From Candidatus Manganitrophaceae bacterium (GTDB lineage: Bacteria > Nitrospirota > Nitrospiria > SBBL01 > Manganitrophaceae): a stretch of DNA of 64,000 nt. This document shows, piece after piece, positions 1 to 64,000 of the stretch. Made by a program: the position numbers and the translations under genes. The notes beneath the pieces were generated by a model. It worked only from the letters and a program-made list of their open reading frames with translations, was not told the origin of the DNA and made no database searches. The stretch spans positions 124,001-188,000 of the forward strand of contig JACQEZ010000020.1 of assembly GCA_016200325.1 (NCBI GenBank), in the 5' to 3' direction. Every line of letters begins with the position of its first letter. Positions within the stretch are counted from its first letter, which is position 1.

Positions 1-2
1 AG

Positions 3-728
3 GAAGCGAAGAGAGCAGGGGCAGCGCACATTGAATTCCGACATCAGATGCCGATCGAAACCGACCTTCCGGTAAAAACGGCGAAGGTGTCGATGCGGCT
101 CGAGCTGCCGGCCAGTGCCGATGTGCTCTTTCAATCATTTGATGCGAAGCTTCGAAGCCAGATTCGAAGGCCGACCAAAGAGGGGATGGAGGCGACGATC
201 GGCGGGGTGGAAGCGCTTGATTCATTCTACGATGTTTTTTCCAAGAACATGCGAGATCTTGGAACCCCTGTCTATTCCAAATCGTTTTTCAAAAATATTA
301 TGGACGTATTTCCGGGAATCAGCTGGATCTGCACCGTTTATAAAGAGGGTGTTCCGGTCGCTTCCGGTTTTTTGCTGGGGTTCAAAGAGACGCTCGAAAT
401 TCCGTGGGCCTCTTCCCTCTCAGAATACAATCGGTTTAGTCCGAACATGCTCCTTTACTGGACCGTCCTCAAGTTTGCGTGTGAAAGAGGATTTAAAACC
501 TTCGACTTCGGTCGGTCGACGGAGGGGGAAGGGACCTATCGATTTAAGGCGCAGTGGGGGGCGAAGCCGGTGCCACTTTACTGGCACTATTGGATTGGGA
601 AGGAAGGAAAGCTTCCGGAGCTCAATCCGAAAAATCCGAAATACAGTGCGGCAATCAACCTCTGGAAGAAGCTCCCGGTCGGTTTGACCAAGATGATCGG
701 TCCATTGATTGTGAGGAATCTTCCATGA
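3..728 (+). CDS. FemAB-like protein, XrtA/PEP-CTERM associated (5' partial)
   Basis: The reading frame is open through the first base of the window, so the start lies outside and only about 241 C-terminal residues are present; the ATG at 48 is probably internal. The residues encoded before it (AHIEFRHQ) continue naturally into the protein. The visible part has the GNAT-like fold signature of the FemAB/FemX peptidoglycan aminoacyltransferase superfamily, with a central LLYW segment and an F-D-F-G-R-S motif followed by GTYRFKAQWG, typical of the FemAB proteins found in exosortase A loci. It presumably modifies a polysaccharide or peptide at the envelope; the substrate is unknown. It overlaps the next gene by 4 bp (ATGA), so the two are co-translated. 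Family assignment is by recognition of motifs. Confidence 0.85.
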   Translation, partial: EAKRAGAAHIEFRHQMPIETDLPVKTAKVSMRLELPASADVLFQSFDAKLRSQIRRPTKEGMEATIGGVEALDSFYDVFSKNMRDLGTPVYSKSFFKNIMDVFPGISWICTVYKEGVPVASGFLLGFKETLEIPWASSLSEYNRFSPNMLLYWTVLKFACERGFKTFDFGRSTEGEGTYRFKAQWGAKPVPLYWHYWIGKEGKLPELNPKNPKYSAAINLWKKLPVGLTKMIGPLIVRNLP

Positions 729-1954
729 AGGTGCGTCGGACCATTCCTCCCGCGGCGGCGCCGCTTTCTTGGAGCGACCTTTGGTATGGATTGATCGGCT
801 CCTTTTTTCAGGATAAGGCGATCGCTCGGTTTGAGGAAGAGATCAAAACATACTTTGGTGTAAGGTATGTTTTCCCGGTTTCCTCCGGAAAGGCCGCGCT
901 GGCTTTGATTCTCCAAGCCCTCCGATCGCTCTCTTCAAGAAGGGAAGTGATTATTCCGGCCTATACCTGTTATTCCGTTCCTTCGGCTGTCAGAAAGGCC
1001 GGGCTGAAGGTGATGCTATGCGATATTGATCCAAAGACCTTTGATTTTAATCACCGGTTTCTAGAGCAGGCCATCACGGAAGAGACCCTCTGTGTTGTTC
1101 CGAGTCACCTTTTCGGTATTCCATCCGCGACAGATGAAATCAACCGGCTGGCCCGGCAGAAGGGGGCCTATGTCATCGAAGATGCGGCCCAGGCGATGGG
1201 CGGCTCCGACCGAGGACGGAAGCTTGGGACCATCGGGGATGCCGGCTTCTTCAGCCTTGGACGAGGGAAGAACATTACCTGTGGATCGGGGGGGCTGATC
1301 CTGACGAATTCAGAGCCGATCGCCGAGGCGATTTCCGCCTATTACGCTACTGTTGAAACGCCGGGACTCGTTGAGACGTGGAAAGAGTTTTTGGAAGTGG
1401 CAATCATGGTTTTTTTTATCCATCCGGCCTTGTACTGGTTTCCGGCAGGATTGCCGTTTTTGAAGCTGGGTCAAACTTTTTATCATGAAACGTTCCCGAT
1501 CAAAAAGATGTCTGGGATGAAAGCAGGCCTGTTGCGAGGATGGAGAGCACGCCTGGAAGAGTCAAATCGAAAGCGGTTTGCGACGGGTGCCGATTTTCGT
1601 GCGCGGCTTCCTTTATCGAACGTTCCGACCTCGGCTGCTCCTTACCTTCGTTTTCCGGTTTTGGTCGACGATCGAGAGATGCGGGACCGCATCTTTGCCG
1701 TGTCTCAGGAGCGGGGGTTGGGGGTCAGCCTCATGTATCCGACGCCGATTCATGAGATCAGTCAAATCTGCGATGCTTTCGAACACGCCGCTTTTCCGGG
1801 CGCGACGGAGATTACGGACCGGTTATTGACCTTTCCAACCCATCCATTGATCTCGGAAAAAGATAAGGATGCGATCATCGCCCTTTTTGATAAGACACCT
1901 TGTAACGAAGATCGATCCTCTGCCGACAGGGGAAAGGTCACGGTCGGTTGCTGA
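725..1954 (+). CDS. DegT/DnrJ/EryC1/StrS-family PLP aminotransferase
   Basis: A 409-residue PLP-dependent sugar aminotransferase-like protein. Visible landmarks are the cofactor phosphate-binding SSGKAAL segment (residues 53-59), the EDAAQAMGG motif (152-160) and FFSLGRGKN (175-183), whose Lys182 is the expected Schiff-base lysine. Family members transaminate nucleotide-linked keto sugars, so this one likely makes an amino sugar for the exopolysaccharide. The ATG at 725 overlaps the upstream stop as ATGA and is preferred over an open extension back to 554, which would run 175 bp inside the FemAB-like gene. Length fits the family (about 370-420). The exact sugar substrate cannot be read from sequence. 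Confidence 0.9.
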   Translation: MKVRRTIPPAAAPLSWSDLWYGLIGSFFQDKAIARFEEEIKTYFGVRYVFPVSSGKAALALILQALRSLSSRREVIIPAYTCYSVPSAVRKAGLKVMLCDIDPKTFDFNHRFLEQAITEETLCVVPSHLFGIPSATDEINRLARQKGAYVIEDAAQAMGGSDRGRKLGTIGDAGFFSLGRGKNITCGSGGLILTNSEPIAEAISAYYATVETPGLVETWKEFLEVAIMVFFIHPALYWFPAGLPFLKLGQTFYHETFPIKKMSGMKAGLLRGWRARLEESNRKRFATGADFRARLPLSNVPTSAAPYLRFPVLVDDREMRDRIFAVSQERGLGVSLMYPTPIHEISQICDAFEHAAFPGATEITDRLLTFPTHPLISEKDKDAIIALFDKTPCNEDRSSADRGKVTVGC

Positions 1955-1977
1955 ATCTTCGCGGAGACGCTTGTTAA

Positions 1978-2943
1978 ATGAAATTGATCGTTACCATCGA
2001 TACGGAAGAAGATAATTGGGGAAATTACATCCCGAAAGGCTATTCGCTCGGAAACATCTCCCAAATCCCGGCGGTCCAGGATCTGTTCGACGAATTCGAC
2101 ATTCTTCCGACCTATCTGATCACCTACTCCGTCGCAACCGATCCGAGCTCGTCCTCTATTTTGCGCAGGATTCTCGATCGAGGCCGATGTGAAATCGGCA
2201 TGCATTGTCATCCTTGGCACACGCCGCCGCTGGAGGAGAAGAGCAGCGAGGAGAACAGCATGCTCTGCAATCTTCCGGGCGATCTGCAATTCAGAAAGAT
2301 CGAGCGCTTGCATGAAGCGATTGTTAAAAGTTTCGATATCGCTCCTCTTTCCTTTCGGGCGGGGCGATGGGGACATAGCAAAGACGTGGCGGCCGCCCTT
2401 AGTAAACTGGGATGTAAAGTGGACAGCTCCATTCTTTCTCTGGTCGATTGGACCCGTTTTTATGGACCCAATTTTTCTAACGCTTTCCCGGATCCTTATT
2501 GGTTTAATCCTGAAGAAATTTTTAGGCCCGATGCGGCGGGGAAATTACTTGAGGTTCCTGCAACCGTCGGTTTTACACAGACGAATTTTCAATTCTCGAA
2601 TGACCTCTTCAACTTTCTTCAACGGGATCCGTTTCATCGGCTTCGTTTGATTGGTCTACTAGATAAACTCGGTCTGCTGAATAAAATATGGTTGTCTCCC
2701 GAGCAGGCGAGGGGGGATGAAATGATCGCTTTGGCGAAAACATTTCTGAAAAAAAAGGCACCTTTGATTAATTTATATTTTCATTCACCGACGCTCCAGC
2801 CGGGATTGACCTCGTATGTCCAGACCGAAGGAGACAAGCAAGCGTTCATCGAAAAGTTAAGGATGTTTTTCTCATTTACTAAAGAAGCCGGGATTGAATC
2901 GATCCGACTCTCCGATGCCGTCTCCGTGGTGCCGTCATGTTAG
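1978..2943 (+). CDS. Polysaccharide deacetylase-like protein
   Basis: A 321-residue protein with a NodB/WalW-type deacetylase layout. It starts with a TIDTEEDN motif (residues 6-13) that supplies the metal-binding and catalytic aspartates, followed by EIGMHCHPW (72-80) carrying the paired histidines, and later SFRAGRWGHS and LYFHSPTLQPG segments common in this branch. It has no signal peptide, so it probably acts in the cytoplasm or on a lipid-linked intermediate, or is exported another way. It sits 23 bp after the aminotransferase and overlaps the next gene by 7 bp, firmly inside the operon. Likely role: removal of N- or O-acetyl groups from the exopolysaccharide. Confidence 0.85.
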   Translation: MKLIVTIDTEEDNWGNYIPKGYSLGNISQIPAVQDLFDEFDILPTYLITYSVATDPSSSSILRRILDRGRCEIGMHCHPWHTPPLEEKSSEENSMLCNLPGDLQFRKIERLHEAIVKSFDIAPLSFRAGRWGHSKDVAAALSKLGCKVDSSILSLVDWTRFYGPNFSNAFPDPYWFNPEEIFRPDAAGKLLEVPATVGFTQTNFQFSNDLFNFLQRDPFHRLRLIGLLDKLGLLNKIWLSPEQARGDEMIALAKTFLKKKAPLINLYFHSPTLQPGLTSYVQTEGDKQAFIEKLRMFFSFTKEAGIESIRLSDAVSVVPSC

Positions 2944-4070
2944 AAGTCCTCTTTTGGTCCTCAATCCTATTCGTTTTTTATGCCTATGCAGGCTACCCTT
3001 TGCTGCTAAAAGCCTTCTCTTCGGTGAGGAGCCATTCCGTTCGAAAGGGACCGATCGCTCCGAACGTCTCCTTTATCATCACCGCATATAACGAAGAAAA
3101 GCGGATCGAGGCAAAGCTTAAGAACACCTTAGAGCAGATCTATCCAAAGGAGAAACTGGAAATCATCGTTGCCTCCGACTGTTCTTCCGATAAGACGGAT
3201 CAAATCGTTTTATCTCATCAAATGAGCGGTGTCCGGCTGGTCAGGGCTCCGGAAAGAAAGGGCAAAGAGAATGCCCAGAGATATGCGGTGGAGAGAGCGT
3301 CCGGAGAGATTCTCATTTTCTCGGATGTCGCCACGATCTTGGAGCCGGATGGGGTGAGGAATATCGTTGAGAATTTCAATGATGAGACGGTCGGATGTGT
3401 CAGCAGCGTCGATCGTTTTATCGACTCGGACGGGAAAATCAGCGGAGAGGGGGCTTATGTCAAATATGAGATGCTCCTCCGAAGTCTTGAATCGCGGTTC
3501 AATTCAGTGGTCGGCTTAAGCGGCTCGTTCTTTGCTGCACGAAGAGAAGTCTGCCGGGAGTGGGCCGTCGATCTTCAGAGCGACTTTAATACCTTGATTA
3601 ATTCGATTAAAATCGGCCTGAGGGGTGTTTCGGACCCGGAAAGCATTGGATATTATAAAAATATTGCCGATGAGAAAAAAGAATTCGAGAGAAAAGTAAG
3701 GACCGTATTGAGAGGGATCTCTGTTTTCATGAACAGCCGTGCGCTTCTCAACCCTTTTCGGTACGGTTTCTTTTCCTGGCAGTTATTCAGCCACAAGCTC
3801 TGTCGGTGGCTGGTTCCCTTCGCCATGATCGGCGCCTTTTTGAGCAATATTCTTTTGATTGCCGGCTCGGTTTTTTATTTCTATCTTTTTTTGTTTCAGA
3901 TTTTTTTCTATGCCGTCGCATTCGGAGGAATAGGATCTGACCTCTCCTCCAGGAAGTATTTTTTTAAAATCCCCTCATTTTTGGTTTTGGTGAATCTTTC
4001 TATTCTAAAAGCCTGGTACTGGTATGTAAAAGGAGAGCGGGTCATGCTTTGGGAGCCGTCTAAGAGATAA
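2937..4070 (+). CDS. Membrane glycosyltransferase family 2
   Basis: A 377-residue processive-type GT2. An N-terminal hydrophobic segment (about residues 3-22) precedes the GT-A domain with SFIITAYNEEKRIEAKL, the IIVASDCSSDKT motif and an IFSDVATILEPDG acceptor-site region. The C-terminal third holds several membrane helices after residue 270. This is the architecture of polysaccharide synthases such as hyaluronan-synthase-like or PgaC-like enzymes. The gene begins inside the upstream deacetylase (7-bp overlap), so translation is coupled. Likely adds a sugar from a nucleotide donor at the inner membrane. Confidence 0.9.
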   Translation: MLEVLFWSSILFVFYAYAGYPLLLKAFSSVRSHSVRKGPIAPNVSFIITAYNEEKRIEAKLKNTLEQIYPKEKLEIIVASDCSSDKTDQIVLSHQMSGVRLVRAPERKGKENAQRYAVERASGEILIFSDVATILEPDGVRNIVENFNDETVGCVSSVDRFIDSDGKISGEGAYVKYEMLLRSLESRFNSVVGLSGSFFAARREVCREWAVDLQSDFNTLINSIKIGLRGVSDPESIGYYKNIADEKKEFERKVRTVLRGISVFMNSRALLNPFRYGFFSWQLFSHKLCRWLVPFAMIGAFLSNILLIAGSVFYFYLFLFQIFFYAVAFGGIGSDLSSRKYFFKIPSFLVLVNLSILKAWYWYVKGERVMLWEPSKR

Positions 4071-4111
4071 CTTTATCGGTTGATGTAAGAGATGACCTCG
4101 TTATAAAGAAT

Positions 4112-5143
4112 ATGAAGAGAATGAAAAGTTATATTAAGTCAAAAGTCCGTGAGACAATGTCGTGGGGATATTTTCTCTCCAAGCAGTTTTTACCTCGTCT
4201 CCAGGGAAAGGTCTTAATCCTGGCCTATCATCGGGTATTGTCGGAGAAAGAATTAAAGAAAGATTTTGTCCAACCCGGAATGTATGTTCGAAACGACATT
4301 TTTGAAAAACAGATGCAGTTCTTACGAGATTATTTCGAGGTTATTCCATTCGCCGAGCTTCTTCAGCTTTGGAATAAGAACCTTCTCGATCATAAAAAGC
4401 GTTATTGTGTTATCACTTTTGATGATGGCTGGCTGGACAACTATACCTATGCCTATCCTATATTGAAGAGATATCATCTTCCTGCAACCATTTTCCTGCC
4501 GACTAATTTTATTGGGACGAACGAGTGGTTTTGGCCCGATCGGGTCGGCTATCTCTTAAATAGGTGTATAGAAACGGCGGAGAAAGAGCTGTTGGCCTCT
4601 TGGTGGGCCAAGTATCCTAGCATCAAAAGTGAAATAGGAGATAATGAGAAAATCGACTCTTTTATAGAGGCCTATAAACAGCTTCCTGAAGAAGAAATTA
4701 AAGTTCTGATAGAAGAGATGGAGCGGGCTTTGGGCATTTCATCTCCTCTCGATCGTTTAGTAATAAATTGGGAAGAGGTTGAAGAGATGTCTCTCTCTAG
4801 GATATCATTTGGTTCTCATTCTGCTACGCATAAGATTTTGACAAAGCTTTCTCGAGAAGAGATTCAGACGGAGCTGGAAGTCTCCTACAAGGCACTTCAA
4901 AGGGAGAAAATCAACATTCTTCCAGTCTTTTGTTATCCAAATGGGGGCGTTAATCATACTGTTTCTGAGCAAGTCAGAAAAGCAGGGTACCAGGCTGCGG
5001 TCACGACACGATTTGGTTTTGAAGCTGAATCACCTACGAATCTCTTTGAATTAAAGAGAATCGGAGTCCACCACGATATTAGTGCAACTGTCCCTCTTTT
5101 TTCATGGCATCTCTCCGGAATGAACCATCTTTTAAGCCAATAA
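4112..5143 (+). CDS. Polysaccharide deacetylase (carbohydrate esterase 4)
   Basis: A 343-residue CE4 enzyme, the second deacetylase of the operon. Signature motifs are LILAYHRVL (36-44), the catalytic TFDDGW (102-107) and a later GSHSATHKIL segment whose H-x3-H supplies metal ligands, plus FCYPNGG near residue 270. The YHRV/FDDGW combination is typical of deacetylases embedded in exosortase-linked polysaccharide loci. No clear signal peptide is visible. An in-frame ATG six bases downstream is an alternative start. Compared with the deacetylase at 1978 it has more canonical motifs, so the two are probably not redundant. Confidence 0.9.
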   Translation: MKRMKSYIKSKVRETMSWGYFLSKQFLPRLQGKVLILAYHRVLSEKELKKDFVQPGMYVRNDIFEKQMQFLRDYFEVIPFAELLQLWNKNLLDHKKRYCVITFDDGWLDNYTYAYPILKRYHLPATIFLPTNFIGTNEWFWPDRVGYLLNRCIETAEKELLASWWAKYPSIKSEIGDNEKIDSFIEAYKQLPEEEIKVLIEEMERALGISSPLDRLVINWEEVEEMSLSRISFGSHSATHKILTKLSREEIQTELEVSYKALQREKINILPVFCYPNGGVNHTVSEQVRKAGYQAAVTTRFGFEAESPTNLFELKRIGVHHDISATVPLFSWHLSGMNHLLSQ

Positions 5144-5191
5144 GTTGTCTGGAAGAGCGCTTCTTTATTGAGTTTGGATGAAGGAAAATCT

Positions 5192-6058
5192 ATGTATAAG
5201 AAAATCGATTCTTTTCTAATGAAAGAATTTATCGTATACATCATAATTTTATCCATTGGTATCTTCGGTTGTGGGGAGAAAGCCATGAAGACGACTGACC
5301 AAAATCGTCCTATAATGTCACTGAACGACATATCTACGACTGCGTGGCAGAAGCTTTCGCAACAAAGAATCTATTTTGGTCATCAATCGGTCGGAAGCAA
5401 TATTATAGACGGTATTACAAAAATCACAGGATCAAATCAGGCGACCAAACTGAATATTGTAAAAATAGATGACAGCCGTGCCTTTGATCAGCCTGTGTTC
5501 GCGCATGAGGATATTGGAAAAAACGAATGGCCTCTGACCAAAACCAAAGCGTTCCGCGAGCGCCTTCAGAGCGGGGCAGGAGAGAAGATCGATATTGCTT
5601 TTCTCAAGTTTTGCTTCTGGGACATCAGAAGCAAAACAGATGTGGAAGAGGTCTTTAAAGATTATAAAGAGACCCTTGCTTCGTTAAAGGAACAATATCC
5701 CAAAATAAAATTCGTTCACTTTACGGTTCCCTTGATGACCCATCCGACCGGAATCACCCCGGCGATTAAAAGAATCTTCAATCTGCCGGTGGAATGGGAT
5801 CTGGATAATATCAAACGGAATCAGCTGAACAGGTTGATTCGTTCGGAATATGGCGGTAAGGAGCCGATTTTTGATATCGCTTCGATCGAGTCGACTCTGC
5901 CCGATGGCCGCCGTGCTCTCTTTTCGAATCAAGGGAATGACTATCCTTATTTGGTTCAAGGGTATACGGAGGATGGTGGACATTTGAATCAAGAAGCGCG
6001 CAAGCAGGTCGGTGAACAGCTATTAACGATGCTGGCCCGACTTTCAGAGACACTTTAA
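5192..6058 (+). CDS. SGNH-hydrolase-like lipoprotein
   Basis: A 288-residue protein. The ATG at 5192, preceded by an AAGGA ribosome site, is preferred over the TTG at 5168. A hydrophobic N-terminus ends in a lipobox-like I-F-G-C, so it is probably lipid-anchored. The mature part starts with IYFGHQSVGSNI and ends with a GHLNQEA block; similar FGHQSVG...GHLN proteins are seen in the SGNH/GDSL hydrolase superfamily, although a canonical GDS motif is absent, so the enzymatic call is tentative. Its location between a deacetylase and acyl-modification genes suits an esterase or acyltransferase acting on the extracellular polysaccharide. Confidence 0.6.
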   Translation: MYKKIDSFLMKEFIVYIIILSIGIFGCGEKAMKTTDQNRPIMSLNDISTTAWQKLSQQRIYFGHQSVGSNIIDGITKITGSNQATKLNIVKIDDSRAFDQPVFAHEDIGKNEWPLTKTKAFRERLQSGAGEKIDIAFLKFCFWDIRSKTDVEEVFKDYKETLASLKEQYPKIKFVHFTVPLMTHPTGITPAIKRIFNLPVEWDLDNIKRNQLNRLIRSEYGGKEPIFDIASIESTLPDGRRALFSNQGNDYPYLVQGYTEDGGHLNQEARKQVGEQLLTMLARLSETL

Positions 6059-6070
6059 TTTGATAGACAT

Positions 6071-7027
6071 GTGAACACGAAATTGACTTCAAAAGAAAGT
6101 ATTTCGATCGTGGAGGAGCCTTCCTTTTTTTCAAATAAGGATTATCGGCTTTTTTCCATTCTCCATCACCCTTTGGATGCGATTCCTGCCAATCGACAGA
6201 TCGGAATTATTTTCTGTGATCCTTTCGGTGAAGAGAAGCTCTGGGCCCACCGGGTATTCGTCAGTTTTGCCCGGTTCCTTGCCAGAAACGCTTATTGGGT
6301 CCTTCGCTTCGATTGTATGGGGCATGGAGATAGCGACGGAAATGATGTAGATGCCACCCTTGAAACGCAGCTGTCCGACATTCACCAGGCGATCGCCTTT
6401 TTAATCAATAAAACTCAGGTCAAGAAGGTGATCTTGCTGGGAGCGCGGTTCGGCGGGACCTTGGCCGCCATGGCGGCCGCGGCGGATCCCCGGATCGACG
6501 GCGTCGTTTTGTGGAATCCGATCCTCAAGGGAGAAAAGTATTTTCAGGAATGTCTTCGCTCGAACTTAACGACCCAGATGACGACCTATCGTAAGATAAA
6601 ATACACCCGAGAGCAGATGGTGAAAGAGCTGCTGGCGGGGATGCCGGTCAATATCGATGGTTATTTGATCTCGTCCGACTTTTATAAGCAGATCTCCCAA
6701 ATCGATCTGGTTGCGGGGATGCGCTCTTATAGTCGGCCGCTCCTGATGGTTCAGATTCATAAAGAGGAAAACGTAAAAATCGATAAAGAGCTGCAAGGTT
6801 TCCATCAGACGTTAGAAGAGGCGGGAAAGCCGGCGCAATTCATGACGGTGAGAGGAGAGCCTTTTTGGCGGGAGTTGAAGACTTTTCCTCAACAAGAAGC
6901 GCTGCTTTTCGAGAAAACGGCCGATTGGATTGCCGAGCAGACCGGTCCATCGGTGCCTGGGATAGATGAAGGGGATCGTTCGCTCCATAGAGGCGCGGGC
7001 GCGATGGTCGAGAAGGGAGGAAGCTGA
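6071..7027 (+). CDS. Exosortase A-associated alpha/beta hydrolase (hydrolase 2 type)
   Basis: A 318-residue protein starting at GTG 6071. It has the alpha/beta hydrolase layout: an early IIFCDPFGEEKLW block, then VLRFDCMGHGDSDG, then the nucleophile-elbow region LLGARFGGTLA. The elbow reads G-A-R-F-G, with Arg where classical enzymes have Ser; this matches the pattern of the hydrolase family paired with exosortase A and is not a sequencing accident. Its biochemical function is not known; the elbow makes normal esterase chemistry doubtful. It is followed directly by a paralogue, as in other exosortase loci where two such proteins occur side by side. Confidence 0.85.
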   Translation: MNTKLTSKESISIVEEPSFFSNKDYRLFSILHHPLDAIPANRQIGIIFCDPFGEEKLWAHRVFVSFARFLARNAYWVLRFDCMGHGDSDGNDVDATLETQLSDIHQAIAFLINKTQVKKVILLGARFGGTLAAMAAAADPRIDGVVLWNPILKGEKYFQECLRSNLTTQMTTYRKIKYTREQMVKELLAGMPVNIDGYLISSDFYKQISQIDLVAGMRSYSRPLLMVQIHKEENVKIDKELQGFHQTLEEAGKPAQFMTVRGEPFWRELKTFPQQEALLFEKTADWIAEQTGPSVPGIDEGDRSLHRGAGAMVEKGGS

Positions 7028-7031
7028 AGCG

Positions 7032-7976
7032 TTGGAAAAAGCGGTCAGTTTCAGAAACAAAAAAGGACAGCTCCTCTTTGGCGTTCTTCATCTCCCGGAG
7101 ACTCCGAAACCTGGCCCCCGAATCGGCATAAATATTCTCAACCCGGGCCTGAAAAACCGGGTGGCGCCGAATCGAATTAATGTAAAAATGGCGAGATTGC
7201 TTTGTGAGGTCGGTTTCTATGTTTTCCGGTTTGATCCATTTGGGATCGGGGACAGCGACGGGGAATTGGCGGCGCATGACTCCGTCATGGATCTCTGGGG
7301 GATGATTCAACGGGGTTTGTTCGTATCGGACACCCTCGTTGCCAATGATTTTTTTGTCCGTGAGACCGAGGTCGAGAAGCTGATCTTAATCGGGCAGTGC
7401 GGCGCCGCGGTCACCGGCATGTTGGTCGGTGCGGAGGATGAACGGGTCGAGAGCCTTATTCTGGTCGATGCGCCCGTTCGACTCTTATCCTCGAATGTCG
7501 ATCTGTCGGACATTTTGGCCGAGACCCACACGCCGAGCGAAATGTTGGTCTACTATTTAAAGCGGGTTCTCGATGGACGGTCATGGATCAACCTCTTTAA
7601 ACTGAAATCCGATTTTACAGGCGTTCAGAAAATAATTCTAAAGATCATTCAGACCCCTTTCAATCGAAACCCCAAAAATGCGGGTGATCCATTTACGGTT
7701 TCCGAGCGGTTTAACAAGAAGTTCCTCGATGCATTTTGCCGCTTTATGGATCGAAAAAAGGAGATCTGTTTTCTCTTTGCGGAAAATGATTTCGCATTGA
7801 AAGAGTTTCAGCAGGACATGCAGATGAACTTCTTGGAGCGTCAAAATCGATATCCCTCCCAATATAAAATTCAGATCATCAAAGATGCGAATCACGTCTA
7901 TACCGAAGAAGGGTGGCAACAGGAGCTGCTTCAAAACATCCGTTCATGGTTGAGCCAATATCAGGAAGTCCGTTGA
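7032..7976 (+). CDS. Exosortase A-associated alpha/beta hydrolase (hydrolase 1 type)
   Basis: A 314-residue alpha/beta hydrolase fold protein. I prefer the TTG at 7032, which follows a strong GGGAGG ribosome site inside the end of the upstream gene; an ATG at 6966 would give 22 extra residues and a 62-bp overlap. Motifs include VSFRNKKGQLLFGVLHLP at the start, FRFDPFGIGDSDG, and an elbow G-Q-C-G-A in which Cys replaces Ser. This Cys elbow is typical of the first of the two hydrolases in exosortase loci. It overlaps the acyltransferase gene by 4 bp (TTGA) if that gene starts at 7973. Confidence 0.85.
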   Translation: MEKAVSFRNKKGQLLFGVLHLPETPKPGPRIGINILNPGLKNRVAPNRINVKMARLLCEVGFYVFRFDPFGIGDSDGELAAHDSVMDLWGMIQRGLFVSDTLVANDFFVRETEVEKLILIGQCGAAVTGMLVGAEDERVESLILVDAPVRLLSSNVDLSDILAETHTPSEMLVYYLKRVLDGRSWINLFKLKSDFTGVQKIILKIIQTPFNRNPKNAGDPFTVSERFNKKFLDAFCRFMDRKKEICFLFAENDFALKEFQQDMQMNFLERQNRYPSQYKIQIIKDANHVYTEEGWQQELLQNIRSWLSQYQEVR

Positions 7977-8521
7977 ATATCATAGAAAAGATCAAAAGGT
8001 ATCGCAGGGAGAAGTATTTCTCCAATCTGCTTAAGAGGGGATTGGTCTTGGGGGACGATGTCCAGATTAATGATGGCGTTTTCATCGATCCCTCCCATTG
8101 TTTTTTGATTACAATCAAAGACCGTACCGTCTTGGCCCCCTGTGTCAGACTGATTGCGCATGATGCGAGTATGTTCAGATTTATCGGTGTTACCCGGATC
8201 GGGAGGATCATGATAGAAGAGGATTGTTTTATCGGCGACTCCACGCTGGTGCTCCCCGGCGTCCGGATCGGCCCGAATTCAGTCGTCGGCGCCGGTTCGG
8301 TGGTCGTCAAGGACATCCCCCCGAACAGCGTCGCGGTCGGTAATCCGGCAAAGGTCATCTGCAGTCTGGAAACCTTCCTCGCAAAGCACAAAGAGATTCG
8401 CGAGAAAGGGAGGACCTTCCATGAAAACGAATATAATATCTTTCAGATTACGAAAGAGAAGAAAGAAGAGATGCTCGACTACTTGGCAAAAAATATCGGC
8501 TATATGGAAGGAGATGGCTGA
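7973..8521 (+). CDS. Left-handed beta-helix (hexapeptide) acyltransferase
   Basis: A 182-residue acyltransferase of the WbbJ/LacA/NeuD-like hexapeptide class. Imperfect [LIV]-G-x4 repeats run from about residue 30 to 130, including TRIGRIMIEEDCFIGDSTLVLPGV and VVGAGSVVVKDIPPNSVAVGNPAKV, the classical tail of the catalytic domain. It would transfer an acetyl or similar group from CoA to a sugar. Start choice: TTG 7973 overlaps the previous stop and follows AGGAAG; ATG 7946 is the alternative. The context (deacetylases, aminotransferase, epimerases) suggests O- or N-acylation of the exopolysaccharide repeat unit. Confidence 0.88.
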   Translation: MNIIEKIKRYRREKYFSNLLKRGLVLGDDVQINDGVFIDPSHCFLITIKDRTVLAPCVRLIAHDASMFRFIGVTRIGRIMIEEDCFIGDSTLVLPGVRIGPNSVVGAGSVVVKDIPPNSVAVGNPAKVICSLETFLAKHKEIREKGRTFHENEYNIFQITKEKKEEMLDYLAKNIGYMEGDG

Positions 8522-8584
8522 GTTGGGATTTCGGAAAAATTCGGTGACGCAGTTGTTCTTCATAAACCAAGAGTTTTTTGAAAA

Positions 8585-9709
8585 ATGAACAAAATTAAAA
8601 TAATGCATGTGACACACGATTTAAATATCGGCGGTCTCCAGCGGGTGGTCGTGGATCTGGCCAAAAATATCGATAGAAATAAATTTGAGGTGTCTGTCTG
8701 TGCGTTGCGAGAGGGGGGACCTTTTGAAAAAGAATTAACGGATCAAGGGATTGAGGTGATCCGAATGCCGCCGATGAACGATCGTCCCGACTACTTTCGG
8801 TTTTGGAAGCTGTACAAAATAATGATTGAGAAAAAGACGGCGGTGGTTCACACGCACAATATCGAGCCGTTTACAGATGGCGTCCCGGCCGCTTTATTGG
8901 CGCGGGTTCCTGTGAGGGTACACACCGATCATGCACGCGTTTTTCCGGATAAAAAACGATATATGTTTGCCGAATGGATTCTCTCCCATTTTACTTCTCA
9001 GTTGGTCGCGGTCTCCGAGCATACGAAGGCAAATTTGGTTCAATATGAAAAAATTAATTCAAAAAAAATAAAGGTTGTTTTAAACGGCATCGCGGGGGAA
9101 AAGTACCGGGTTCAAATCGATAAAGAGCAAAAGAAAGCGGCACTTGGAATCGGCCCGGGCAGGGCTCCCATTTTGGGCGTCTCGGCGCGGTTGACCCGGC
9201 AGAAAGGGATCTCTTATCTCCTGCAGGCGGTAAAACTCCTTTCGAAAGATTATCCGGACACGCTGTTGCTGATCGCGGGAGAAGGGGAGTTATGGGATCA
9301 GTTGAATGCCGAAGCAAAAGAATTGAGGATTGAACGGAATGTTTTATTTCTCGGGCCGCGGTTGGATGTTCCTGAAATACTTCAACTACAAGATGTTTTT
9401 GTTCTTCCCTCTCTTTTTGAAGGCCTTCCCTTGGTTCTTTTGGAAGCGATGGCGGCTTCGTTACCGATTGTGGCGACCGATGTGGGGGGCAATCGACAAG
9501 CCGTCCGCGACGGCTTAAACGGCTTTATCGTACCGTCCAAAGATTCTGTCGCGTTATGTAGTGCAATCAAACGATTGATTGAAAACAGCGCGACACGCGA
9601 GAGCTTTTCAAGGAATTCGCTGGAATTGTTTCAAAAGGAATTTGCCTTGGAACGGATGGTGAAGACGTATGAAGAGATTTATCTCAATTGTTTAGTATCA
9701 ACCAATTGA
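8585..9709 (+). CDS. Glycosyltransferase family 4
   Basis: A 374-residue GT-B enzyme. The N-terminal Rossmann half begins IMHVTHDLNIGGLQRVVVDLA, typical of GT4 transferases acting in polysaccharide loci; the C-terminal half contains GVSARLTRQKGISYLLQA and the donor-binding E-x7-E motif in LFEGLPLVLLEAM, followed by IVATDVGGNRQAV. The GGLQRVV start resembles the sugar transferases associated with PEP-CTERM/EpsH1 systems. No membrane segment is visible. The sugar and acceptor are not deducible. Confidence 0.9.
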   Translation: MNKIKIMHVTHDLNIGGLQRVVVDLAKNIDRNKFEVSVCALREGGPFEKELTDQGIEVIRMPPMNDRPDYFRFWKLYKIMIEKKTAVVHTHNIEPFTDGVPAALLARVPVRVHTDHARVFPDKKRYMFAEWILSHFTSQLVAVSEHTKANLVQYEKINSKKIKVVLNGIAGEKYRVQIDKEQKKAALGIGPGRAPILGVSARLTRQKGISYLLQAVKLLSKDYPDTLLLIAGEGELWDQLNAEAKELRIERNVLFLGPRLDVPEILQLQDVFVLPSLFEGLPLVLLEAMAASLPIVATDVGGNRQAVRDGLNGFIVPSKDSVALCSAIKRLIENSATRESFSRNSLELFQKEFALERMVKTYEEIYLNCLVSTN

Positions 9710-10034
9710 GGAAGGTAAGACGCAACAGAATTAATGTTATGGATGGCCACAATGCCGTCCAAATAGCAGAGCCACTGCCGGCCGGACTTAAGTAAGGTCC
9801 CATCATTCAGGCGGCGCCCATCAATCCAGAGAAGCCGCGCTTTCATAAAATATCATGAACCAGACGGTTTCTGACTGCTCTGTTACAATAATGTAATAGG
9901 ACGATTATCAAAATAAATATCTGCTCTAAAGTGTTTAATCTCTATTAAAATTCGGCATTTGTTCTATAAAGCATCTGTAAGTGACCGAAAATTTAAAAGA
10001 TAATTTGAGAAGTGCCAGGATCGGAAAGCTGGAT
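9710..10034. other. Intergenic stretch within the exopolysaccharide operon
   Basis: A gap of 325 bp, unusually long for this tightly packed operon. Its left half is GC-balanced, and on the minus strand an open frame of 55 codons runs from ATG 9846 to TAA 9679, overlapping the end of the GT4 gene; its product (starting MKARLLWIDGRRLNDG) is not one I recognise. The right half (about 9850-9980) is AT-rich. No convincing promoter, terminator or repeat was found. It may be the scar of a lost gene, or the minus frame may be a small real gene; evidence is weak either way. Confidence 0.4.
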
Positions 10035-11336
10035 ATGAATCGAAATATTCTAATGCTCTGTTATTATTTTCCACCTTTGACTGATGTCGGAAGCAAGCGG
10101 AGCGTTGCATTTTCGAAATACTTTAAAAAGTATGGATGGAATCCCTATGTTTTAAGTGTAAAGAATCCGGATAAAGGGTATTGCTCCGTCGGAAATGATC
10201 AACCACCTGAAGGGGTTACGACGGAGTATTCCTATTCTGTGATCAATCTATCAAGACTGGTAGGGAGGCTCAATGGCGTGCTTTCGAGGCTCCTCGGACT
10301 TATCCGTATCAAAGTGAAGAGGAATTACTTTTATCTCCTCTTTTGTATACCCGATCAATTTTGGGGATGGATCCCGCTCACCACCCTTAAAGGGCTAAAG
10401 CTCATTAAATATCATAAAATCGATATGATCTATGTCTCTTGCATGCCGTTGAGTTCGGGGGTCTCGGCGCTCCTTCTTAAGTTTATGACCGGGAAGCCGC
10501 TTATACTCGATTTTCGAGATCCCTTCGGGATCGAGAGGGTTTTTTCAATATTGGATGTGCCCAAATTTAGAAGAAAAATCGAACGATCTCTTCTGAAGCT
10601 TTTCTTGAAGTATACTGATATTTTTATTGTTAATAATGATGAAACAAGAAAAATCTATATCCAGGAGTATCCGGAGGCCAAAGATAAGATTTTCTCGGTT
10701 CATAACGGTTTCGAATCGGGATACATGATTCAGAAGGGGATGGAGAAATATCGCAAGTTTACGATCGTTTATACCGGAGAGTTTTACTTTTATGCCTTGG
10801 AAGCCGAAACCTTTTTTCAGGCGATTGCCTTGCTTAAGCAAAAGGGGAAAATAAGCCAAGACACTTTCCAGTTTCTCTTTTACGGAGATGGCAAAAGCGA
10901 AATCGAAAGGATTGCAAAAAAATATGACATTACCGACCTGGTCATAACGAGTTCCCGGGTTCCTTATAAAGCTGTTTTAGAGGTCATGTCAAAATCACAT
11001 CTTCAATTGCTTCGAATTGTAAAGCCGATGATTAGTACAAAGCTCTTTGAAGGGATCCCGCTCAATATTCCTTTTTTGGCGACCATTCCTCATGGAGAGG
11101 TCGAGGAGATTATCCATACATATAGCCCGAGCTCTTTTGTGGTGACCGAAGAATCTCCTGAGAAGATCTCTGAGGCGATTCTGGGCGCAGTCGCAAAATA
11201 TGAAAATAATGAAATAAAAGACAATTACGTGGAGGAATTCCTGAAAAGGTTCTCAAGAGAGAGCCTGACGCTCGAATTGATAAAAATCATCGAGAACCAT
11301 TTAAACTCCAGAGGGCCGTGCGTTGAAAATAATTAA
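10035..11336 (+). CDS. Glycosyltransferase, GT4-like
   Basis: A 433-residue GT-B-like protein. I start it at ATG 10035 (MNRNILMLCYYFPPLTDVGSKR), the usual opening of this glycosyltransferase subfamily, with GGAAAG upstream; the GTG at 9981 would add 18 residues without family resemblance. The first half has PLILDFRDPFG and IVNNDETRKIY; the second half carries VYTGEFYFYALEAETFFQA and FYGDGKSEIERIAKKY. The E-x7-E signature is poorly conserved (TKLFEGIPLNIPF), as in other members of this subgroup. It overlaps the following epimerase gene by 14 bp. Confidence 0.85.
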   Translation: MNRNILMLCYYFPPLTDVGSKRSVAFSKYFKKYGWNPYVLSVKNPDKGYCSVGNDQPPEGVTTEYSYSVINLSRLVGRLNGVLSRLLGLIRIKVKRNYFYLLFCIPDQFWGWIPLTTLKGLKLIKYHKIDMIYVSCMPLSSGVSALLLKFMTGKPLILDFRDPFGIERVFSILDVPKFRRKIERSLLKLFLKYTDIFIVNNDETRKIYIQEYPEAKDKIFSVHNGFESGYMIQKGMEKYRKFTIVYTGEFYFYALEAETFFQAIALLKQKGKISQDTFQFLFYGDGKSEIERIAKKYDITDLVITSSRVPYKAVLEVMSKSHLQLLRIVKPMISTKLFEGIPLNIPFLATIPHGEVEEIIHTYSPSSFVVTEESPEKISEAILGAVAKYENNEIKDNYVEEFLKRFSRESLTLELIKIIENHLNSRGPCVENN

Positions 11337-12408
11337 CATTGTGGGTGCCAGACCCAATTTCATGAAAATCGCTCCATTGATCCGGGAGATGAAAAAGAGA
11401 GAGAAAATTGAGCACCTTCTCGTTCATACCGGCCAGCATTATGATAATGACATGTCCGACAGTTTCTTTAAGCAATTGGAAATTCCGGAGCCGGATATCA
11501 ATCTGGGGGTCGGCGCCGGCTCTCATGCGGAACAGACAGCGAAGATCATGATCGAGTTCGAGAAGGTTCTTCTCCAACATAAGCCCGATTTTATTCTTGT
11601 CGTGGGGGATGTCAATTCAACGATCGCGTGCTCCTTGGTTGCCTCGAAATTGGGTGTAAAAATCATCCATGTGGAAGCCGGCCTTCGCAGCTTCGACAGA
11701 GGAATGCCCGAGGAGATCAATCGGGTTTTGACGGACGCCATCTCTGATCTCTTGTTTACCACAGAGGCAAGCGCCAACAAAAACCTGAAGCAGGAGGGGG
11801 TTCCTGAGCAAAAGGTTTTTTTTGTTGGAAATGTGATGATTGATACGCTTGTCCACTGCTTGGACAAGATTCAAGATCGCAGTCTGCCGTTTCAGAACTT
11901 ACATGAAAAGCAATATGCGGTCGTTACCCTTCATCGGCCTTCCAATGTAGATCGTCCTGAGGTCTTAGAAAAAATACTCGATGCGCTTTCCCGCATTTCA
12001 CAAAAGATAAAACTCGTCATCCCGCTCCATCCGAGGACCCAAAAGAACATCAATGCCTTCGGTTTGCAAGAGAAGCTTGATGCCATCGCACGGAACGGGG
12101 TGATCGCCGGGCCAATCGGCTATCTCGAGATGCTGAGGCTCATTAAATCGGCCAGACTGGCAATTACCGATTCCGGGGGTCTTCAAGAGGAGACGACCTA
12201 TCTCGGCGTTCCCTGCATCACAATGCGAGAGAATACCGAACGTCCCTCCACGGTAGAGTTGGGCACGAATGTCCTCGTCGGCAATGATCTTGGTTTGCTT
12301 TTTGAGCATTTTGAAAAGATTCTGTCGGACCATTTTAAAAAAGGGCAGATCCCTCCGCTTTGGGACGGAAAAGCGGCGTCAAGAATTGTTGAAGTATTGG
12401 TAGGCTGA
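11323..12408 (+). CDS. wecB: UDP-N-acetylglucosamine 2-epimerase (non-hydrolysing)
   Basis: A 361-residue enzyme that interconverts UDP-GlcNAc and UDP-ManNAc. The frame opens with TTG at 11323 and reads IINIVGARPNFMKIAPLI, then HTGQHYD, VVGDVNSTIACSL, HVEAGLRSFDRGMPEE-INR and the C-terminal SGGLQEE plus CITMRENTERP motif, all diagnostic of the WecB fold. It overlaps the upstream glycosyltransferase by 14 bp. A second epimerase lies at 16307; this one belongs to the shorter RPNFMK-type branch, so the two may supply different amino sugars or one may act on a different epimer. Confidence 0.93.
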   Translation: MKIINIVGARPNFMKIAPLIREMKKREKIEHLLVHTGQHYDNDMSDSFFKQLEIPEPDINLGVGAGSHAEQTAKIMIEFEKVLLQHKPDFILVVGDVNSTIACSLVASKLGVKIIHVEAGLRSFDRGMPEEINRVLTDAISDLLFTTEASANKNLKQEGVPEQKVFFVGNVMIDTLVHCLDKIQDRSLPFQNLHEKQYAVVTLHRPSNVDRPEVLEKILDALSRISQKIKLVIPLHPRTQKNINAFGLQEKLDAIARNGVIAGPIGYLEMLRLIKSARLAITDSGGLQEETTYLGVPCITMRENTERPSTVELGTNVLVGNDLGLLFEHFEKILSDHFKKGQIPPLWDGKAASRIVEVLVG

Positions 12409-12409
12409 C

Positions 12410-13882
12410 GTGAGCACTCAAAATACCAGCACACGATCGCAGCTTTATTGGAATACCCTCATCCGTATTCCTTCTCAAATCATCTCCTTCGTGATCTCAA
12501 TCCTTGTAACCAGGATTCTTGAGCCGAAGGATTTTGGTGTGATGGGGATCGTCATGATGTTGATCGGCTATTCTAATTTGATAACCAATTTTGGATTTAA
12601 CGAAGCGATTATTCAGAAAAGGATCAACGATAAAAAGGTTTTAAACTCTATATTTACATTTGACCTGGTGGTTTCGTCTTTTTTTGCATTATTGTTCTTT
12701 ATGCTTGCCGGTTATATCGCGGACTTTTTCAAAACCCCTGAGTGTAAAGAAGTCATCAGGGTTATGAGTCTCGTATTTATTATCAGTTCATTCACCGGCA
12801 TGCCGGCCACTCTCTTAAAAAGAGATATGAACTTTAAATATATCTCTCTCTTCGATTTTATTAGTTCTTGTCTGATGAATTTTATTACCCTGTTTTTGGC
12901 TTTAAAAGGTTTTGGATATTGGGCCTTGGCCTATGGCCAATTGATTCCACTAATCATCATGACAGTTTCATTGTGCATTAAAACAGGATGGATTCCAATC
13001 TTCTATTACAGTCATGCTTCACTAAAAGAGATCTTTCATTTTGGAAAGTGGAATTTTATGAAGACGCAACTGGGATTTGTCACCCAACACCTCGATAAAT
13101 TTATTGTGGGAAGATGGCTTGGACCGACGAGCCTCGGCTTTTATGACAAAGCAATCAGTGTGGCAGAAATGCCTTATAACTCGCTCATTATCAATATCAA
13201 TAGTGTCATGTTTTCCTCTTTCAGCCGAACAAATGAGAATAAACATCAGCTACAACAACAATTCAGAAAAAGCTTAACGCTGCTTTCTTTTATAAATCTT
13301 CCGATCTACTTTGGTTTAATCGTAATTGCACCTTATTTTGTTTTGGTCCTTCTCGGCAATAAGTGGTCTCCCATGATTATCCCTTTTCAAATTATCCTTG
13401 TAAGCATGCTCATTAGATCATTCGGCGGTTTGACGGCAAGTCTAAACGTGGGGGTGGGTAAATATAAAGATCATACGATACTTTTTTTTATCGCTTTGGT
13501 TGCTTTTATGATCACTGGTTTTCTATTTTTGTCTTTTGGTATTGAAGGGATTGCCGCGAGTTATTTTGTTTTTAGCCTTATTCAAATTTATCTATGGATG
13601 GGTTTATCATTAAAAAATATCGATTTGTCCTGGAAAGATGTCTTGTCAGCCGTTTATCCGGGTGCTGCCGCCTCAATCGTGATGTTCTGTGTCGCTAAAT
13701 TACTGACCCAGTTTATTTTTATAGATTATTCATTTATCAATATGATTTCTGTCATCGGTATAAGCGCATCTGTTTATTGTTTGTATGTGCTTCTGGATAA
13801 TTCTAAGCTTACCAAAGACTTAAAAAATATAATCTGGGAAGATATCAAAAGTAAAACGTCTATTGTTTTAGCGCAGAAGTAA
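12410..13882 (+). CDS. Wzx-type flippase (MOP/WzxC family)
   Basis: A 490-residue polytopic membrane protein with about 12-14 hydrophobic segments. The N-terminal RSQLYWNTLIRIPSQII... VTRILEPKDFGVMGI pattern and the FGFNEAIIQ block are typical of the WzxC/RfbX lipopolysaccharide flippases of the MOP exporter superfamily. It would move lipid-linked repeat units across the inner membrane. GTG start directly after the wecB stop (1 bp gap). Its presence with the ligase/polymerase-like gene at 15055 indicates a Wzx/Wzy-type rather than ABC-type export route. Confidence 0.9.
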   Translation: MSTQNTSTRSQLYWNTLIRIPSQIISFVISILVTRILEPKDFGVMGIVMMLIGYSNLITNFGFNEAIIQKRINDKKVLNSIFTFDLVVSSFFALLFFMLAGYIADFFKTPECKEVIRVMSLVFIISSFTGMPATLLKRDMNFKYISLFDFISSCLMNFITLFLALKGFGYWALAYGQLIPLIIMTVSLCIKTGWIPIFYYSHASLKEIFHFGKWNFMKTQLGFVTQHLDKFIVGRWLGPTSLGFYDKAISVAEMPYNSLIININSVMFSSFSRTNENKHQLQQQFRKSLTLLSFINLPIYFGLIVIAPYFVLVLLGNKWSPMIIPFQIILVSMLIRSFGGLTASLNVGVGKYKDHTILFFIALVAFMITGFLFLSFGIEGIAASYFVFSLIQIYLWMGLSLKNIDLSWKDVLSAVYPGAAASIVMFCVAKLLTQFIFIDYSFINMISVIGISASVYCLYVLLDNSKLTKDLKNIIWEDIKSKTSIVLAQK

Positions 13883-13927
13883 GCTTTCGTTGCTCTGAAT
13901 GAAGTTAATTTAAAAGGTCTTAGATAA

Positions 13928-15040
13928 GTGAAAAAAACAATCGTGTTTATCAGTCCAGGCCCAACCTATCGGCCGCATTCTGAGCTTTATGAGAGCCAAT
14001 TTAAAGAGCTCTCTAAAAACTTCAGAGGATATATTTTTACGACCTCTTCAATCAGTGAGACGTTTCCAATCGGTGATTTCACCTATCGGTCGATGAAGTA
14101 TTACAGTTCAAAGTTCAGAGTTTTATTCTTTTTGTTTTTTTGTATATGGAATGCGTTCGGATTTCTTTCAAAAAGAGAAAAAATAGATCTGGTCATTTCC
14201 TATGATCCTTTCCTGACCGGAACAATCGGGTGTATTATCTCTTTCATATTGAGGGCGAAGTTTGTACCGGAAGTGAATGGTGTATATACTTCCGATGCCG
14301 AGTGGCTCGATCTACCCGATACCATTGGTATCAGGCTCAAGAGGATCGGCTATGATTGGATAATGCGCTTTGTCCTGAAACATTCCGATGGGATTAAGTT
14401 ACTTTTTCGTGAGCAGGTTGATCCCTTTAAAAATATAATCAAAGGTAAAACGATACGAGATTATCCCTGTTTTGTCCCTATAGATAATTTCAAAAATATC
14501 TGTGAAAACAAAGAAGTGCTTTTCGTTGGGTTTCCTTTTAAGAGAAAAGGAGTCGATCTCTTAATCGAGGCGTTTAAAGCAATTGCTCCAAAGCATCCGG
14601 ACTGGAAGTTAAAGATTCTAGGCTGGTATCCTGATCCGGATGAATTGACCCGGGCGATCGATGGGCATAGCCAAATTTACCATCAAAAGCCTGTGCCGCA
14701 TCAAGAAATGCCGCAGCATATCGGATCCTGTGCTATTCTTGTGTTACCCTCTCGATCCGAAGCAATGGGAAGGGTTCTGGTCGAAGCGATGGCGGCGGGA
14801 AAACCGAGGATTGGTGCCAATGTAGATGGTATTCCAACCGTCATCCAGCATGGTGTTGACGGCTTATTATTCGAGCGAGAGAACATAGATGATCTTGCTG
14901 AAAAATTAGATATGCTAATGAGCAACCCGGACCTAAGGCATAAACTGGGTAGTGCGGGCGAAATGAGGGCAAGAAAGGAATTTACAAAAGAAGAATATGT
15001 TAGAAATTTAACCGACTTTTGCAATAAAGTATTGAATTAA
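13928..15040 (+). CDS. Glycosyltransferase family 4
   Basis: A 370-residue GT-B transferase starting at GTG 13928. A short hydrophobic stretch around residues 58-78 may peripherally anchor it to the membrane. The C-terminal half has the donor-site motif SEAMGRVLVEAMAAGKP (E-x7-E) and GANVDGIPTVI. It follows the flippase after 45 bp and is followed 14 bp later by the ligase-like gene. The nucleotide sugar and linkage are unknown. Confidence 0.88.
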   Translation: MKKTIVFISPGPTYRPHSELYESQFKELSKNFRGYIFTTSSISETFPIGDFTYRSMKYYSSKFRVLFFLFFCIWNAFGFLSKREKIDLVISYDPFLTGTIGCIISFILRAKFVPEVNGVYTSDAEWLDLPDTIGIRLKRIGYDWIMRFVLKHSDGIKLLFREQVDPFKNIIKGKTIRDYPCFVPIDNFKNICENKEVLFVGFPFKRKGVDLLIEAFKAIAPKHPDWKLKILGWYPDPDELTRAIDGHSQIYHQKPVPHQEMPQHIGSCAILVLPSRSEAMGRVLVEAMAAGKPRIGANVDGIPTVIQHGVDGLLFERENIDDLAEKLDMLMSNPDLRHKLGSAGEMRARKEFTKEEYVRNLTDFCNKVLN

Positions 15041-15054
15041 TCATATGGTGATCA

Positions 15055-16295
15055 ATGACAGAAACTGGAAATAATAGAAATCTTGGCAAGTATAAGAATT
15101 GGTTCTTCTTCACACTGGCGTACCTTCTCGTCGATTATGGGCGTCCTCAGGATATTCTTCCGATCGGATTTTTAAAACCGGGAATGATTGTTATTCTAAT
15201 ATTAACCGGGTTTCTGCTCTTTACGGGTAAATTAAAAGAGTCTGACAGTAAACAAACCCGGATGATGTGGCTCTTTATCCTTTTGCTTGGTATCTATGTC
15301 CCCTTTGCTGTCAATAATTTTCTTGCCTACAAAACCACAGAGACAATGTTTTTATTTATGCCCTTTATTTTATCCATTGTCGTTTGCATAAATTCACTGG
15401 AGTACCTTAAAAAGCTGATCTTTTTTCTTATATTAATCATGATATACGTCTCTGGATACAGCCTTTTACACGGCGGTGTCGGTTCTGGCAATTATTTTCA
15501 AGATGAAAACGACCTTTCTCTCTACATCAATATGTACCTGCCTTTTTGCTTTTTTTTTTCTCCGTCGAAAAAGGAAAGGTCAAGAAAATTGTTTATGCCG
15601 TTGGCCTACTAACCGGAATTGGCGCGATTATCATCTCTTTCTCCCGTGGAGGCTTTGTCGGACTGATATCTACTGCGGTCGTCGCCTGGCTTTATAGCCC
15701 CAAAAAATTAAAATCATTGGCCATTATCGGATTATTGGCACTGATGATCTATGCATATGCAGGAGATGCTTATTGGGAAAGAATTTCGACTGCAAAAAAC
15801 ACAGATGAAGGAACAGCGGCCGAGAGAATAGAGTCCTGGAAATCGGCCTGGAACATGTTTCTCAGCAATCCGCTCGGCGTGGGCGGGAATAATTTTATGG
15901 TGAGATTTCCTGAATATCAGACGGAGTATTTCAAAAAAGCGATGTGGGGGCGACAAGCACATTCATTATGGTTTACGCTGATACCTGATCTTGGAATCCC
16001 AGGAATAACGATCTATCTTTTGCTTTTATACTACAATGTCAAAGACATATTCTATTTAAGAAACATAAAGAATAATCTTCCCGATTCGAGATACTTTCCC
16101 GCCTTATCGGCGGCCTTCATGGCGTCTATCGCAGGCTATTTCTCATCGGGTACTTTTCTCTCGGTCTTATATTATCCCCATTATTGGTACCTTAGCGGGA
16201 TAATAGTCGCAGCGGCAAAGGTCGCAAAGAGTACACAAATTGCGAATGAGAGGATAATGCAAAGGCCGAATGTTATAGTGGACGTTAAATTATAG
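15055..16295 (+). pseudogene. O-antigen ligase-like / exosortase A-associated O-glycosylation ligase, split by frameshift
   Basis: Two overlapping open frames (15055-15612 and 15546-16295) together encode one polytopic protein of about 410 residues. The first half begins with a YLLVDYGRPQDILP segment and several membrane helices; the second contains SFSRGGFVGL, then NPLGVGGNNF and AHSLWFTLIPDLGIPG, the typical Wzy_C/O-antigen ligase landmarks. The RPQ start suggests the putative O-glycosylation ligase branch tied to exosortase A. The frames meet at a run of ten T (15550-15559) and differ by -1. The gene may be inactivated, a sequencing homopolymer error, or expressed through slippage; flanking codons stay well conserved, so decay is not advanced. 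Confidence 0.85.
15550..15559 (+). other. T10 homopolymer at the frame junction
   Basis: Ten consecutive T residues lie exactly where the reading frame of the ligase-like gene must change by -1. Upstream the frame reads NMYLPFCFFF; downstream the other frame reads SVEKGKVKKIVYAVG. Adding one T would restore a single frame. Such runs are classic sites for sequencing error, phase-variable slippage and transcriptional slippage. Confidence 0.8.
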
Positions 16296-16306
16296 GCGTT
16301 GTTCCC

Positions 16307-17455
16307 ATGCCCAGCACGCATCCTCGAAAAATAATGTTGGTCTTCGGTACCAGACCGGAAGCCATTAAATTGTGCCCTCTTGTGAAAGCGCTGGAAAAAC
16401 ACACAGACGAATTTAAGACTGTTGTTTGTACGACCGCTCAACATCGGGCGATGCTCGATCAGGTTCTGAAGACTTTTGATGTCGCTCCGAATTACGATCT
16501 GAATTTAATGAAAAATGACCAAACATTATTTGATATCACTTCTGGAATTTTAATCGGGATAGGCAAGATCATAAATAAAGAGAACCCTGAGCTCATTCTG
16601 GTACAGGGAGACACCACCACCACATTTTCCACTTCCCTTGCCGCTTATTATAATCGGATCAAGGTCGGGCATGTGGAGGCGGGACTGCGTACGGGCAATA
16701 AATACTCTCCCTTTCCTGAAGAAATAAATAGAAAAATGACGACCATCCTTGCAGATATACACTTTGCTCCGACAAAAAAAGCAAAGGAGAATCTTTTACG
16801 CGAAGGGGTCTTGGAAAGGGATGTTATTGTCACCGGAAACACCGTGATTGATGCGCTTTTATGGGTCAGAAAGAAGATATCGGATGAGAAGAAAACCTAT
16901 AAAGAACTAAGCGATATTGATTTTACAAAAAAAATAATACTGGTCACCGGACATCGGCGAGAGAACTTTGGACAGGACTTTGTCAACATCTGTCAAGCGT
17001 TGAAGGAGCTTGCTGTACAATATCGAGAGATTGAAATCGTCTATCCAGTTCATTTAAACCCGAATGTCAGAAGGCCTGTTTATGCCGTACTTTCTGGTAT
17101 TGAGAATGTGAAACTGATAGAGCCCCTTGATTATGAGCCGTTCATTTATTTGATGGATCGATCGTATTTTATTATTTCAGATTCCGGCGGAATCCAAGAA
17201 GAAGCTCCATCGCTCGGCAAGCCTGTTTTGGTTACACGGAACACCACCGAACGGCCGGAGGCGGTAGAAGTCGGCGCCGTGAAATTGGTGGGGACCGACC
17301 GCAAGATCATTCTCCAGGAGGCTGAAAAATTATTAGATGATCGGACGTCTTATTCAAAGATGTCAACGCTCCAAAACCCTTATGGCGATGGTCGCGCGTC
17401 TGAAATAATAATCGGTGCGATCAGAGAACTTTTGCACTCCGACGGACCTTCTTAA
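16307..17455 (+). CDS. wecB: UDP-N-acetylglucosamine 2-epimerase (non-hydrolysing)
   Basis: A 382-residue WecB-type enzyme with the canonical LVFGTRPEAIKLCPLV start, CTTAQHRAMLDQVL, VQGDTTTTFSTSLAA, HVEAGLRTGNKYSPFPEE-INR, TGHRRENFG and SGGIQEEAPSLGKPVLV...TTERPEAV motifs. The GTRPEAIK and TAQHR signatures are those of bona fide UDP-GlcNAc 2-epimerases that make UDP-ManNAc. It lies 11 bp after the ligase-like gene. It is only distantly similar to the epimerase at 11323, so this is not a recent duplication. Confidence 0.95.
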   Translation: MPSTHPRKIMLVFGTRPEAIKLCPLVKALEKHTDEFKTVVCTTAQHRAMLDQVLKTFDVAPNYDLNLMKNDQTLFDITSGILIGIGKIINKENPELILVQGDTTTTFSTSLAAYYNRIKVGHVEAGLRTGNKYSPFPEEINRKMTTILADIHFAPTKKAKENLLREGVLERDVIVTGNTVIDALLWVRKKISDEKKTYKELSDIDFTKKIILVTGHRRENFGQDFVNICQALKELAVQYREIEIVYPVHLNPNVRRPVYAVLSGIENVKLIEPLDYEPFIYLMDRSYFIISDSGGIQEEAPSLGKPVLVTRNTTERPEAVEVGAVKLVGTDRKIILQEAEKLLDDRTSYSKMSTLQNPYGDGRASEIIIGAIRELLHSDGPS

Positions 17456-17509
17456 GTGGTTTCGATCGATAAGATAGATCATCTACAGGCCATGAGATTA
17501 TAAATCGCT

Positions 17510-18625
17510 ATGGAGGCGGGAAAGATCCATATATGCCATATCATCTCCGGAGATCTTTGGGCCGGGGCTGAAGCACAGGCATATACATTGCTCAAAGGGT
17601 TGTCGAAAAAGCCGTCACTACAGTTGAGTGCTATTACTTTCAGCAATGGCTATTTAGCAAAGAAGCTGCTCGATGCGAATATCCCGGTCGATGTGGTCGA
17701 TGAAAAGGCAAACAACGCACTGCAAATCAGCCGGAATATCTACAGAATTCTAAAAAGAAGGGATGTTAGAATTGTCCATACCCATGGGTATAAAGAAACT
17801 TTTCTTGGAGGAATGGCCTCCAGGCTTTCACGGGTAAAGGGAATCATTCGGACCCATCACGGCAAGGGTGTGATCGACAGCGGGGCTTATCACAGCCTTA
17901 TTGAAAAATTAAATTCGCTTTTCTTTTCAGATGCGCTCATCTCCGTCTCGGAGGATTTAAAGCGGTGTCTGACCGACTACGGATATCAGAGGGTAAATAT
18001 AGACGTCGTACACAACGGAATTCTCACCGACGAGGTCAGACCAACCGCATCTTCGGATAAAATTAAAAGTGAGTTGCAGATTGATCAGGAATCAATCGTC
18101 ATCGGCACGATGGGAAGAATGGTGGCCATAAAAGGCCATCGATATTTCATCGAGGGGGCGAAAGAAGTTCTGGCCAAGCACGATCATCTCGTTTTCATTA
18201 TCGCCGGCGACGGGCCGCTAATGGATGGGATGCGTCAGGAGATTAAGCGCTTCGGCATCGAGAGTAAAGTGAAGCTGATTGGTTTCAGAAATGACCCGTT
18301 CAATGTTCTAAACATATTCGATCTGTTTGCGATGACCTCCTTGCATGAAGGTATCCCGACTGTGCTTTTGGAGGCGATGTGGTTGGGAAAGCCGATTATC
18401 GCAACCAGGGTGGGAGGGATTCCTGAAATTATCTCTGACGGCTGCAATGGTTTATTGATTGATCCGGCGGACGGGCACGCATTCGCATCAGCGTGCCTCC
18501 GGCTGATTGACGACCGTGTTTTACGAGATAAACTATCCGAGGGTGCCCGAGAAAGCTTCATTGGTAAATATGATGTCGGACGAGTGGCCGAAAATATAGA
18601 AAAAATATACAAAAGGTTTTTATAG
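17510..18625 (+). CDS. Glycosyltransferase family 4
   Basis: A 371-residue GT4 enzyme. N-terminal HIISGDLWAGAEAQAYTLL and VHTHGYKETFLGG mark the acceptor half; GTMGRMVAIKGHRYFIEGA, IIAGDGPLMDGM and LHEGIPTVLLEAM (E-x7-E) followed by IIATRVGGIPEII mark the donor half. It is one base from the next glycosyltransferase, so the two are probably co-translated and act in consecutive steps. Confidence 0.9.
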   Translation: MEAGKIHICHIISGDLWAGAEAQAYTLLKGLSKKPSLQLSAITFSNGYLAKKLLDANIPVDVVDEKANNALQISRNIYRILKRRDVRIVHTHGYKETFLGGMASRLSRVKGIIRTHHGKGVIDSGAYHSLIEKLNSLFFSDALISVSEDLKRCLTDYGYQRVNIDVVHNGILTDEVRPTASSDKIKSELQIDQESIVIGTMGRMVAIKGHRYFIEGAKEVLAKHDHLVFIIAGDGPLMDGMRQEIKRFGIESKVKLIGFRNDPFNVLNIFDLFAMTSLHEGIPTVLLEAMWLGKPIIATRVGGIPEIISDGCNGLLIDPADGHAFASACLRLIDDRVLRDKLSEGARESFIGKYDVGRVAENIEKIYKRFL

Positions 18626-18626
18626 G

Positions 18627-19808
18627 ATGCAAATTCTTTATATTTGGGATGCCGATTATCCGTGGGACATCCGGGTTGAAAAAATATGTAAAACACTTGC
18701 CCGAAACGGATATGGCGTTCATATCGCGGCAAGAAATTTAAAAAAGAGACCGGAAAATGAGGTGATTGATGGGCTGCAGATCCATCGTCTCAAAAGCATT
18801 CAGAACGGCACGCTTAATTATGCGCTCTCTTTCCCTGTTTTTTTTAGCCCGGTCTGGAGAAAGTTTCTTGATCGCATCATTGCTAAAAACAATATCAAGT
18901 TACTAATTGTTCGAGACCTTCCCATGGCCATTGCTGCCATTTGGGCCGGGGAGCGACATGGAATTCCTGTCGTTCTCGACATGGCCGAGGACTATCTCGC
19001 CATGATTTGGGATATATGGAGAGCAAAGAAGTTCCATGGTTTTAACCTGGTCGTTCGGAATCCGTATTTGGTGAAATTTGTCGAGAAGTATGTTTTTAAT
19101 AAAGCGGATCATATTTGGGTCGTCATAGAAGAGGCGATCAAAGTGGTGGTCAGAGGCGGAGGCATTCCTGAACAGGTTACCGTCGTCAGTAATACGCCCG
19201 ATCTTTCCGTTTTTTCGAATACGGAAACCGAGACGAACGACGATTTTAGATTTATACGGAAACGGTTTTCCGCCATCTACACGGGTGGAATACAGATGGG
19301 GAGAGGCATACAGACGGTTTTGGGTGCGTTACCACAGATCATCACCAAAATACCTGATTTTTTGTTTGTCATTGTCGGTGATGGTTACGCAACCGAGGCG
19401 CTCAAGCGAATCGTGGTGGAGAGATCATTACAAAACCATGTCTTGTGGGTAGGGTGGGTAGATCATTATAAGATATTTGATTATATCAGAATGAGCAAGG
19501 TGGGGCTGATTCCCCATTTTGTGACCGATCATGTTAATACGACCATACCGAATAAAATATTCGATTACATGGGCTGTGGTGTTGCAGTGGTTTCATCGGA
19601 TGCCGTTCCGATGAAACGGATATTAGAAGAGGAGAAGTGTGGGCTCACTTTTCGGAGTGGAGATTCCAACGATCTTGCAAAGTGCATTATAAATATTCAT
19701 GAGGATGGAATGCTCTACGGTAGGAATGGGGTTGAAGCAGTAAAACAGAAATATCATTGGAAAGAGGATGAGAGAAGACTGCTTGCGGCGGTAAAATCGC
19801 TCTGTTAG
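18627..19808 (+). CDS. Glycosyltransferase, GT4-like
   Basis: A 393-residue GT-B protein opening QILYIWDADYPWDIRVEKICKTL, a start seen in glycosyltransferases of exosortase-linked loci. The C-terminal half includes AIYTGGIQMGRGIQTVLGAL, VIVGDGYATEALKRIV and TIPNKIFDYMGCGVAVVSSD, where the usual donor-site E-x7-E is altered to N-K-I-F-D-Y-M. The gene follows its neighbour by 1 bp. An 83-bp gap separates it from the asparagine-synthetase-like gene. Confidence 0.87.
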   Translation: MQILYIWDADYPWDIRVEKICKTLARNGYGVHIAARNLKKRPENEVIDGLQIHRLKSIQNGTLNYALSFPVFFSPVWRKFLDRIIAKNNIKLLIVRDLPMAIAAIWAGERHGIPVVLDMAEDYLAMIWDIWRAKKFHGFNLVVRNPYLVKFVEKYVFNKADHIWVVIEEAIKVVVRGGGIPEQVTVVSNTPDLSVFSNTETETNDDFRFIRKRFSAIYTGGIQMGRGIQTVLGALPQIITKIPDFLFVIVGDGYATEALKRIVVERSLQNHVLWVGWVDHYKIFDYIRMSKVGLIPHFVTDHVNTTIPNKIFDYMGCGVAVVSSDAVPMKRILEEEKCGLTFRSGDSNDLAKCIINIHEDGMLYGRNGVEAVKQKYHWKEDERRLLAAVKSLC

Positions 19809-19891
19809 GTCCAGACCCATTTGTGAAAATGTGAAAAGGTGATCTCTTTAGGAACCTTGTAAGAATAGATAACAGAATAAGGCGAGAACCC

Positions 19892-21640
19892 ATGAAATTC
19901 AGTTTCGATTTATTTAACGGAAGCGATGCCCCCTCTCAAGATTTTAAGCGCTGGATTTCCGGTTGGTGGTACCGTTCCGAAGGAATCAGGTTTGAGAGCG
20001 GAAGTCTCCCAAACGGAGACGAATGGTTGATGGCCGGAAACCTACTCTCAGATGTAAACATCAATGACATTATAAATAGAATGCGCACGGCGGGTATCGA
20101 AACCTTATTTAAAATCGACGGGCAGTTTATTTTGGTTCTCCATTCGAAATCGAAGGGGGATGTTGAGATATATCGTGATCGAACTGGCATTTTACCCTGC
20201 TTTTATGCTCAATCTGCAAAAGGAATTATCCTCTCTTTGAAGATAAATGATGCAAAAGAGCTGGCCGCCGGGAAAGCGGCTCATTCTCAATCTCTTTTTG
20301 AGCACTGGCCAATCTATCGAGTGAGCTTTTTTCCCGACACCCCTTTTGATCGAATTAAAAGCTTATCCGGTCGTCATTCTCTTTCTATAAGAAATAGACA
20401 GCTATCTTTAAACGAGCATCAGATGGCATTACCTATGGAAGGCGTTTATAAAGACTTAGATCCTGCCGCAGCCTCGCTGGGTGAGATTTTATCTGACGCC
20501 GTTAAGAAGAGGATTACAGGACAAAAAGGGCTGGGAGCGTGGTTAAGCGGAGGCAATGATTCCAGCTTGCTCGTTGCATTGATTCGAAAACATTACAGTG
20601 GAAATGTAAAAACGGTATTCGTTACATTTGAAGATTATCAGCGGAATTATCGTCAGTATGCAAAACAAGTTGCGGATAAATTCAATACAGAGCATACGGA
20701 AATTCAGTTGAATATTAAAGAATATCTTAATCTCTGGGCTGAAACGGTCAATATTATCCAGGCTCCTTTAAATCATCCAGGAATAATAGGACAAACCGCC
20801 GGCCTGAAGAGCCTCTCCGGGAAAATTGAAACAATCTTTGCAGGCGAGGGAGCGGACACCGTATTTGGCGGGCCCTACTGGGCGCCGATGCTCGCGCTGT
20901 CCCATTTTGGAGGGGTCCTGCCGCTTCCACTGCGGGACGGATTACTTCAACTGTCAAAGAAGATTTCTGATAAAACGTTCATCACAAAAGTCGCGGGAAA
21001 GGCGACCCGAGCTTTAGGGACCCCATTGCCTAAATATCTCCATTCTGAAGACTCCTTTGGAGTAGAAGAAGAGATCGATAAGATCTTTGGAACCGGAACA
21101 TACGAGCGGGCAATCAATGCTAGAAAAAACTGCGCCCCCGGAGATCTTCTCAAAGGGCTTTTCTCTTTTCACATGTTGTACTGGATCCCGCTCTATGTGG
21201 CAGCGGAGATATTGCTCGGTTTTGAGTTCGGAATTCAGTCCGCATATCCGTTCTTGGACTATGAACTCATGCAAGGCTCTTTACGGCTTCCTGTCGGGTT
21301 GAGATATCATTATTCAACCAAGAAAGCGGTTTTAAAGCGTTATTGCTTGAATTTTTTTGACAAAGAGTTTGTTTATAAACCGAAAGAAGGGTTTGGGGTT
21401 CCTCTAAGCAAGTGGTTTTCAAAGCCTGAATTCACCTCCTTCTTAAATCTGCCACTAGAAGAGCGAAGCCTGAAGCGGGGGTGGTGGAATGAGAAAGAAT
21501 TGAAAAAAATAATAGACCTACATCGGTTAGGAGGGGGAACGGATAAATCCGCCGAATCGATTCCATGGATCACGACGAATCTGGAATTATGGGCTAGAAT
21601 TTGTTTGGATGGGGATTCTCCCGATTTATATAAGATTTAA
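19892..21640 (+). CDS. Asparagine-synthetase-like protein without glutaminase Cys
   Basis: A 582-residue protein with AsnB layout. The N-terminal region keeps late glutaminase-fold landmarks (IDGQFILVL, then YRDRTGILPCFY at 93-105), but residue 2 is Lys, not the catalytic Cys, so glutamine hydrolysis is not expected. The C-terminal synthetase domain has the PP-loop SGGNDSS (219-225) and AGEGADTVFGGPYW, so ATP-dependent acyl adenylation is probably intact. It may use free ammonia or another amine, or act as a beta-lactam-synthetase-like ligase. It differs from the exosortase amidotransferase, which keeps Cys2. It is followed by an adenylate-forming ligase and an editing-domain-like protein, suggesting amidation or amino-acid decoration of the polysaccharide or a small molecule (inference). 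Confidence 0.85.
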   Translation: MKFSFDLFNGSDAPSQDFKRWISGWWYRSEGIRFESGSLPNGDEWLMAGNLLSDVNINDIINRMRTAGIETLFKIDGQFILVLHSKSKGDVEIYRDRTGILPCFYAQSAKGIILSLKINDAKELAAGKAAHSQSLFEHWPIYRVSFFPDTPFDRIKSLSGRHSLSIRNRQLSLNEHQMALPMEGVYKDLDPAAASLGEILSDAVKKRITGQKGLGAWLSGGNDSSLLVALIRKHYSGNVKTVFVTFEDYQRNYRQYAKQVADKFNTEHTEIQLNIKEYLNLWAETVNIIQAPLNHPGIIGQTAGLKSLSGKIETIFAGEGADTVFGGPYWAPMLALSHFGGVLPLPLRDGLLQLSKKISDKTFITKVAGKATRALGTPLPKYLHSEDSFGVEEEIDKIFGTGTYERAINARKNCAPGDLLKGLFSFHMLYWIPLYVAAEILLGFEFGIQSAYPFLDYELMQGSLRLPVGLRYHYSTKKAVLKRYCLNFFDKEFVYKPKEGFGVPLSKWFSKPEFTSFLNLPLEERSLKRGWWNEKELKKIIDLHRLGGGTDKSAESIPWITTNLELWARICLDGDSPDLYKI

Positions 21641-21686
21641 TTGGTTTGCTATATTTAACGTTGGGATGTCATTTTATTAGAATTGT

Positions 21687-23030
21687 ATGAATAAATTTGT
21701 TGCGAAATACCTTATTTACTTTCCTATTCAATTTCTGCGTCGGCAGAACGTGAGTCGCCATTTATCTCAAGTCTCCGGGCTACAGTATAAATCCCCCCAT
21801 GAGATTGAGGCTTTGCGAGATGCGAAGATTGAGAGACTGATTCGGCATGCCTATAACAACAATCCATTTTATAAGAAGAAATTTGATGATCTGGGGGTTC
21901 GGTCAGATGAGATAAAAGGAATGGCAGATTTAAGCCGGCTGCCGGTCCTCTTAAAAAGGGAAGTATTGGATAATGAAAAGACCCTGATTACCCCCCATTT
22001 TGGTCAAAAACTTTATACGAGAAAAACGGGGGGGTCGACCGGAATGACCCTCCATTTCATGAAGGAAGCCGATGTGCTCGCCCAAAACGATGCCATCATG
22101 TATCGGTGTTATGACTGGTATGGCATTGATATTGGAGAGAGACAGGTTCGCTTTTGGGGGGTGCCTGTCACGTCAAATCTGCGATGGAAAGAGGCATTTA
22201 AAGATCTTATTTTGAATCGGATCAGGATATCTGCTTTCGATATTTCCGAAGCGTCTTGTCTAAAGCAATACGAACAAATAAAGAAATTCAAGCCGACCTA
22301 CTTTTATGGCTACACCACCGCTATATATGGATTTTGTCTGTTTATGAAGAAATTGGACATCGATTTAAATATGCTCAATCTTAAAGCGGTGATTTGTACC
22401 GCGGAAAAAATGTATGATCACCATCGGGAGCTCTTCCGTGAGGTTTTTAACTGTCCGATTGTCGACGAATATGGAAGCAGCGAGAATGGCATACTGGCCT
22501 TTCAATGCAAAAATGGGAATATGCATATAATGAGTGATCATATGTGTATTGAATTTTTGGATGAGAAGGATAGACCGGTGAAACCGGGAGAGTTGGGCCG
22601 AATCGTTGTAACGGATTTAGCATCTTATGGGATGCCGTTGCTCCGCTATGATATCGGCGACATGGGAAGGCCTTCCGAGAAAACCTGTTCTTGTGGAGTG
22701 AGACTGCCGCTGATGGACATTGTTGAAGGACGTAAGGAGGATTTTATCAGAACAAAAGACGGCAAGCTCGTCCACGCCGCCTACTTATGCTATACCTTAA
22801 AGGACGATACAGTAAGCGAGTTCAAAATGTATCAGAAAGACTTAAATACATTGCTGGTTTACATCGTCAAATCGCCCAATTTTAGCTCCGACACGGAAAA
22901 GATATTGGATAGAAAACTGAGAACGTCACTTGGCGAAGAGATGAGAATTACGTTTGAATATTTAGAAAGGATTCCAAGAGAAAAATCGGGGAAATTGCGC
23001 TATTTTGTTTCAGAGATAAACCAGTCATAG
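21687..23030 (+). CDS. PaaK/CapK-family adenylate-forming enzyme
   Basis: A 447-residue member of the phenylacetate-CoA ligase-like (PaaK/CapK) branch of the ANL superfamily. The P-loop-like TGGSTGM lies at residues 114-120, followed by YGYTTAIYGFC, DEYGSSENG and LLRYDIGDMG, then a small C-terminal domain ending IPREKSGKLRYF. A CSCG segment suggests a metal-binding pair as in PaaK relatives. CapK homologues are frequent in capsule loci, where the substrate is usually unknown; they activate a carboxylic acid as an acyl-AMP. It sits 46 bp after the AsnB-like gene and 7 bp before the YbaK-like gene, arguing for joint action. Confidence 0.88.
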   Translation: MNKFVAKYLIYFPIQFLRRQNVSRHLSQVSGLQYKSPHEIEALRDAKIERLIRHAYNNNPFYKKKFDDLGVRSDEIKGMADLSRLPVLLKREVLDNEKTLITPHFGQKLYTRKTGGSTGMTLHFMKEADVLAQNDAIMYRCYDWYGIDIGERQVRFWGVPVTSNLRWKEAFKDLILNRIRISAFDISEASCLKQYEQIKKFKPTYFYGYTTAIYGFCLFMKKLDIDLNMLNLKAVICTAEKMYDHHRELFREVFNCPIVDEYGSSENGILAFQCKNGNMHIMSDHMCIEFLDEKDRPVKPGELGRIVVTDLASYGMPLLRYDIGDMGRPSEKTCSCGVRLPLMDIVEGRKEDFIRTKDGKLVHAAYLCYTLKDDTVSEFKMYQKDLNTLLVYIVKSPNFSSDTEKILDRKLRTSLGEEMRITFEYLERIPREKSGKLRYFVSEINQS

Positions 23031-23037
23031 TGAGAAT

Positions 23038-23919
23038 ATGAGTATATATTATATAGACGAAAAATCGCCTTTGCTCGTAGAAAGCGAGAAAGAGATCGAT
23101 AAGAAAGATCCCTCTTTAAATGGAGAGATGGCCAACAGCTTTCTAAGCGAATTTAGATTAAATGTGGAAGATTTCAACAGGCTATTTTTCCTAAAATATG
23201 AAATGGAATACATCAGCCGATATTCTTATTTAAATCATTTGGATCTTCGGGTGGTAACCCACCCTTACGAGACAAATACTTGTTTTGAAAAGGCGGAATT
23301 ATTTGGCTCCTGGGATCCGTTAAACGTAATAAAAGCACTCTACTTTGAGTATTCCGTTGACAGCTCGCTTTATGCGGTTGTTGTCCCGGAGACAGGTTGT
23401 TTCATCAATAGGGCAAGATTAAAAGAGATTTTAGAGCTGCCGGGCGGAGGTTTTTTAAAAAAAGCCAATGTGCTGCCTCAGTATATGAGTTTCGGAACTT
23501 GTTCCCCATTCATCACTGAGAAAGATTTAAAAGTGAACGGGGGAAGAATTGAAAAAATAATTTTTGATTCCGAAGCGCTTGAAGTCAAGAAAGAGGAAAA
23601 TACGCTGGATGACTTTTCGTTTGGATTAGACCACCGAATGTCGTTACAGATGAACTATTATACCTGTTTTGAGATGCTGAAAAAGCGATATCCTAATACC
23701 GTGATTGAAAGGGAAGTTTTAAACCTTTCTTTTAACGAGAAACTAATAAGAAACAATGGAAAGATCAATATCAGCTATGAATTTCAGTCGCTCAATTATC
23801 GGACAGCCAAGTTTATTAATAGTATCCATGGCTATGGAGACGTTACGATACTCAACGATTACCTAGATGAGTTGAATCTGCCCCGTATTTTAAATGGGAC
23901 CCACAAAGCGAACAGCTAA
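23038..23919 (+). CDS. YbaK/ProX editing-domain-like protein (tentative)
   Basis: A 293-residue protein with no obvious standard annotation. Residues about 71-216 follow the landmark order of the YbaK/aminoacyl-tRNA deacylase fold: VVTHP, then VIKALYF with a Lys (99) where YbaK has its conserved lysine, YAVVVPETG, a short L-x5-L helix, SFGTCSPF (151-158) in place of the GxxSPFG loop, IIFDSEAL (174-181) and a hydrophobic strand. Extra N- and C-terminal segments (1-70, 217-293) are not typical of YbaK. If real, it may hydrolyse a mischarged acyl or aminoacyl intermediate made by the adenylating enzymes upstream. It is the last gene of the + operon. This fold call was made by eye. Confidence 0.5.
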   Translation: MSIYYIDEKSPLLVESEKEIDKKDPSLNGEMANSFLSEFRLNVEDFNRLFFLKYEMEYISRYSYLNHLDLRVVTHPYETNTCFEKAELFGSWDPLNVIKALYFEYSVDSSLYAVVVPETGCFINRARLKEILELPGGGFLKKANVLPQYMSFGTCSPFITEKDLKVNGGRIEKIIFDSEALEVKKEENTLDDFSFGLDHRMSLQMNYYTCFEMLKKRYPNTVIEREVLNLSFNEKLIRNNGKINISYEFQSLNYRTAKFINSIHGYGDVTILNDYLDELNLPRILNGTHKANS

Positions 23920-24004
23920 TTCTTGATCGATCCGACCCTTTCCTTCCTTTAATACTGTATTAAGAACAGCCGCCTTCGCGCTATTTTCCTTTTGACTTCG
24001 CTAC

Positions 24005-24030
24005 CGCTTGGTATAACCCAAGCGTTTATT
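24005..24030 (+). terminator. Candidate intrinsic terminator of the exopolysaccharide operon
   Basis: A perfect 7-bp stem (CGCTTGG / CCAAGCG) with a 6-nt loop is followed by TTTATT on the + strand. It lies 86 bp after the last gene of the operon and abuts the stop codon of the convergent beta-helix gene. The T tract is short, so efficiency is uncertain. Confidence 0.5.
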
Positions 24031-25456
24031 GCACCCGAAGATTGGTAGGCGGCTGTATGGTTTTGGTCGAACCGCCGGTTCCCACCGTTGTCACATCTGC
24101 GCCCATATTGGTGCCTCCCTTGCCTGTTCCCCGGCTCGGCGAATTGCTTGCCAAGGCGAAATCGGTCAGCTGGGTCAGGAGTCCTGATCCATTGGTGAAG
24201 TTCGGATTGGATGCAATGGAGTGGGTATCCGGATTGAGTCCACCAATCAGTTCGCCGGATGTTTTCCACTCCGCCAAACTACCGAAGACATCACTTGGAT
24301 TATATACTTTTGCGATGACTTGAAAGGAATACGATCCGAAGTTGTTATAATCAGACTCTGCAATAGAGTAATCGGACGGAGCATACCCATAGGAGAGCTG
24401 ATTGCCGGGGCATCCTTGCATGATGTTGTTATAGAAATGGCTGCCATGGGATTCGGTGATGAATACACAAATCGAGTCGGGGACAATGCCATAAAACGTA
24501 TTATTATATACCACCAGATTATCCGCGTTCGATCCTGTTTCCCCAAAGATATGAAGTCCGGAGTAGGTGTTATTGGCAATCACATTGTTATAAATCTGAT
24601 GATTCGTCGCATTCCGAGCCGCCGTTGTGACGTAGGGAGTTATGTAAATTGACATCTGATTTCCATGCAGCCAATTGTTTCTAATTATCCAAGAATCGGT
24701 GGCTGATTTTAAATAAACACCGCTCTCGGCGTTGTAGACTTCATTATTCTCAATGGTTACTTTATTGCTGTCATAAGATTTAATTCCGCTGATCCCCTGG
24801 TAACCGTCGGTCGATCGCGCGTTATATAATTTGCATTTCTGAATTAATATATTGTCTGCGCTGTCGATGCGAACGGTTTCCCGATTGTCCTGCGTGCTGA
24901 TCGGCGTGCTCCCGCCATTGATATCACAGTTTTTTAATGTGATACCGACCGACCGAATCGTTTGATCGTCGCTGCCGATATGGATTCTTGCCATCTTCGT
25001 TCCGTTATCTGATTGGAGTTTAAATCCGTCAAAAACAATGTAGTTGCGTCCAAAAGTTCCAAAAATAGTTGCATAATCTGAGACATCCGCAGAGCCCCCC
25101 GCAGTGCCGTTGAAAAGAGGGGTTTCTCCCGCGTAGGCCGCAAATGTGATCGGGCTGGTTGCTGTTCCAGAATTGGCAGGTTCATAGTATCCATGGTAGG
25201 TGCTTCCCGCGTTTTTTGCAGGGACATTATACGTTCCACCCCTGAAGTAGACAATGTCACCTGCGCTGGCGTTATTAAAAGCGGTTTGAATCGGGCAGGG
25301 GGTGTTTATATTGGTACATTGCGTCCACGTAGCGGTACCATTATTAGAAACATAGTAGGTTGCAGCCTGTGAGGTCTCCGCGCAGACGATAAAGAACGTT
25401 CCGACGAAGAAGAGCATGAAAAGGGTTTTGAGTTTGTTTCTCTTTGAAGATATCAT
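24026..25456 (-). CDS. Secreted right-handed parallel beta-helix protein
   Basis: A 476-residue exported protein. A signal peptide with a long hydrophobic core ends at a SQA-AT site around residue 30. The mature chain opens TYYVSNNGT and PIQTAFNNASAGDIVYFRGGTY, the usual start of pectate-lyase-like beta-helix proteins, and contains many N-N-x-[IV] turns such as ENNEVYNAESGVYL, RNNWLHGN and YNNVIANNTYSGLHI. It ends in a short KTIQPPTNLRVQ tail without a sorting signal. Probably a polysaccharide-binding, -lyase or -epimerase-like matrix protein; no catalytic residues can be assigned. The second ATG (25456) is chosen because AGGAGG lies 6 nt upstream. Expression is controlled by the riboswitch and terminator just upstream. 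Confidence 0.88.
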   Translation of the reverse strand: MISSKRNKLKTLFMLFFVGTFFIVCAETSQAATYYVSNNGTATWTQCTNINTPCPIQTAFNNASAGDIVYFRGGTYNVPAKNAGSTYHGYYEPANSGTATSPITFAAYAGETPLFNGTAGGSADVSDYATIFGTFGRNYIVFDGFKLQSDNGTKMARIHIGSDDQTIRSVGITLKNCDINGGSTPISTQDNRETVRIDSADNILIQKCKLYNARSTDGYQGISGIKSYDSNKVTIENNEVYNAESGVYLKSATDSWIIRNNWLHGNQMSIYITPYVTTAARNATNHQIYNNVIANNTYSGLHIFGETGSNADNLVVYNNTFYGIVPDSICVFITESHGSHFYNNIMQGCPGNQLSYGYAPSDYSIAESDYNNFGSYSFQVIAKVYNPSDVFGSLAEWKTSGELIGGLNPDTHSIASNPNFTNGSGLLTQLTDFALASNSPSRGTGKGGTNMGADVTTVGTGGSTKTIQPPTNLRVQ

Positions 25457-25472
25457 CAACATCCTCCTGGTA

Positions 25473-25507
25473 AATAATAAGCCGCCAAAGTGGTTTCCTC
25501 TGGCGGC
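25473..25507 (-). terminator. Intrinsic terminator / expression platform of riboswitch 1
   Basis: On the minus strand GCCGCCA pairs with TGGCGGC, followed by TTATTATT. The 5' arm of this stem is the end of the aptamer and directly abuts its P1 3' strand, so terminator formation competes with closure of the aptamer. The beta-helix ribosome-binding site (25463-25468) lies immediately downstream. The T tract is interrupted by A, so it may be weaker than the equivalent at 28207. Confidence 0.7.
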
Positions 25508-25656
25508 TCGGCGGACATGGAAGAAAACAGCTTAAAGTTTTGAGTGTGGGCTTAGAATCGAGTTGGCTTCTCACGACTCAAAAGTCAAAACTGTTTTCTT
25601 CTTTAGCCCCGTGACTCTGCGTCCCCATCTTTCGATGGGTTTGCTCTGAGCAAAGG
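25497..25656 (-). ncRNA. GEMM-I cyclic-dinucleotide riboswitch (riboswitch 1)
   Basis: The minus strand carries the GEMM-I core: CAGAGCAAACC, a CCATC-GAAA-GATGG tetraloop hairpin, GGACGCAGAGTC, and the distal GCCGAGCCGCC. P1 is CCTTTG (25656-25651) pairing with CAGAGG (25502-25497). The second arm is extended by an 11-bp helix GAAGAAAACAG / CTGTTTTCTTC. By alignment with the Vibrio Vc2 aptamer, the ligand-contacting base at Vc2 position 20 is A here rather than G; established work links A at this position to recognition of 3',3'-cyclic AMP-GMP in Geobacter-type GEMM-Ib switches. The ligand is therefore either c-di-GMP or cGAMP. P1 closure would block the downstream terminator, predicting an ON switch for the beta-helix gene. 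Confidence 0.87.
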
Positions 25657-25704
25657 TTGAAATGTGGTTCGTTTCTATATTACTCGGTAATAGTAATCTT
25701 TGAT

Positions 25705-25733
25705 AAAATACTATATTCGATTTTTTTCGTCAA
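25705..25733 (-). promoter_or_regulatory. Candidate sigma-70 promoter for riboswitch 1 / beta-helix gene
   Basis: On the minus strand, TTGACG (-35, 25733-25728) and TATTTT (-10, 25710-25705) are separated by exactly 17 bp in an AT-rich stretch. Transcription would start near 25698, about 40 nt before the aptamer P1 helix, so the whole riboswitch would be in the leader. Confidence 0.55.
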
Positions 25734-25904
25734 CCCTAATTCTAATTGTTTTTCTTCATCTATACCGTTTAGATTATCACCAATTTTACCCGGACGGTCG
25801 ACTTTGGGTCACAATCTGCTTTTCTTTTGTTCCGAAGATATTTAAAATCGGAGCAAAGGTCAATCCGGAGGTAAAGGTAGAAATCCTCTTCGGTATAACG
25901 ATCC

Positions 25905-28181
25905 CTAATGATTCGACCGATATTGTTTGGAGCTTGTTTTCAGACCCTTGCGAAGAATGCCGAAGACGATTGCGACGAGAATCGCAATAAAATCGGCCGA
26001 TCCGCCCGGTCCCGCAGTCTGTCCTGAGGTCGGGACGATCATCGCACAACCTCCGCCTGATCCTTCCGATGTGCTCTGTCCTGCCGTCACCCCTCTTTGT
26101 TGAGACAATCCCAGCGGGGTCGCCGAGGTCTGTGCCGTGTGTTGATAATTCCCTTGGCCGTCATAGCTGGAGGCGGAATAGTAGTAGGTGATATTGTTTT
26201 GAAGCCCGGCCTGGATGACGCTCATCGTCGTATTCGGTGAGCCGCTGAAGTCTCCTAAAACTTCTCCGTCATTCAGATCGGTCGGGAAATGATCGGTCCG
26301 AAACAGAATGCGGACACCGACGAAATCGGCGTCGGGCGGATTCGTCCAGTTCAGCGTGATCTGACCGGTGCTGCCGACGGCGGTGAAATTCTGGATGTCC
26401 GCCGGCGGGACGGTGTCGGTTACAGAAGGGGTGGTCAACGTGTGGTCTTCTGAGACGGTTAAATTGCCCGCCGCATCGGCGCTCTTGACCCGATAATGGT
26501 AGAGCGTGCCCGATTGAAGGGTGGTGAGTGTTTGCGCGTGGCTATTGAGCAGGGTCGCGTTCATTCCGCTGCTGTTGCCGTAAGCAGAGGTCGGGCCGAA
26601 TTCAACCTCGCTCGTTGCAGGCTCGTCGCTGCCCCAAGTGATGATCACGCTCACCGGTGTCATATCTCGGGTGTCGATGGCCGAGAGTGCCGGTCCGGTC
26701 GTATCGGGCGGCTGCGATGAAATCTGTTGTGTGGTAAAAGTGCCGTCACCTGAAACCGATGTGTTGCCGACGCCGTCTTTGCTTAAGATTCGATAATGGT
26801 AGGTGGTCGCGGAATTCAGGTTGGTGAGCGCTTGGCTGTGGTTGGTCAACAATGTCGTATTGAGCGGGGAGAGCGAGCCATAAGAGGAGGTCGGCCCATA
26901 CTCCACTTGAGAGGTCGCCGCCTCATCGGTATTCCAGCTGATTGTGGCGCCCGTTGCCGTGATATTGCCTGCGGCGCTGCCCGAGATCAACGGGGGGGTC
27001 GTGTCGGGGGTTCCTGAGGTGGTAAATGTCTTGTCTGCCGAATTGGTTGAATTTCCTGCGGCGTCCTTGCTCACCACACGGTAATGGTACGTGGTTGAGG
27101 CGATTAGATTCGTGAGCGTTCGACTGTGGCTTGTCACCAAAGTGGTATCGACCGGAGAGGCGGAGCCATAGGTCGAAGTGGTTCCATAGTTGACCTGAGA
27201 ACTTGCCGCTTCATTGGTGCTCCAGGTAATGACAGCGGAAGTGGCGGTCATGTTGCTTGCGACAATGCCCGAAACCACCGGCGCCGTTGTGTCGGGCAGG
27301 GCGGTGGTCGTAAACGTATTGTCACCGGACGTGGCAAGGTTGCCGGCGGCATCTCGGCTGAGGACCCGGAAATGGTAGATCGTAGAAGGGGTCAATCCGG
27401 TGATCGATTGGCTGTGCGAAGGGGTTAACGCCGTATTTTGAACGGTTGCGCTTCCATAGCCGATCGTCACGCCGTATTGAATCTGGGTATCGGACGTTTC
27501 GTTGGTGGTCCATGAAATGGTCGCCCCGGTGGTCGAAACGTTGGTCGTCGAGATCCCGGAGATCGCCGGCGGCGTGGTATCGGGCGCAGCGGCGGTGGTA
27601 AAGGTGTTATCCCCGGAAATTCCGACATTGCCGGCGGCGTCCCGGCTCCGGACACGGTAATGATAGATCGTTGATGGGCTCAAGTTGGTAAGGGTTTGGC
27701 CATGGCTGGTCGTCAGTGTTGAGTTGAGCGAGGAGGATGCGCCGTAAGCCGTCGTGATCCCGTAGTCCACTTGAGTGGTGGCGGTTTCATTGGACGTCCA
27801 GGAGAGGACGGCGCTGCTGCTTGTAATGTTCGCGGCGGTGATTCCGGAAAGGACCGGAGGGGTCGTATCAGCGAAGCTTTTAAGAACCTCATTTGAAAAG
27901 TCGCTTTCTCCGCCGGCGGTGTTATAAGCGGTCACCGCGAAGTAATAGGTCTGGGTTCCCAATCCAGTTATGGTATAAGAGGTCTGGTTTCCAACATCAA
28001 TCGGGGCGCCATAGCTTCCGGGGGAGGGACCATAGTAGATTTTATATCCGGCCAGATCGGCCTCCGTATTTGGATTCCAGGAAAGCAACGCGTTGCCGGC
28101 GTTTGCAAGGGCGGTCCAGCCAAAGAGGGTGATCATCGCTGTTAAGACGACTGCTCCATACTTGCTCATTAACCGTTGCAT
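25905..28181 (-). CDS. Secreted fibronectin type III repeat protein with Cys-type C-terminal anchor
   Basis: A 758-residue exported protein. The ATG at 28181 follows GGAGG and starts a signal peptide (cleavage near ALANA, residue 28); an upstream extension to 28343 runs through the riboswitch and is rejected. Domains: one FN3 (about 30-100), five near-identical-length repeats of about 96 residues each starting D-T-T-x-P (105-588), and a last FN3 (589-690). The repeats share HYRVxSxDAAGN and TTxxxxH cores. The C-terminus is tripartite: GGGC (709-712), a spacer, a hydrophobic helix (about 729-745) and basic residues. That resembles Cys-containing C-terminal sorting signals rather than PEP-CTERM. 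A surface or matrix adhesin role is likely. Two riboswitches precede it. Confidence 0.9.
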   Translation of the reverse strand: MQRLMSKYGAVVLTAMITLFGWTALANAGNALLSWNPNTEADLAGYKIYYGPSPGSYGAPIDVGNQTSYTITGLGTQTYYFAVTAYNTAGGESDFSNEVLKSFADTTPPVLSGITAANITSSSAVLSWTSNETATTQVDYGITTAYGASSSLNSTLTTSHGQTLTNLSPSTIYHYRVRSRDAAGNVGISGDNTFTTAAAPDTTPPAISGISTTNVSTTGATISWTTNETSDTQIQYGVTIGYGSATVQNTALTPSHSQSITGLTPSTIYHFRVLSRDAAGNLATSGDNTFTTTALPDTTAPVVSGIVASNMTATSAVITWSTNEAASSQVNYGTTSTYGSASPVDTTLVTSHSRTLTNLIASTTYHYRVVSKDAAGNSTNSADKTFTTSGTPDTTPPLISGSAAGNITATGATISWNTDEAATSQVEYGPTSSYGSLSPLNTTLLTNHSQALTNLNSATTYHYRILSKDGVGNTSVSGDGTFTTQQISSQPPDTTGPALSAIDTRDMTPVSVIITWGSDEPATSEVEFGPTSAYGNSSGMNATLLNSHAQTLTTLQSGTLYHYRVKSADAAGNLTVSEDHTLTTPSVTDTVPPADIQNFTAVGSTGQITLNWTNPPDADFVGVRILFRTDHFPTDLNDGEVLGDFSGSPNTTMSVIQAGLQNNITYYYSASSYDGQGNYQHTAQTSATPLGLSQQRGVTAGQSTSEGSGGGCAMIVPTSGQTAGPGGSADFIAILVAIVFGILRKGLKTSSKQYRSNH
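26418..27869 (-). repeat. Five tandem ~290-bp units encoding FN3-like repeats
   Basis: Five consecutive units of 96, 96, 96, 100 and 96 codons within the fibronectin gene, each beginning D-T-T and including a conserved YHxRVxSxD block. They have diverged at many positions, so this is an old protein-domain expansion rather than a recent DNA duplication. Confidence 0.85.
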
Positions 28182-28206
28182 GACGTGGTTCCTCCGACGC
28201 AGAAAT

Positions 28207-28238
28207 AAAAAAGCCGCCAACGAATTTCCTTTGGCGGC
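28207..28238 (-). terminator. Intrinsic terminator / expression platform of riboswitch 2
   Basis: On the minus strand GCCGCCAA and TTGGCGGC form a perfect 8-bp stem with a 10-nt loop, followed by six T. The 5' arm shares the CCAA bases with the P1 3' strand of riboswitch 2 (CAAAGG at 28233-28228), making aptamer closure and termination mutually exclusive. The fibronectin-gene ribosome site lies about 15 nt beyond. Confidence 0.88.
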
Positions 28239-28405
28239 TCGGCGGGCATGGCGTTTAGGAGAGGCGGGGGGCCGTCCGGTCCGTTTCAGCGAAACTTCCG
28301 ATGCCCCACACCCCATGCTCCGACCCGGCAGAGCCGGATCCAAGCGTCGCTTTAGCCCCGTTGCTCTGCGTCCCCACCTTTCGATGGGTTTGCTCTGAGC
28401 AAAGG
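28228..28405 (-). ncRNA. GEMM-I cyclic-dinucleotide riboswitch (riboswitch 2)
   Basis: Same core as riboswitch 1 on the minus strand: CCTTTG P1 strand (28405-28400), CAGAGCAAACC, CCATC-GAAA-GGTGG hairpin, GGACGCAGAGC, ACGGGGCTAAAGC and the distal GCCGAGCCGCC with CAAAGG closing P1. The arm between the two core halves is unusually long (about 110 nt) and contains further hairpins such as GATCCGGC / GCCGGGTC and GTTTC / GAAAC. The base aligned with Vc2 position 20 is again A, suggesting cGAMP or relaxed specificity. P1 overlaps the terminator, predicting that ligand turns the fibronectin-repeat gene on. Confidence 0.88.
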
Positions 28406-28418
28406 TCGGATATCGATT

Positions 28419-28440
28419 AAAAAATCATTCCTCGGAATGG
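28419..28440 (-). terminator. Candidate terminator between riboswitches 3 and 2
   Basis: On the minus strand CATTC-CGAG-GAATG forms a 5-bp stem with a tetraloop, followed by A and six T. It lies downstream of riboswitch 3 and upstream of riboswitch 2, so it could be the output of riboswitch 3. The stem is short. Confidence 0.5.
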
Positions 28441-28469
28441 GCCCTTGCCTAAAGATGCGGCTGCATCCT

Positions 28470-28563
28470 CCTGGCAACCAGACGAACCCTGGGGAGTGAA
28501 CTCACCCCCCCACATAGGTCTCTTGGCTTTGCGTCCTGCCCTCTCGGGTCGTTTGCCCTTTTC
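28470..28563 (-). ncRNA. GEMM-like cyclic-dinucleotide riboswitch (riboswitch 3, tandem)
   Basis: The minus strand has AAAAGGGCAAAC, a GAGA tetraloop hairpin (CCC/GGG with two mismatches toward its base), GGACGCAAAGCC, then an arm with CC-AGA / TCT-GG and ACC / GGT pairing closed by a G-rich/C-rich hairpin, and GGTTGCC at the 3' side. These are the invariant blocks of GEMM-I aptamers. In contrast to riboswitches 1 and 2, the base aligned with Vc2 position 20 is G, the canonical c-di-GMP type. I could not find a strong P1 helix, and the hairpin mismatches weaken the call, so it may be degenerate. It lies about 65 nt upstream of riboswitch 2 in the same orientation. Confidence 0.68.
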
Positions 28564-28843
28564 GCGAGTAATAGTGATATGCTATGACAGGGTATACGCA
28601 AACGATATGCCTGTGGGGAGTAAAAGGGGAAGAGGATGGAATCTATCCCACCTTTATTGAAGGAGTTCTTTAAAGTTGAACAAGCATGTCCGATCCGGCA
28701 AGCCTGAATTTCGGGGCAAAACGCACTTTTTGTCCGATCGGTATGAAAAGGGTTACATAAGAACACCCCTCGATCGGGGGGGTTGTCCGGAGACCTCCAT
28801 TTTAATAAAATAATCTGCTTCTAACCCAAGGTCGGTTTTTTAT

Positions 28844-30979
28844 ATGATTCAATATTTTATTCCATTTTTAAACGGTCTTCTCTGTGTCGGATTGGGCGCT
28901 TTTGTCCTGTCCGAAAACCGTCGATCTTTCATCCATCAGACCTTTTTCTTTGGAATGATTGTTTTGGCCATGGAAGAACTCTTTAACGGGATGGTCATGA
29001 AATCCGGCCTCCCGACGGAAGTTCTCTACTGGAGAAGATGGGAGCTCACGGCCGTCGCTCCTCTCTCCGCTGTTTGGCTTTTGTTTAGTGTCAGTTTTGG
29101 GAGATCAAACTACAAAGAGCTGATTGCAAAATGGAAATGGGTCGCCATTGCCTTTCTCCTCTTTCCCTTGTCGATGGTTACCATATTTATTGATGCCTTT
29201 TTCATATTGCCGGACCCGCTGGAGGAGAGCGCCATCTTGGTCATGCCGCTCGGATGGTCTGGCTATGCGTTTTATCTCTTCGATCTCGTCTCTTCCGTTG
29301 TAATCCTAATGAATCTGGAGGAAACCCTTCGCGCCACGGCTGGGAATAAGCGATGGCAGATCAAATTTATGATTTTGGGTGTGGGAGGACTCTTTGCCCT
29401 TGAAGTTTATACGGCCAGTCAAACCCTTCTCTTCTCGTCGATTCGATGGGGAATGGGGCCGATCAATTCATTCGCCGTGCTGGTGGCGAATGTGTTTATT
29501 ATTTTTTCCCTCATGCGCAATCGTTTCTTGGATGTTGATCTCTATTTTTCGCGCACCTTCCTTTCGAATTCGATTACCGTCGCTGTCGTCGGTGTCTACC
29601 TGTTGGCGGTCGGCATCCTTGCGAAAGCGATCGGCTTTTTCGGCGAGAACGGGGCCGTTCCAGTCGGAATGTTTTTTGTCTTTCTCTCCTTGCTTGCATT
29701 AAGTGCCCTCCTCCTCTCGGACCATCTGCGTCAGGAGTTTAAGCGATTTATCAGTCGAAATTTTTATCGATCAAGGTATGATTATCGGAAGGAGTGGATG
29801 GCATTTACGCGACAGACGACCTCCCTCGTAGAAGTTCGGGATCTCTGTTCTGTCGTGACAAAAAAAGTGGCCGAGACGCTCGGAACTCCATCCGTTACAA
29901 TTTGGTTGATTGACGAGGGAACCGATTTGGTCTCTTTGGGCGGATCGACCCTCTTTTCTGATTCCAATATTCTGGGTTTATCAAATGCAGGCAAGGTCTG
30001 GGGAGCGCTTCTTGCGATGGCTCGGGAAAATCCTGTTCCGTTTGATTTCGCTTCTCCGACTTTGGCGGCAGCGAAGCAGCTAAAAGAGTCTTATTCGGAT
30101 TATTTTGACGAGGCGAGGATTGATCACTGTGTACCGCTGATTGCAGGAAAACAGCTCCTGGGGGTCATGACATTGGGACCCCGGGTGATGAAAGAGGCAT
30201 TTTTGGTGGAGGATTATGACTTATTGAAAACGATCGCCGACCAGACGGCGGGGAGCCTCCTCAATCTCAAGCTGGCCCAGCATCTGATGAAAGCCAAAGA
30301 AATGGAAGCATTTCAGACCCTTTCCGCATTTTTTATTCACGATTTGAAAAATGTGGCGTCGATGCTCTCCCTGACCATGCGAAATCTTCCTGCCCATTTT
30401 GATAATCCCGAATTCAGGAGTGATACCCTTCGGGTCATCTCGCAGAGTGTTGGCAAGATGAATGACATGTGCAGCCGGCTCTCTCTCTTAACACGGAAGC
30501 TGGAACTGCAGCCGGCCGAAGTCGATCTGAATGAACTCACCACCGCTATATTGAGTGAGATGAACGGCTCGATCAGATCGATGCTCATTCGCAATTTCAG
30601 AACGGTTCCGAAATGTAGTGTGGACTCAGACCAAATTCGAAAAGTGATTGTAAACTTAGTCCTGAACGCAAATGACGCCGTGAGCCAACAGGGGACGATC
30701 CGTGTTGAGACCGATCAAGTCGATGAGTGCGTTGTCCTCTCCGTCACGGACAACGGCTGTGGTATTCCAAAAGAGTTCATCGAACGGGCCCTTTTTCAGC
30801 CGTTCCAGACGACGAAAAGTGAAGGGCTGGGAATCGGACTTTTTCACAGCAAGAAAATAGTCGAGGCCCATCACGGAAGAATTCAGGTCGAGAGCGAAGA
30901 GGGGGTCGGAACCACGTTCCGTGTGATCTTGCCGATCCATCAGAGTGGGCAGGTGAATGGGCGTAAATACGAAGTATAA
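28844..30979 (+). CDS. prsK: PEP-CTERM system sensor histidine kinase PrsK
   Basis: A 711-residue membrane histidine kinase. The N-terminal 280 residues hold about eight hydrophobic segments; a GAF-like domain follows (about 325-470), then the phosphoacceptor region FFIHDLKNVASMLSL and a HATPase with N-box NLVLNANDAV, G1 DNGCGIP and G2 GLGIGL. The H-D-L-K-N box and overall architecture match the kinase found next to PrsR in exosortase genomes. It presumably senses an envelope or matrix signal and phosphorylates PrsR, whose gene overlaps it by 23 bp. Confidence 0.93.
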   Translation: MIQYFIPFLNGLLCVGLGAFVLSENRRSFIHQTFFFGMIVLAMEELFNGMVMKSGLPTEVLYWRRWELTAVAPLSAVWLLFSVSFGRSNYKELIAKWKWVAIAFLLFPLSMVTIFIDAFFILPDPLEESAILVMPLGWSGYAFYLFDLVSSVVILMNLEETLRATAGNKRWQIKFMILGVGGLFALEVYTASQTLLFSSIRWGMGPINSFAVLVANVFIIFSLMRNRFLDVDLYFSRTFLSNSITVAVVGVYLLAVGILAKAIGFFGENGAVPVGMFFVFLSLLALSALLLSDHLRQEFKRFISRNFYRSRYDYRKEWMAFTRQTTSLVEVRDLCSVVTKKVAETLGTPSVTIWLIDEGTDLVSLGGSTLFSDSNILGLSNAGKVWGALLAMARENPVPFDFASPTLAAAKQLKESYSDYFDEARIDHCVPLIAGKQLLGVMTLGPRVMKEAFLVEDYDLLKTIADQTAGSLLNLKLAQHLMKAKEMEAFQTLSAFFIHDLKNVASMLSLTMRNLPAHFDNPEFRSDTLRVISQSVGKMNDMCSRLSLLTRKLELQPAEVDLNELTTAILSEMNGSIRSMLIRNFRTVPKCSVDSDQIRKVIVNLVLNANDAVSQQGTIRVETDQVDECVVLSVTDNGCGIPKEFIERALFQPFQTTKSEGLGIGLFHSKKIVEAHHGRIQVESEEGVGTTFRVILPIHQSGQVNGRKYEV

Positions 30980-32318
30980 AATTTTAATCGTCGACGACGA
31001 CGAGACGATTCGTCAGCAGATGAAATGGGCGCTGACGGACGAATATGAAGTCTTCCCGGCCGAGAACCGCAGGACGGCGATCGATCTTTTTAGGCGCGAG
31101 CTTCCTCCGGTGGTGACCCTCGACCTCGGCCTTGCCCCGCATCCGCGGGAGGCGACGGAAGGATTGCTCGCCCTCTCCGAGATGTTGGAGATCGATCCGC
31201 GCGTCAAAATTATTATTGTCAGCGGCAACGCCGACCGAGCAAATGCGTTGAAGGCGATTGAACAAGGTGCGTTTGATTTTTTCACCAAGCCGATTGAAAT
31301 CGATGAAATACGGATTACCCTTCGACGGGCGATTCATGTCTTTCAATTGGAAGAGGAGAATCGCCAATTAAAACGACGCCCGATCCAGGAAGGAAGGATG
31401 ATCGGTACGAGCCGAATGATGGAGGGGCTTTTCGCGACGATCCGAAAAGTATCAACCGCCGACATTCCTGTCCTGATTCAGGGGGAGAGCGGGACCGGAA
31501 AGGAACTCGTCGCCCAATCGATTCACCAACAGAGCGCGCGGAACACGGGGCCGTTTATTGCGATCAATTGCGGCGCGATCCCGGAGAACCTGTTGGAGAG
31601 CGAGCTGTTCGGCCATGAAAAGGGGGCCTTCACCGGCGCCCATGCGCAGCGTAAGGGGAGAATCGAATACGCGGCGGGCGGAACCCTTTTCTTGGATGAA
31701 ATCGGGGAGCTGGGGTTGGGACTCCAGGTTAAGCTCCTTCGCTTCCTTCAAGAAAAGACCATTGAGCGGGTCGGCGGAAGGGAGAGCCTTTCGATCGATG
31801 CGAGGGTCATTGCTGCCACCCATCGTGATCTGAAGGAGCGAATGGCCGGCGGCACCTTCCGAGAGGATCTTTTTTACCGATTGAGCGTGGTCTCCATCTC
31901 GGTCCCTCCATTGCGCGAAAGAAATGGAGATCTGATGTTGTTGGTCCGCGCCTTTATTTCCCGGTTTACGGAGGAGATCGGTAAGAAAGTGAAGGGGTTA
32001 ACCCCGACTGCGATTGAAGCGGTGACCGCTTACGCCTGGCCGGGGAATGTCCGAGAGTTAGAAAATAAGATCCGAAGAGGGGTGGTGATGAGTGATGGCG
32101 TGTTGCTGACCCCGGAGGATCTGGAGCTGACGGTGCCGACTGATGTGGCCCCGCTTCCCCGGCTGAAAACAGCCAGGGAGCAGCTGGAGCGGCAGCTGGT
32201 GGAGTCGGCCATGGCGCGCTTCGGCGGAAATGTGACTCAAGCGGCCTCTGCGCTCGGAATTTCCCGTCAAGCCCTCCATGATATCCTTTCAAAGCATCAG
32301 ATCGAACGTCCTTCCTAG
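30957..32318 (+). CDS. prsR: PEP-CTERM system sigma-54 response regulator PrsR
   Basis: A 453-residue NtrC-type activator. Receiver domain 1-120 has DDD at 13-15 and the phosphorylatable Asp56 in VTLDLGLAP. The AAA+ domain has Walker A GESGTGKE, the sigma-54-contacting GAFTGA loop, and LDEIGEL; the C-terminal Fis-type helix-turn-helix contains GGNVTQAASALGISRQALHD. It activates sigma-54 RNA polymerase; known targets of this family are PEP-CTERM genes, and the next gene here is one with a matching promoter. GGCAGGTGA precedes the ATG, which lies inside prsK, so expression is coupled. Confidence 0.95.
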   Translation: MGVNTKYKILIVDDDETIRQQMKWALTDEYEVFPAENRRTAIDLFRRELPPVVTLDLGLAPHPREATEGLLALSEMLEIDPRVKIIIVSGNADRANALKAIEQGAFDFFTKPIEIDEIRITLRRAIHVFQLEEENRQLKRRPIQEGRMIGTSRMMEGLFATIRKVSTADIPVLIQGESGTGKELVAQSIHQQSARNTGPFIAINCGAIPENLLESELFGHEKGAFTGAHAQRKGRIEYAAGGTLFLDEIGELGLGLQVKLLRFLQEKTIERVGGRESLSIDARVIAATHRDLKERMAGGTFREDLFYRLSVVSISVPPLRERNGDLMLLVRAFISRFTEEIGKKVKGLTPTAIEAVTAYAWPGNVRELENKIRRGVVMSDGVLLTPEDLELTVPTDVAPLPRLKTAREQLERQLVESAMARFGGNVTQAASALGISRQALHDILSKHQIERPS

Positions 32319-32676
32319 GCACAAAATCGCTGAATCCTTTCCCTGATCAAAATCATTCCAGATGACCCTCGGTTAGATATTCTTAAATAGAATATCCCAA
32401 AATAGTTTTACATTTCACCTTCGGATCCGGCCATAACGGGGCGGGTATGAAGAGACCGCCGGGGAAATGGACACCTTTTAAAAGCCCATATTTGTATAAA
32501 CTATTAATCTTATTATTATTTTTTACGTGAGCTGACTTTTCTATAAAAGAGAGGTGACGGACTGCTTGACACAAACTCTCCAGGGGGAGGGGGTCTCGAT
32601 CGACCTCGAAATCATTTATAAAAACAATGCTCGATATTTCAATGGTTTATATGTTTGTTCTGCGATCGGAAAGAAC
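32319..32676. other. Intergenic region upstream of the PEP-CTERM gene
   Basis: About 360 bp with no gene before the sigma-54 promoter. It holds a perfect inverted repeat at 32376-32396 (listed separately) and a mostly AT-rich run at 32490-32530. Enhancer-like PrsR sites would be expected here, but no repeated motif is clear enough to call. Confidence 0.6.
32376..32396. repeat. Perfect 8-bp inverted repeat after prsR
   Basis: GATATTCT and AGAATATC are separated by TAAAT, 57 bp after the prsR stop. No T tract follows on either strand, so it is a poor intrinsic terminator; it could be a transcript-stabilising hairpin or a regulator site. Confidence 0.5.
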
Positions 32677-32691
32677 TGGCACATTCCTTGT
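32677..32691 (+). promoter_or_regulatory. Sigma-54 promoter of the PEP-CTERM gene
   Basis: TGGCAC at 32677 and TTGT at 32688 match the -24/-12 consensus (TGGCAC-N5-TTGC) with correct spacing and one mismatch, C to T in the last position. Transcription would start near 32703, some 40 nt before the ATG. The adjacent prsR encodes the expected enhancer-binding activator. Confidence 0.78.
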
Positions 32692-32745
32692 AATCTATAC
32701 TGGCGTGATTGATAGAACCATCGAATTTAAGCAAAGGGGTGATAA

Positions 32746-33402
32746 ATGAAAAAATTATTAGGCATTTTGGGGATGTTCATGCTGGTCTCGGTTGTCGCGA
32801 CGCCGGCACATGCCATCTCCTTAACCCTCAGTGACGGGGTGAATACGGTTACATGTACCGATGGCGCCGCATGCGATATCAACGGTTCCGGCGGGGCGGT
32901 GACCTTTGTGGGAAGTGTTGGGAATTTTACGTTTAACATTACTACGGCGATCACCTATCCGATCCTTGGAACACAAGACGCCGCAGAACTGGATATCTCG
33001 TCGCTCAATGTGAGCAGTTCAGGCGCCGGGACATTGACGATTAAAGCGGTTCAGGGTGGCTTTACCGGACCGGTCGACGGCGGATTTACTTCAATCAAAA
33101 CAGCCGTCGGCGGGACAACCACCGGCTCCGTAAGCTTTGAAAGCTATTTGAATTCGACGCTTCTTGCCTCAACCGGCGACTTGACCGGCCCGGCATTTTC
33201 CACCACCTCTTCGGCGACCGTTCCTTTTCCCGGTCCTTTTTCAATCACCGCCCAAGCGGATATCACGCACCTGACCGCGGGAGCGACCAGCTTCGATTTA
33301 CACGTCTCTCCTGTGCCCGAGCCGTCGGTTCTTCTTCTCATGGGCTCCGGTTTTATCGGACTGAGCTTCTGGGGTAGAAAGAGACTCAACGGAGCGAAAT
33401 AA
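32746..33402 (+). CDS. PEP-CTERM sorting domain protein
   Basis: A 218-residue secreted protein. The signal peptide (1-23, cleavage after PAHA) is followed by a Ser/Thr/Gly-rich beta-type domain with one Cys pair (C-T-D-G-A-A-C). The C-terminus has the exosortase signal: VPEPS at about 190, a hydrophobic helix and the basic R-K-R patch. Exosortase A would cleave at the motif and hand the protein to the envelope or matrix. The start has a strong AGGGGTGAT ribosome site. Expression is expected to depend on sigma-54 and PrsR, and a terminator follows, so it is a single-gene unit. The N-terminal domain is not assigned to a known family. Confidence 0.93.
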   Translation: MKKLLGILGMFMLVSVVATPAHAISLTLSDGVNTVTCTDGAACDINGSGGAVTFVGSVGNFTFNITTAITYPILGTQDAAELDISSLNVSSSGAGTLTIKAVQGGFTGPVDGGFTSIKTAVGGTTTGSVSFESYLNSTLLASTGDLTGPAFSTTSSATVPFPGPFSITAQADITHLTAGATSFDLHVSPVPEPSVLLLMGSGFIGLSFWGRKRLNGAK

Positions 33403-33430
33403 GAGCCCACTTCGTTCGGTTTAAAGTTAG

Positions 33431-33470
33431 AAGGCCGGCATGATCGAAAGATCATCCGGCCTTTTGTCTT
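33431..33470 (+). terminator. Intrinsic terminator of the PEP-CTERM gene
   Basis: AAGGCCGG-C-ATGATC, a GAAA loop, and GATCAT-C-CGGCCTT form a long stem with one internal mismatch, followed by TTTTGTCTT. Located 29 bp after the stop codon. Confidence 0.88.
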
Positions 33471-33555
33471 ATCCGAACGCAAAAAAACGCGTACCCCGCA
33501 TGCCGCGATTCTCTTTACTTGCATCCTCACCTCTTTTTCTGTAGGCTAACGGCTC

Positions 33556-34728
33556 ATGCAGACACTTTCTCTCAAAAAGGCAGTTGTAACCCGCGTCATG
33601 CGGGGTCATCCTTGGATCTATCGTAACGAGCTTCCGGAACTCCCGCCCGATTTTCCTCCCGGCGCGTTGGTTGAGTTGGTCGACTCCCGAGGCCGTTTTA
33701 TCGCCATCGGTTATTGCAATCCAAAATCGGTCATTACGGTGCGGATTTTATCGCGGGAGCGGGAGACGATCGATGAAGGCTTTTTTCGAAAGAGAATCGG
33801 GGCGGCCCATCGTTTTCGGGAGCGGTTTTATGCCGGTGAAGAGAGCTATCGGGTCGTTTATAGCGAGGCCGATCTTCTTCCCGGGGTGATCCTCGACCGA
33901 TATGGAGATCACGCCGTCGTCCAGATTTTGACCGCCGGGATGGAGCGGCATACCGAATCGATTGTCGCCGCCATCCGAGAGGTTCTCTCGCCGCAGACCC
34001 TCATCGCCCGAAATGATGTCTCTTCCCGCGCCCTCGAAGGGTTGAAAGTAGAAAGCAGCATCCTCTTCGGAACCTATGCGCCGCCGGTTGTCGTTAAAAA
34101 AAACGGCCTTCATTTTGAAGTCGATCTGCTGGCCGGCCAGAAGCCCGGATTCTTTTTAGACCAGTCCGACAACTATCTTGCCCTGCAAGGAATCGTAGAG
34201 GGACAGGAGGTCCTCGACACCTTCTGTTACAGCGGAGGCTGGTCGTTGCACGCGGCTCGATTCGATGCGAAGTCGATCACCGGGGTCGACGCATCCGAGA
34301 GCGCCATTGCGCTTGCCCGTCAAAACGCAATCCGGAACGGCTCGGATGCACGCTGCCAGTTTTATGTCGCCAATGTTTTCGATTTCTTAAAGGAGTGCGA
34401 AAAGGAGAGGCGGCGGTATGACTGCATTATCCTCGACCCTCCCTCTTTCGTAAAGCGCCGGAAGGAGATCGAGAATGCAATCCGGGGCTATAAAGAGATC
34501 AACCTTCGGGCGATGAAACTCCTCCGGCCGGGAGGATTCCTCGTCACCTGTTCCTGCTCCTACCATCTCTCGCCCGATCAGTTTCGCGACATGCTCGTCG
34601 ATGCCGCCGGAGATGTCGGAAGAACCCTCCGGCAGATTTCCCTTCGATCGCAAGGAAAAGACCATCCGGCGCTTCTCGCCCTTCCAGAGACAGAATATCT
34701 GAAATGTGCCTTTCTGCAGGTTCTATAA
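33556..34728 (+). CDS. rlmI: Class I rRNA (cytosine-C5) methyltransferase, RlmI-like
   Basis: A 390-residue enzyme with an N-terminal PUA domain (about 1-75, with GHPWIYRNE) and a central EEI/RlmI linker region, then a Rossmann methyltransferase: QKPGFFLDQSDNY, VLDTFCYSGGWSLHAAR and the catalytic-loop ILDPPSFVKRR, with the TCSCSYH motif carrying the catalytic Cys. Orthologues methylate C1962 of 23S rRNA using SAM. Length and domain order fit RlmI/YccW. Independent transcription is likely as it follows a strong terminator. Confidence 0.88.
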   Translation: MQTLSLKKAVVTRVMRGHPWIYRNELPELPPDFPPGALVELVDSRGRFIAIGYCNPKSVITVRILSRERETIDEGFFRKRIGAAHRFRERFYAGEESYRVVYSEADLLPGVILDRYGDHAVVQILTAGMERHTESIVAAIREVLSPQTLIARNDVSSRALEGLKVESSILFGTYAPPVVVKKNGLHFEVDLLAGQKPGFFLDQSDNYLALQGIVEGQEVLDTFCYSGGWSLHAARFDAKSITGVDASESAIALARQNAIRNGSDARCQFYVANVFDFLKECEKERRRYDCIILDPPSFVKRRKEIENAIRGYKEINLRAMKLLRPGGFLVTCSCSYHLSPDQFRDMLVDAAGDVGRTLRQISLRSQGKDHPALLALPETEYLKCAFLQVL

Positions 34729-34877
34729 GAGGTAAAACGGCGCGCTTCGGGCCGATCTCCCACGAATAGATGCGGAATCGCCGCGTCCCCCCACTTTACC
34801 GTTCGGTACAGATCCGCTAAAATAAATAAATGCGGAGATGATCCGAATCGATATTTTAGTGAAGGGGAGGGGAGACG

Positions 34878-36014
34878 ATGAGCGATTATTCACCGGGCTT
34901 GGCGGGTGTTCCTGCAACGCGGTCCAAGGTCAGCTACCTGGATGGAACCAAGGGGATCTTGGAGTACCGCGGCATTCGGCTGGAGACCTTGGCCGAGCGG
35001 AGCCACTTTATTGAAACCGCTTATCTTCTTCTGTTTGGAAATCTCCCAACCCCCGCTCAGCTTGAGAGGTTTGATAAAGACTTACGGATCCATCGGCGAA
35101 TTAAGTATCGGATCGTCGATCTGATCAAGTGTCTCCCGGACAACGGCCACCCGATGGATGCCTTGCAGGCGGCGGTGGCAGCGCTGGGAATGTTTTATCC
35201 AGACAAGAATGTTCAGGATGAGCAGACGCAATATCTCTCCGCCGTCCGTCTCATCGCCAAGCTGCCGACGATCGTCGCCGCTTACGCGCGGCTCCGGCGG
35301 GGCGATGACCAGATCCAGCCGCGCGATGATCTAAATTACGCTGAAAACTTCCTCTATATGCTCACCGAGAAGGTCCCCGACAAGGTGATGTCGGAGGTCT
35401 TCGACACCTGTCTCATCCTTCATGCCGAACACACCATGAACGCCTCCACCTTCAGCGGACTGGTCACGGCGTCGACGCTCGCCGATCCCTACACCGTCGT
35501 CTCCTCGGCGGTCGGCACCCTCAAAGGACCGCTGCATGGCGGGGCGAACGAGAAGGTCTTGGCAATGCTCAAAGAGATTGGCTCCGTCGATCGGGTCCGG
35601 CCTCACATTGAGGCGAAGGTCAAAGCCAAGGAGCGGATCATGGGCCTGGGGCATCGGGAGTATAAAGTGAAAGATCCCCGCGCGATCATCCTTCAAAAGC
35701 TGGCAAAGCGGATCTTCGAGCATTACGGAAAATCGCCCCTTTATGAAGTGGCCGTCGAGGTGGAGAAGATTGGGGAGGAGTATCTCTCTTCAAAGAAAAT
35801 TTACGCCAATGTCGATTTCTATTCCGGCATCCTCTACCAAAAGATGGGGATCGAGTCCGATTTCTTTACCCCGATTTTTGCGATGGCCCGCGTCGTCGGC
35901 TGGCTGGCCCACTGGATCGAGCAGGTCAAGGACAACCATATCTTCCGGCCGACCGAGATCTATGAAGGGGAGCATAACCGAACGTATCTGCCGATGTCGG
36001 AGCGAAAGGGATAG
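34878..36014 (+). CDS. gltA: Citrate synthase
   Basis: A 378-residue citrate synthase of the short Gram-positive/archaeal-like length, which condenses acetyl-CoA and oxaloacetate. Recognisable sites are GILEYRGI, the ILHAEHTMNAS substrate His region, GPLHGGANE, MGLGHREYKVKDPRA, and NVDFYSGIL carrying the catalytic Asp. No N-terminal extension of the E. coli hexameric type is present. Preceded by GGGGAGGGGAG ribosome site; monocistronic by spacing. Confidence 0.95.
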   Translation: MSDYSPGLAGVPATRSKVSYLDGTKGILEYRGIRLETLAERSHFIETAYLLLFGNLPTPAQLERFDKDLRIHRRIKYRIVDLIKCLPDNGHPMDALQAAVAALGMFYPDKNVQDEQTQYLSAVRLIAKLPTIVAAYARLRRGDDQIQPRDDLNYAENFLYMLTEKVPDKVMSEVFDTCLILHAEHTMNASTFSGLVTASTLADPYTVVSSAVGTLKGPLHGGANEKVLAMLKEIGSVDRVRPHIEAKVKAKERIMGLGHREYKVKDPRAIILQKLAKRIFEHYGKSPLYEVAVEVEKIGEEYLSSKKIYANVDFYSGILYQKMGIESDFFTPIFAMARVVGWLAHWIEQVKDNHIFRPTEIYEGEHNRTYLPMSERKG

Positions 36015-36050
36015 GCCGGGGATCGACCGATTTCTTTAAAAGAAAACCAC

Positions 36051-36079
36051 TTGACTCCTTTTCGGGAATATTGTAATTC
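36051..36079 (+). promoter_or_regulatory. Possible sigma-70 promoter upstream of the lysine-rich protein
   Basis: TTGACT at 36051 is followed after 17 bp by TAATTC; an overlapping TGTAAT at 36072 gives 15-bp spacing. Position, 65-90 bp before the next start codon, is appropriate, but the -10 match is weak. Confidence 0.35.
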
Positions 36080-36143
36080 TTGAAGCGGAATCTTTATTCT
36101 TGGTTGAACCGACGACCTGTCTAAAACGGGAGGGGGCAAACCG

Positions 36144-36845
36144 ATGAAGAAGGCTGCGACAAGAAAAAAGCCGGCAACGAGAACCGCTAAAAAAGGCGTC
36201 AAGAAGAGCACCGCAAAGACGGTCCGGGGGAGAACCAGCGCAAAGAGCGCCGCGCTGAAAAAGAAGACCACGGCGAAGGCTAAAACGGCCAAAGGGAGAT
36301 CTGCCGCAGCAAAACGGACCCCCTCTAAACCGGCCACCTCTAAGAAAGCGACCTCTAAAAGATCGACCGCCAAGAAGGCGACGACCGCTAAAAAATCAAC
36401 TCCCAAAGCAACCCAAAAAACAGCAGCCAAAAGAAAACCAACCGCCGCTCGATCTGCCGCGGCTGCTGAAAAGCTGACCGCCGTTCCAAAAAGAGTGACA
36501 CCCCCGGTTCCGGTGATCTCGACCCGGGATGCTCCCGTCCCTTCTCCCGCCTCTCCAACGACCTCCACCCCGGGGCAGGCCGCCGCAGAGACCGTCATCG
36601 AGCAACCGATCGGCACGGTGACCCATTACTATTCGCATCTCTCCGTGGCAGTGGTCCAGCTCAATGAAGGGAACCTACAGGTCGGGGACACCATCCGGAT
36701 CAAAGGACATACGACCAATCTGGAACAGCCGATCGAGTCGATGGAGGTCGACCATCAGTCGGTTCAACAGGCCTCCTCAGGGCAGGTCTTCGGGCTCAAA
36801 GTCCGGGATCACGTCCGTGAGCATGATCAGATCTACAAAGGCTAG
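36144..36845 (+). CDS. Lysine/alanine-rich histone-H1-like tail fused to EF-Tu domain-2-like barrel
   Basis: A 233-residue two-part protein. Residues 1-115 are almost entirely K, A, T, R and S with AKK/TAKK repeats, as in bacterial histone H1-like proteins that bind nucleic acid. After a Pro/Thr linker, residues about 155-233 (IGTVTHYYSHLSVAVVQL, then GDTIRIKGHTTNLEQPI, ending VREHDQIYKG) match the small translation-factor-like barrel related to EF-Tu domain 2. Stand-alone barrels of this kind are common hypothetical proteins; the basic tail makes this one a plausible ribosome- or nucleoid-associated protein. Function is not known. Confidence 0.8.
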   Translation: MKKAATRKKPATRTAKKGVKKSTAKTVRGRTSAKSAALKKKTTAKAKTAKGRSAAAKRTPSKPATSKKATSKRSTAKKATTAKKSTPKATQKTAAKRKPTAARSAAAAEKLTAVPKRVTPPVPVISTRDAPVPSPASPTTSTPGQAAAETVIEQPIGTVTHYYSHLSVAVVQLNEGNLQVGDTIRIKGHTTNLEQPIESMEVDHQSVQQASSGQVFGLKVRDHVREHDQIYKG

Positions 36846-37142
36846 GCCGAGCGGATCGGGCGTTTCGCAATCGGGCGACCGAATCCATCAAGACGGAGCG
36901 GTACCGCTTTAACTTTTGAATGATTGAGTGCCTTCTTCGGTCTTTCGTCCCTCTTCGGTTCGTACGTCGATCGTACCTTATCGTCCGAGACCGATCTCGA
37001 AACCCTCCTATAGAACGTTTAGAATGCCGGTTTCTCATCCGTTTTTTTCCTCTCTCTCTTGCTATTTTATTTCAGGTCGAATTAAACTTTTCTCATGTTC
37101 TGTAGCTCCGCGTGAATCGATCACCCTCAAAGGGAGGAAGCG

Positions 37143-37436
37143 ATGGCGACCTATATCATGCTCAGCACCATCACCGATGACGGAAGCAAGACGCTCTATG
37201 AAAATCCAAGCCGTTTGAAGGAGGTCAATAAAGAGATCGAAGGGATGGGGGTGAAGGTCATCGGACAATATGCGACCCTCGGACCGTACGATTTCGTCAA
37301 TATCATTGAAGCTCCCGACAATGAGACGGTGGCGCGGCTTTCGGTCGCGCTCGGAGCGCGGGGATCGGTTCGGCTGCTCACCCTGCCGGCGATCCCGATT
37401 GAGAAATTCATCTCCACGCTGGGACAGAAAAAATAA
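37143..37436 (+). CDS. GYD domain protein
   Basis: A 97-residue ferredoxin-like-fold protein of the GYD family, named after a G-x-YD motif seen here as LGPYDFVNIIEAPDNETVARL. Starts ATYIMLSTITDDG and has the characteristic EGMGVKVIGQYATLG strand. Dimeric alpha/beta-barrel relatives exist but no role is established. The 297 bp upstream hold no recognisable feature. Convergent with the uracil-DNA glycosylase gene. Confidence 0.9.
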   Translation: MATYIMLSTITDDGSKTLYENPSRLKEVNKEIEGMGVKVIGQYATLGPYDFVNIIEAPDNETVARLSVALGARGSVRLLTLPAIPIEKFISTLGQKK

Positions 37437-37443
37437 CCGTGGC

Positions 37444-38142
37444 CTAACGGCGTCGGTCGAGGTCGGTCCGGATCGTCTTAAAGACCGTGTCAAACATCGA
37501 CTCGGTCAGGCGGCCGGTTTGTGTGTTCTGGCGGCTGGGATGATAGGAGATAAAGAGGCGGAGGGCCGGGGCAATGGGGTAAGCCGCGCCATGTTGGAAG
37601 GGGAGGGCGGCGGCCGGCAGGTCGATCCCACGCGCGTCACGAAGGGCCGCCCGAAATCCGTCGAGCGCGATCTTCCCAAAAACAAGAACCGCTTTCACCT
37701 TGGTCAGTAGCCGCAGCTCGTTGACCAAATGTCCTCGGCACGCATCGATTTCGCTGGGGAGCGGTTTGTTCTCGGGCGGGGCGCAGTGGGCGACCGCGGT
37801 CAGGTAGGCATCGTGCAGGCGAAGACCGTCGCCGCGGTGCTGTGAGGTCGGTTGGTTGGCAAAGCCCGCTTTGTGAAGGGCGCGAAAGAGAAAGTCGCCC
37901 GAGGCGTCCCCCGTGAAGACCCGTCCGGTGCGGTTTCCGCCATGCGCGGCCGGCGCCAGTCCGATCATGAGGAGCCGCGCCTTCGGATCTCCCCATCCCG
38001 GAACCGGTCTTCCCCAGTAGGTCTCCTCCCGATAGGCCCGTCGTTTCGTCTGGGCGACCTCCCGGCAGTAGTTCACCAGCCGAGGGCAGCGGGTGCAATT
38101 TACGATCTCTTCTTCGATCGATTGAATCGTCTGGAGGGTCAC
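37444..38142 (-). CDS. Uracil-DNA glycosylase, family 5 (UDGb)
   Basis: A 232-residue iron-sulfur uracil-DNA glycosylase. Cysteines near the N-terminus (C16, C19, C26) and a later pair (about 125 and 139) fit the 4Fe-4S ligands. Motif GLAPAAHGGNRTGR lacks the family-4 catalytic Glu/Asp pattern and matches family 5, and the minor-groove motif HPSRQNTQTG is present. It removes uracil and other deaminated bases from DNA in base-excision repair. Divergent from the small membrane protein gene with only 6 bp between starts. Confidence 0.9.
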   Translation of the reverse strand: MTLQTIQSIEEEIVNCTRCPRLVNYCREVAQTKRRAYREETYWGRPVPGWGDPKARLLMIGLAPAAHGGNRTGRVFTGDASGDFLFRALHKAGFANQPTSQHRGDGLRLHDAYLTAVAHCAPPENKPLPSEIDACRGHLVNELRLLTKVKAVLVFGKIALDGFRAALRDARGIDLPAAALPFQHGAAYPIAPALRLFISYHPSRQNTQTGRLTESMFDTVFKTIRTDLDRRR

Positions 38143-38148
38143 AGGCCG

Positions 38149-38583
38149 ATGGTATCAAATCAGAAACGGCGTGACAAGGGGAGAAGCCTGCTCGGAGGAC
38201 TCGGCCTGATCTCTTTGGCCGGCTTTCTCGTCACCCTCCCGCATGCGGTAGAAGACTTTGTCTACGGTGTGCCGCAGAAGTATGGCGTCGGCCTCTCGGT
38301 GGCGGGGTTTCTCCTCGCCGTCGGCTACTTCGTCCAGGTCTATGGCATTATTCTCTTAATGTCGGAAAGGCCGGCGGGAAGGTGGATCACCTTGATGATC
38401 GGTTTCACCTGGCTTGCAGGGGCATCATGGGACCATCTCCTCGATCTTTTCAGCGCTGAGCCTTATCGCCAAGGGGCGATCTCTCGGACCTGGATTGCCG
38501 GCATCTTCCTCTGGAGTATGACCGTGGTATCGGCCTCTCTCTTTCTGCTTTACTCGGCCTATTCGGCGCGCCGTCTGAAATAG
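38149..38583 (+). CDS. Small membrane protein, four predicted helices
   Basis: A 144-residue integral membrane protein with four hydrophobic segments (about 15-35, 47-67, 75-97, 117-137). The ATG at 38149 with GGAGG upstream is preferred; the longer frame from 37852 is an antisense shadow of the glycosylase. Motifs PHAVEDFVYG and GASWDHLLD contain acidic and His residues near helix ends. I do not recognise a family. It overlaps the end of treZ by 25 bp, converging. Confidence 0.7.
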   Translation: MVSNQKRRDKGRSLLGGLGLISLAGFLVTLPHAVEDFVYGVPQKYGVGLSVAGFLLAVGYFVQVYGIILLMSERPAGRWITLMIGFTWLAGASWDHLLDLFSAEPYRQGAISRTWIAGIFLWSMTVVSASLFLLYSAYSARRLK

Positions 38584-40418
38584 GCGGCGAGCTGATAAGG
38601 AGCAAGCCGAAGCGGTGTCGGGCGACCCCCTTCTATCACAGCAGGGAGGAGCGCTTCCTCCTTTCCACCGAACTGTTTTTCTTCACTGTCGAGACGCCGC
38701 TCCCACCTTCCGTCGGGAAGCTGAAGCGAAAGAGACGTAGGGCTTGGATTGAGGCTGAAGAGGATTGCACGCTCCTCGCCGGATTTGACAAGGAGACAAG
38801 CCTCCGAATCGAACCGGTCTACCGAAACCAACCCCGGCGTGGAAACGGTCTTCCACTCGGATTTTCGAAGCGCGATCGCCTGCTTATAAAATGTGAAGAG
38901 CTGGTCATAGGGCGCCTGGTAACGCCGCGACGGATCGATTTTCGATCTCAAGAAAGTCTCTTCCGATTGGGGATCCGGCACCCCGCCCGTCCATCCGAAT
39001 TGCGCCGCCTCTTCCGCCCTTCCTTTTCTCACCCCCTCGGCCAGAGCCGGATCTTGGTAGTCGGTGAAATATTGAAAGGGAGCGGTCTCTCCATACTCCT
39101 CCCCCATGAAGAGAAGGGGGAGGTTCGGCGAGAGGAGCACCATGGCGGCGGCGAGCTTTTGAGCCTCAAATGGAATGAGCGTCGACAGGCGGTCCCCCTG
39201 AATCCGGTTCCCGATCTGATCATGGTTTTGGGAAAAGACGACAAACCGAAAAGGAGAGAGATCCGCAGAGGGGCTCCCGTGAATCCGATTCCGATAAGGA
39301 GAATAGGTTCCAGCGATGACATACCCTTCGCGAATCGCCCGCGCCATCTGATCGAGCTGCCCAAAATCAAGATAATACCCTTGCTCTTCTTTTGTCAGAA
39401 GCGTATGAAGACAATGGTGAAAATCATCGCTCCATTGGGCATCGATCCCATAACCTCCCCGTTCCGGCGGCAGGATGATCTTTGGGTCGTTCAGGTCGCT
39501 CTCGGCGATGAGATGGACCGACCGTCCCAATTCCGAGGCGAGCGCCCCGACCGCTTCCTTCATTTCACGCAAGATATGTTTGGCGGAGAAGTCGTAGATC
39601 GCATGGATGGCGTCGAGCCGCAGCGCATCGATGTGGTATTCGCGAATCCAATAGAGGGCATTATCGATCACATAGCGCCGGACGAAATCGGATCCGGCAT
39701 CGTCATAATTGACGGCGTCTCCCCATGGGGTCTTATATTTCGGCGTGAAGTAGGGGCCGAATTCGCGGAGGTAGTTTCCCTCATGGCCGACGTGATTGTA
39801 AACGACGTCGAGGACGACCGCGATCCCGGCCGCATGACAAGCGTCGACCAGACGCTTCAGCCCGATCGGTCCGCCGTAGCTGCTTTGAGGGGCAAAGAGA
39901 TGAACGCCGTCATATCCCCAGTTCCGGGTTCCGGGGAATTGGGCGATCGGCATAATCTCGATGGCGGTCACACCGAGGTCATTTTTCAAATAGCCGAGCT
40001 GAGGGATGATCGCTTCGAACGTCCCTTCATTCGTAAACGTTCCGGTATGAAGCTCATAGAAGAGATAGCTTTCCAACGGAATCCCCCGCCAGGCGGCATC
40101 CGACCAGGAGAATGCATTGGGGGCGACGATTTCGGACGGTCCATGGACCCCTTCCGGTTGGAATCGGGAGTAAGGGTCGGGCCGCTCTTTCTCTCCGTCG
40201 ATTTTATAAAAGTAGCGGCTGCCGACCGGAACCTCTTTTACGGTCGCTTCAAAACAGTTCCGGCCGGCCGGCCGCATCGGCGTCTGAAGAGGAAGCCCCT
40301 GGCCGATGAGCTTGACCGCCATCTCCTTGGCAAAAGGGGCCCATACATGGAATTGGATCGTTTTATTTTCGAGGATCGTGGCGCCAAAAGGGATGGAATG
40401 TACGGGGGCTGACTTCAA
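38559..40418 (-). CDS. treZ: Malto-oligosyltrehalose trehalohydrolase
   Basis: A 619-residue GH13 enzyme that releases trehalose from maltooligosyl-trehalose. It has an N-terminal CBM48/isoamylase N domain (about 1-95, FHVWAPFAKEMAVKL), then the TIM barrel with region I VVYNHVGHEGN, region II ALRLDAIHAI (nucleophile Asp), region III HLIAESDLND (acid/base Glu) and region IV FSQNHDQIGNR. The QNHDQIGNR form and the FHHCLHTLLT segment are typical of TreZ. Its usual partner TreY is not in the window. Confidence 0.95.
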   Translation of the reverse strand: MKSAPVHSIPFGATILENKTIQFHVWAPFAKEMAVKLIGQGLPLQTPMRPAGRNCFEATVKEVPVGSRYFYKIDGEKERPDPYSRFQPEGVHGPSEIVAPNAFSWSDAAWRGIPLESYLFYELHTGTFTNEGTFEAIIPQLGYLKNDLGVTAIEIMPIAQFPGTRNWGYDGVHLFAPQSSYGGPIGLKRLVDACHAAGIAVVLDVVYNHVGHEGNYLREFGPYFTPKYKTPWGDAVNYDDAGSDFVRRYVIDNALYWIREYHIDALRLDAIHAIYDFSAKHILREMKEAVGALASELGRSVHLIAESDLNDPKIILPPERGGYGIDAQWSDDFHHCLHTLLTKEEQGYYLDFGQLDQMARAIREGYVIAGTYSPYRNRIHGSPSADLSPFRFVVFSQNHDQIGNRIQGDRLSTLIPFEAQKLAAAMVLLSPNLPLLFMGEEYGETAPFQYFTDYQDPALAEGVRKGRAEEAAQFGWTGGVPDPQSEETFLRSKIDPSRRYQAPYDQLFTFYKQAIALRKSEWKTVSTPGLVSVDRFDSEACLLVKSGEERAILFSLNPSPTSLSLQLPDGRWERRLDSEEKQFGGKEEALLPAVIEGGRPTPLRLAPYQLAAYFRRRAE

Positions 40419-40519
40419 TTGAACACTCCTTTATAAAGAATATTGCGGTATCGCTTTTATGATTGTACTGAAATAAAAAGGAGGGATACAAGACCACCGA
40501 AAAGATTACGATCGGTCGG

Positions 40520-41347
40520 TCATTTTATCGTGGTGGCAAGCAGGGCGCGGTTCTCGATGACGATCTTTCCATTCTTTCTATAGGCAGAAATAGCGAGGGA
40601 TGTTTCCTGCTTTATTTTTTCTTGATCGATGGGAGAAAATTGATCGAGCGGGGCTTTTAATGTTCCCGACTCGGTATTGATCTTCCAATAGGTCTCGAAG
40701 TCATCGAAGGTATATTCGAGCCGAAGCGGGGTGATGCGGACGTCGCGGAAGCCGGCCGACTGAAAGAGCGCTTCCAATTTTCCGGGAGGACCGAGATCAG
40801 CCATCTTCGGCGTGGGAGGGCGGCGGTCCTGCGGGAGCCGCTTTAGAATCCTCTCCCAAATAAGATGGATCGATCGAATCTGATTGAATTCCCCCCAAAC
40901 GGCGATCGCCATTTTCCCGCCGGTTTTCAGCACGCGACGCATCTCCTTCATCCCCAGGATCGGATCATCAAAGAGCATCACGCCGAAGCGGCTGATCACC
41001 CGGTCGAATCGCTCTGTCTCAAATCCGAGCGCTTCCGCTTTCATTTGAAGAAAGGTCACCGAGGAAAGCCCTTCCCGTTGTCCCTTTTCACGGGCGATGC
41101 CGACCATCGCTTCCGCGCCGTCGATTGCGGTGATTCGAAGGTGGGGGCCGAAACGTCGGGCGATCGTCAGGGAGGGCTCTCCCGTTCCCGCGGCGACATC
41201 GAGAAGCTGCTGTCCCTTCGAAAGATCGGCGGAGGCGATGAGTGCCTCCGCGACCGGCTGGATATAGGGGAGCCACCGATCGAAGCTTTTCGCCATTTCA
41301 TTCCAATCGATGGCACCGGGATTGGATCCGATGGAAGGAGTCGACAT
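40520..41347 (-). CDS. Class I SAM-dependent methyltransferase (UbiE-like)
   Basis: A 275-residue methyltransferase with the SAM-binding LLDVAAGTGEPSL (motif I), AIDGAEAMVGIAREK and FDRVISRFGVMLFDDP with a downstream EMRRVLKTGGKMAIAVWG. The W-G-E segment and lack of extra domains fit small-molecule methyltransferases of the Methyltransf_11/UbiE group. Substrate unknown. A related protein lies at 55765. Confidence 0.88.
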   Translation of the reverse strand: MSTPSIGSNPGAIDWNEMAKSFDRWLPYIQPVAEALIASADLSKGQQLLDVAAGTGEPSLTIARRFGPHLRITAIDGAEAMVGIAREKGQREGLSSVTFLQMKAEALGFETERFDRVISRFGVMLFDDPILGMKEMRRVLKTGGKMAIAVWGEFNQIRSIHLIWERILKRLPQDRRPPTPKMADLGPPGKLEALFQSAGFRDVRITPLRLEYTFDDFETYWKINTESGTLKAPLDQFSPIDQEKIKQETSLAISAYRKNGKIVIENRALLATTIK

Positions 41348-41470
41348 GGAGCGATTCTAATCGAGTGGGGGAAAAAGTCAAGTGTTGATAGGATTGGGTT
41401 TGGCCTCTTTGGGTGGACAAGAAAAGGAGCTGATCGAGGGACCTTCATTCTGATTGCATCAATTTTTTGA

Positions 41471-41499
41471 AAGGTCGTGGGATAAAACCCCACGACCTT
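41471..41499 (-). terminator. Intrinsic terminator-like hairpin after the FHA gene
   Basis: AAGGTCGTGGG and CCCACGACCTT form a perfect 11-bp stem with a 7-nt loop, 17 bp beyond the stop of the FHA gene. On the minus strand TTTC follows the stem; the T tract is short but the stem is strong. Confidence 0.7.
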
Positions 41500-41516
41500 A
41501 GATTCTAAGAATGCGG

Positions 41517-42065
41517 CTATTTTTTAGGTTGAATAGAAATTTCGATGACGGTGTTCCCGACTCGAATTTGATCGCGGTTTTTGAGGAAATCTTCTTTGAT
41601 CACGAAGCCGTTTACCATGGTGCCATTTGCGCTTTTTAGATCCCGGATGATCGCCGTTTCGCCATAGATTTGAATGACGCACTGCTGACGGGAGACCTCC
41701 GGGTCGCGGACGATCATCTCCCCCTCTGTCCGGCCGATTCGGACCACCGGTTTGGAGAGAAGAAAGCGCTTTCCCGGGTCATCCCCTTCGAGGATCGCCA
41801 GACACCATGCTTTGTCGGAAAGAAGAAAGGGGGCCTTTCCCTGGATCATTTTAAAGACCGCTGAGGTTTCGTTTTTGCTTTCTGCCGGAGCATAATTGAG
41901 CATCGTTTTGCTCGGATCGATTCCAAAGCCCCCGCCGCCGAAGGCGGCCGCGGCGATCCCTTTTTTCGGTTTGCTGATATGTTCGCAATAGGGGCATCCC
42001 GCGAGGCCGCTCTTTTCAGGGGAGAGGTCGTAAATGGTATAACAATTTTCACAAGTCATTTGCAT
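41517..42065 (-). CDS. Zinc-ribbon plus FHA domain protein
   Basis: A 182-residue protein. Residues 1-30 form a zinc-ribbon-like C-x2-C (5, 8) and C-x2-C (24, 27). After a low-complexity linker, residues 85-180 make an FHA domain with VRIGRTEG, VSRQQCVI and LKSANGTMVNG, the phosphothreonine-binding loops. FHA domains read Ser/Thr kinase signals, and a Hanks-type kinase is encoded immediately upstream in the same direction (51 bp apart). Partnership with that kinase is a reasonable inference. Confidence 0.9.
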   Translation of the reverse strand: MQMTCENCYTIYDLSPEKSGLAGCPYCEHISKPKKGIAAAAFGGGGFGIDPSKTMLNYAPAESKNETSAVFKMIQGKAPFLLSDKAWCLAILEGDDPGKRFLLSKPVVRIGRTEGEMIVRDPEVSRQQCVIQIYGETAIIRDLKSANGTMVNGFVIKEDFLKNRDQIRVGNTVIEISIQPKK

Positions 42066-42115
42066 GGAGCACCTCGGATTGAAAGGGTTTTGTCGACTGC
42101 GATTAAAAATAGGTA

Positions 42116-44467
42116 TCAGTATTTTTCAACCACATTGACCTGGGCGATCTTCCATTCGTCCTTACTTCTAACCAGTTTCCAATAGACCAGCATCTTTTCC
42201 ACCTGCCGGACATCGCTCTTTTGAGATTGCAGAACGACCGTTTGGAGGAGCGAGGCGGAGGCTTCGTTTCCGTCGATTTTGATTTCATAAATTTCATAAT
42301 TTGCTGAGAGCCGGTCAAACCGCTCGAACCACTGACCGAGCTTTTGGCGAAGCGGCGGTGGCGGATGAAGGTGTCCCCGCAGGACCTGGTCGATATCCCG
42401 GTTCTCAAGGGCCCGCTTCTGATTGGCAATCAGTGCGCGGATCTGCGCTGGGTCGTCCGGATGAAGGGACGCAGTCGAAGGAGCGGCCGGCGCGGCGGCT
42501 TCCGCGGGCGGCTCCTCTTTTTGCTCAGGTCGAGGGACGGGGGGGGAGGGGACGGATGGTCGCAACGGCTCGATTCGTTTCTTTCCGAATGAAGCGGCCG
42601 GCTGCGCGCTCGGCGGCGCGCTTGGCTGCGATCGATGATCGAGCTTCGCGAGAATTTCGCGGGCCCGTTCCCCCTCCGGCGCCTGCGGGGCGAGCTTGAC
42701 GGCGAGGGATAACTCTTGCGCCGCAAGGGAGTCGACCCCTTTCTTAAAGTAGAGAAACCCCAAATCGTAGTGGAGGAGCGGGTCATTCTGGAAAAGGGGG
42801 GCGGCGTCGGCAAAGATCCGAAGCGCCGCGTCCGGCTCCTTCTTTTCTTCATAGACCGTCCCGAGGAGATGATACGCTTGAATCTGATTCGGGTCGACTT
42901 CGATAATTTGCCGCAGCTTCTTCTCAACCTCATCAAGACGGCCGGCGTTATAATCTTCTTTCGCTTCCTGATAAAGGGTTGGGATGTCTCGCGCCGGAAG
43001 CGCCGGGGTTGCCCCAGACGCTGCAGCGGTTTCGTCCGGGGCAGGCGATGCCGGCGGAACGGTCGGTCCATTCGGCGCCGGCTTGGCCAGTGCGATCGCG
43101 ATCGATTCATCCGTTGGGCCAGTATGGATCGAAGGGGAGGAAGGCGAGTCCTGTTCAACCAGGCGGAAGAGGCCGCTCTTGAATTGATCGAGATAGGCGA
43201 GCACCCCCTTTTCTTGAAGGGTCGCTTCCACGGAGAGACGCATCTCCTCCAGCAAAGGAACATTTGCACGCATCCGGGTCACGAAACTGATATTCGACAA
43301 GAGGAGCAGCGTCAGGAAGGCCGCACCGGAGACGATAAAGAAGAGAAGCGAGACCCAGCGTGAAAAGCGTCGGCCCCGGGGAGGGGGGAGGATAATCTTG
43401 CTCTGGCTAATGCTCTTTTTGACCGCCGCAGCTTGCGCGTTTGCGGGGGCGACCGGTCGGATCACGGTGCTCCGGTCCAACCCCTCGGCCGGGCGGCGCT
43501 CTGGGCGGGTCACCAGCTGAAAGCGGCGGGTGTCTTCTGCAATCTGATGATCGAAAAGCTGTTTCATATAATGAGAGAGGGAGAGACTGCTGAAGGCATA
43601 TCCCTTCTGGGTAATCAATCCCTCGAGCGCCCTTTCCATCTCGGATGCGCTCTGATACCGCGCTTCGACCTCTTTGGCGAGTGCTCTCTCCAAGATCGCT
43701 TCCAACTCGGGAGGGATCGCCGGATTGAGCCGGGTGGGAGGGGCAATCTCCGCTTTTCTGACCTTCTCCAAGATGGAGATCTCGTCGTTTCCGGTAAAGA
43801 GCCGTTCCCCGGTAACCGCCTCGTAGAGGACAATACCCAATGCAAAGAGATCGCTCCGGCCGTCGACCGGCTTTCCCCACGCCTGTTCCGGCGACATATA
43901 GGCGAGCTTCCCCTTCAGGATGCCGGTCTTGGTCTCTTGGCCTCCCATCGCTGCTTTCGCAATCCCAAAGTCGACCAGCTTGACCTCTCCCTCATAGGAG
44001 ACCAGGATATTCTGAGGCGAGATGTCGCGATGGACCAGATGAAGATCGTTCCCCTGGAGATCGCTTTTCCGGTGCGCGTAATCGAGCGCCGAGCAGATCT
44101 TGCTGACGATGAGAAGGGCGTCGCCGATGGAGAGCGGCATGCTCCGCGACCGTCCCTGCTGGAGGACCGTCTTGAGGTCCTTTCCCATGACATATTCCAT
44201 GGCGATGTAGTAAGCCTGATCGACGCTGCCGAGGTCATAGATCTGAACGATATTTTGATGGGTCAGAAGGGCGGCGAGCTTCGCCTCGTTAACGAACATT
44301 GAGATGAACTCGGTCCCTTGGGTCAGATGGGGCAAGATCCGCTTGATGGCGACGACCTTCTCGAACCCCGAGAGGCCGGTCTGCTTGGCCAGATAGAGCT
44401 CGGCCATTCCCCCGGTTCCGATTTTATCGAGGAGGAGATACTTTCCAAAGGGGGTCGGATGACTCAT
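42116..44467 (-). CDS. Membrane Ser/Thr protein kinase with TPR repeats
   Basis: A 783-residue Hanks-type kinase. The start at 44467 (MSHPTPFGKYLLL) has GAGG upstream; a promoter at 44602-44630 lies after the longer open frame begins, so the extension to 44620 is rejected. Kinase domain 8-285: GTGGMA loop (17-22), Lys42, HRDISPQN (146-153), DFG (166-168), MSPEQA. A basic stretch and one membrane helix follow near 370-395. The outside part has Pro/Ala-rich linkers, about three TPR units (YQEAKEDYNAGRLDEVEKKL, then YHLLGTVYEEKKEPDAAL) and a C-terminal SnoaL/NTF2-like domain. This resembles Myxococcus-like signalling kinases. Confidence 0.92.
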   Translation of the reverse strand: MSHPTPFGKYLLLDKIGTGGMAELYLAKQTGLSGFEKVVAIKRILPHLTQGTEFISMFVNEAKLAALLTHQNIVQIYDLGSVDQAYYIAMEYVMGKDLKTVLQQGRSRSMPLSIGDALLIVSKICSALDYAHRKSDLQGNDLHLVHRDISPQNILVSYEGEVKLVDFGIAKAAMGGQETKTGILKGKLAYMSPEQAWGKPVDGRSDLFALGIVLYEAVTGERLFTGNDEISILEKVRKAEIAPPTRLNPAIPPELEAILERALAKEVEARYQSASEMERALEGLITQKGYAFSSLSLSHYMKQLFDHQIAEDTRRFQLVTRPERRPAEGLDRSTVIRPVAPANAQAAAVKKSISQSKIILPPPRGRRFSRWVSLLFFIVSGAAFLTLLLLSNISFVTRMRANVPLLEEMRLSVEATLQEKGVLAYLDQFKSGLFRLVEQDSPSSPSIHTGPTDESIAIALAKPAPNGPTVPPASPAPDETAAASGATPALPARDIPTLYQEAKEDYNAGRLDEVEKKLRQIIEVDPNQIQAYHLLGTVYEEKKEPDAALRIFADAAPLFQNDPLLHYDLGFLYFKKGVDSLAAQELSLAVKLAPQAPEGERAREILAKLDHRSQPSAPPSAQPAASFGKKRIEPLRPSVPSPPVPRPEQKEEPPAEAAAPAAPSTASLHPDDPAQIRALIANQKRALENRDIDQVLRGHLHPPPPLRQKLGQWFERFDRLSANYEIYEIKIDGNEASASLLQTVVLQSQKSDVRQVEKMLVYWKLVRSKDEWKIAQVNVVEKY

Positions 44468-44803
44468 CGATGCCTCAGGGTGACGACGCGGCTTCTCCGG
44501 GAGGATGCGGCATCCCACCAGTGGATAAGGAGATGACATTCGAGCTGGAGCGGCCAGGGCCCGGCGCGGACGGCTGTATTGCGGCGTCCGAGGGCCAATA
44601 AAATCTACCACCCGATCCAAAAGCTGTCAATTAACAGAGAGTTGAAAGCGACCGCCAAAGCCGGAAGATACCTAATAGGAATCTTTTCTTGTCTTGTCTT
44701 GCCGAAAATTATTTTTGCGGCGTTAAGGGTGGGAGCCGGTGTTGATTCGATTCTCTTTTCGGATGACGTGGGGTGACGCTTTCAGAAAGTTTTGAAAAGA
44801 AAT
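44468..44803. other. Gene-free stretch between kinase and tatD
   Basis: 336 bp. It contains the kinase promoter and leader (44468-44630). The remainder shows no coding signature or repeat that I can support. Confidence 0.6.
44602..44630 (-). promoter_or_regulatory. Sigma-70 promoter of the kinase gene
   Basis: On the minus strand a consensus TTGACA (44630-44625) is followed after 17 bp by TAGATT (44607-44602). Predicted start near 44595 gives a 128-nt leader before the kinase ATG. Confidence 0.7.
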
Positions 44804-45589
44804 TTAAACCGCGGGCAATTTGAAGAGCCGTTCGGCGTTTGCGGAGGTCGCCTCCGCGATCATTTCAAACGGTTGATTCCGAAGCTGTGCGATCTTCTCG
44901 GCGACCGCCCGGACATAAGCCGGCTCGTTGCGCTTTCCGCGATAGCCTTGCGGGGCGAGGTAGGGGGCGTCGGTTTCAATGACGATTCGCGACAGGTCGG
45001 CGGCCGCCGCGGCCTGTTGAAGCGGAATCGCTTTGGGAAAGGTCATGATGCCTGAGAAAGAGAGATAGAACCCAAGCGCCGCCGCCCGGGCGGCGATCGG
45101 CGGATCTCCGGTGAAGCAATGGAAAACCGCCCCGACGTCGGCCGCATGGGCCCGGCCCCCTTCTTCCTCTAAAATTTGAAAGGTCTCCTCCCATGCGTCG
45201 CGCGTGTGGATGACCAACGGGAGCCGTTTTCGTTTGGCCAGTCGGATCTGTTCGATGAAGGCGCGGCGTTGTTCTTCGGGAGTGGAATGGTGATAAAAGT
45301 AATCGAGCCCGGTCTCGCCGAGGCCGACCACCTTAGGATGGCCTGCCAACGTCTCCAACGCCTCCAGCAAAGGGGGATCGAGCCGCTTTGCCTCATGAGG
45401 ATGGAGCCCGACGGTGGCCCAGAGGAATGGATGCCGTTCGGCGAGGTCGACCGCCCGTTGGCTCGACGGCAGGTCGGTTCCGATCAGGATCATTTTCCGA
45501 ACGCCGGCGTCCAGAGCCCGTTGAATGACCGCCTCTCGGTCGGCATCGAACTCCGGGTCGGCCATGTGATTGTGCGTGTCAATTAACAT
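44804..45589 (-). CDS. tatD: TatD-family metal-dependent hydrolase
   Basis: A 261-residue housekeeping TatD/YcfH nuclease. The amidohydrolase fold begins LIDTHNHMADPEF (H-x-H metal ligands), then GLHPHEAKRL, GLGETGLDYFYHHS, LVIHTRDAWEE, FHCFTGD, SGIMTF and ETDAPYLAP with RGKRNEP. Members are Mg-dependent 3'-5' DNases or D-Tyr-tRNA deacylase-like enzymes. It differs clearly from the TatD-like protein of the Qat system at 61164. Confidence 0.93.
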   Translation of the reverse strand: MLIDTHNHMADPEFDADREAVIQRALDAGVRKMILIGTDLPSSQRAVDLAERHPFLWATVGLHPHEAKRLDPPLLEALETLAGHPKVVGLGETGLDYFYHHSTPEEQRRAFIEQIRLAKRKRLPLVIHTRDAWEETFQILEEEGGRAHAADVGAVFHCFTGDPPIAARAAALGFYLSFSGIMTFPKAIPLQQAAAAADLSRIVIETDAPYLAPQGYRGKRNEPAYVRAVAEKIAQLRNQPFEMIAEATSANAERLFKLPAV

Positions 45590-45867
45590 CCGAATAGCAT
45601 CCGAATCTCAACCAGAAAGGATGATTTTACTTCCGATGCACCAAAAATTCAACTTCTGTGCAAGGGGTGCACGGAGCGCCTCGGCGATCAAGACAAAATG
45701 ACTCCGATTGAATCAAAGTGCTTCGGCGCGTTTTCGGCGAACGCCAGAGGAGAACCAGGGAAAAGGAATCGGTGAAATTTAATGGTCTGCTTCTTGCTTT
45801 TATAACAGACGGCGCATATTGGGGTCTCTTGTTCTTGTTCCAATGTATGTTACGATGGAGGTGATAG

Positions 45868-46395
45868 ATGAATCGTTCTCATACCATCGTCATCATCCTT
45901 TTGATGGCATTGTCATTGACGGCCGGTGGGTGCATCTTCAAGACGCAGAAGGTGGCGGTGCCCCCTCAGAATAAAGCGCTCGAATCACGGATTCAAAACA
46001 AGTTAAAGAACGATCCGCTGACCGCTCCTTGGGAAATCCGTCCGCATGTCGATGGCGCTACGGTGACTTTGACCGGCCTGGTCGATCAAGAAAAAGAGCG
46101 GCAGCGGGCGGAAGAGTTAGCGCGGTCCGTCGTCGGCGAATTCAGAAAGGTCAACAATCAGCTCTTGCTGACGATTGAGGTGATCCTCGACAATTCGATC
46201 GTGGCGAAATTGAAAACCGATCTCATCACCGATCCAACCACCCGGATGGCGACGATTGATGTCAAAAGTTACAAGGGGGTGGTCACCCTCAACGGCGAGG
46301 TTGTGTCGGCGGAGCAAAAACGCGAAGCGGAGCGGCTGGCACAGAGTATTGCCGGCGTCAGACAAATCGAGAACCGACTAAAGGTGCAGGGTTAA
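45868..46395 (+). CDS. Lipoprotein with two BON domains
   Basis: A 175-residue lipoprotein. A hydrophobic N-terminus ends in the lipobox L-T-A-G-G-C (Cys22). Two BON domains follow (about 38-100 and 108-174); each has the hydrophobic-x-G-x-V pattern, seen as GATVTLTGLVDQ and GVVTLNGEVVS, and A-E-x-x-A-R/Q-S-I/V. OsmY/DolP-like BON proteins bind phospholipid at the outer membrane. GGAGGTGAT ribosome site precedes the ATG. Four bp separate it from the next gene, so they form an operon. Confidence 0.9.
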   Translation: MNRSHTIVIILLMALSLTAGGCIFKTQKVAVPPQNKALESRIQNKLKNDPLTAPWEIRPHVDGATVTLTGLVDQEKERQRAEELARSVVGEFRKVNNQLLLTIEVILDNSIVAKLKTDLITDPTTRMATIDVKSYKGVVTLNGEVVSAEQKREAERLAQSIAGVRQIENRLKVQG

Positions 46396-46399
46396 TCCG

Positions 46400-47662
46400 A
46401 TGCCGAAATATGATGTCATTGTAGTCGGTCTGGGTCCGGCGGGGGCCATTGCGGCGTATGAGCTGAGCCGGCAAGGGTTTCGCGTCTTGGCGATCGAGCG
46501 CTCTGCGCTCCCGATGCAGAAAGCCTGCGGCGGCGCGTTGAGCGTTCGCGCGGCAAATTTAATTCCATTTGATCTGGGCGATCAGATTGAACAGGTGATC
46601 CAAGGGGTCCGGTTCACCTTCCGCGGAAGCGATCCATTTATTGTCGAAAGCACCGAGCCGATTGCCTACACCACCACCCGGGACCGCTTTGATCACTTCA
46701 TGGTGTTAAAGGCGCAGAAGCAGGGTGCGGTGATCCTCGATGAGACCGAGGTGACCGATTGGGTCCAAGAAGGGCGGGAGGTGACCGTCCGCTCCGTATT
46801 GGAGAGATGGCGATGCCGTTACCTGATCCTTGCGGACGGGATGAGCGGGCTGCTTCGGCGGATCGGCGAGCGGGGAGATGAAGTCTGGATCGGGGTCGAG
46901 AGCGAGATCCCTTTGCCCGAACCGAAAAGGGCCGGAGAGAGCCTCGTTCAGATCGACCTCGGGTCGGCCCCCTCGGGATTCGGGTGGCTTCTCCCGAAAA
47001 AAGACCATCAGACGGTCGGGATCGCCGGTTCGGAAAGAAAGGTCCGGAGCGCGGGAGACCTTTATGGAGAATTTATTGAGAGTCAGGGGATTCTCAAAGA
47101 GGCGTCGGGTCAACAGGTCCACATGTACCGGCAGGTCGCGCTGAGTCATCGGGTTCCGCTTCACGAGGGAAATGCCTTGTGGGCGGGCGATGCCGCCGGT
47201 CTCATCGATCCCTTTTCGGGGGAGGGTCTCTATTCGGCGCTGCTGACCGGCTTAATTGCGGCGGAGGTGATTTCGAACAACATCCTGGAGCAGAAAGAGG
47301 GGCTTGCGGCCTACACCGCCCGGATTCTGGCGGAGACGGCGGAAGAGTTTCACGCCGCGCGCCGCTTCGCCCGCCTGCTGCACCGATGGCCCGAGACGAG
47401 CTACCGCTTTGTCGAAAGCCACAAGTGGGTCGCGGAGCTCTATTTCGAAATCTTGCAGGGGCGCGCCCGCTACGACCATGTCTGGCCGATCGTCCGGAAG
47501 GAGTGGCTTCACTTCGCCTGGCGGCATTGGTTGAGACCGACCGACGCCGGGGTCGTCCCGATCAGCCGGAATCCGCTCGTCTCCTTTTGGAAGAAGGGGA
47601 GCGCCCTTTTATTCCAAAACGACACCATTGCCCGCTACCTTCAAGATCGCCGGGCGCATTGA
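46400..47662 (+). CDS. Geranylgeranyl-reductase-family FAD oxidoreductase
   Basis: A 420-residue flavoprotein of the GGR/DIGGB family. It has an N-terminal FAD-binding GLGPAGAIAAYELSRQG, the KACGGALSVRA segment (C-G-G active-site-type motif), YTTTRDRFDHF, and the distal LWAGDAAGLIDPFSGEGLYSALL that closes the FAD site. Relatives reduce isoprenoid double bonds, for example of menaquinone or lipid chains. Substrate unknown here. Downstream of the BON lipoprotein by 4 bp. Confidence 0.88.
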   Translation: MPKYDVIVVGLGPAGAIAAYELSRQGFRVLAIERSALPMQKACGGALSVRAANLIPFDLGDQIEQVIQGVRFTFRGSDPFIVESTEPIAYTTTRDRFDHFMVLKAQKQGAVILDETEVTDWVQEGREVTVRSVLERWRCRYLILADGMSGLLRRIGERGDEVWIGVESEIPLPEPKRAGESLVQIDLGSAPSGFGWLLPKKDHQTVGIAGSERKVRSAGDLYGEFIESQGILKEASGQQVHMYRQVALSHRVPLHEGNALWAGDAAGLIDPFSGEGLYSALLTGLIAAEVISNNILEQKEGLAAYTARILAETAEEFHAARRFARLLHRWPETSYRFVESHKWVAELYFEILQGRARYDHVWPIVRKEWLHFAWRHWLRPTDAGVVPISRNPLVSFWKKGSALLFQNDTIARYLQDRRAH

Positions 47663-47747
47663 CCCTCTCCGCCGGATCCCTTCATCCGGTGATCCGGCGG
47701 GATCTTCTCCATCGGCTGCAACGATTTTATCGATTCCCTTCCGCGGC

Positions 47748-48914
47748 TCATACGCGTTTTTGTCCGATCGCGGCGACAATGCGTTGCGCCTCAAAGGCAA
47801 TCTCCCGCAGCATTCCTGTCGCCGAGACGTGATACCCGCAGAAGTAGAGTCCCGGAATCGGCGCCTCACGCCCACTTGACAGGGGGGTGCCGTTTTCGTC
47901 GTAGACGGCCGAGGTCCCTTCTAAGAATGCGTTGACCCGCGGGCGATAGCCGGTCGCCAAAATCACCGCCTCGAACTTCCGCTGGTCTCCATCGGTGAAG
48001 CGGACCCCCTCTTCCGTGAACCGTTCGATCCCCGGACAGACGGTGATCCCGCCCTGCTTGATCTGTTTGATCGTGCCGACGTCGATAAGCGGGATGCGCG
48101 CGTCGTGTCGGATCTGGGTTGCCGGCCCATACGGCAGTTTGCGCAGCCCATACCGGGTGAGGTCGCCGATGGCGGCGCGCAAAATCAGCGCGTTCAACCG
48201 ATCGGCCCATCGCGGCGGCAGCAGTTTCCTTTGCGCGAGGCCAATCGAGAGAATTGGAATGCCGAACAACTCGCGTGGGATCACATTCACCGGGCTTCGG
48301 ACGGCAAGGCTCGGCCGGGCCCCCTGCTCCCATAGGTCGAGGGCGATCTCGCCGCCGGAGTTGCCGAAACCGACCACGAGCACCCTCCTGCTCTTGAAAG
48401 GTAACCCATCTCGATATTGAGAAGCATGCAGGAGGGTACCCCGGAAGGAGGTTTGTCCCGGCCAATGGGGAAGGTACGGTTCGCGGTTGTAGCCGGTGGC
48501 GATCACGAGATTTTCCGACCGGTAGCGGGCATCCTGCGTCTCGACTTCCCAGAGACCGTTTGAAAAGCGCGCCGAGACCACCTGTTGACCCAACCGAGGC
48601 CTCAATTGAAACTGCTGCGCATACCGCTCCAGGTAACGAATCACTTCCAGGCGGGACGGGTAGCGCGGGACCTCCTTGGGAAAGGGGACGAAGGGGAGTG
48701 CGGAGTGGGCCTTGTCGGTATGGAGGTGGAGCCGGTTGTAATGGCGGTGCCAAGCTGCTCCGACCTGGTCACTCTGCTCCAGGATGAGAAAGGGGAGACC
48801 GGCCCCTTTGAGGCAGGCCCCCACCGCGAGCCCGGCCGGCCCTGCGCCGATGATGATCGTATCGCGGCCGGCATCACGTGGGGCGATTTGAGAATGGGCG
48901 ACATCGTTCGACAT
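47748..48914 (-). CDS. Flavin-containing monooxygenase-like oxidoreductase
   Basis: A 388-residue FAD/NAD(P)-binding protein. FAD motif IIIGAGPAGLAVGACL lies near residue 20, NADPH motif VLVVGFGNSGGEIALDL near residue 175, and the ATGYRP motif near 320. The E-Q-S-D-Q-V-G-A-A-W-H segment is typical of YUCCA/BVMO-like monooxygenases. The role is not deducible from its neighbours, which are unrelated; it converges with the GGR-type gene. Confidence 0.88.
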   Translation of the reverse strand: MSNDVAHSQIAPRDAGRDTIIIGAGPAGLAVGACLKGAGLPFLILEQSDQVGAAWHRHYNRLHLHTDKAHSALPFVPFPKEVPRYPSRLEVIRYLERYAQQFQLRPRLGQQVVSARFSNGLWEVETQDARYRSENLVIATGYNREPYLPHWPGQTSFRGTLLHASQYRDGLPFKSRRVLVVGFGNSGGEIALDLWEQGARPSLAVRSPVNVIPRELFGIPILSIGLAQRKLLPPRWADRLNALILRAAIGDLTRYGLRKLPYGPATQIRHDARIPLIDVGTIKQIKQGGITVCPGIERFTEEGVRFTDGDQRKFEAVILATGYRPRVNAFLEGTSAVYDENGTPLSSGREAPIPGLYFCGYHVSATGMLREIAFEAQRIVAAIGQKRV

Positions 48915-49019
48915 GTTACCGATACGACGGGGTGTGTCGGCCTATGAGTCGACCCCTCCCCCAAGCCCGCCGTTTCAGAAACGTCCTGCCGGCCGCGAAT
49001 CCTTTATGCGTTATCACCT

Positions 49020-49583
49020 TTACACCCGGTAGTGAAGGCAAACCACCCCCGATGAGAACGGATGGCTTTCAACCAACGTGAGGGCTGTTTTGTCTTTGAC
49101 GCCCTTGAATAGCGGAATTCCTTGTCCCATCAAAACGGGGTTGATGAATAGCCAATAATCGTCGATGAGGTTTTCGGCGATGAGAGAATGAACGGCTGTC
49201 GGGCTGCCAAAAATCAGAATGTCTTTCTCTCCGTTCTGTTTGAGTTTTGTGATCTCGTTTTTTAAATGGTCGCTGATGATTCTTGTTTTGGGCCGGTCTG
49301 TTCCCTTCATCGTCTTGGACAGGACGACTTTGGTGACGTTGTTATACCACCGGGAATGGTCGATATCGTGTTTCGTCGCGTTCGGCTGGTCGCCGGCGGT
49401 CGGCCAGTAGCTGTCCATCATCTGGTAGGTGACCCGTCCATACAAGGCGGTGTCGGCTTCGTTCGTCCGTTGCCCGGCATAGTCAAAAATTTCTTCGTCG
49501 ACGTTGATCCAGTCCATCTCTCCATTCGGTCCCGCCACAAAACCGTCCAGCGAGGTGTGCATGAATAAAACCAATCTTCTCAA
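49020..49583 (-). CDS. Dihydrofolate-reductase-like (RibD C-terminal domain) protein
   Basis: A 187-residue RibD_C/DHFR-fold protein of the YwjB/YyaP type: LVLFMHTSLDGFVAGPNGEMDWI start, DTALYGRVTYQMM, and DILIFGSPTAVHSLI with a C-terminal GQGIPLF. I choose TTG 49583, which follows AAGGAG by a few bases; an ATG at 49607 would overlap the stop region of the upstream VOC gene. Probably an NAD(P)H-dependent reductase of unknown substrate, co-transcribed with the two VOC genes. Confidence 0.88.
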   Translation of the reverse strand: MRRLVLFMHTSLDGFVAGPNGEMDWINVDEEIFDYAGQRTNEADTALYGRVTYQMMDSYWPTAGDQPNATKHDIDHSRWYNNVTKVVLSKTMKGTDRPKTRIISDHLKNEITKLKQNGEKDILIFGSPTAVHSLIAENLIDDYWLFINPVLMGQGIPLFKGVKDKTALTLVESHPFSSGVVCLHYRV

Positions 49584-49596
49584 TCGAGTTTCTCCT

Positions 49597-50097
49597 TTAT
49601 CCCTCATACGCCTGTTTGAGTTTCGCCAGGTCGATCTTCTCCATTTGAAGCATCGCTTTCATCGCTCTCTGCGATTTCTCAGAGTCGGGATTGCCGACCC
49701 ATTCGCCGATCCTCCTTGGAACCACCTGCCAGGAGAGGCCGTATTTGTCTTTCAGCCAGCCGCATTGTTGCGCGTTTTTATCTCCCCCTTCGGAAAGTTT
49801 GTTCCAATAATAATCGATCTCTTCCTGCGTCTCACAAGGGATCTGAAACGAAATCGCCTCGTTGAATTGAAACGCCGGACCGCCGTTGAGTGCGGTAAAG
49901 GTCTGACCGTTGATCTCGAATTCGACGGTCAGGACCGATCCTTCCGGTCTTCCATGAATCTCAAAACCTTCTTTCCCATAGCGGGAGATTTTTCCGATTT
50001 TGCCGTTCTTAAAGATGGCGGTGTAAAATTTCGCCGCCTCTTCGGCTTGATTGTCGAACCACAAACAGGGGGTGATTTTTGGAATTGTCATTGGCAT
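49597..50097 (-). CDS. VOC-family protein (PhnB-like)
   Basis: A 166-residue glyoxalase-fold protein of the PhnB/3-demethylubiquinone methyltransferase-like group, seen in TPCLWFDNQAEEAAKFYTAIF, the LNGGPAFQFNEAISFQI core and GWLKDKYGLSWQVVP near the end. Such proteins often bind metal and small ligands, but function is seldom known. Twenty-four bp from the next VOC gene and 13 bp from the reductase gene. Confidence 0.9.
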   Translation of the reverse strand: MPMTIPKITPCLWFDNQAEEAAKFYTAIFKNGKIGKISRYGKEGFEIHGRPEGSVLTVEFEINGQTFTALNGGPAFQFNEAISFQIPCETQEEIDYYWNKLSEGGDKNAQQCGWLKDKYGLSWQVVPRRIGEWVGNPDSEKSQRAMKAMLQMEKIDLAKLKQAYEG

Positions 50098-50121
50098 CTC
50101 CTCCGCTCCGCCGGCATCGTT

Positions 50122-50499
50122 CTATTCCATTGAATGCAGGCCGATCATATTTCCCTCCGTATCGGTGACCAAAGAGATCTGGCCGTATTCTCCGATGGAG
50201 GTCTTGGGCCGTTTGATTTGCCCGCCGGCACGGGTGGCGCGGTCCGCCTCGACGGCGCAGTCGTCACAATGGAAGTAGACCAGAGTGGCGTTGCCGCTCG
50301 GCGTGAACCCTTCCATCGTGACCAGAGCGCCGGATGCGCCGGAATTGCTCATCTCTGCCGGAAATGCCCAGAGCTCGACTCCCGGAATCGGCGAGTTGAG
50401 TTTCTGCAATGCGATCTGAAAGACCGACTCGTAGAAACGCTTTGCGCGATCAAGATCCTGAACGTAGATTTCAAACCAGACGACGGGATTACTTTCCAT
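50122..50499 (-). CDS. VOC-family (glyoxalase/bleomycin resistance-like) protein
   Basis: A 125-residue single-repeat VOC protein with VVWFEIYVQDLDRAKRFYESVF, ASGALVTMEG, LVYFHCDDCAVEADRA and IGEYGQISLVTDTEGNMIGLHS, the metal-binding strand order of the fold. Likely first gene of a three-gene unit with the two genes downstream (minus strand). Confidence 0.9.
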   Translation of the reverse strand: MESNPVVWFEIYVQDLDRAKRFYESVFQIALQKLNSPIPGVELWAFPAEMSNSGASGALVTMEGFTPSGNATLVYFHCDDCAVEADRATRAGGQIKRPKTSIGEYGQISLVTDTEGNMIGLHSME

Positions 50500-50686
50500 T
50501 TCATTTCTCCGGAAAAGGGTAAAAAGGCGTTCGAGGATGAACGCGTCGACTTTGGATCAAAATGGATTATATCGAGGGAGTCGTAGAGAAATCAATTGCG
50601 TGTCGGTCACGCCGGGGAGCGATCCGCGATTCAAAACAGATTCGAGGGGTGGGCCGGGGTTCATCTCATTAGACGGCGGACCTTCG

Positions 50687-50720
50687 ACGCCCCACGCTTA
50701 AAACACCTATTTTGGGGCGT
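50687..50720. repeat. Inverted repeat upstream of the cupredoxin gene
   Basis: ACGCCCCA (50687-50694) and TGGGGCGT (50713-50720) form a perfect 8-bp inverted repeat with an 18-nt loop, 77 bp before the cupredoxin ATG. It may be a terminator remnant or a regulator site; no T tract follows. Confidence 0.4.
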
Positions 50721-50796
50721 TGCCCCCAACGGAGCCGGCTTTTATACTGAGGGTGATCTGGGAGAGTGGGCTCATGATCAACCGGAGAGACGCAAA

Positions 50797-51216
50797 ATGA
50801 AAAAATGGGGTTTATTGATGGGGATTTTGATCGGCATTATCTTCTCTGTGACGGCGATGGCCGGACCTGCGAATCCGAGCCGGACGGTCAAGGCGTTTAC
50901 TCTGAAGAGTGATGTGAATGGGGAGAAGCGCCTGTTCGTGGGGAGCGGCGGGAAGATCGACGGCCAGGTCAATCCGACCCTCTTTGTGAACGAATGGGAT
51001 GTGGTCGAGGTGACGCTGATCAACACCGACGGCCTTCCGCACCATCTTGCGCTGCCCGACTTTTTTATCCTCTCCAGAGAAGTGAAAGAAAAAGGGGAGA
51101 AGACGACGATTACCTTCGTTCCATTCAAGCCAGGGGGATTTGCCTATTTCTGCGATCTGGAGGGACACCGCAAGGTCGGGATGGAAGGACAGATGGTGGT
51201 CGTCCGCGCGTCGTAA
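50797..51216 (+). CDS. Secreted cupredoxin-like copper protein
   Basis: A 139-residue protein; the ATG at 50797 starts a clear signal peptide ending at AMA-GP (about residue 22), while the open frame upstream is non-coding. The domain has the type-1 or related copper ligands: LPHHLAL His and the loop YFCDLEGHRKVGMEGQM with Cys, His and Met in cupredoxin order. It is probably a periplasmic electron-transfer or copper-binding protein. No copper-export or oxidase genes are adjacent, so the partner is unknown. Confidence 0.87.
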   Translation: MKKWGLLMGILIGIIFSVTAMAGPANPSRTVKAFTLKSDVNGEKRLFVGSGGKIDGQVNPTLFVNEWDVVEVTLINTDGLPHHLALPDFFILSREVKEKGEKTTITFVPFKPGGFAYFCDLEGHRKVGMEGQMVVVRAS

Positions 51217-51249
51217 ACCGAGCCGGATCGCTGCCGGATCGCTGTTGGG

Positions 51250-51309
51250 GCAGATCTACAAATTTTATATAGCGCTCTACACTCAACTTGTAGACCTGCC
51301 CGATGATCT
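51250..51309. repeat. Long inverted repeat between convergent genes
   Basis: GCAGATCTACAA (51250-51261) and TTGTAGACCTGC (51298-51309) pair over 12 bp with one mismatch around a 36-nt loop. It lies between the convergent cupredoxin and phosphoesterase-like genes and could act on both transcripts; there is no clear T tract. Confidence 0.5.
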
Positions 51310-51405
51310 CTGTTGTAAACGTTGCCCGACCGATAAGGAGGCGGCAGCCCTGAAATCTTCTATTTCCGGAGCCGGCAAGGCAGACGCACGGTACTCACTG
51401 ATGCC

Positions 51406-52488
51406 TTAGGGGCAGGAGAGATAACAGACGTTCTGCCAGGTGAAGGCATTCGGCGAGCTCGGATCAATGGCCAGCCTGAGCCATTCATTCGGCGTGTTCG
51501 TGGAGCCTTGAACGGTGATGCGCGTCAAATTCGGCACGGCTTGCGTATGATGAATCAGACCGGTGGCGCTCGTCGGATCGGCAAGGGGCTGGTCCGCTCC
51601 ATAGATGTGAGAATCGCCGTTGAGCAACAGGACCGGGCGTCCAAAGGCAACCGCGTGATCCGCCAGCGCTTGAACAAATTCATCATACCCATTGAGCCCA
51701 TCCCCGCCGGGAACCACCGCCGCGAGGTCCCACATATCGGCTTGAAGGGCGATTACCACCGCCGCCGCATTCTTGGCTTTCTTAAAGGCGCGGTCTAACC
51801 AACGCAGATTCGACGCGTTGCGCTCTGCCACTTCCTGTAGACGAGCACCTTCATTTAAGAACTGGCCCGTGCCGCCGCTCCAGGGCAAACCATCGTTGTT
51901 GGACCCGGGGACATTCAATGTGACGAAGAGCACATTGGACTGCTTCCACATGACGTTCTCAACGAACTGCGCGTCTGTGGGATTTCCTTCATTTTCCAGG
52001 GCCTGTGACGCCACCTCTTTTCGGACGCCGCCGAGGGTGTAACCCGGAATCGGGAAAAACAGACTCCGGACGGCCGCCAGCTCATTCAACGGATAGCCGC
52101 TGGAGGATTCTTTTGTCTTGTGGCAGTCGGTCCATTCATTATCCCCCGGCGTATAGACGAATGGATCTTTGAACTGCTGAAAGATATTAAAGACCCCTTG
52201 ATTCCAGCCGGGATTGGCGCCCGCGGGAATCGGATTCAATCCGGCACCGGTGCAGGGCATACTCCCGGAGTGGATGTCGCCGACATGGATCACGAGGTTT
52301 ACCTCCGGATCGTTGTTTACAGAATTGAGCAACAATGGCGCGTTATTCAGCAAAGGAGTGCTGTACGGCCAATCTCCAAAGACGGCAACCGTGAGCGGCG
52401 GGTCGGGTTTGGCCGCGATCGCCGCTCCGGTCATACAGGACAGACCCATCGCGCATGCGACTGCCAGGAATCGAAAGCCCTTTTTCAT
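51406..52488 (-). CDS. Secreted calcineurin-like phosphoesterase-like protein
   Basis: A 360-residue exported protein with a signal peptide ending at AAIAA-KP (about residue 26). The remainder follows the metallophosphoesterase landmark order: VAVFGDWPY near residue 35 (D-x-[HW] variant), LVIHVGDIHSG (G-D-x-H), YTPGDNEWTDC (G-D-N-E), and a late LLNGDSHIYG (G-D-S-H). The first motif has W rather than the usual H, as in several bacterial relatives. Substrate unknown. A GGGAGG ribosome site precedes the ATG. Confidence 0.8.
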   Translation of the reverse strand: MKKGFRFLAVACAMGLSCMTGAAIAAKPDPPLTVAVFGDWPYSTPLLNNAPLLLNSVNNDPEVNLVIHVGDIHSGSMPCTGAGLNPIPAGANPGWNQGVFNIFQQFKDPFVYTPGDNEWTDCHKTKESSSGYPLNELAAVRSLFFPIPGYTLGGVRKEVASQALENEGNPTDAQFVENVMWKQSNVLFVTLNVPGSNNDGLPWSGGTGQFLNEGARLQEVAERNASNLRWLDRAFKKAKNAAAVVIALQADMWDLAAVVPGGDGLNGYDEFVQALADHAVAFGRPVLLLNGDSHIYGADQPLADPTSATGLIHHTQAVPNLTRITVQGSTNTPNEWLRLAIDPSSPNAFTWQNVCYLSCP

Positions 52489-52895
52489 CTTGAATCCTCC
52501 CTTAATTTTTTTAGGTATTGAAACGGTCAGAAAAACAGGGAGAGAATAACGGTGGCAGATTAACGGATGGTCAAGGCTGGGTTAAGTTTTGGTTACATCT
52601 TCAGGGGTTGCTTCATACCCGGTGTCGAATGGGAGACCGTCTCTACAAATTGCATGGCATGGGAGATCTATGACGGACGGAGATGTATTCCCGCCCCGTC
52701 TCCCTTCTCACCGACGATGTTCCCGTTCGCTGTGGAGAGGGGAAGCTTGGCCGTTCGATGGTTTTCGATGGTATGAAATCGGTGTCGGCCTAAGACAGAC
52801 ACCGGGGCGGCTGAGTGTCAGCGATAGCCGGTGACATCTCAGCCCTTGACTCATTCAGCGCTTCCCCTTGCGATGACGTCCGGGGGTGATAAAAG
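52489..52895. other. Gene-free stretch
   Basis: 407 bp between two minus-strand genes. Small open frames on the + strand show no family resemblance. No transposon, tRNA or terminator was recognised. Confidence 0.55.
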
Positions 52896-53342
52896 TTACC
52901 CCGGAATCTCCGCCTCGACCAGTTTTGCAAGCAAGGTGAGCGATTCTTGCCAGCCGAGATAGCAGGCCTCCAGCGGAATGACGTCGGGGATCCCTTCTTG
53001 CGTGATGTTCAGTTCCGTTCCGACGGAAACCTGCTTCAAAGCAATCGTCACCTGCATCTCTCCGGGCAAATTCGGGTCGTCGAATTTGTCCGTGTGGACG
53101 ATCCGTTCGTTCGGCACGAGCTCAAGATAGGCCCCGCCGAACGAGTGGCTGTGACCGCTGGTGAAGTTCGTGAACGACATTTTATAGGTCCCGCCCACTT
53201 TGGCATCGAGGTGATGAACCTTGCCGGTGAAGCCGTTGGGTGGAAGCCATTTGGCCATTGCATAGGGATTGAGGAACGCCCGGTAGATTCTCTCGGGAGT
53301 TGAACGAAGAACCCGGTGAAGTCGAACCGTATTTTTAGCCAT
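52896..53342 (-). CDS. SRPBCC (AHSA1-like) domain protein
   Basis: A 148-residue START/Bet v1-like protein: VRLHRVLRSTPERIYRAFLNPYAMAKWLPPNGF, VGGTYKMSF, GAYLELVPNERIVHTD and a C-terminal GWQESLTLLAKLVEAE. Such domains bind hydrophobic ligands; function unknown. It follows the BNR/MoaD-like pair by 68 bp on the same strand and may be in the same transcript. Confidence 0.9.
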   Translation of the reverse strand: MAKNTVRLHRVLRSTPERIYRAFLNPYAMAKWLPPNGFTGKVHHLDAKVGGTYKMSFTNFTSGHSHSFGGAYLELVPNERIVHTDKFDDPNLPGEMQVTIALKQVSVGTELNITQEGIPDVIPLEACYLGWQESLTLLAKLVEAEIPG

Positions 53343-53410
53343 GATTGATCCTCCTATTAAAATGGGGTCTGTTTGACTGATTCAGTCCTTCAATTTTAAA
53401 CCGCCGCCCC

Positions 53411-53707
53411 TTACCCTCCTGCGATGGCGCCGATGATGAGAAACGGCTCTTCTCCGGTCGCCACCTTTTCGGGGAGCAGGGCATCGGGAGATGCGTGGGA
53501 CCAGTCTTCTCCGCAGGCGAAGAACCGCAGAAACGCCCGGCGCTGCTGCGTGACATGGTCCCGAATCGTCCCGGCCAGCATCGGGTAGCGCGCCTCGAGC
53601 GCATTCAGCACGGTCCGTTGGGTGATCGGGCCGCCGATTTGAAGCTGGACCTCCGCGTCGGCCTTCGCCAGGTTCCGCAGATGATAAGGGAGCCCGACGC
53701 GGATCAT
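53411..53707 (-). CDS. MoaD/ThiS-like ubiquitin-fold protein ending in Gly-Gly
   Basis: A 98-residue protein. It opens [21 protein letters not shown], has a central [16 protein letters not shown] helix and ends IIGAIAGG; the terminal Gly-Gly is the hallmark of MoaD/ThiS sulfur carriers. The ATG at 53707 overlaps the upstream stop (ATGA), so it is co-translated with the BNR-repeat gene. No adenylyltransferase (MoeB/ThiF) gene is nearby, so whether the Gly-Gly is thiocarboxylated is unknown. An upstream open frame to 53830 is a shadow. Confidence 0.83.
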
Positions 53708-54894
53708 CTGAGCGTCTGCACTTCGACCGACAGGACGGCCGGAAGATCGTGAACGATGGCGTTCCAGCTCTCCCCGCCATCCGGCGACGCGTAGACCTGT
53801 CCGCCGGTGGTGCCGAAATAGATCCCGCACGAATCGAGCGCGTCGACCGCCATCGCATCGCGTAGGATATCGACATAGCAGTTACTCTGGGGAAGCCCCT
53901 TCGTCAGCGCTTCCCATTCATTTCCGCCGGTGCGGCTGCGATAAACGCGCAGCTTCCCCTCGGGGGGGAAATGCTCCGAATCGCTCTTGATCGGGACGAC
54001 ATAAATGGTGTCCGGCTCGTGCGCATGCACGTCGACCACAAACCCGAAGTCGGTCGGCAGGTTGCCGCTGATCTCGTGCCACGACTCGCCGGCGTTGTCG
54101 CTCCGCATGACGTCCCAGTGCTTCTGCATGAAGAGGACCTCCGGGCGCGACCGGTGCATGGCGATCCGGTGAACGCAATGGCCGATTTCGGCCTTCGGGT
54201 CCGGAATGAATTGAGAGACCAGCCCCTGGTTGACCGCCTTCCAGCTCTTGCCGGCGTCGTCGGTTCGAAAAACCCCCGCCGCGGAGATCGCGATATACAT
54301 TCGATTCGGGTTTTGATGATCGAGCAGGATCGTATGCAGTCCCATCCCTCCCGCGCCGGGCATCCATTGGGGCCCGGTGCCGTGGCCCCGCAATCCGGCG
54401 AGCTCGTGCCAGCTCTGTCCGCCGTCGGTGGTCCGGAAGAGCGCCGCGTCTTCCACACCGGCATAGACGGTATTCGGATCTGTTAATGACGGCTCGATGT
54501 GCCAGACCCGCTTGAACTCCCACGGGTGCTGCGTGCCGTCATACCACTGGTGCGTCGTGAGCGGCTTGCCGGTTTCCGGCGAGGTGTCGTAAACGAACTT
54601 GTTGCTCTCTCCCATCGGCATCCCCTCGGGGGTCGTGGTCGGCTCGCCCGGCTGGGTGCCGGGCTGGTGCCACGTTTTCCCTCCGTCATCCGATCGCTGA
54701 ATGATCTGTCCGAACCAGCCGCTGGTCTGAGAGACATAGAGGCGATTCGGATCGGCGGGAGAGCCTTTGATATGATAGATTTCCCATCCCGCGAAGTGCG
54801 GTCCGCTGACCTCCCACTTCGCCCGCTTCCCATCCGATGTCAGGATGAATGCCCCTTTCCGTGTCCCCACCAAAACGCGTACGCTACTCATCAT
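53704..54894 (-). CDS. BNR/sialidase-like beta-propeller protein
   Basis: A 396-residue protein with multiple Asp-box (BNR) repeats: [46 protein letters not shown] and [11 protein letters not shown], spread over a probable six-bladed propeller. There is no signal peptide, so it is likely cytoplasmic and unlikely to be a sialidase. It overlaps the MoaD/ThiS-like gene by 4 bp; the coupling suggests a joint role that is not established. Confidence 0.88.
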
Positions 54895-55079
54895 GGATTC
54901 TCCTTATCTTTGTTCATAATAAGCCTCTTTTTACCCGGGATCAGCGAATTCCTCATCTCTTTTCTTAAAAATGACCGTCCTGCACTTACTAGTCGTCCGG
55001 GGACCCTGAAATCGACATCGGGCATGAAAAATCCGATCATTGATTCAATTTGCTTCGGTCCCGGGCTTCGACGCGATAG
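54895..55079. other. Gene-free stretch upstream of the BNR gene
   Basis: Non-coding sequence adjoining the transposase remnant at 55080. It presumably contains the promoter of the BNR/MoaD operon, but no clear hexamers were found. Confidence 0.5.
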
Positions 55080-55180
55080 GGAGACGGCCCACCTGATGAA
55101 GAAAGGGTTGCTGCCGACGGTTGCCGGGTTGCGTGATGAGGGGGGAAAGCGGGTGCGACCAACCAGGCTCTTCTCGCCAT
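55080..55180 (-). pseudogene. Decayed REP-associated tyrosine transposase (RAYT) N-terminus, copy A
   Basis: From ATG 55180 the minus strand reads MARRAWLVAPAFPPHH and, after a one-base shift, TQPGNRRQQPF. Together they match the start of RAYT/TnpA_REP1 proteins (M-A-R-x-A-R-x-V-x-P-G-x-P-H-H-x-T-Q-R-G-N-R-R-Q). The frame is broken and the rest of the gene is missing, so this is a fossil. The upstream leader repeat is listed at 55181. Confidence 0.72.
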
Positions 55181-55250
55181 CCCGGAAGGGGTCCCTTCTC
55201 TCCAAGGAGCGTCAATCATGAAGCAGGGTATCCCAAGAATCCGGAATTCA
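55181..55250 (-). repeat. RAYT leader repeat, copy A
   Basis: A degenerate copy of an approximately 60-70-bp element also found at 55755 and 58461. The shared forward-strand core is AAGGAG-x-GTCAA-x-x-ATGAAG...GGTATCCC...GGAATTC. It lies immediately upstream of the transposase remnant start. Confidence 0.65.
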
Positions 55251-55388
55251 GTTTCCTGGAGACGGATCCGGGCCCATCTTTGCGGCGATTTGTTTTTTCT
55301 CCAATTTGTTCTGTTTCTTTTTTTCTTGTTTCTTTTTCTTCGCTAAATCTCGCTGACGCTTTTCATTTTGATAATTCGGCTTTGCCAA
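55248..55388 (-). CDS. Small lysine-rich conserved-type protein (46 aa)
   Basis: A 46-residue protein that starts at TTG 55388, preceded by AAGGAT. It reads AKPNYQNEKRQRDLAKKKKQ and continues with further K/Q-rich residues and a short PDPSPGN tail. Short proteins with a KPNY-x-x-EKR-x-R-x-LAKKKK start are common and unannotated in many Gram-negative genomes, so the gene is likely real. The longer frame to 55472 lacks that pattern. The strongly basic helix suggests nucleic-acid or ribosome binding, which is inference. Confidence 0.65.
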   Translation of the reverse strand: MAKPNYQNEKRQRDLAKKKKQEKKKQNKLEKKQIAAKMGPDPSPGN

Positions 55389-55754
55389 ATGGTTATCCTT
55401 TTTGTAAAGGGAAAGGACGAAGCTTCCGAGCTTTGCGCCTTTCGCGTTGAGGGGAATGGTCGTGTCAGACACGACTCGCCTTGGTTCGTTTATGTGAAAC
55501 CGGTTACTTATTGCAAAAAAGTGTCGATCCCTATTTTAATCCATCGCTGCCGTTTCCGATGTCGGCGAGGATCAGCGCTGTCTTGCCTTTTTGATTTCAC
55601 CGTTTCTCTCAAGATCCTTCAGTGGACCCGATCAGATCGGTGAACGAAGCGCCTGATAAAAGACCGTTTCAACTTCTACCAGATAAGTAAAAAAGTCAAG
55701 CGCGAAACGCATCCTTCGCAGGCGGGTCCACCGGTGCGCTTCCAGGCCTGTCGG
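55389..55754. other. Gene-free stretch with an inverted repeat
   Basis: About 366 bp upstream of the small lysine-rich gene. It contains a perfect inverted repeat (55459-55475, listed separately) and leads into the second RAYT leader repeat. No other feature is supported. Confidence 0.5.
55459..55475. repeat. Perfect 8-bp inverted repeat
   Basis: GTCGTGTC-A-GACACGAC with a single central base. The symmetry and its position about 70 bp upstream of the TTG start of the small lysine-rich gene suit an operator for a dimeric repressor. It could also be chance. Confidence 0.55.
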
Positions 55755-55815
55755 GAGGGTACCCTTATCCCGAAGGAGAGTCAAGAATGAAGTGGGGTCT
55801 CCCCGGAAGTTGAAC
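55755..55815 (-). repeat. RAYT leader repeat, copy B
   Basis: Forward-strand sequence GGGAGGGTACCC...GAAGGAGAGTCAAGAATGAAGT...GGTCTCCCCGGAA matches copies A and C over about 60 bp. Downstream on the minus strand only a trace of a coding start remains. It overlaps the 3' end of the methyltransferase gene at 55765. Confidence 0.65.
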
Positions 55816-56622
55816 CGTGACGACGTATGCCTGGATCTTGCCATCGACGGCGCCCCGCCCAAACCGCTTCGCAATTGCCTCCGCCGCGAGGTCGGTTGCT
55901 TCGCCGAGCCGGGAAGCATCGCGGGCTTCGATCTCATTTCTCAGCGGCGTCCCTTGGCAGTAGGCGATCGCGGGGAGGCGGGGGGAGGCGGCCCGGCTGC
56001 GCGCCGCAACCGCTTCAATCCGGGGCGAGGCGATGAATCCGCCCTCTGCCAAATCTCGTTCAATGGCGCGAGGGTCATGATAGCCGTGCGGCGTGCGGGC
56101 CAAGAAGCGGGGCGGGTCGTTGGGAAAGAGCAATTCCAGCGCGGCCGTGACGGTGTCGGCGAATTCGTTTTCCGTGATCCGGTCCCAAAGGCTGAAAATG
56201 AAAAAGCCTCCGGGCCGGAGCACGCGGCGCGCCTCCGAAAAAGCTTTGGCCTTTTCGGGGAAGAACATGACGCCGAACTGGCAGACGACGGCGTCAAACG
56301 TTCCGTCGGGGAAGGGGAGCGCCATCGCATCGGCCTGACGCCACACGACGGCGCGCGTCGTCCCCACGGCGGAGGCTTGGTCGAGCATCGCTTGATTCAA
56401 ATCGGTCGCGACGATCGAGACCGTTTGGGGGAGCGCAGCGGCCAACGCACGCGTCACCACGCCGGTGCCGGCGGCGATTTCGAGTAGACGAGAAAGGGGT
56501 CTCGACCGGAGCCGATTCACCAGGTCCGCCGCGTAGGGCTCAAAGATCAGCGGCACGAGTAGGGAGTCGTAAAGCTTCGGGACGGAGCCACTGAAAACTT
56601 TGTCGGTATCGGAGTGGCCCAT
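55765..56622 (-). CDS. Class I SAM-dependent methyltransferase
   Basis: A 285-residue methyltransferase: LLEIAAGTGVVTRALAAALP (motif I), VATDLNQAMLDQA (motif II) and FDAVVCQFGVMFFPEK with RRVLRPGGFFIFSLWDR. These are typical of UbiE/Methyltransf_11 proteins, with FGVMFF shared with the paralogue at 40520. The C-terminal about 45 residues run through the RAYT leader repeat, so the original 3' end may have been replaced by the insertion. Substrate unknown. Confidence 0.87.
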   Translation of the reverse strand: MGHSDTDKVFSGSVPKLYDSLLVPLIFEPYAADLVNRLRSRPLSRLLEIAAGTGVVTRALAAALPQTVSIVATDLNQAMLDQASAVGTTRAVVWRQADAMALPFPDGTFDAVVCQFGVMFFPEKAKAFSEARRVLRPGGFFIFSLWDRITENEFADTVTAALELLFPNDPPRFLARTPHGYHDPRAIERDLAEGGFIASPRIEAVAARSRAASPRLPAIAYCQGTPLRNEIEARDASRLGEATDLAAEAIAKRFGRGAVDGKIQAYVVTVQLPGRPHFILDSPSG

Positions 56623-56758
56623 ATGCTTGCCTCTGCGGTTGAATCGCGCTCCGCATGAAAAGCGGAGCCGACTGCTGACAGAACGTTTCTAAGAATGGAT
56701 CTCTTTATACGGCCGGCTCCAATGACGGAGAGGGGACGCAGGGCTGTTTAATTGTCTC

Positions 56759-57244
56759 TCATTCGGACATTGCATCTGCGCCATGCTCGGCCAATTGGGC
56801 GCCAAACCAGCGATGGATCGCCGTCTGTAAGTGGATGTCGCTCGTCTCAAATCGAATCTCAGCCCCCATCGGCAACGCGGTGTAGGTGATCTTCAACTGA
56901 GAGGCGCCGGCGTTCAGCTCTTTGAGCCCCGGCATGTTTTCTCCATGAAGGGCCGCCGGATCGGAAAAGTCGCCGCTCTGAAAGCGCGCCGTTTCGTGTT
57001 CAAGATGTTGTTGGATGCGTGAAATCTGATCCGAGGCGGTTAGATCCTTGACGATCACCCGCTGCACGCCGCCCTCTTCCGTCATTTTAAAAATATGCGT
57101 GGTCTTGGAAAGGTCAAAGGGCATGACCCCGCTCCCCAAGTGATGGATCTGTTCCTGACGGCTCTGCGGCTGCAGGACGCTACAGCCTGTGAGGAAAAGG
57201 ATGAAACCTACACAGGCCACCGTCGCCGACGATATAAGCTGCAA
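56759..57244 (-). CDS. Putative lipoprotein of unknown function
   Basis: A 161-residue protein with a signal peptide and lipobox L-T-G-C (Cys21), then a predicted alpha/beta domain. I do not recognise the family. HIFKMTEEGGVQRVIVKDL and ITYTALPMGAEIRFET suggest a beta-sheet protein. No operon partner is obvious: the HxlR gene upstream is 87 bp away on the same strand. Confidence 0.72.
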   Translation of the reverse strand: MQLISSATVACVGFILFLTGCSVLQPQSRQEQIHHLGSGVMPFDLSKTTHIFKMTEEGGVQRVIVKDLTASDQISRIQQHLEHETARFQSGDFSDPAALHGENMPGLKELNAGASQLKITYTALPMGAEIRFETSDIHLQTAIHRWFGAQLAEHGADAMSE

Positions 57245-57331
57245 GACCGGACTCCTTTATGCTTTATGCGGATTTAATGGAGATCGCGAAGTGCTGGACG
57301 CGGAGTTTTGACATTGCATTCCTCCATAACG

Positions 57332-57781
57332 TCACGACAAATAGTCAGCGACGATCGCTTCGCCCCGCTTTACCGCCTCTCTCACTTTCCGACTGATTTT
57401 GCGATTGTCTTTTCGAATGAGTTCGACCAGACGAATGATCCGTTTGGCCTCCGATCGGCTGTCGTATTTCGCGCTCCATAACACCATTTCAAAAAGCAAA
57501 GGAATCAGGTCGAGACCCTTTTCAGTGAGGGAATAGCTCCCTTTCCTTCCATCCGTTTGATCCCCCGCACGCTGAAGAATCCCGGCCTCGATCAGGTGCT
57601 CCAGGCGCGAAGCCAGGATATTGGTCGCAAAACCCTCTTCCGATTTGAGGAACTCTCCGTAAGTCCGCTTCCCCCGAAAAACAATGTCTCGAAGGATCAG
57701 CAGCGCCCACCGGTCGCCAAACGCCTCAAGACCATAGTTCACAGGGCAGTGTGATCGAAGCTTGTTCTTTCCCTTTTTCAT
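57332..57781 (-). CDS. HxlR-family transcriptional regulator
   Basis: A 149-residue winged-helix regulator. The family pattern CPVNYGLEAFGDRWALLILRDIVFRGKRTYGEF, then ILASRLEHLIEAGIL and YSLTEKGLDLIPLL, is complete. The Cys in the N-terminal CPV segment is the redox or electrophile-sensing cysteine in some relatives. It is divergent from the SRPBCC gene at 57866, which is the usual kind of target. Confidence 0.92.
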   Translation of the reverse strand: MKKGKNKLRSHCPVNYGLEAFGDRWALLILRDIVFRGKRTYGEFLKSEEGFATNILASRLEHLIEAGILQRAGDQTDGRKGSYSLTEKGLDLIPLLFEMVLWSAKYDSRSEAKRIIRLVELIRKDNRKISRKVREAVKRGEAIVADYLS

Positions 57782-57806
57782 ACGTCAGTCAATACTAAAT
57801 TATTTG

Positions 57807-57821
57807 CTTGTATTTTGCAAG
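57807..57821. promoter_or_regulatory. Candidate HxlR operator
   Basis: CTTG-TATTTTG-CAAG is an inverted repeat in the AT-rich 84-bp gap between the divergent regulator and SRPBCC genes. HxlR proteins bind such symmetrical AT-rich sites; the call rests on position and symmetry only. Confidence 0.4.
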
Positions 57822-57865
57822 TATAAATGTCATAAGTCGTTATCACTACATTACTGGAGGTTCAT

Positions 57866-58324
57866 ATGGTCGACATTATTCATCGGATCGGGATCAAGGC
57901 CCCTGCCGCGCAGGTCTATCAAGCGTTAACCACCTTGGAAGGGTTGGGCCATTGGTGGACCGAAGAAGTTTCAGGCGATGGCCGAATCGGAGGAAAGATC
58001 GAATTCGTCTTTCGAAAGAAGACGGGTGAGCTCTTAGGCAAAATGGTGATGGAAGTGCAAGCGCTCAATGCCCCGAAAGAGGTTCGATGGCGCTGCGTCG
58101 ATGGGCCGCCGGAATGGGTTGGAACCGACGTCACCTTCCAATTATCAGAGCAGGACAATCAAACGACGCTCCTCTTCGGCCACCGAAACTGGCGCGAGGC
58201 GATTGAGTTTACATCGCACTGTAGTATGAAGTGGGCCGTATTCCTTTTAAGTCTTCGGGAGTATGTCGAAACAGGAAAAGGGAAGCCCTCCCCGCATGAT
58301 CTGAAAATCGATAACTGGAATTAA
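57866..58324 (+). CDS. SRPBCC domain protein
   Basis: A 152-residue START/AHSA1-like protein: IIHRIGIKAPAAQVYQALTTLEGLGHWWTEEV, GGKIEFVFRKK, EVRWRCVDGPPEWVGTDVTFQL and a C-terminal KWAVFLLSLREYVETGKG. Divergently transcribed from the HxlR regulator, which likely controls it. TGGAGG precedes the ATG. Confidence 0.92.
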   Translation: MVDIIHRIGIKAPAAQVYQALTTLEGLGHWWTEEVSGDGRIGGKIEFVFRKKTGELLGKMVMEVQALNAPKEVRWRCVDGPPEWVGTDVTFQLSEQDNQTTLLFGHRNWREAIEFTSHCSMKWAVFLLSLREYVETGKGKPSPHDLKIDNWN

Positions 58325-58397
58325 ATTCCCTTTCCAGTGATTGGTCGAGCAGGCGTTGGCCAGGAAAGGCCAACTCCGGAACGTCAACGGTGTGTGT

Positions 58398-58460
58398 CTT
58401 GCCATGTTGAGTGATGTGGTGAGGGATACCGGATGCTATTACTCGTGCGATTCTGACCAT
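58398..58460 (-). pseudogene. Decayed RAYT transposase N-terminus, copy C
   Basis: From ATG 58460 the minus strand reads MVRIARVIASGIPHHITQHGK, matching the first about 21 residues of RAYT (TnpA_REP1) transposases, after which the similarity ends abruptly. Only the N-terminus survives. Confidence 0.8.
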
Positions 58461-58525
58461 GGCGGGAGAGTATCCCTCCACTTAAGGAAAGCCAAGAATT
58501 AAGTATGGTGTCCCTGGAATTCCTG
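58461..58525 (-). repeat. RAYT leader repeat, copy C
   Basis: Forward strand GGGAGAGTATCCCTCC...AAGGAAAGCCAAGAATTAAGT...GGTGTCCCTGGAATTC, the best-preserved of three copies (others at 55181 and 55755). It directly precedes the RAYT start codon on the minus strand. Confidence 0.7.
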
Positions 58526-58595
58526 ATGGGGAGAGCGCTTCGATGTCATGTGCTGTTTGCCAGTCAGCATCGATGAGTCGGTATTGTCTTCCTTT

Positions 58596-59018
58596 TTATT
58601 TAGTATATTTTTTCGCCAAATCTAACGCCGTCTGAAGCGAATCGGCTTCAAGGTAATCTGTTCCCGATTGGCTACCATTGCGCTTCCAGCGCATTGTAGC
58701 TAATAGAGTGCCGGCCTTTTTGGGCAACACGGTAATGACCGCCTTTAATCCTGCTTTGGCTAATTCGGGGATCGCATATTCAGCAAGCCATTGCTGATCC
58801 TCCTGGCTAAAGACCCCTGTGGCCTGACTTGTATCGACAATTAGAGCATTTGCCAGCTTTTTTCGAGTACAGTCAATTTCGGCATTGATGCAAGGACGCA
58901 TATATTCATGAGGTCCCAAATTATACCATCTTGCAGTCATTATTTTAAGTGTCTGGTTACAATCGACCTCAACCACTTTTTCTATTTTATACACAACCTT
59001 ATCAAGAACATTTTTCAT
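58596..59018 (-). CDS. Hypothetical protein, STAS-like (tentative)
   Basis: A 140-residue protein. The central pattern KKLANALIVDTSQATGVFSQEDQQWLAEYAIPELAKAGLKAVITVLPK resembles SpoIIAA/STAS-like proteins in which an acidic 'D-x-S/R' strand is followed by a helix and an A-G-[LV]-K strand. Family identity is uncertain. Preceded by AAGGGGGAG. It has AT-richer sequence than the genes to its left, as do the surrounding sequences up to about 60 kb. Confidence 0.6.
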   Translation of the reverse strand: MKNVLDKVVYKIEKVVEVDCNQTLKIMTARWYNLGPHEYMRPCINAEIDCTRKKLANALIVDTSQATGVFSQEDQQWLAEYAIPELAKAGLKAVITVLPKKAGTLLATMRWKRNGSQSGTDYLEADSLQTALDLAKKYTK

Positions 59019-59285
59019 TTACTCCCCCTTCTCCTTATCTACCTGGATGTCTTTTTGTTTTAGATAAATTAAAGGAAATGTGCCGCGTGGTCGAAAGTAA
59101 GTATATATGGCTATGCTGATTTGTCAATTTGCACATGATGTGTATCCGTTCTTCTATCGCTTTTTGCAAGAATGGTCCGATCTCATCAGAGTTATAAGGC
59201 TTTTCCGAAATTCCGGGGATGCCATACTTAATTTGAAAAAGGAAATGAAATAGGGACAGACACTATTTAATCATTTTTGATGGCA

Positions 59286-59876
59286 TTACGGATCATTTAA
59301 TCCCTTTCCATTGAGAATTGGCTGCAACCATTTTTCAACCCTGGACTCGCGTGTTTTGGATTGTTTGGGTGCTGAAAAATAAAGAACGTATCCTCTTTGC
59401 CGTCCCGGCGTCAATGCGTCAAAAGCCGTTTTCAAGGCGGGGAGTTCGTCTAATTTCTTTTGAAATTCTTCAGGAACGATGAATTTAGAAGTCTTTTTAT
59501 AATCCACTTTCAAGCCGGCTTTTTCCACTTTGATGGCTTCATCAATATAGGCTTTCAAGAGGGGTTTCATCTGAACGATGTCTCGAACATGAGTAAACCG
59601 GATCTGGCGCGCCGCCTGCACATTCTCCGTTTGTTGGATGAGAATACCCTTGGCGTCCTTTAACAAGGCGCCTTTGAAAAACAAAAGCGCACAGTATTCT
59701 TTAAATCCATGAATTAAGACGATGTTATTTTTCTGAAAGGTGTAACAAGCCTTCCCCCACTTCAATTCTTCGGTCAGCGGACAGGCAAGAACGATCGTTC
59801 TCAATTTCTTCATTTCTTCCTGCCACTTTTTGGCTTTACTAAAAAAGAAATCAACCTTAGGATTCATTCTATTCAT
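59286..59876 (-). CDS. YdeI/OmpD-associated-like protein (DUF1801 fold)
   Basis: A 196-residue protein with an N-terminal DUF1801-like domain (ELKWGKACYTFQKNNIVLIHGFKEYCALLFFKGALLKD) and a C-terminal OmdA/YdeI region (VPEEFQKKLDELPALKTAFDALTPGRQRGYVLYFSAPKQSKTRESRVEK). YdeI-type proteins are linked to antimicrobial-peptide or stress resistance in enterics; the biochemical role is unknown. Confidence 0.88.
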   Translation of the reverse strand: MNRMNPKVDFFFSKAKKWQEEMKKLRTIVLACPLTEELKWGKACYTFQKNNIVLIHGFKEYCALLFFKGALLKDAKGILIQQTENVQAARQIRFTHVRDIVQMKPLLKAYIDEAIKVEKAGLKVDYKKTSKFIVPEEFQKKLDELPALKTAFDALTPGRQRGYVLYFSAPKQSKTRESRVEKWLQPILNGKGLNDP

Positions 59877-60067
59877 TTATGGATACTCTGAAATAAAGTG
59901 AGCTTATATTGTTTACAATTTCTTTTTCTTCTTTGGTGTTCATGATTGGTTTGCAACGATTAAAGGGGGACTATCCCCTTTATCGTTCCTATTGATTCCT
60001 ATTATTTTCTTAGGTCAAGATTAAAGACCTGACCCTATTAATTTTCTGTCTCTATTAATTTTCTTGT

Positions 60068-60697
60068 CTATAGTTCATCCACCCACTGGTAGAAAGCTAC
60101 AGGTCTTGACTTCCAGATGATATGAGGATCGGTACTTCCTACAAGCCGGGTGTCGCTGTTTTCCAGGAAGCGGAGGACCTCGACGCATTTCTGAAGCACC
60201 ACAATCGCTGTCTGACGATGAATTCGAGCAGGGAAAATATCGAGATGAAGACGCCGTGTTTGACGTATCTCTAGGTCGACAGTCCGATTAAACTTGGCGT
60301 CGCCATAGCTCGGATGCTTTGTTGCGGAGACAAGGGTCAAGCCGGTCGTGTCGTCCTCCGCAATTGCCTCCCATATATGATTGTGCGCGATGACATCACG
60401 AAGCACGAAGAGTTCTTCGACATCGTCTGCAAGGCCGCCCGCCTGCAACTCCCTGAGAGTTTGGACGGCTCCATTTCGATCAACGAGTCCATACACATGC
60501 CGTGCCCTATTGCATACAGATTCGATCACGATTACCGTGAGAACGGCAATCGAAGCTGCGTAGCCATTCTCGTGTTTCGACGCCTGGACCTCGTTTGGCC
60601 CCTTTGGTTCTTTCTTCTCCATGTGATCGAATAGATCAACGATCGGCTGCAAGAGGCTTGCAAAAAGCACCGGTACATAATTGTGGGGTGTCTGCAT
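60068..60697 (-). CDS. HEPN-like protein downstream of the Qat genes
   Basis: A 209-residue mostly helical protein. FVLRDVIAHNHIWEA contains an R-x4-H arrangement typical of HEPN nucleases and related Abi/toxin proteins, with the following N-H extension common in one HEPN branch. It lies 29 bp beyond the lipoprotein gene on the same strand as the Qat genes, so it may belong to the same defence island. Nuclease activity is inference from the motif. Confidence 0.6.
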   Translation of the reverse strand: MQTPHNYVPVLFASLLQPIVDLFDHMEKKEPKGPNEVQASKHENGYAASIAVLTVIVIESVCNRARHVYGLVDRNGAVQTLRELQAGGLADDVEELFVLRDVIAHNHIWEAIAEDDTTGLTLVSATKHPSYGDAKFNRTVDLEIRQTRRLHLDIFPARIHRQTAIVVLQKCVEVLRFLENSDTRLVGSTDPHIIWKSRPVAFYQWVDEL

Positions 60698-60726
60698 TAT
60701 TGACCCACTGTGTTCACTAGTTCTGC

Positions 60727-61095
60727 CTACCGTTGCGCTTTCTCCTGCTCTTTTCGATGCTTCTCGTTCTCTTCTGGCGAGAAAAGCTTAAGCGGATCAA
60801 TGTCATTGTTACTCAAATCCGGATCATTTAGTCGCTTCCACTTCGGCGGATCTTCGGCAAGCAGCACCCATGTCTCTCCAGTTTCCGTGTCGATTCGAAG
60901 CACGGTTTGCAAGCCTTTTCCTCGCCCGGATTCCACGCTCGCCTGCAGGAGTTGATACTTTCCTATTCGTACCAATGTCGTTTGCAGGTTCGCTACACCA
61001 GAAAGCTGCGACATCGGAGATGCGGGGCTTTGTTGTAGCCGGTCGCATGATGCCGTAACCAGCAGAAAGACCGCGATGACAATTCTTCTGAGCAA
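60727..61095 (-). CDS. Small putative lipoprotein
   Basis: A 122-residue protein with a short hydrophobic leader ending in T-A-S-C (Cys17), a lipoprotein-like site, then a beta-rich segment (LQTTLVRIGKYQLLQASVES, TETGETWVLLAEDPPKWKRL) and a charged EKHRKEQEKAQR tail. Not recognised. It sits between qatD and the HEPN-like gene and is not a core Qat component. Confidence 0.6.
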   Translation of the reverse strand: MLRRIVIAVFLLVTASCDRLQQSPASPMSQLSGVANLQTTLVRIGKYQLLQASVESGRGKGLQTVLRIDTETGETWVLLAEDPPKWKRLNDPDLSNNDIDPLKLFSPEENEKHRKEQEKAQR

Positions 61096-61163
61096 ATCGC
61101 AGAAAATTTAGAAAAAGAAATTTAGGGTCACCCATTATGACTCTCAGAGCACTTAACTGAGTT

Positions 61164-61940
61164 CTAAGTGCATGTTGAAGCAATCCCAGCAAAAGCCAAG
61201 ACACGCTCAGCATTCGCGGCGAGGATCGCCGCCATCTCATTGACGGGGACTCCGCGAACCTCAGCAAGTTGCTTAATAGTTGTTAAGACATCTCGTAACC
61301 CGTTCTTGCGGTCAACCGTGCCCGTAAATGGGGCGTCCGTTTCTGTAAGGACCCTTTCGGCTGGCAGTTCTCGGACCACAACCGTACTGGACCTGCTGCT
61401 GAGCATGCGGCTATTAATAGAGAAGTAACAACCTTGCTCCGCGGCCTGTTGTGCCAGCGTCATAGTATCGGAAAACCAGTGGAGGATCGGTAGGACACGC
61501 TGCGCGGTCGTGTGCTCGGCTAGGCAGCCTAATACTTCGCGAGCCGCGCGGCGACTGTGGATACTAGCCACGCGCCCCCCGAGCCGTTGAGCAGCGCTTA
61601 ATGTACGGATAAATACTTCCCTCTGTACCTGCCAACTGCTTCGATACTGGGGGCTGCCGTCTAGTCCGATCTCTCCGACCAAGGTTGTCTCCGTCAGCAG
61701 TCGTTCCAGCAAATCGATCTCAGTGTGACGTTCGCCCACGAGTTCGGGATGCAGGCCGAGGGCGGCATGAACATAGTGGCTACCAGCCGTCCACCGGCGG
61801 TTCTGGACCCATGCTTTTGGGGTTGTCGTCACTGCAAGTGTAAAGATGCGACCGTGCTCGCAGGCCGCGATAGTCGCCACAGGGTCCGGCAAGAGGTCAA
61901 CGTGACAGTGAAAGTCGAATCCTCGCGCTGATGTGCTCAT
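61164..61940 (-). CDS. qatD: Qat anti-phage system TatD-like nuclease QatD
   Basis: A 258-residue TatD-family amidohydrolase. Metal ligands are visible in FDFHCHVDLL (H-x-H), ALGLHPELVG, GEIGLDGSP, ILHWFSD and LTETDAPF. It diverges from the housekeeping TatD at 44804. It overlaps qatC by 4 bp (ATGA). In the experimentally described Qat system (qatA ATPase, qatB, qatC QueC-like, qatD TatD-like), this is the last gene, the order seen here on the minus strand. Confidence 0.92.
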   Translation of the reverse strand: MSTSARGFDFHCHVDLLPDPVATIAACEHGRIFTLAVTTTPKAWVQNRRWTAGSHYVHAALGLHPELVGERHTEIDLLERLLTETTLVGEIGLDGSPQYRSSWQVQREVFIRTLSAAQRLGGRVASIHSRRAAREVLGCLAEHTTAQRVLPILHWFSDTMTLAQQAAEQGCYFSINSRMLSSRSSTVVVRELPAERVLTETDAPFTGTVDRKNGLRDVLTTIKQLAEVRGVPVNEMAAILAANAERVLAFAGIASTCT

Positions 61941-63301
61941 GCGGGACGTACCAAGGCTTGGCCCGTTATGGTGTCGACCTCCTGAATGCCGCGCCTAAGC
62001 ACGTCGGCATATTCGGTGACATCAGACTCTGGATAGTCCGACAACGGTCCGGACTTGTAGACCAGAACCCGCGCGAGCGCGGGGCGCTGAGAGAGACGGC
62101 GTGCCATCATTTGGAACGAGCGGACATGCTCGCCCTCAGCGCTCTTGGAGTCCAAGGGCCGTCTCCTTAAGTCCGCGATGGTGTATGTTGTCGGATCATC
62201 GCCGAAGGCCGATGTGACTGCCGCCCGGCGAATCAGGCAAGGAACGCAGAACCCGCAATGCCCCGGTGCGAGCCCGAGCCAGCGTGCTTTGGTAATTGAC
62301 GAACAAGAAATCGTGTCCCCGACGTGTTGGCGCGCCAGATCCACATTGGCACATGCGCCGAGCATCTCGCCTTTGGTTTTAAAGCGGTACGGATTTTCCA
62401 ATGTCGCGGCGATCTCGAGTCCATCAAGAATAGCCTGCCAGCGTGCCATGTAAAACGGGTGTGTCGTTCTTGTGCTCCAAGCGCCGACGCGCAGCGGATC
62501 GAGCGGCACGTTCAGTGAAATCAGACCGTTTTCCGGCACATAGATGACGGGTCGTTCCCTGAAATCGCTGGCGGCGAGAGAAGCGAGTGCGAAGAAGAGA
62601 AAGGACCGGCCCCGTGTTGTTGATTCCCCGTCCATCTGGTGAGTGAAATCGTTCTTGTCGAAGCGAACATTTGCGCGCACATGCCCTGGTCGCATGTCCC
62701 CGTATTCTCTTGCCAGACGCTGAGCACATAGCATCTGCGAACTGGTACTACTGTCGCCGTAGTGGCTCACGAGGAGCGGCATCTGCCCTGCCGCGAGCAA
62801 GTCGATGGCACCGATGAAGCTGTCGAGGCCACCTGAGAACAGGCACACCGATGTGAACGGTGCCCCTGCGGGACCGGTAGGGCGGGTGATGAGTTGCTGG
62901 TTGCCTGCGTGCCGTTCGCGGAAAAACAACCGCCAATGGTCTCCGGTCAGGAAGTTGAGTGTTCGGACAAGCAAGGGTGTCAGAATGGTCCAGCGCGGCA
63001 GGTCGTGAACAGGGATATACAAGTCAATCTCGCGTGTCCAGCTATCCTGAGCGTCAATGGCGCGGGAGATCCTGGTGTCGGCCGCCGTCACCATTGCCGC
63101 CAGAATAGCGAGATCGACGCTGACCTCGGAGGGAACAACCCCGAGCTGAGTCAACTGATCGATCACCTGGCCGATGCCGAATCCGAGTCGAAGATAGCCG
63201 TCGACAAAACGAATCTCCGTGCGGAGCGATTCCGTCTGGACGACCGTCACCTGCCCAGTGTCGCTCGGTCCAAGCCTGGCGATCATGCTATGACGTCTCA
63301 T
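61937..63301 (-). CDS. qatC: Qat anti-phage system QueC-like protein QatC
   Basis: A 454-residue protein with a C-terminal QueC-like domain. The PP-loop ATPase motif SGGLDS is at residues 156-161, preceded by an N-terminal domain of 145 residues not found in queuosine QueC. The C-terminal Zn site GHCGFCVPCLIRRAAV has the C-x2-C-x2-C arrangement of QueC. The reaction in QatC is presumably nucleotide or deazapurine-like chemistry; the biochemical target is unknown. It is 45 bp after qatB. Confidence 0.93.
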   Translation of the reverse strand: MRRHSMIARLGPSDTGQVTVVQTESLRTEIRFVDGYLRLGFGIGQVIDQLTQLGVVPSEVSVDLAILAAMVTAADTRISRAIDAQDSWTREIDLYIPVHDLPRWTILTPLLVRTLNFLTGDHWRLFFRERHAGNQQLITRPTGPAGAPFTSVCLFSGGLDSFIGAIDLLAAGQMPLLVSHYGDSSTSSQMLCAQRLAREYGDMRPGHVRANVRFDKNDFTHQMDGESTTRGRSFLFFALASLAASDFRERPVIYVPENGLISLNVPLDPLRVGAWSTRTTHPFYMARWQAILDGLEIAATLENPYRFKTKGEMLGACANVDLARQHVGDTISCSSITKARWLGLAPGHCGFCVPCLIRRAAVTSAFGDDPTTYTIADLRRRPLDSKSAEGEHVRSFQMMARRLSQRPALARVLVYKSGPLSDYPESDVTEYADVLRRGIQEVDTITGQALVRPA

Positions 63302-63346
63302 CCTTCAGCATCTCCCTGTGTGACGAGCAGATCCCAGGCTTCCTGA

Positions 63347-64000
63347 CTAGGTTTGATTGACGATCGCGCGGACCTGTTGATCAGACAGTGTTGCCGGTGC
63401 CGACAGGTCACCTGAGAAAGAATCACGCACAGAACGCCGAATATAGCTTTTGAGTTGAGCATCAAACTCAGCGATGCTGGCGAGGTCAACAGCGAACTTG
63501 AATCCGTTCGCACCAATATCCTGTAGCAGCCGGCCCACTACCGAATGCGCGATGAAGGTGAGGAAAATATCGCGGATCTGGTCCGGTGGGAGTGCGGCGG
63601 GGTCTGCAACATCTAAACCGTCGAGTTCTGCGATTGTCTCCAGCCAAGCCTCACGCGCTATTCCCTCGTCGATCGAACCGCCGTCCCCGCAGATAACATC
63701 GGTCAGTCCGATGAATATGTGCTCAAGAGGACGGCCGGCTAGGTCACTCAGATTCAGACGCGCGAGCGTTGGGTTGACACCTTCACGCTGGAAATCCCGG
63801 AGCACGCCGAGCACACCGCGCGCCGTTGTTCGCGATGCACCCATGCGGCGCGTAGCGTTGCCGCTGCCGCGCATCCCTGAGCGGACATAATCGCGGACGG
63901 CGCGGCGCAAAGCGCGGTGATCGCTACCGCCTGAGCCTGTAAATATCGAAAAGTTACGGCGTGAGGACGTGAACCGACCGGGCGGTGGCGCAGGTGGTAG
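63347..64000 (-). CDS. qatB: Qat anti-phage system protein QatB (5' partial)
   Basis: The frame remains open to the right edge, so at least 30 codons upstream of the TTG at 63910 belong to it and the true start lies outside. The visible 217 residues include a Gly/Pro-rich segment (PPAPPPGRFTSSRRNFS) followed by RRAVRDYVRSGMRGSGNATRRMGASRTTA, the recognisable QatB pattern, then a mainly helical domain. QatB is required for defence in the described system but has no known catalytic motif. The TTG at 63910 is an internal codon. Confidence 0.9.
   Translation of the reverse strand, partial: LPPAPPPGRFTSSRRNFSIFTGSGGSDHRALRRAVRDYVRSGMRGSGNATRRMGASRTTARGVLGVLRDFQREGVNPTLARLNLSDLAGRPLEHIFIGLTDVICGDGGSIDEGIAREAWLETIAELDGLDVADPAALPPDQIRDIFLTFIAHSVVGRLLQDIGANGFKFAVDLASIAEFDAQLKSYIRRSVRDSFSGDLSAPATLSDQQVRAIVNQT

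Follow-up and report, generated by a model that had tools for sequence, protein, structure and literature searches.

In a 64,000-nucleotide stretch of DNA from a Candidatus Manganitrophaceae bacterium (hereafter the window), we found that a gene for a fibronectin-repeat (FN3) surface protein is preceded by two GEMM-I riboswitches in series, the first of the predicted c-di-GMP type and the second of the predicted cGAMP type. The genome belongs to the Nitrospirota and is a relative of manganese-oxidising bacteria. The mixed tandem recurs within the genus, and a series gate for c-di-GMP and cGAMP is the account that we moderately favor for the lineage. At the window locus itself the first riboswitch looks decayed, and the gate there probably leaks or has been reduced to a response to cGAMP. 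The observation made in a preliminary description of this leader is right, and it is more interesting for the lineage than for the window locus.

Two aptamers with different specificity bases share one leader

A search of the whole window against all Rfam families (cmscan) returned three matches, all to RF01051 (c-di-GMP-I / GEMM-I), all on the minus strand and all above the gathering score of 35 bits. Two of them lie in the leader of the FN3-repeat gene, namely an aptamer at 28470-28567 (52.7 bits, E = 1.9e-7) and an aptamer with a long P3 arm at 28228-28405 (39.5 bits, E = 3.2e-4 for a match covering 28324-28404). Model position 11, immediately 5' to the G21-C46 pair, corresponds to Vc2 G20; in the RF01051 alignments it is a G in 28470-28567 and an A in 28228-28405. 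The former (the G20 aptamer) is predicted to bind c-di-GMP and the latter (the A20 aptamer) to bind cGAMP. These results agree with the preliminary description, which had reported two GEMM aptamers in one leader and had read by eye an A in 28228-28405 and a G in a unit placed at 28470-28563; it is this latter unit that the covariance model scores at 52.7 bits. With the leader on the minus strand, the G20 aptamer (riboswitch 3 in that description) is transcribed before the A20 aptamer: the transcript runs from 28567 to 28470, then from 28405 to 28228, and then to the start codon of the FN3-repeat gene (ATG at 28181).

The gene after the tandem (25905-28181, minus strand) encodes, by its translation, a secreted FN3-repeat protein of 758 aa (Pfam fn3, E = 5.8e-39) that belongs to a paralogous family in the genome. 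The third aptamer (25499-25655, minus strand, 50.2 bits) is a single GEMM-I unit ahead of the next gene; it has an A at model position 11, and a terminator overlaps its 3' end (25479-25509, minus strand). The gene under this aptamer (24026-25462, minus strand) encodes a secreted parallel beta-helix (NosD-like) protein with Pfam NosD/Beta_helix matches. PrsK (TIGR02916, 416.6 bits, cut-off 300) and PrsR (TIGR02915, 599 bits, cut-off 502.6) of the XrtA/PEP-CTERM system, both identified with NCBIfam, are divergent neighbors of the riboswitch leader (28844-32318, plus strand). An XrtA/PEP-CTERM-type exopolysaccharide cluster lies on the other side (~0.5-23 kb), with PEP-CTERM-type glycosyltransferase and O-ligase matches that are mostly below cut-off.

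The A20 unit has the geometry of an ON switch

In the window, P1, P2 and the GNRA loop of the A20 unit are intact, and P1 is a perfect 6-bp helix (CCUUUG at 28405-28400 paired with CAAAGG at 28233-28228). We rejected the 3' end given by Rfam for this aptamer (28324), as the real 3' strand lies ~95 nt further on, past the long P3 arm; Rfam misplaced the 3' half because of ~100 nt of extra P3. The span 28228-28405 in the preliminary description fits better, with the perfect P1 closing there.

A terminator follows at 28207-28240 (minus strand, -17.0 kcal/mol, then U6), and its 5' arm consists of the P1 3' strand CAAAGG together with upstream GAGCCGCC. This overlap between P1 and the terminator is present in all mixed tandems of the genus (5/5). 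A ligand that holds P1 together should block the terminator, so the A20 unit should be an ON switch that works by direct overlap; we infer this dependence on ligand from sequence and folding energy.

The P3 arm of the A20 aptamer (~100 nt; 28250-28345, minus strand) has similar sequence in a paralogous leader of the same genome (G000:C17:39508-39587) and in a congener (L085, G003 C517). A different P3 insert, composed of imperfect GGGTGTAGGGGGTAGGG repeats, occupies the same place in other A20 leaders of the congeners G001 and G005. From these sequences, P3 of A20 aptamers would appear to behave as if it were a landing site for repeat elements.

The mixed tandem recurs in the genus

A covariance search of the genome found 14 GEMM-I aptamers above cut-off, 11 with A20 and 3 with G20. 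Four tandem pairs are present, two of which run from G20 to A20 (the window and C16:34892/35063) and two from A20 to A20 (both on C17). Within the family sample (six genomes, one genus), the G20-to-A20 tandem was found, each time ahead of an FN3 gene, at five loci in four genomes, that is, in the window, at the second locus of the same genome (G000 C16:34892/35063) and in three congeners (G001 1017732/1017891, G003 C517:10415/10583 and G005 3347788/3347666). At all five loci, only 10-19 nt separate the first U-tract from the second P1. This spacing leaves little room for a promoter, and the A20 unit thus probably relies on read-through of the G20 unit. At the C16 locus and in the relatives, a separate terminator stands after each aptamer, in series. 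The FN3 gene past the intact tandem on C16 (L101, G000:C16:35197-39458) matches the window FN3 protein in several frames and contains one stop codon, which points to frameshifts or to misassembly of a repetitive gene.

The G20 unit uses a separate terminator

Seven other G20 copies in the genus carry, shortly past the aptamer, a terminator with a stem of at least 8 bp (-14.4 to -17.7 kcal/mol), and comparison of the genus copies revealed a compensatory A-U to G-C change in this stem. MFE folds also revealed a hairpin, named hairpin H (UGCC..GAUGC/GCAUC..GGCA; 28446-28476, minus strand, in the window), whose inner 5 bp are invariant in eight copies. The 5' side of hairpin H is the 3' strand of the G20 aptamer, so the folded aptamer and the full hairpin are mutually exclusive. 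Hairpin H and the G20-unit terminator are compatible in folds and do not compete. When the terminator was forbidden in folds of the seven relatives and the window, we found no antiterminator for this platform and only hairpin H appeared. The best-matching family of the G20 aptamers was RF03167 (c-di-GMP-I-GGC) in the congeners (L085, L071 and L095) and RF01051 in the window and C16 copies.

In contrast to the A20 unit, the G20 unit has no overlap between aptamer and terminator. This layout would suit an OFF switch, which would make the gate 'cGAMP AND NOT c-di-GMP', and a GEMM-I OFF switch that acts at transcription is known (Cd1; PMC9262584). However, the folds show no antiterminator for ligand binding to remove, and we regard an OFF sense of the G20 unit as rather unlikely.

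The G20 unit appears decayed in the window

In the window, the terminator of the G20 unit is reduced to a remnant (CAUUC-CGAG-GAAUG-A-U6; 28419-28439, minus strand) with a 5-bp stem of -4.5 kcal/mol. A terminator for each aptamer, as described earlier, is therefore found at this locus for the A20 unit but not, beyond this remnant, for the G20 unit. The aptamer is also affected: a G.A and an A.C mismatch interrupt the P2 hairpin, and P1 has two mismatches of its own, defects that are absent from most relatives. In the window unit 2/5 pairs are broken in P1, 2/8 in P2 and 2/9 in the terminator, versus 0-1 per helix in the other copies, which amounts to six broken pairs versus one or two in each other copy. 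Earlier doubts about this unit, which concerned two mismatches in the first hairpin and a poor P1, were well founded, and the defects are largely specific to the window copy.

From one assembled sequence, the first switch thus looks decayed at the window locus, and the chances that it has stopped working are about even. We give the same even chance to the G20 unit being a dead relic here, such that only the A20 switch works and the window has no gate, a possibility that is compatible with a gate in the lineage. The weak terminator (-4.5 kcal/mol versus -14.4 or stronger elsewhere) and the broken pairs argue for such a relic; on the other hand, the GAGA loop, hairpin H and the nucleotides of the core are all preserved, the covariance model gives 52.7 bits, and even a short stem, with U6 after it, may cause pausing or partial termination. 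The loss of a strong terminator and of two P1 pairs makes a clean two-input gate doubtful at this locus.

Candidate Hypr enzymes could supply cGAMP

A cGAMP-responsive unit would call on a source of cGAMP, which in our model is a Hypr GGDEF enzyme. The genome has 30 GGDEF loci, and in 2/30 a Ser replaces Asp at the selectivity position with the GGDEF motif intact. One (G000:C16:149037-149513) is inside a GAF-GGDEF protein at 149025-150161, and the other (G000:C20:74262-74786), also of a GAF-GGDEF protein, is on the same contig as the window and ~50 kb before it. The Ser lies in the motifs GHLMGS/GHLTGS of the two proteins. For both, the top solved structure is 6D9M, the Hypr domain of GacA (E = 1e-50 for L029, versus 2.9e-33 for the next structure, and 1.3e-22 for the other protein). 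The Hypr signature is Ser348, and residue 304 is a second determinant (PMC6456294); counted on alignments, the equivalent of residue 304 is Phe in G000:C16:149025-150161 and Asp in C20:74262-74786. These candidate Hypr synthases are a plausible source of cGAMP in this genome.

Among 148 Nitrospirota genomes, the Hypr motif is present in 28/31 genomes with an A20 core versus 39/117 without one (Fisher p = 7e-9), a comparison that uses exact patterns, ignores kinship and is supportive only. The exceptions are three genomes with an A20 core that lack the Hypr motif and 39 with the motif that lack an A20 core. Apart from the Nitrospira-like families of the class, Nitrospirota commonly carry the motif NDxxGHLxGS. 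The tandem, if its aptamers bind the predicted ligands, points to Hypr/cGAMP signaling in a manganese-oxidising Nitrospirota lineage, of which we found no report in the literature searched.

A mixed tandem in reverse order occurs in the Desulfobacterota

The other Nitrospirota tandems that we checked (three pairs in G147, G089 and a triple in G063) are all G20-only. Among 148 sampled genomes of the Desulfobacterota (the phylum that includes Desulfobotulus), the reverse order, A20 to G20, is present in one (G222). We thus rejected the idea that the mixed tandem is unique to this genus; its presence in G222 also indicates that the arrangement is not an accident of one genome. The A20 pocket in G222 keeps A9, A11, A12, A14 and C15 (positions mapped by hand), which are listed ligand contacts of a 3',3'-cGAMP riboswitch (PMC6274999). 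The genes downstream of the G222 tandem are of the two kinds seen in the window, namely an FN3-type gene, whose fn3 match is just below the Pfam cut-off, and a beta-helix-like gene, which has no Pfam match and is so labeled from sequence character only. After the second unit of this tandem comes a stretch that could pair with the ribosome-binding site (AGUACCUCAUG / CAUGGAGGUACU). Elsewhere in this sample, two RF03168 (c-di-GMP-I-UAU) variant aptamers stand in tandem at L331 (G285).

The base at position 20 biases selectivity without acting as a hard filter, and cGAMP riboswitches are able to bind c-di-GMP via a protonated adenine (PMC9262584), so the A20 aptamers may still bind c-di-GMP, under a single-ligand or a promiscuous reading. 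If they bound c-di-GMP alongside cGAMP or in its place, the leader would be an ordinary pseudo-cooperative c-di-GMP doublet, and c-di-GMP-I doublets are the commonest tandem riboswitches, with 347 counted as one class in a survey (PMC9481103). However, the G20/A20 difference is kept at 5/5 loci of the genus and reversed in a Desulfobacterota genome, and A20 cores co-occur with Hypr enzymes, and we consider a same-ligand tandem improbable.

A model for the leader

We propose that the leader acts as two GEMM-I riboswitches in series, a c-di-GMP-type unit (G20) followed by a cGAMP-type unit (A20), such that the polymerase would have to get past both terminators, one after the other, to reach the gene for the FN3 surface protein. 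At the A20 unit, a ligand-stabilised P1 would keep the terminator from forming (i.e., ON). In the lineage, represented by the second locus and the three congeners, the result would be a series gate with two inputs, for which 'c-di-GMP AND cGAMP' is the most likely logic. The first unit of the window copy has probably degenerated, which would leave the gene mainly under the A20 switch. We infer the ligands, the ON sense of the G20 unit, the gate logic and the decay of the window G20 unit. The gate proposed in the preliminary description gains support from two GEMM-I aptamers with differing specificity bases, from their conserved series order in the genus and from Hypr-type enzymes; the part of that proposal that becomes doubtful is a clean gate in the window.

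If both aptamers keep their predicted ligands, a single leader would read c-di-GMP and cGAMP ahead of a surface protein, and would offer a compact system in which to see how one base, at position 20, discriminates between two near-identical messengers in vivo. More tentatively, and with somewhat less than even confidence, we suggest that Candidatus Manganitrophus has a conserved RNA gate, c-di-GMP then cGAMP, that switches on FN3 surface proteins only with both messengers, and that the same logic arose or is shared, reversed, in a Desulfobacterota genome, so that RNA leaders may integrate both messengers at surface-matrix genes of metal-cycling bacteria.

Comparison with known systems

Repeated GEMM-I aptamers in one leader are known from c-di-GMP-I doublets and triplets, e.g., the triplet of Bacillus thuringiensis (PMC9481103), which differ from the present leader in that they are counted as one-ligand pseudo-cooperative systems. 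The two-input gates in the same survey include AdoCbl/c-di-GMP-I and AdoCbl/c-AMP-GMP; a c-di-GMP-I/c-AMP-GMP gate is absent from the two-input pairs of its Table 2, and the 2015 papers defining cGAMP riboswitches may describe mixed tandems. The AdoCbl/c-AMP-GMP and AdoCbl/c-di-GMP-I tandems of Desulfobacca acetoxidans (PMC9481103) share with our leader serial switches, separate terminators, proposed logic gates and the assignment of c-di-GMP or cGAMP by the position-20 base, but the partner there is a cobalamin riboswitch. The Desulfobacca A20 aptamer gained cGAMP affinity and lost little c-di-GMP affinity (PMC9481103).

On the enzyme side, G000:C16:149025-150161 shares with GacA (6D9M, PMC6456294) the GAF-GGDEF architecture, a Ser at the equivalent of residue 348 and, at that of residue 304, an amino acid other than Arg (here Phe); it is a homologue from a different phylum, with a putative activity.

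Further parallels are in Geobacter. In Geobacter sulfurreducens, a GEMM riboswitch ahead of an FN3 protein was mutated in long-term anode growth (PMC13194489), and the A20G change in Gmet_0970 switched selectivity from cGAMP to c-di-GMP (PMC6456294). Geobacter also has tandem GEMM-Ib units, e.g., upstream of GSU2885 (PMC6456294). As in our leader, two GEMM-I units are placed in series upstream of surface or extracellular genes, and a further shared feature, predicted in our leader, is the A20-type aptamer switched ON by cGAMP that a Hypr GGDEF enzyme makes. The Geobacter tandems are described as GEMM-1b pairs, whereas the pair in Candidatus Manganitrophaceae has a different specificity base in each unit.
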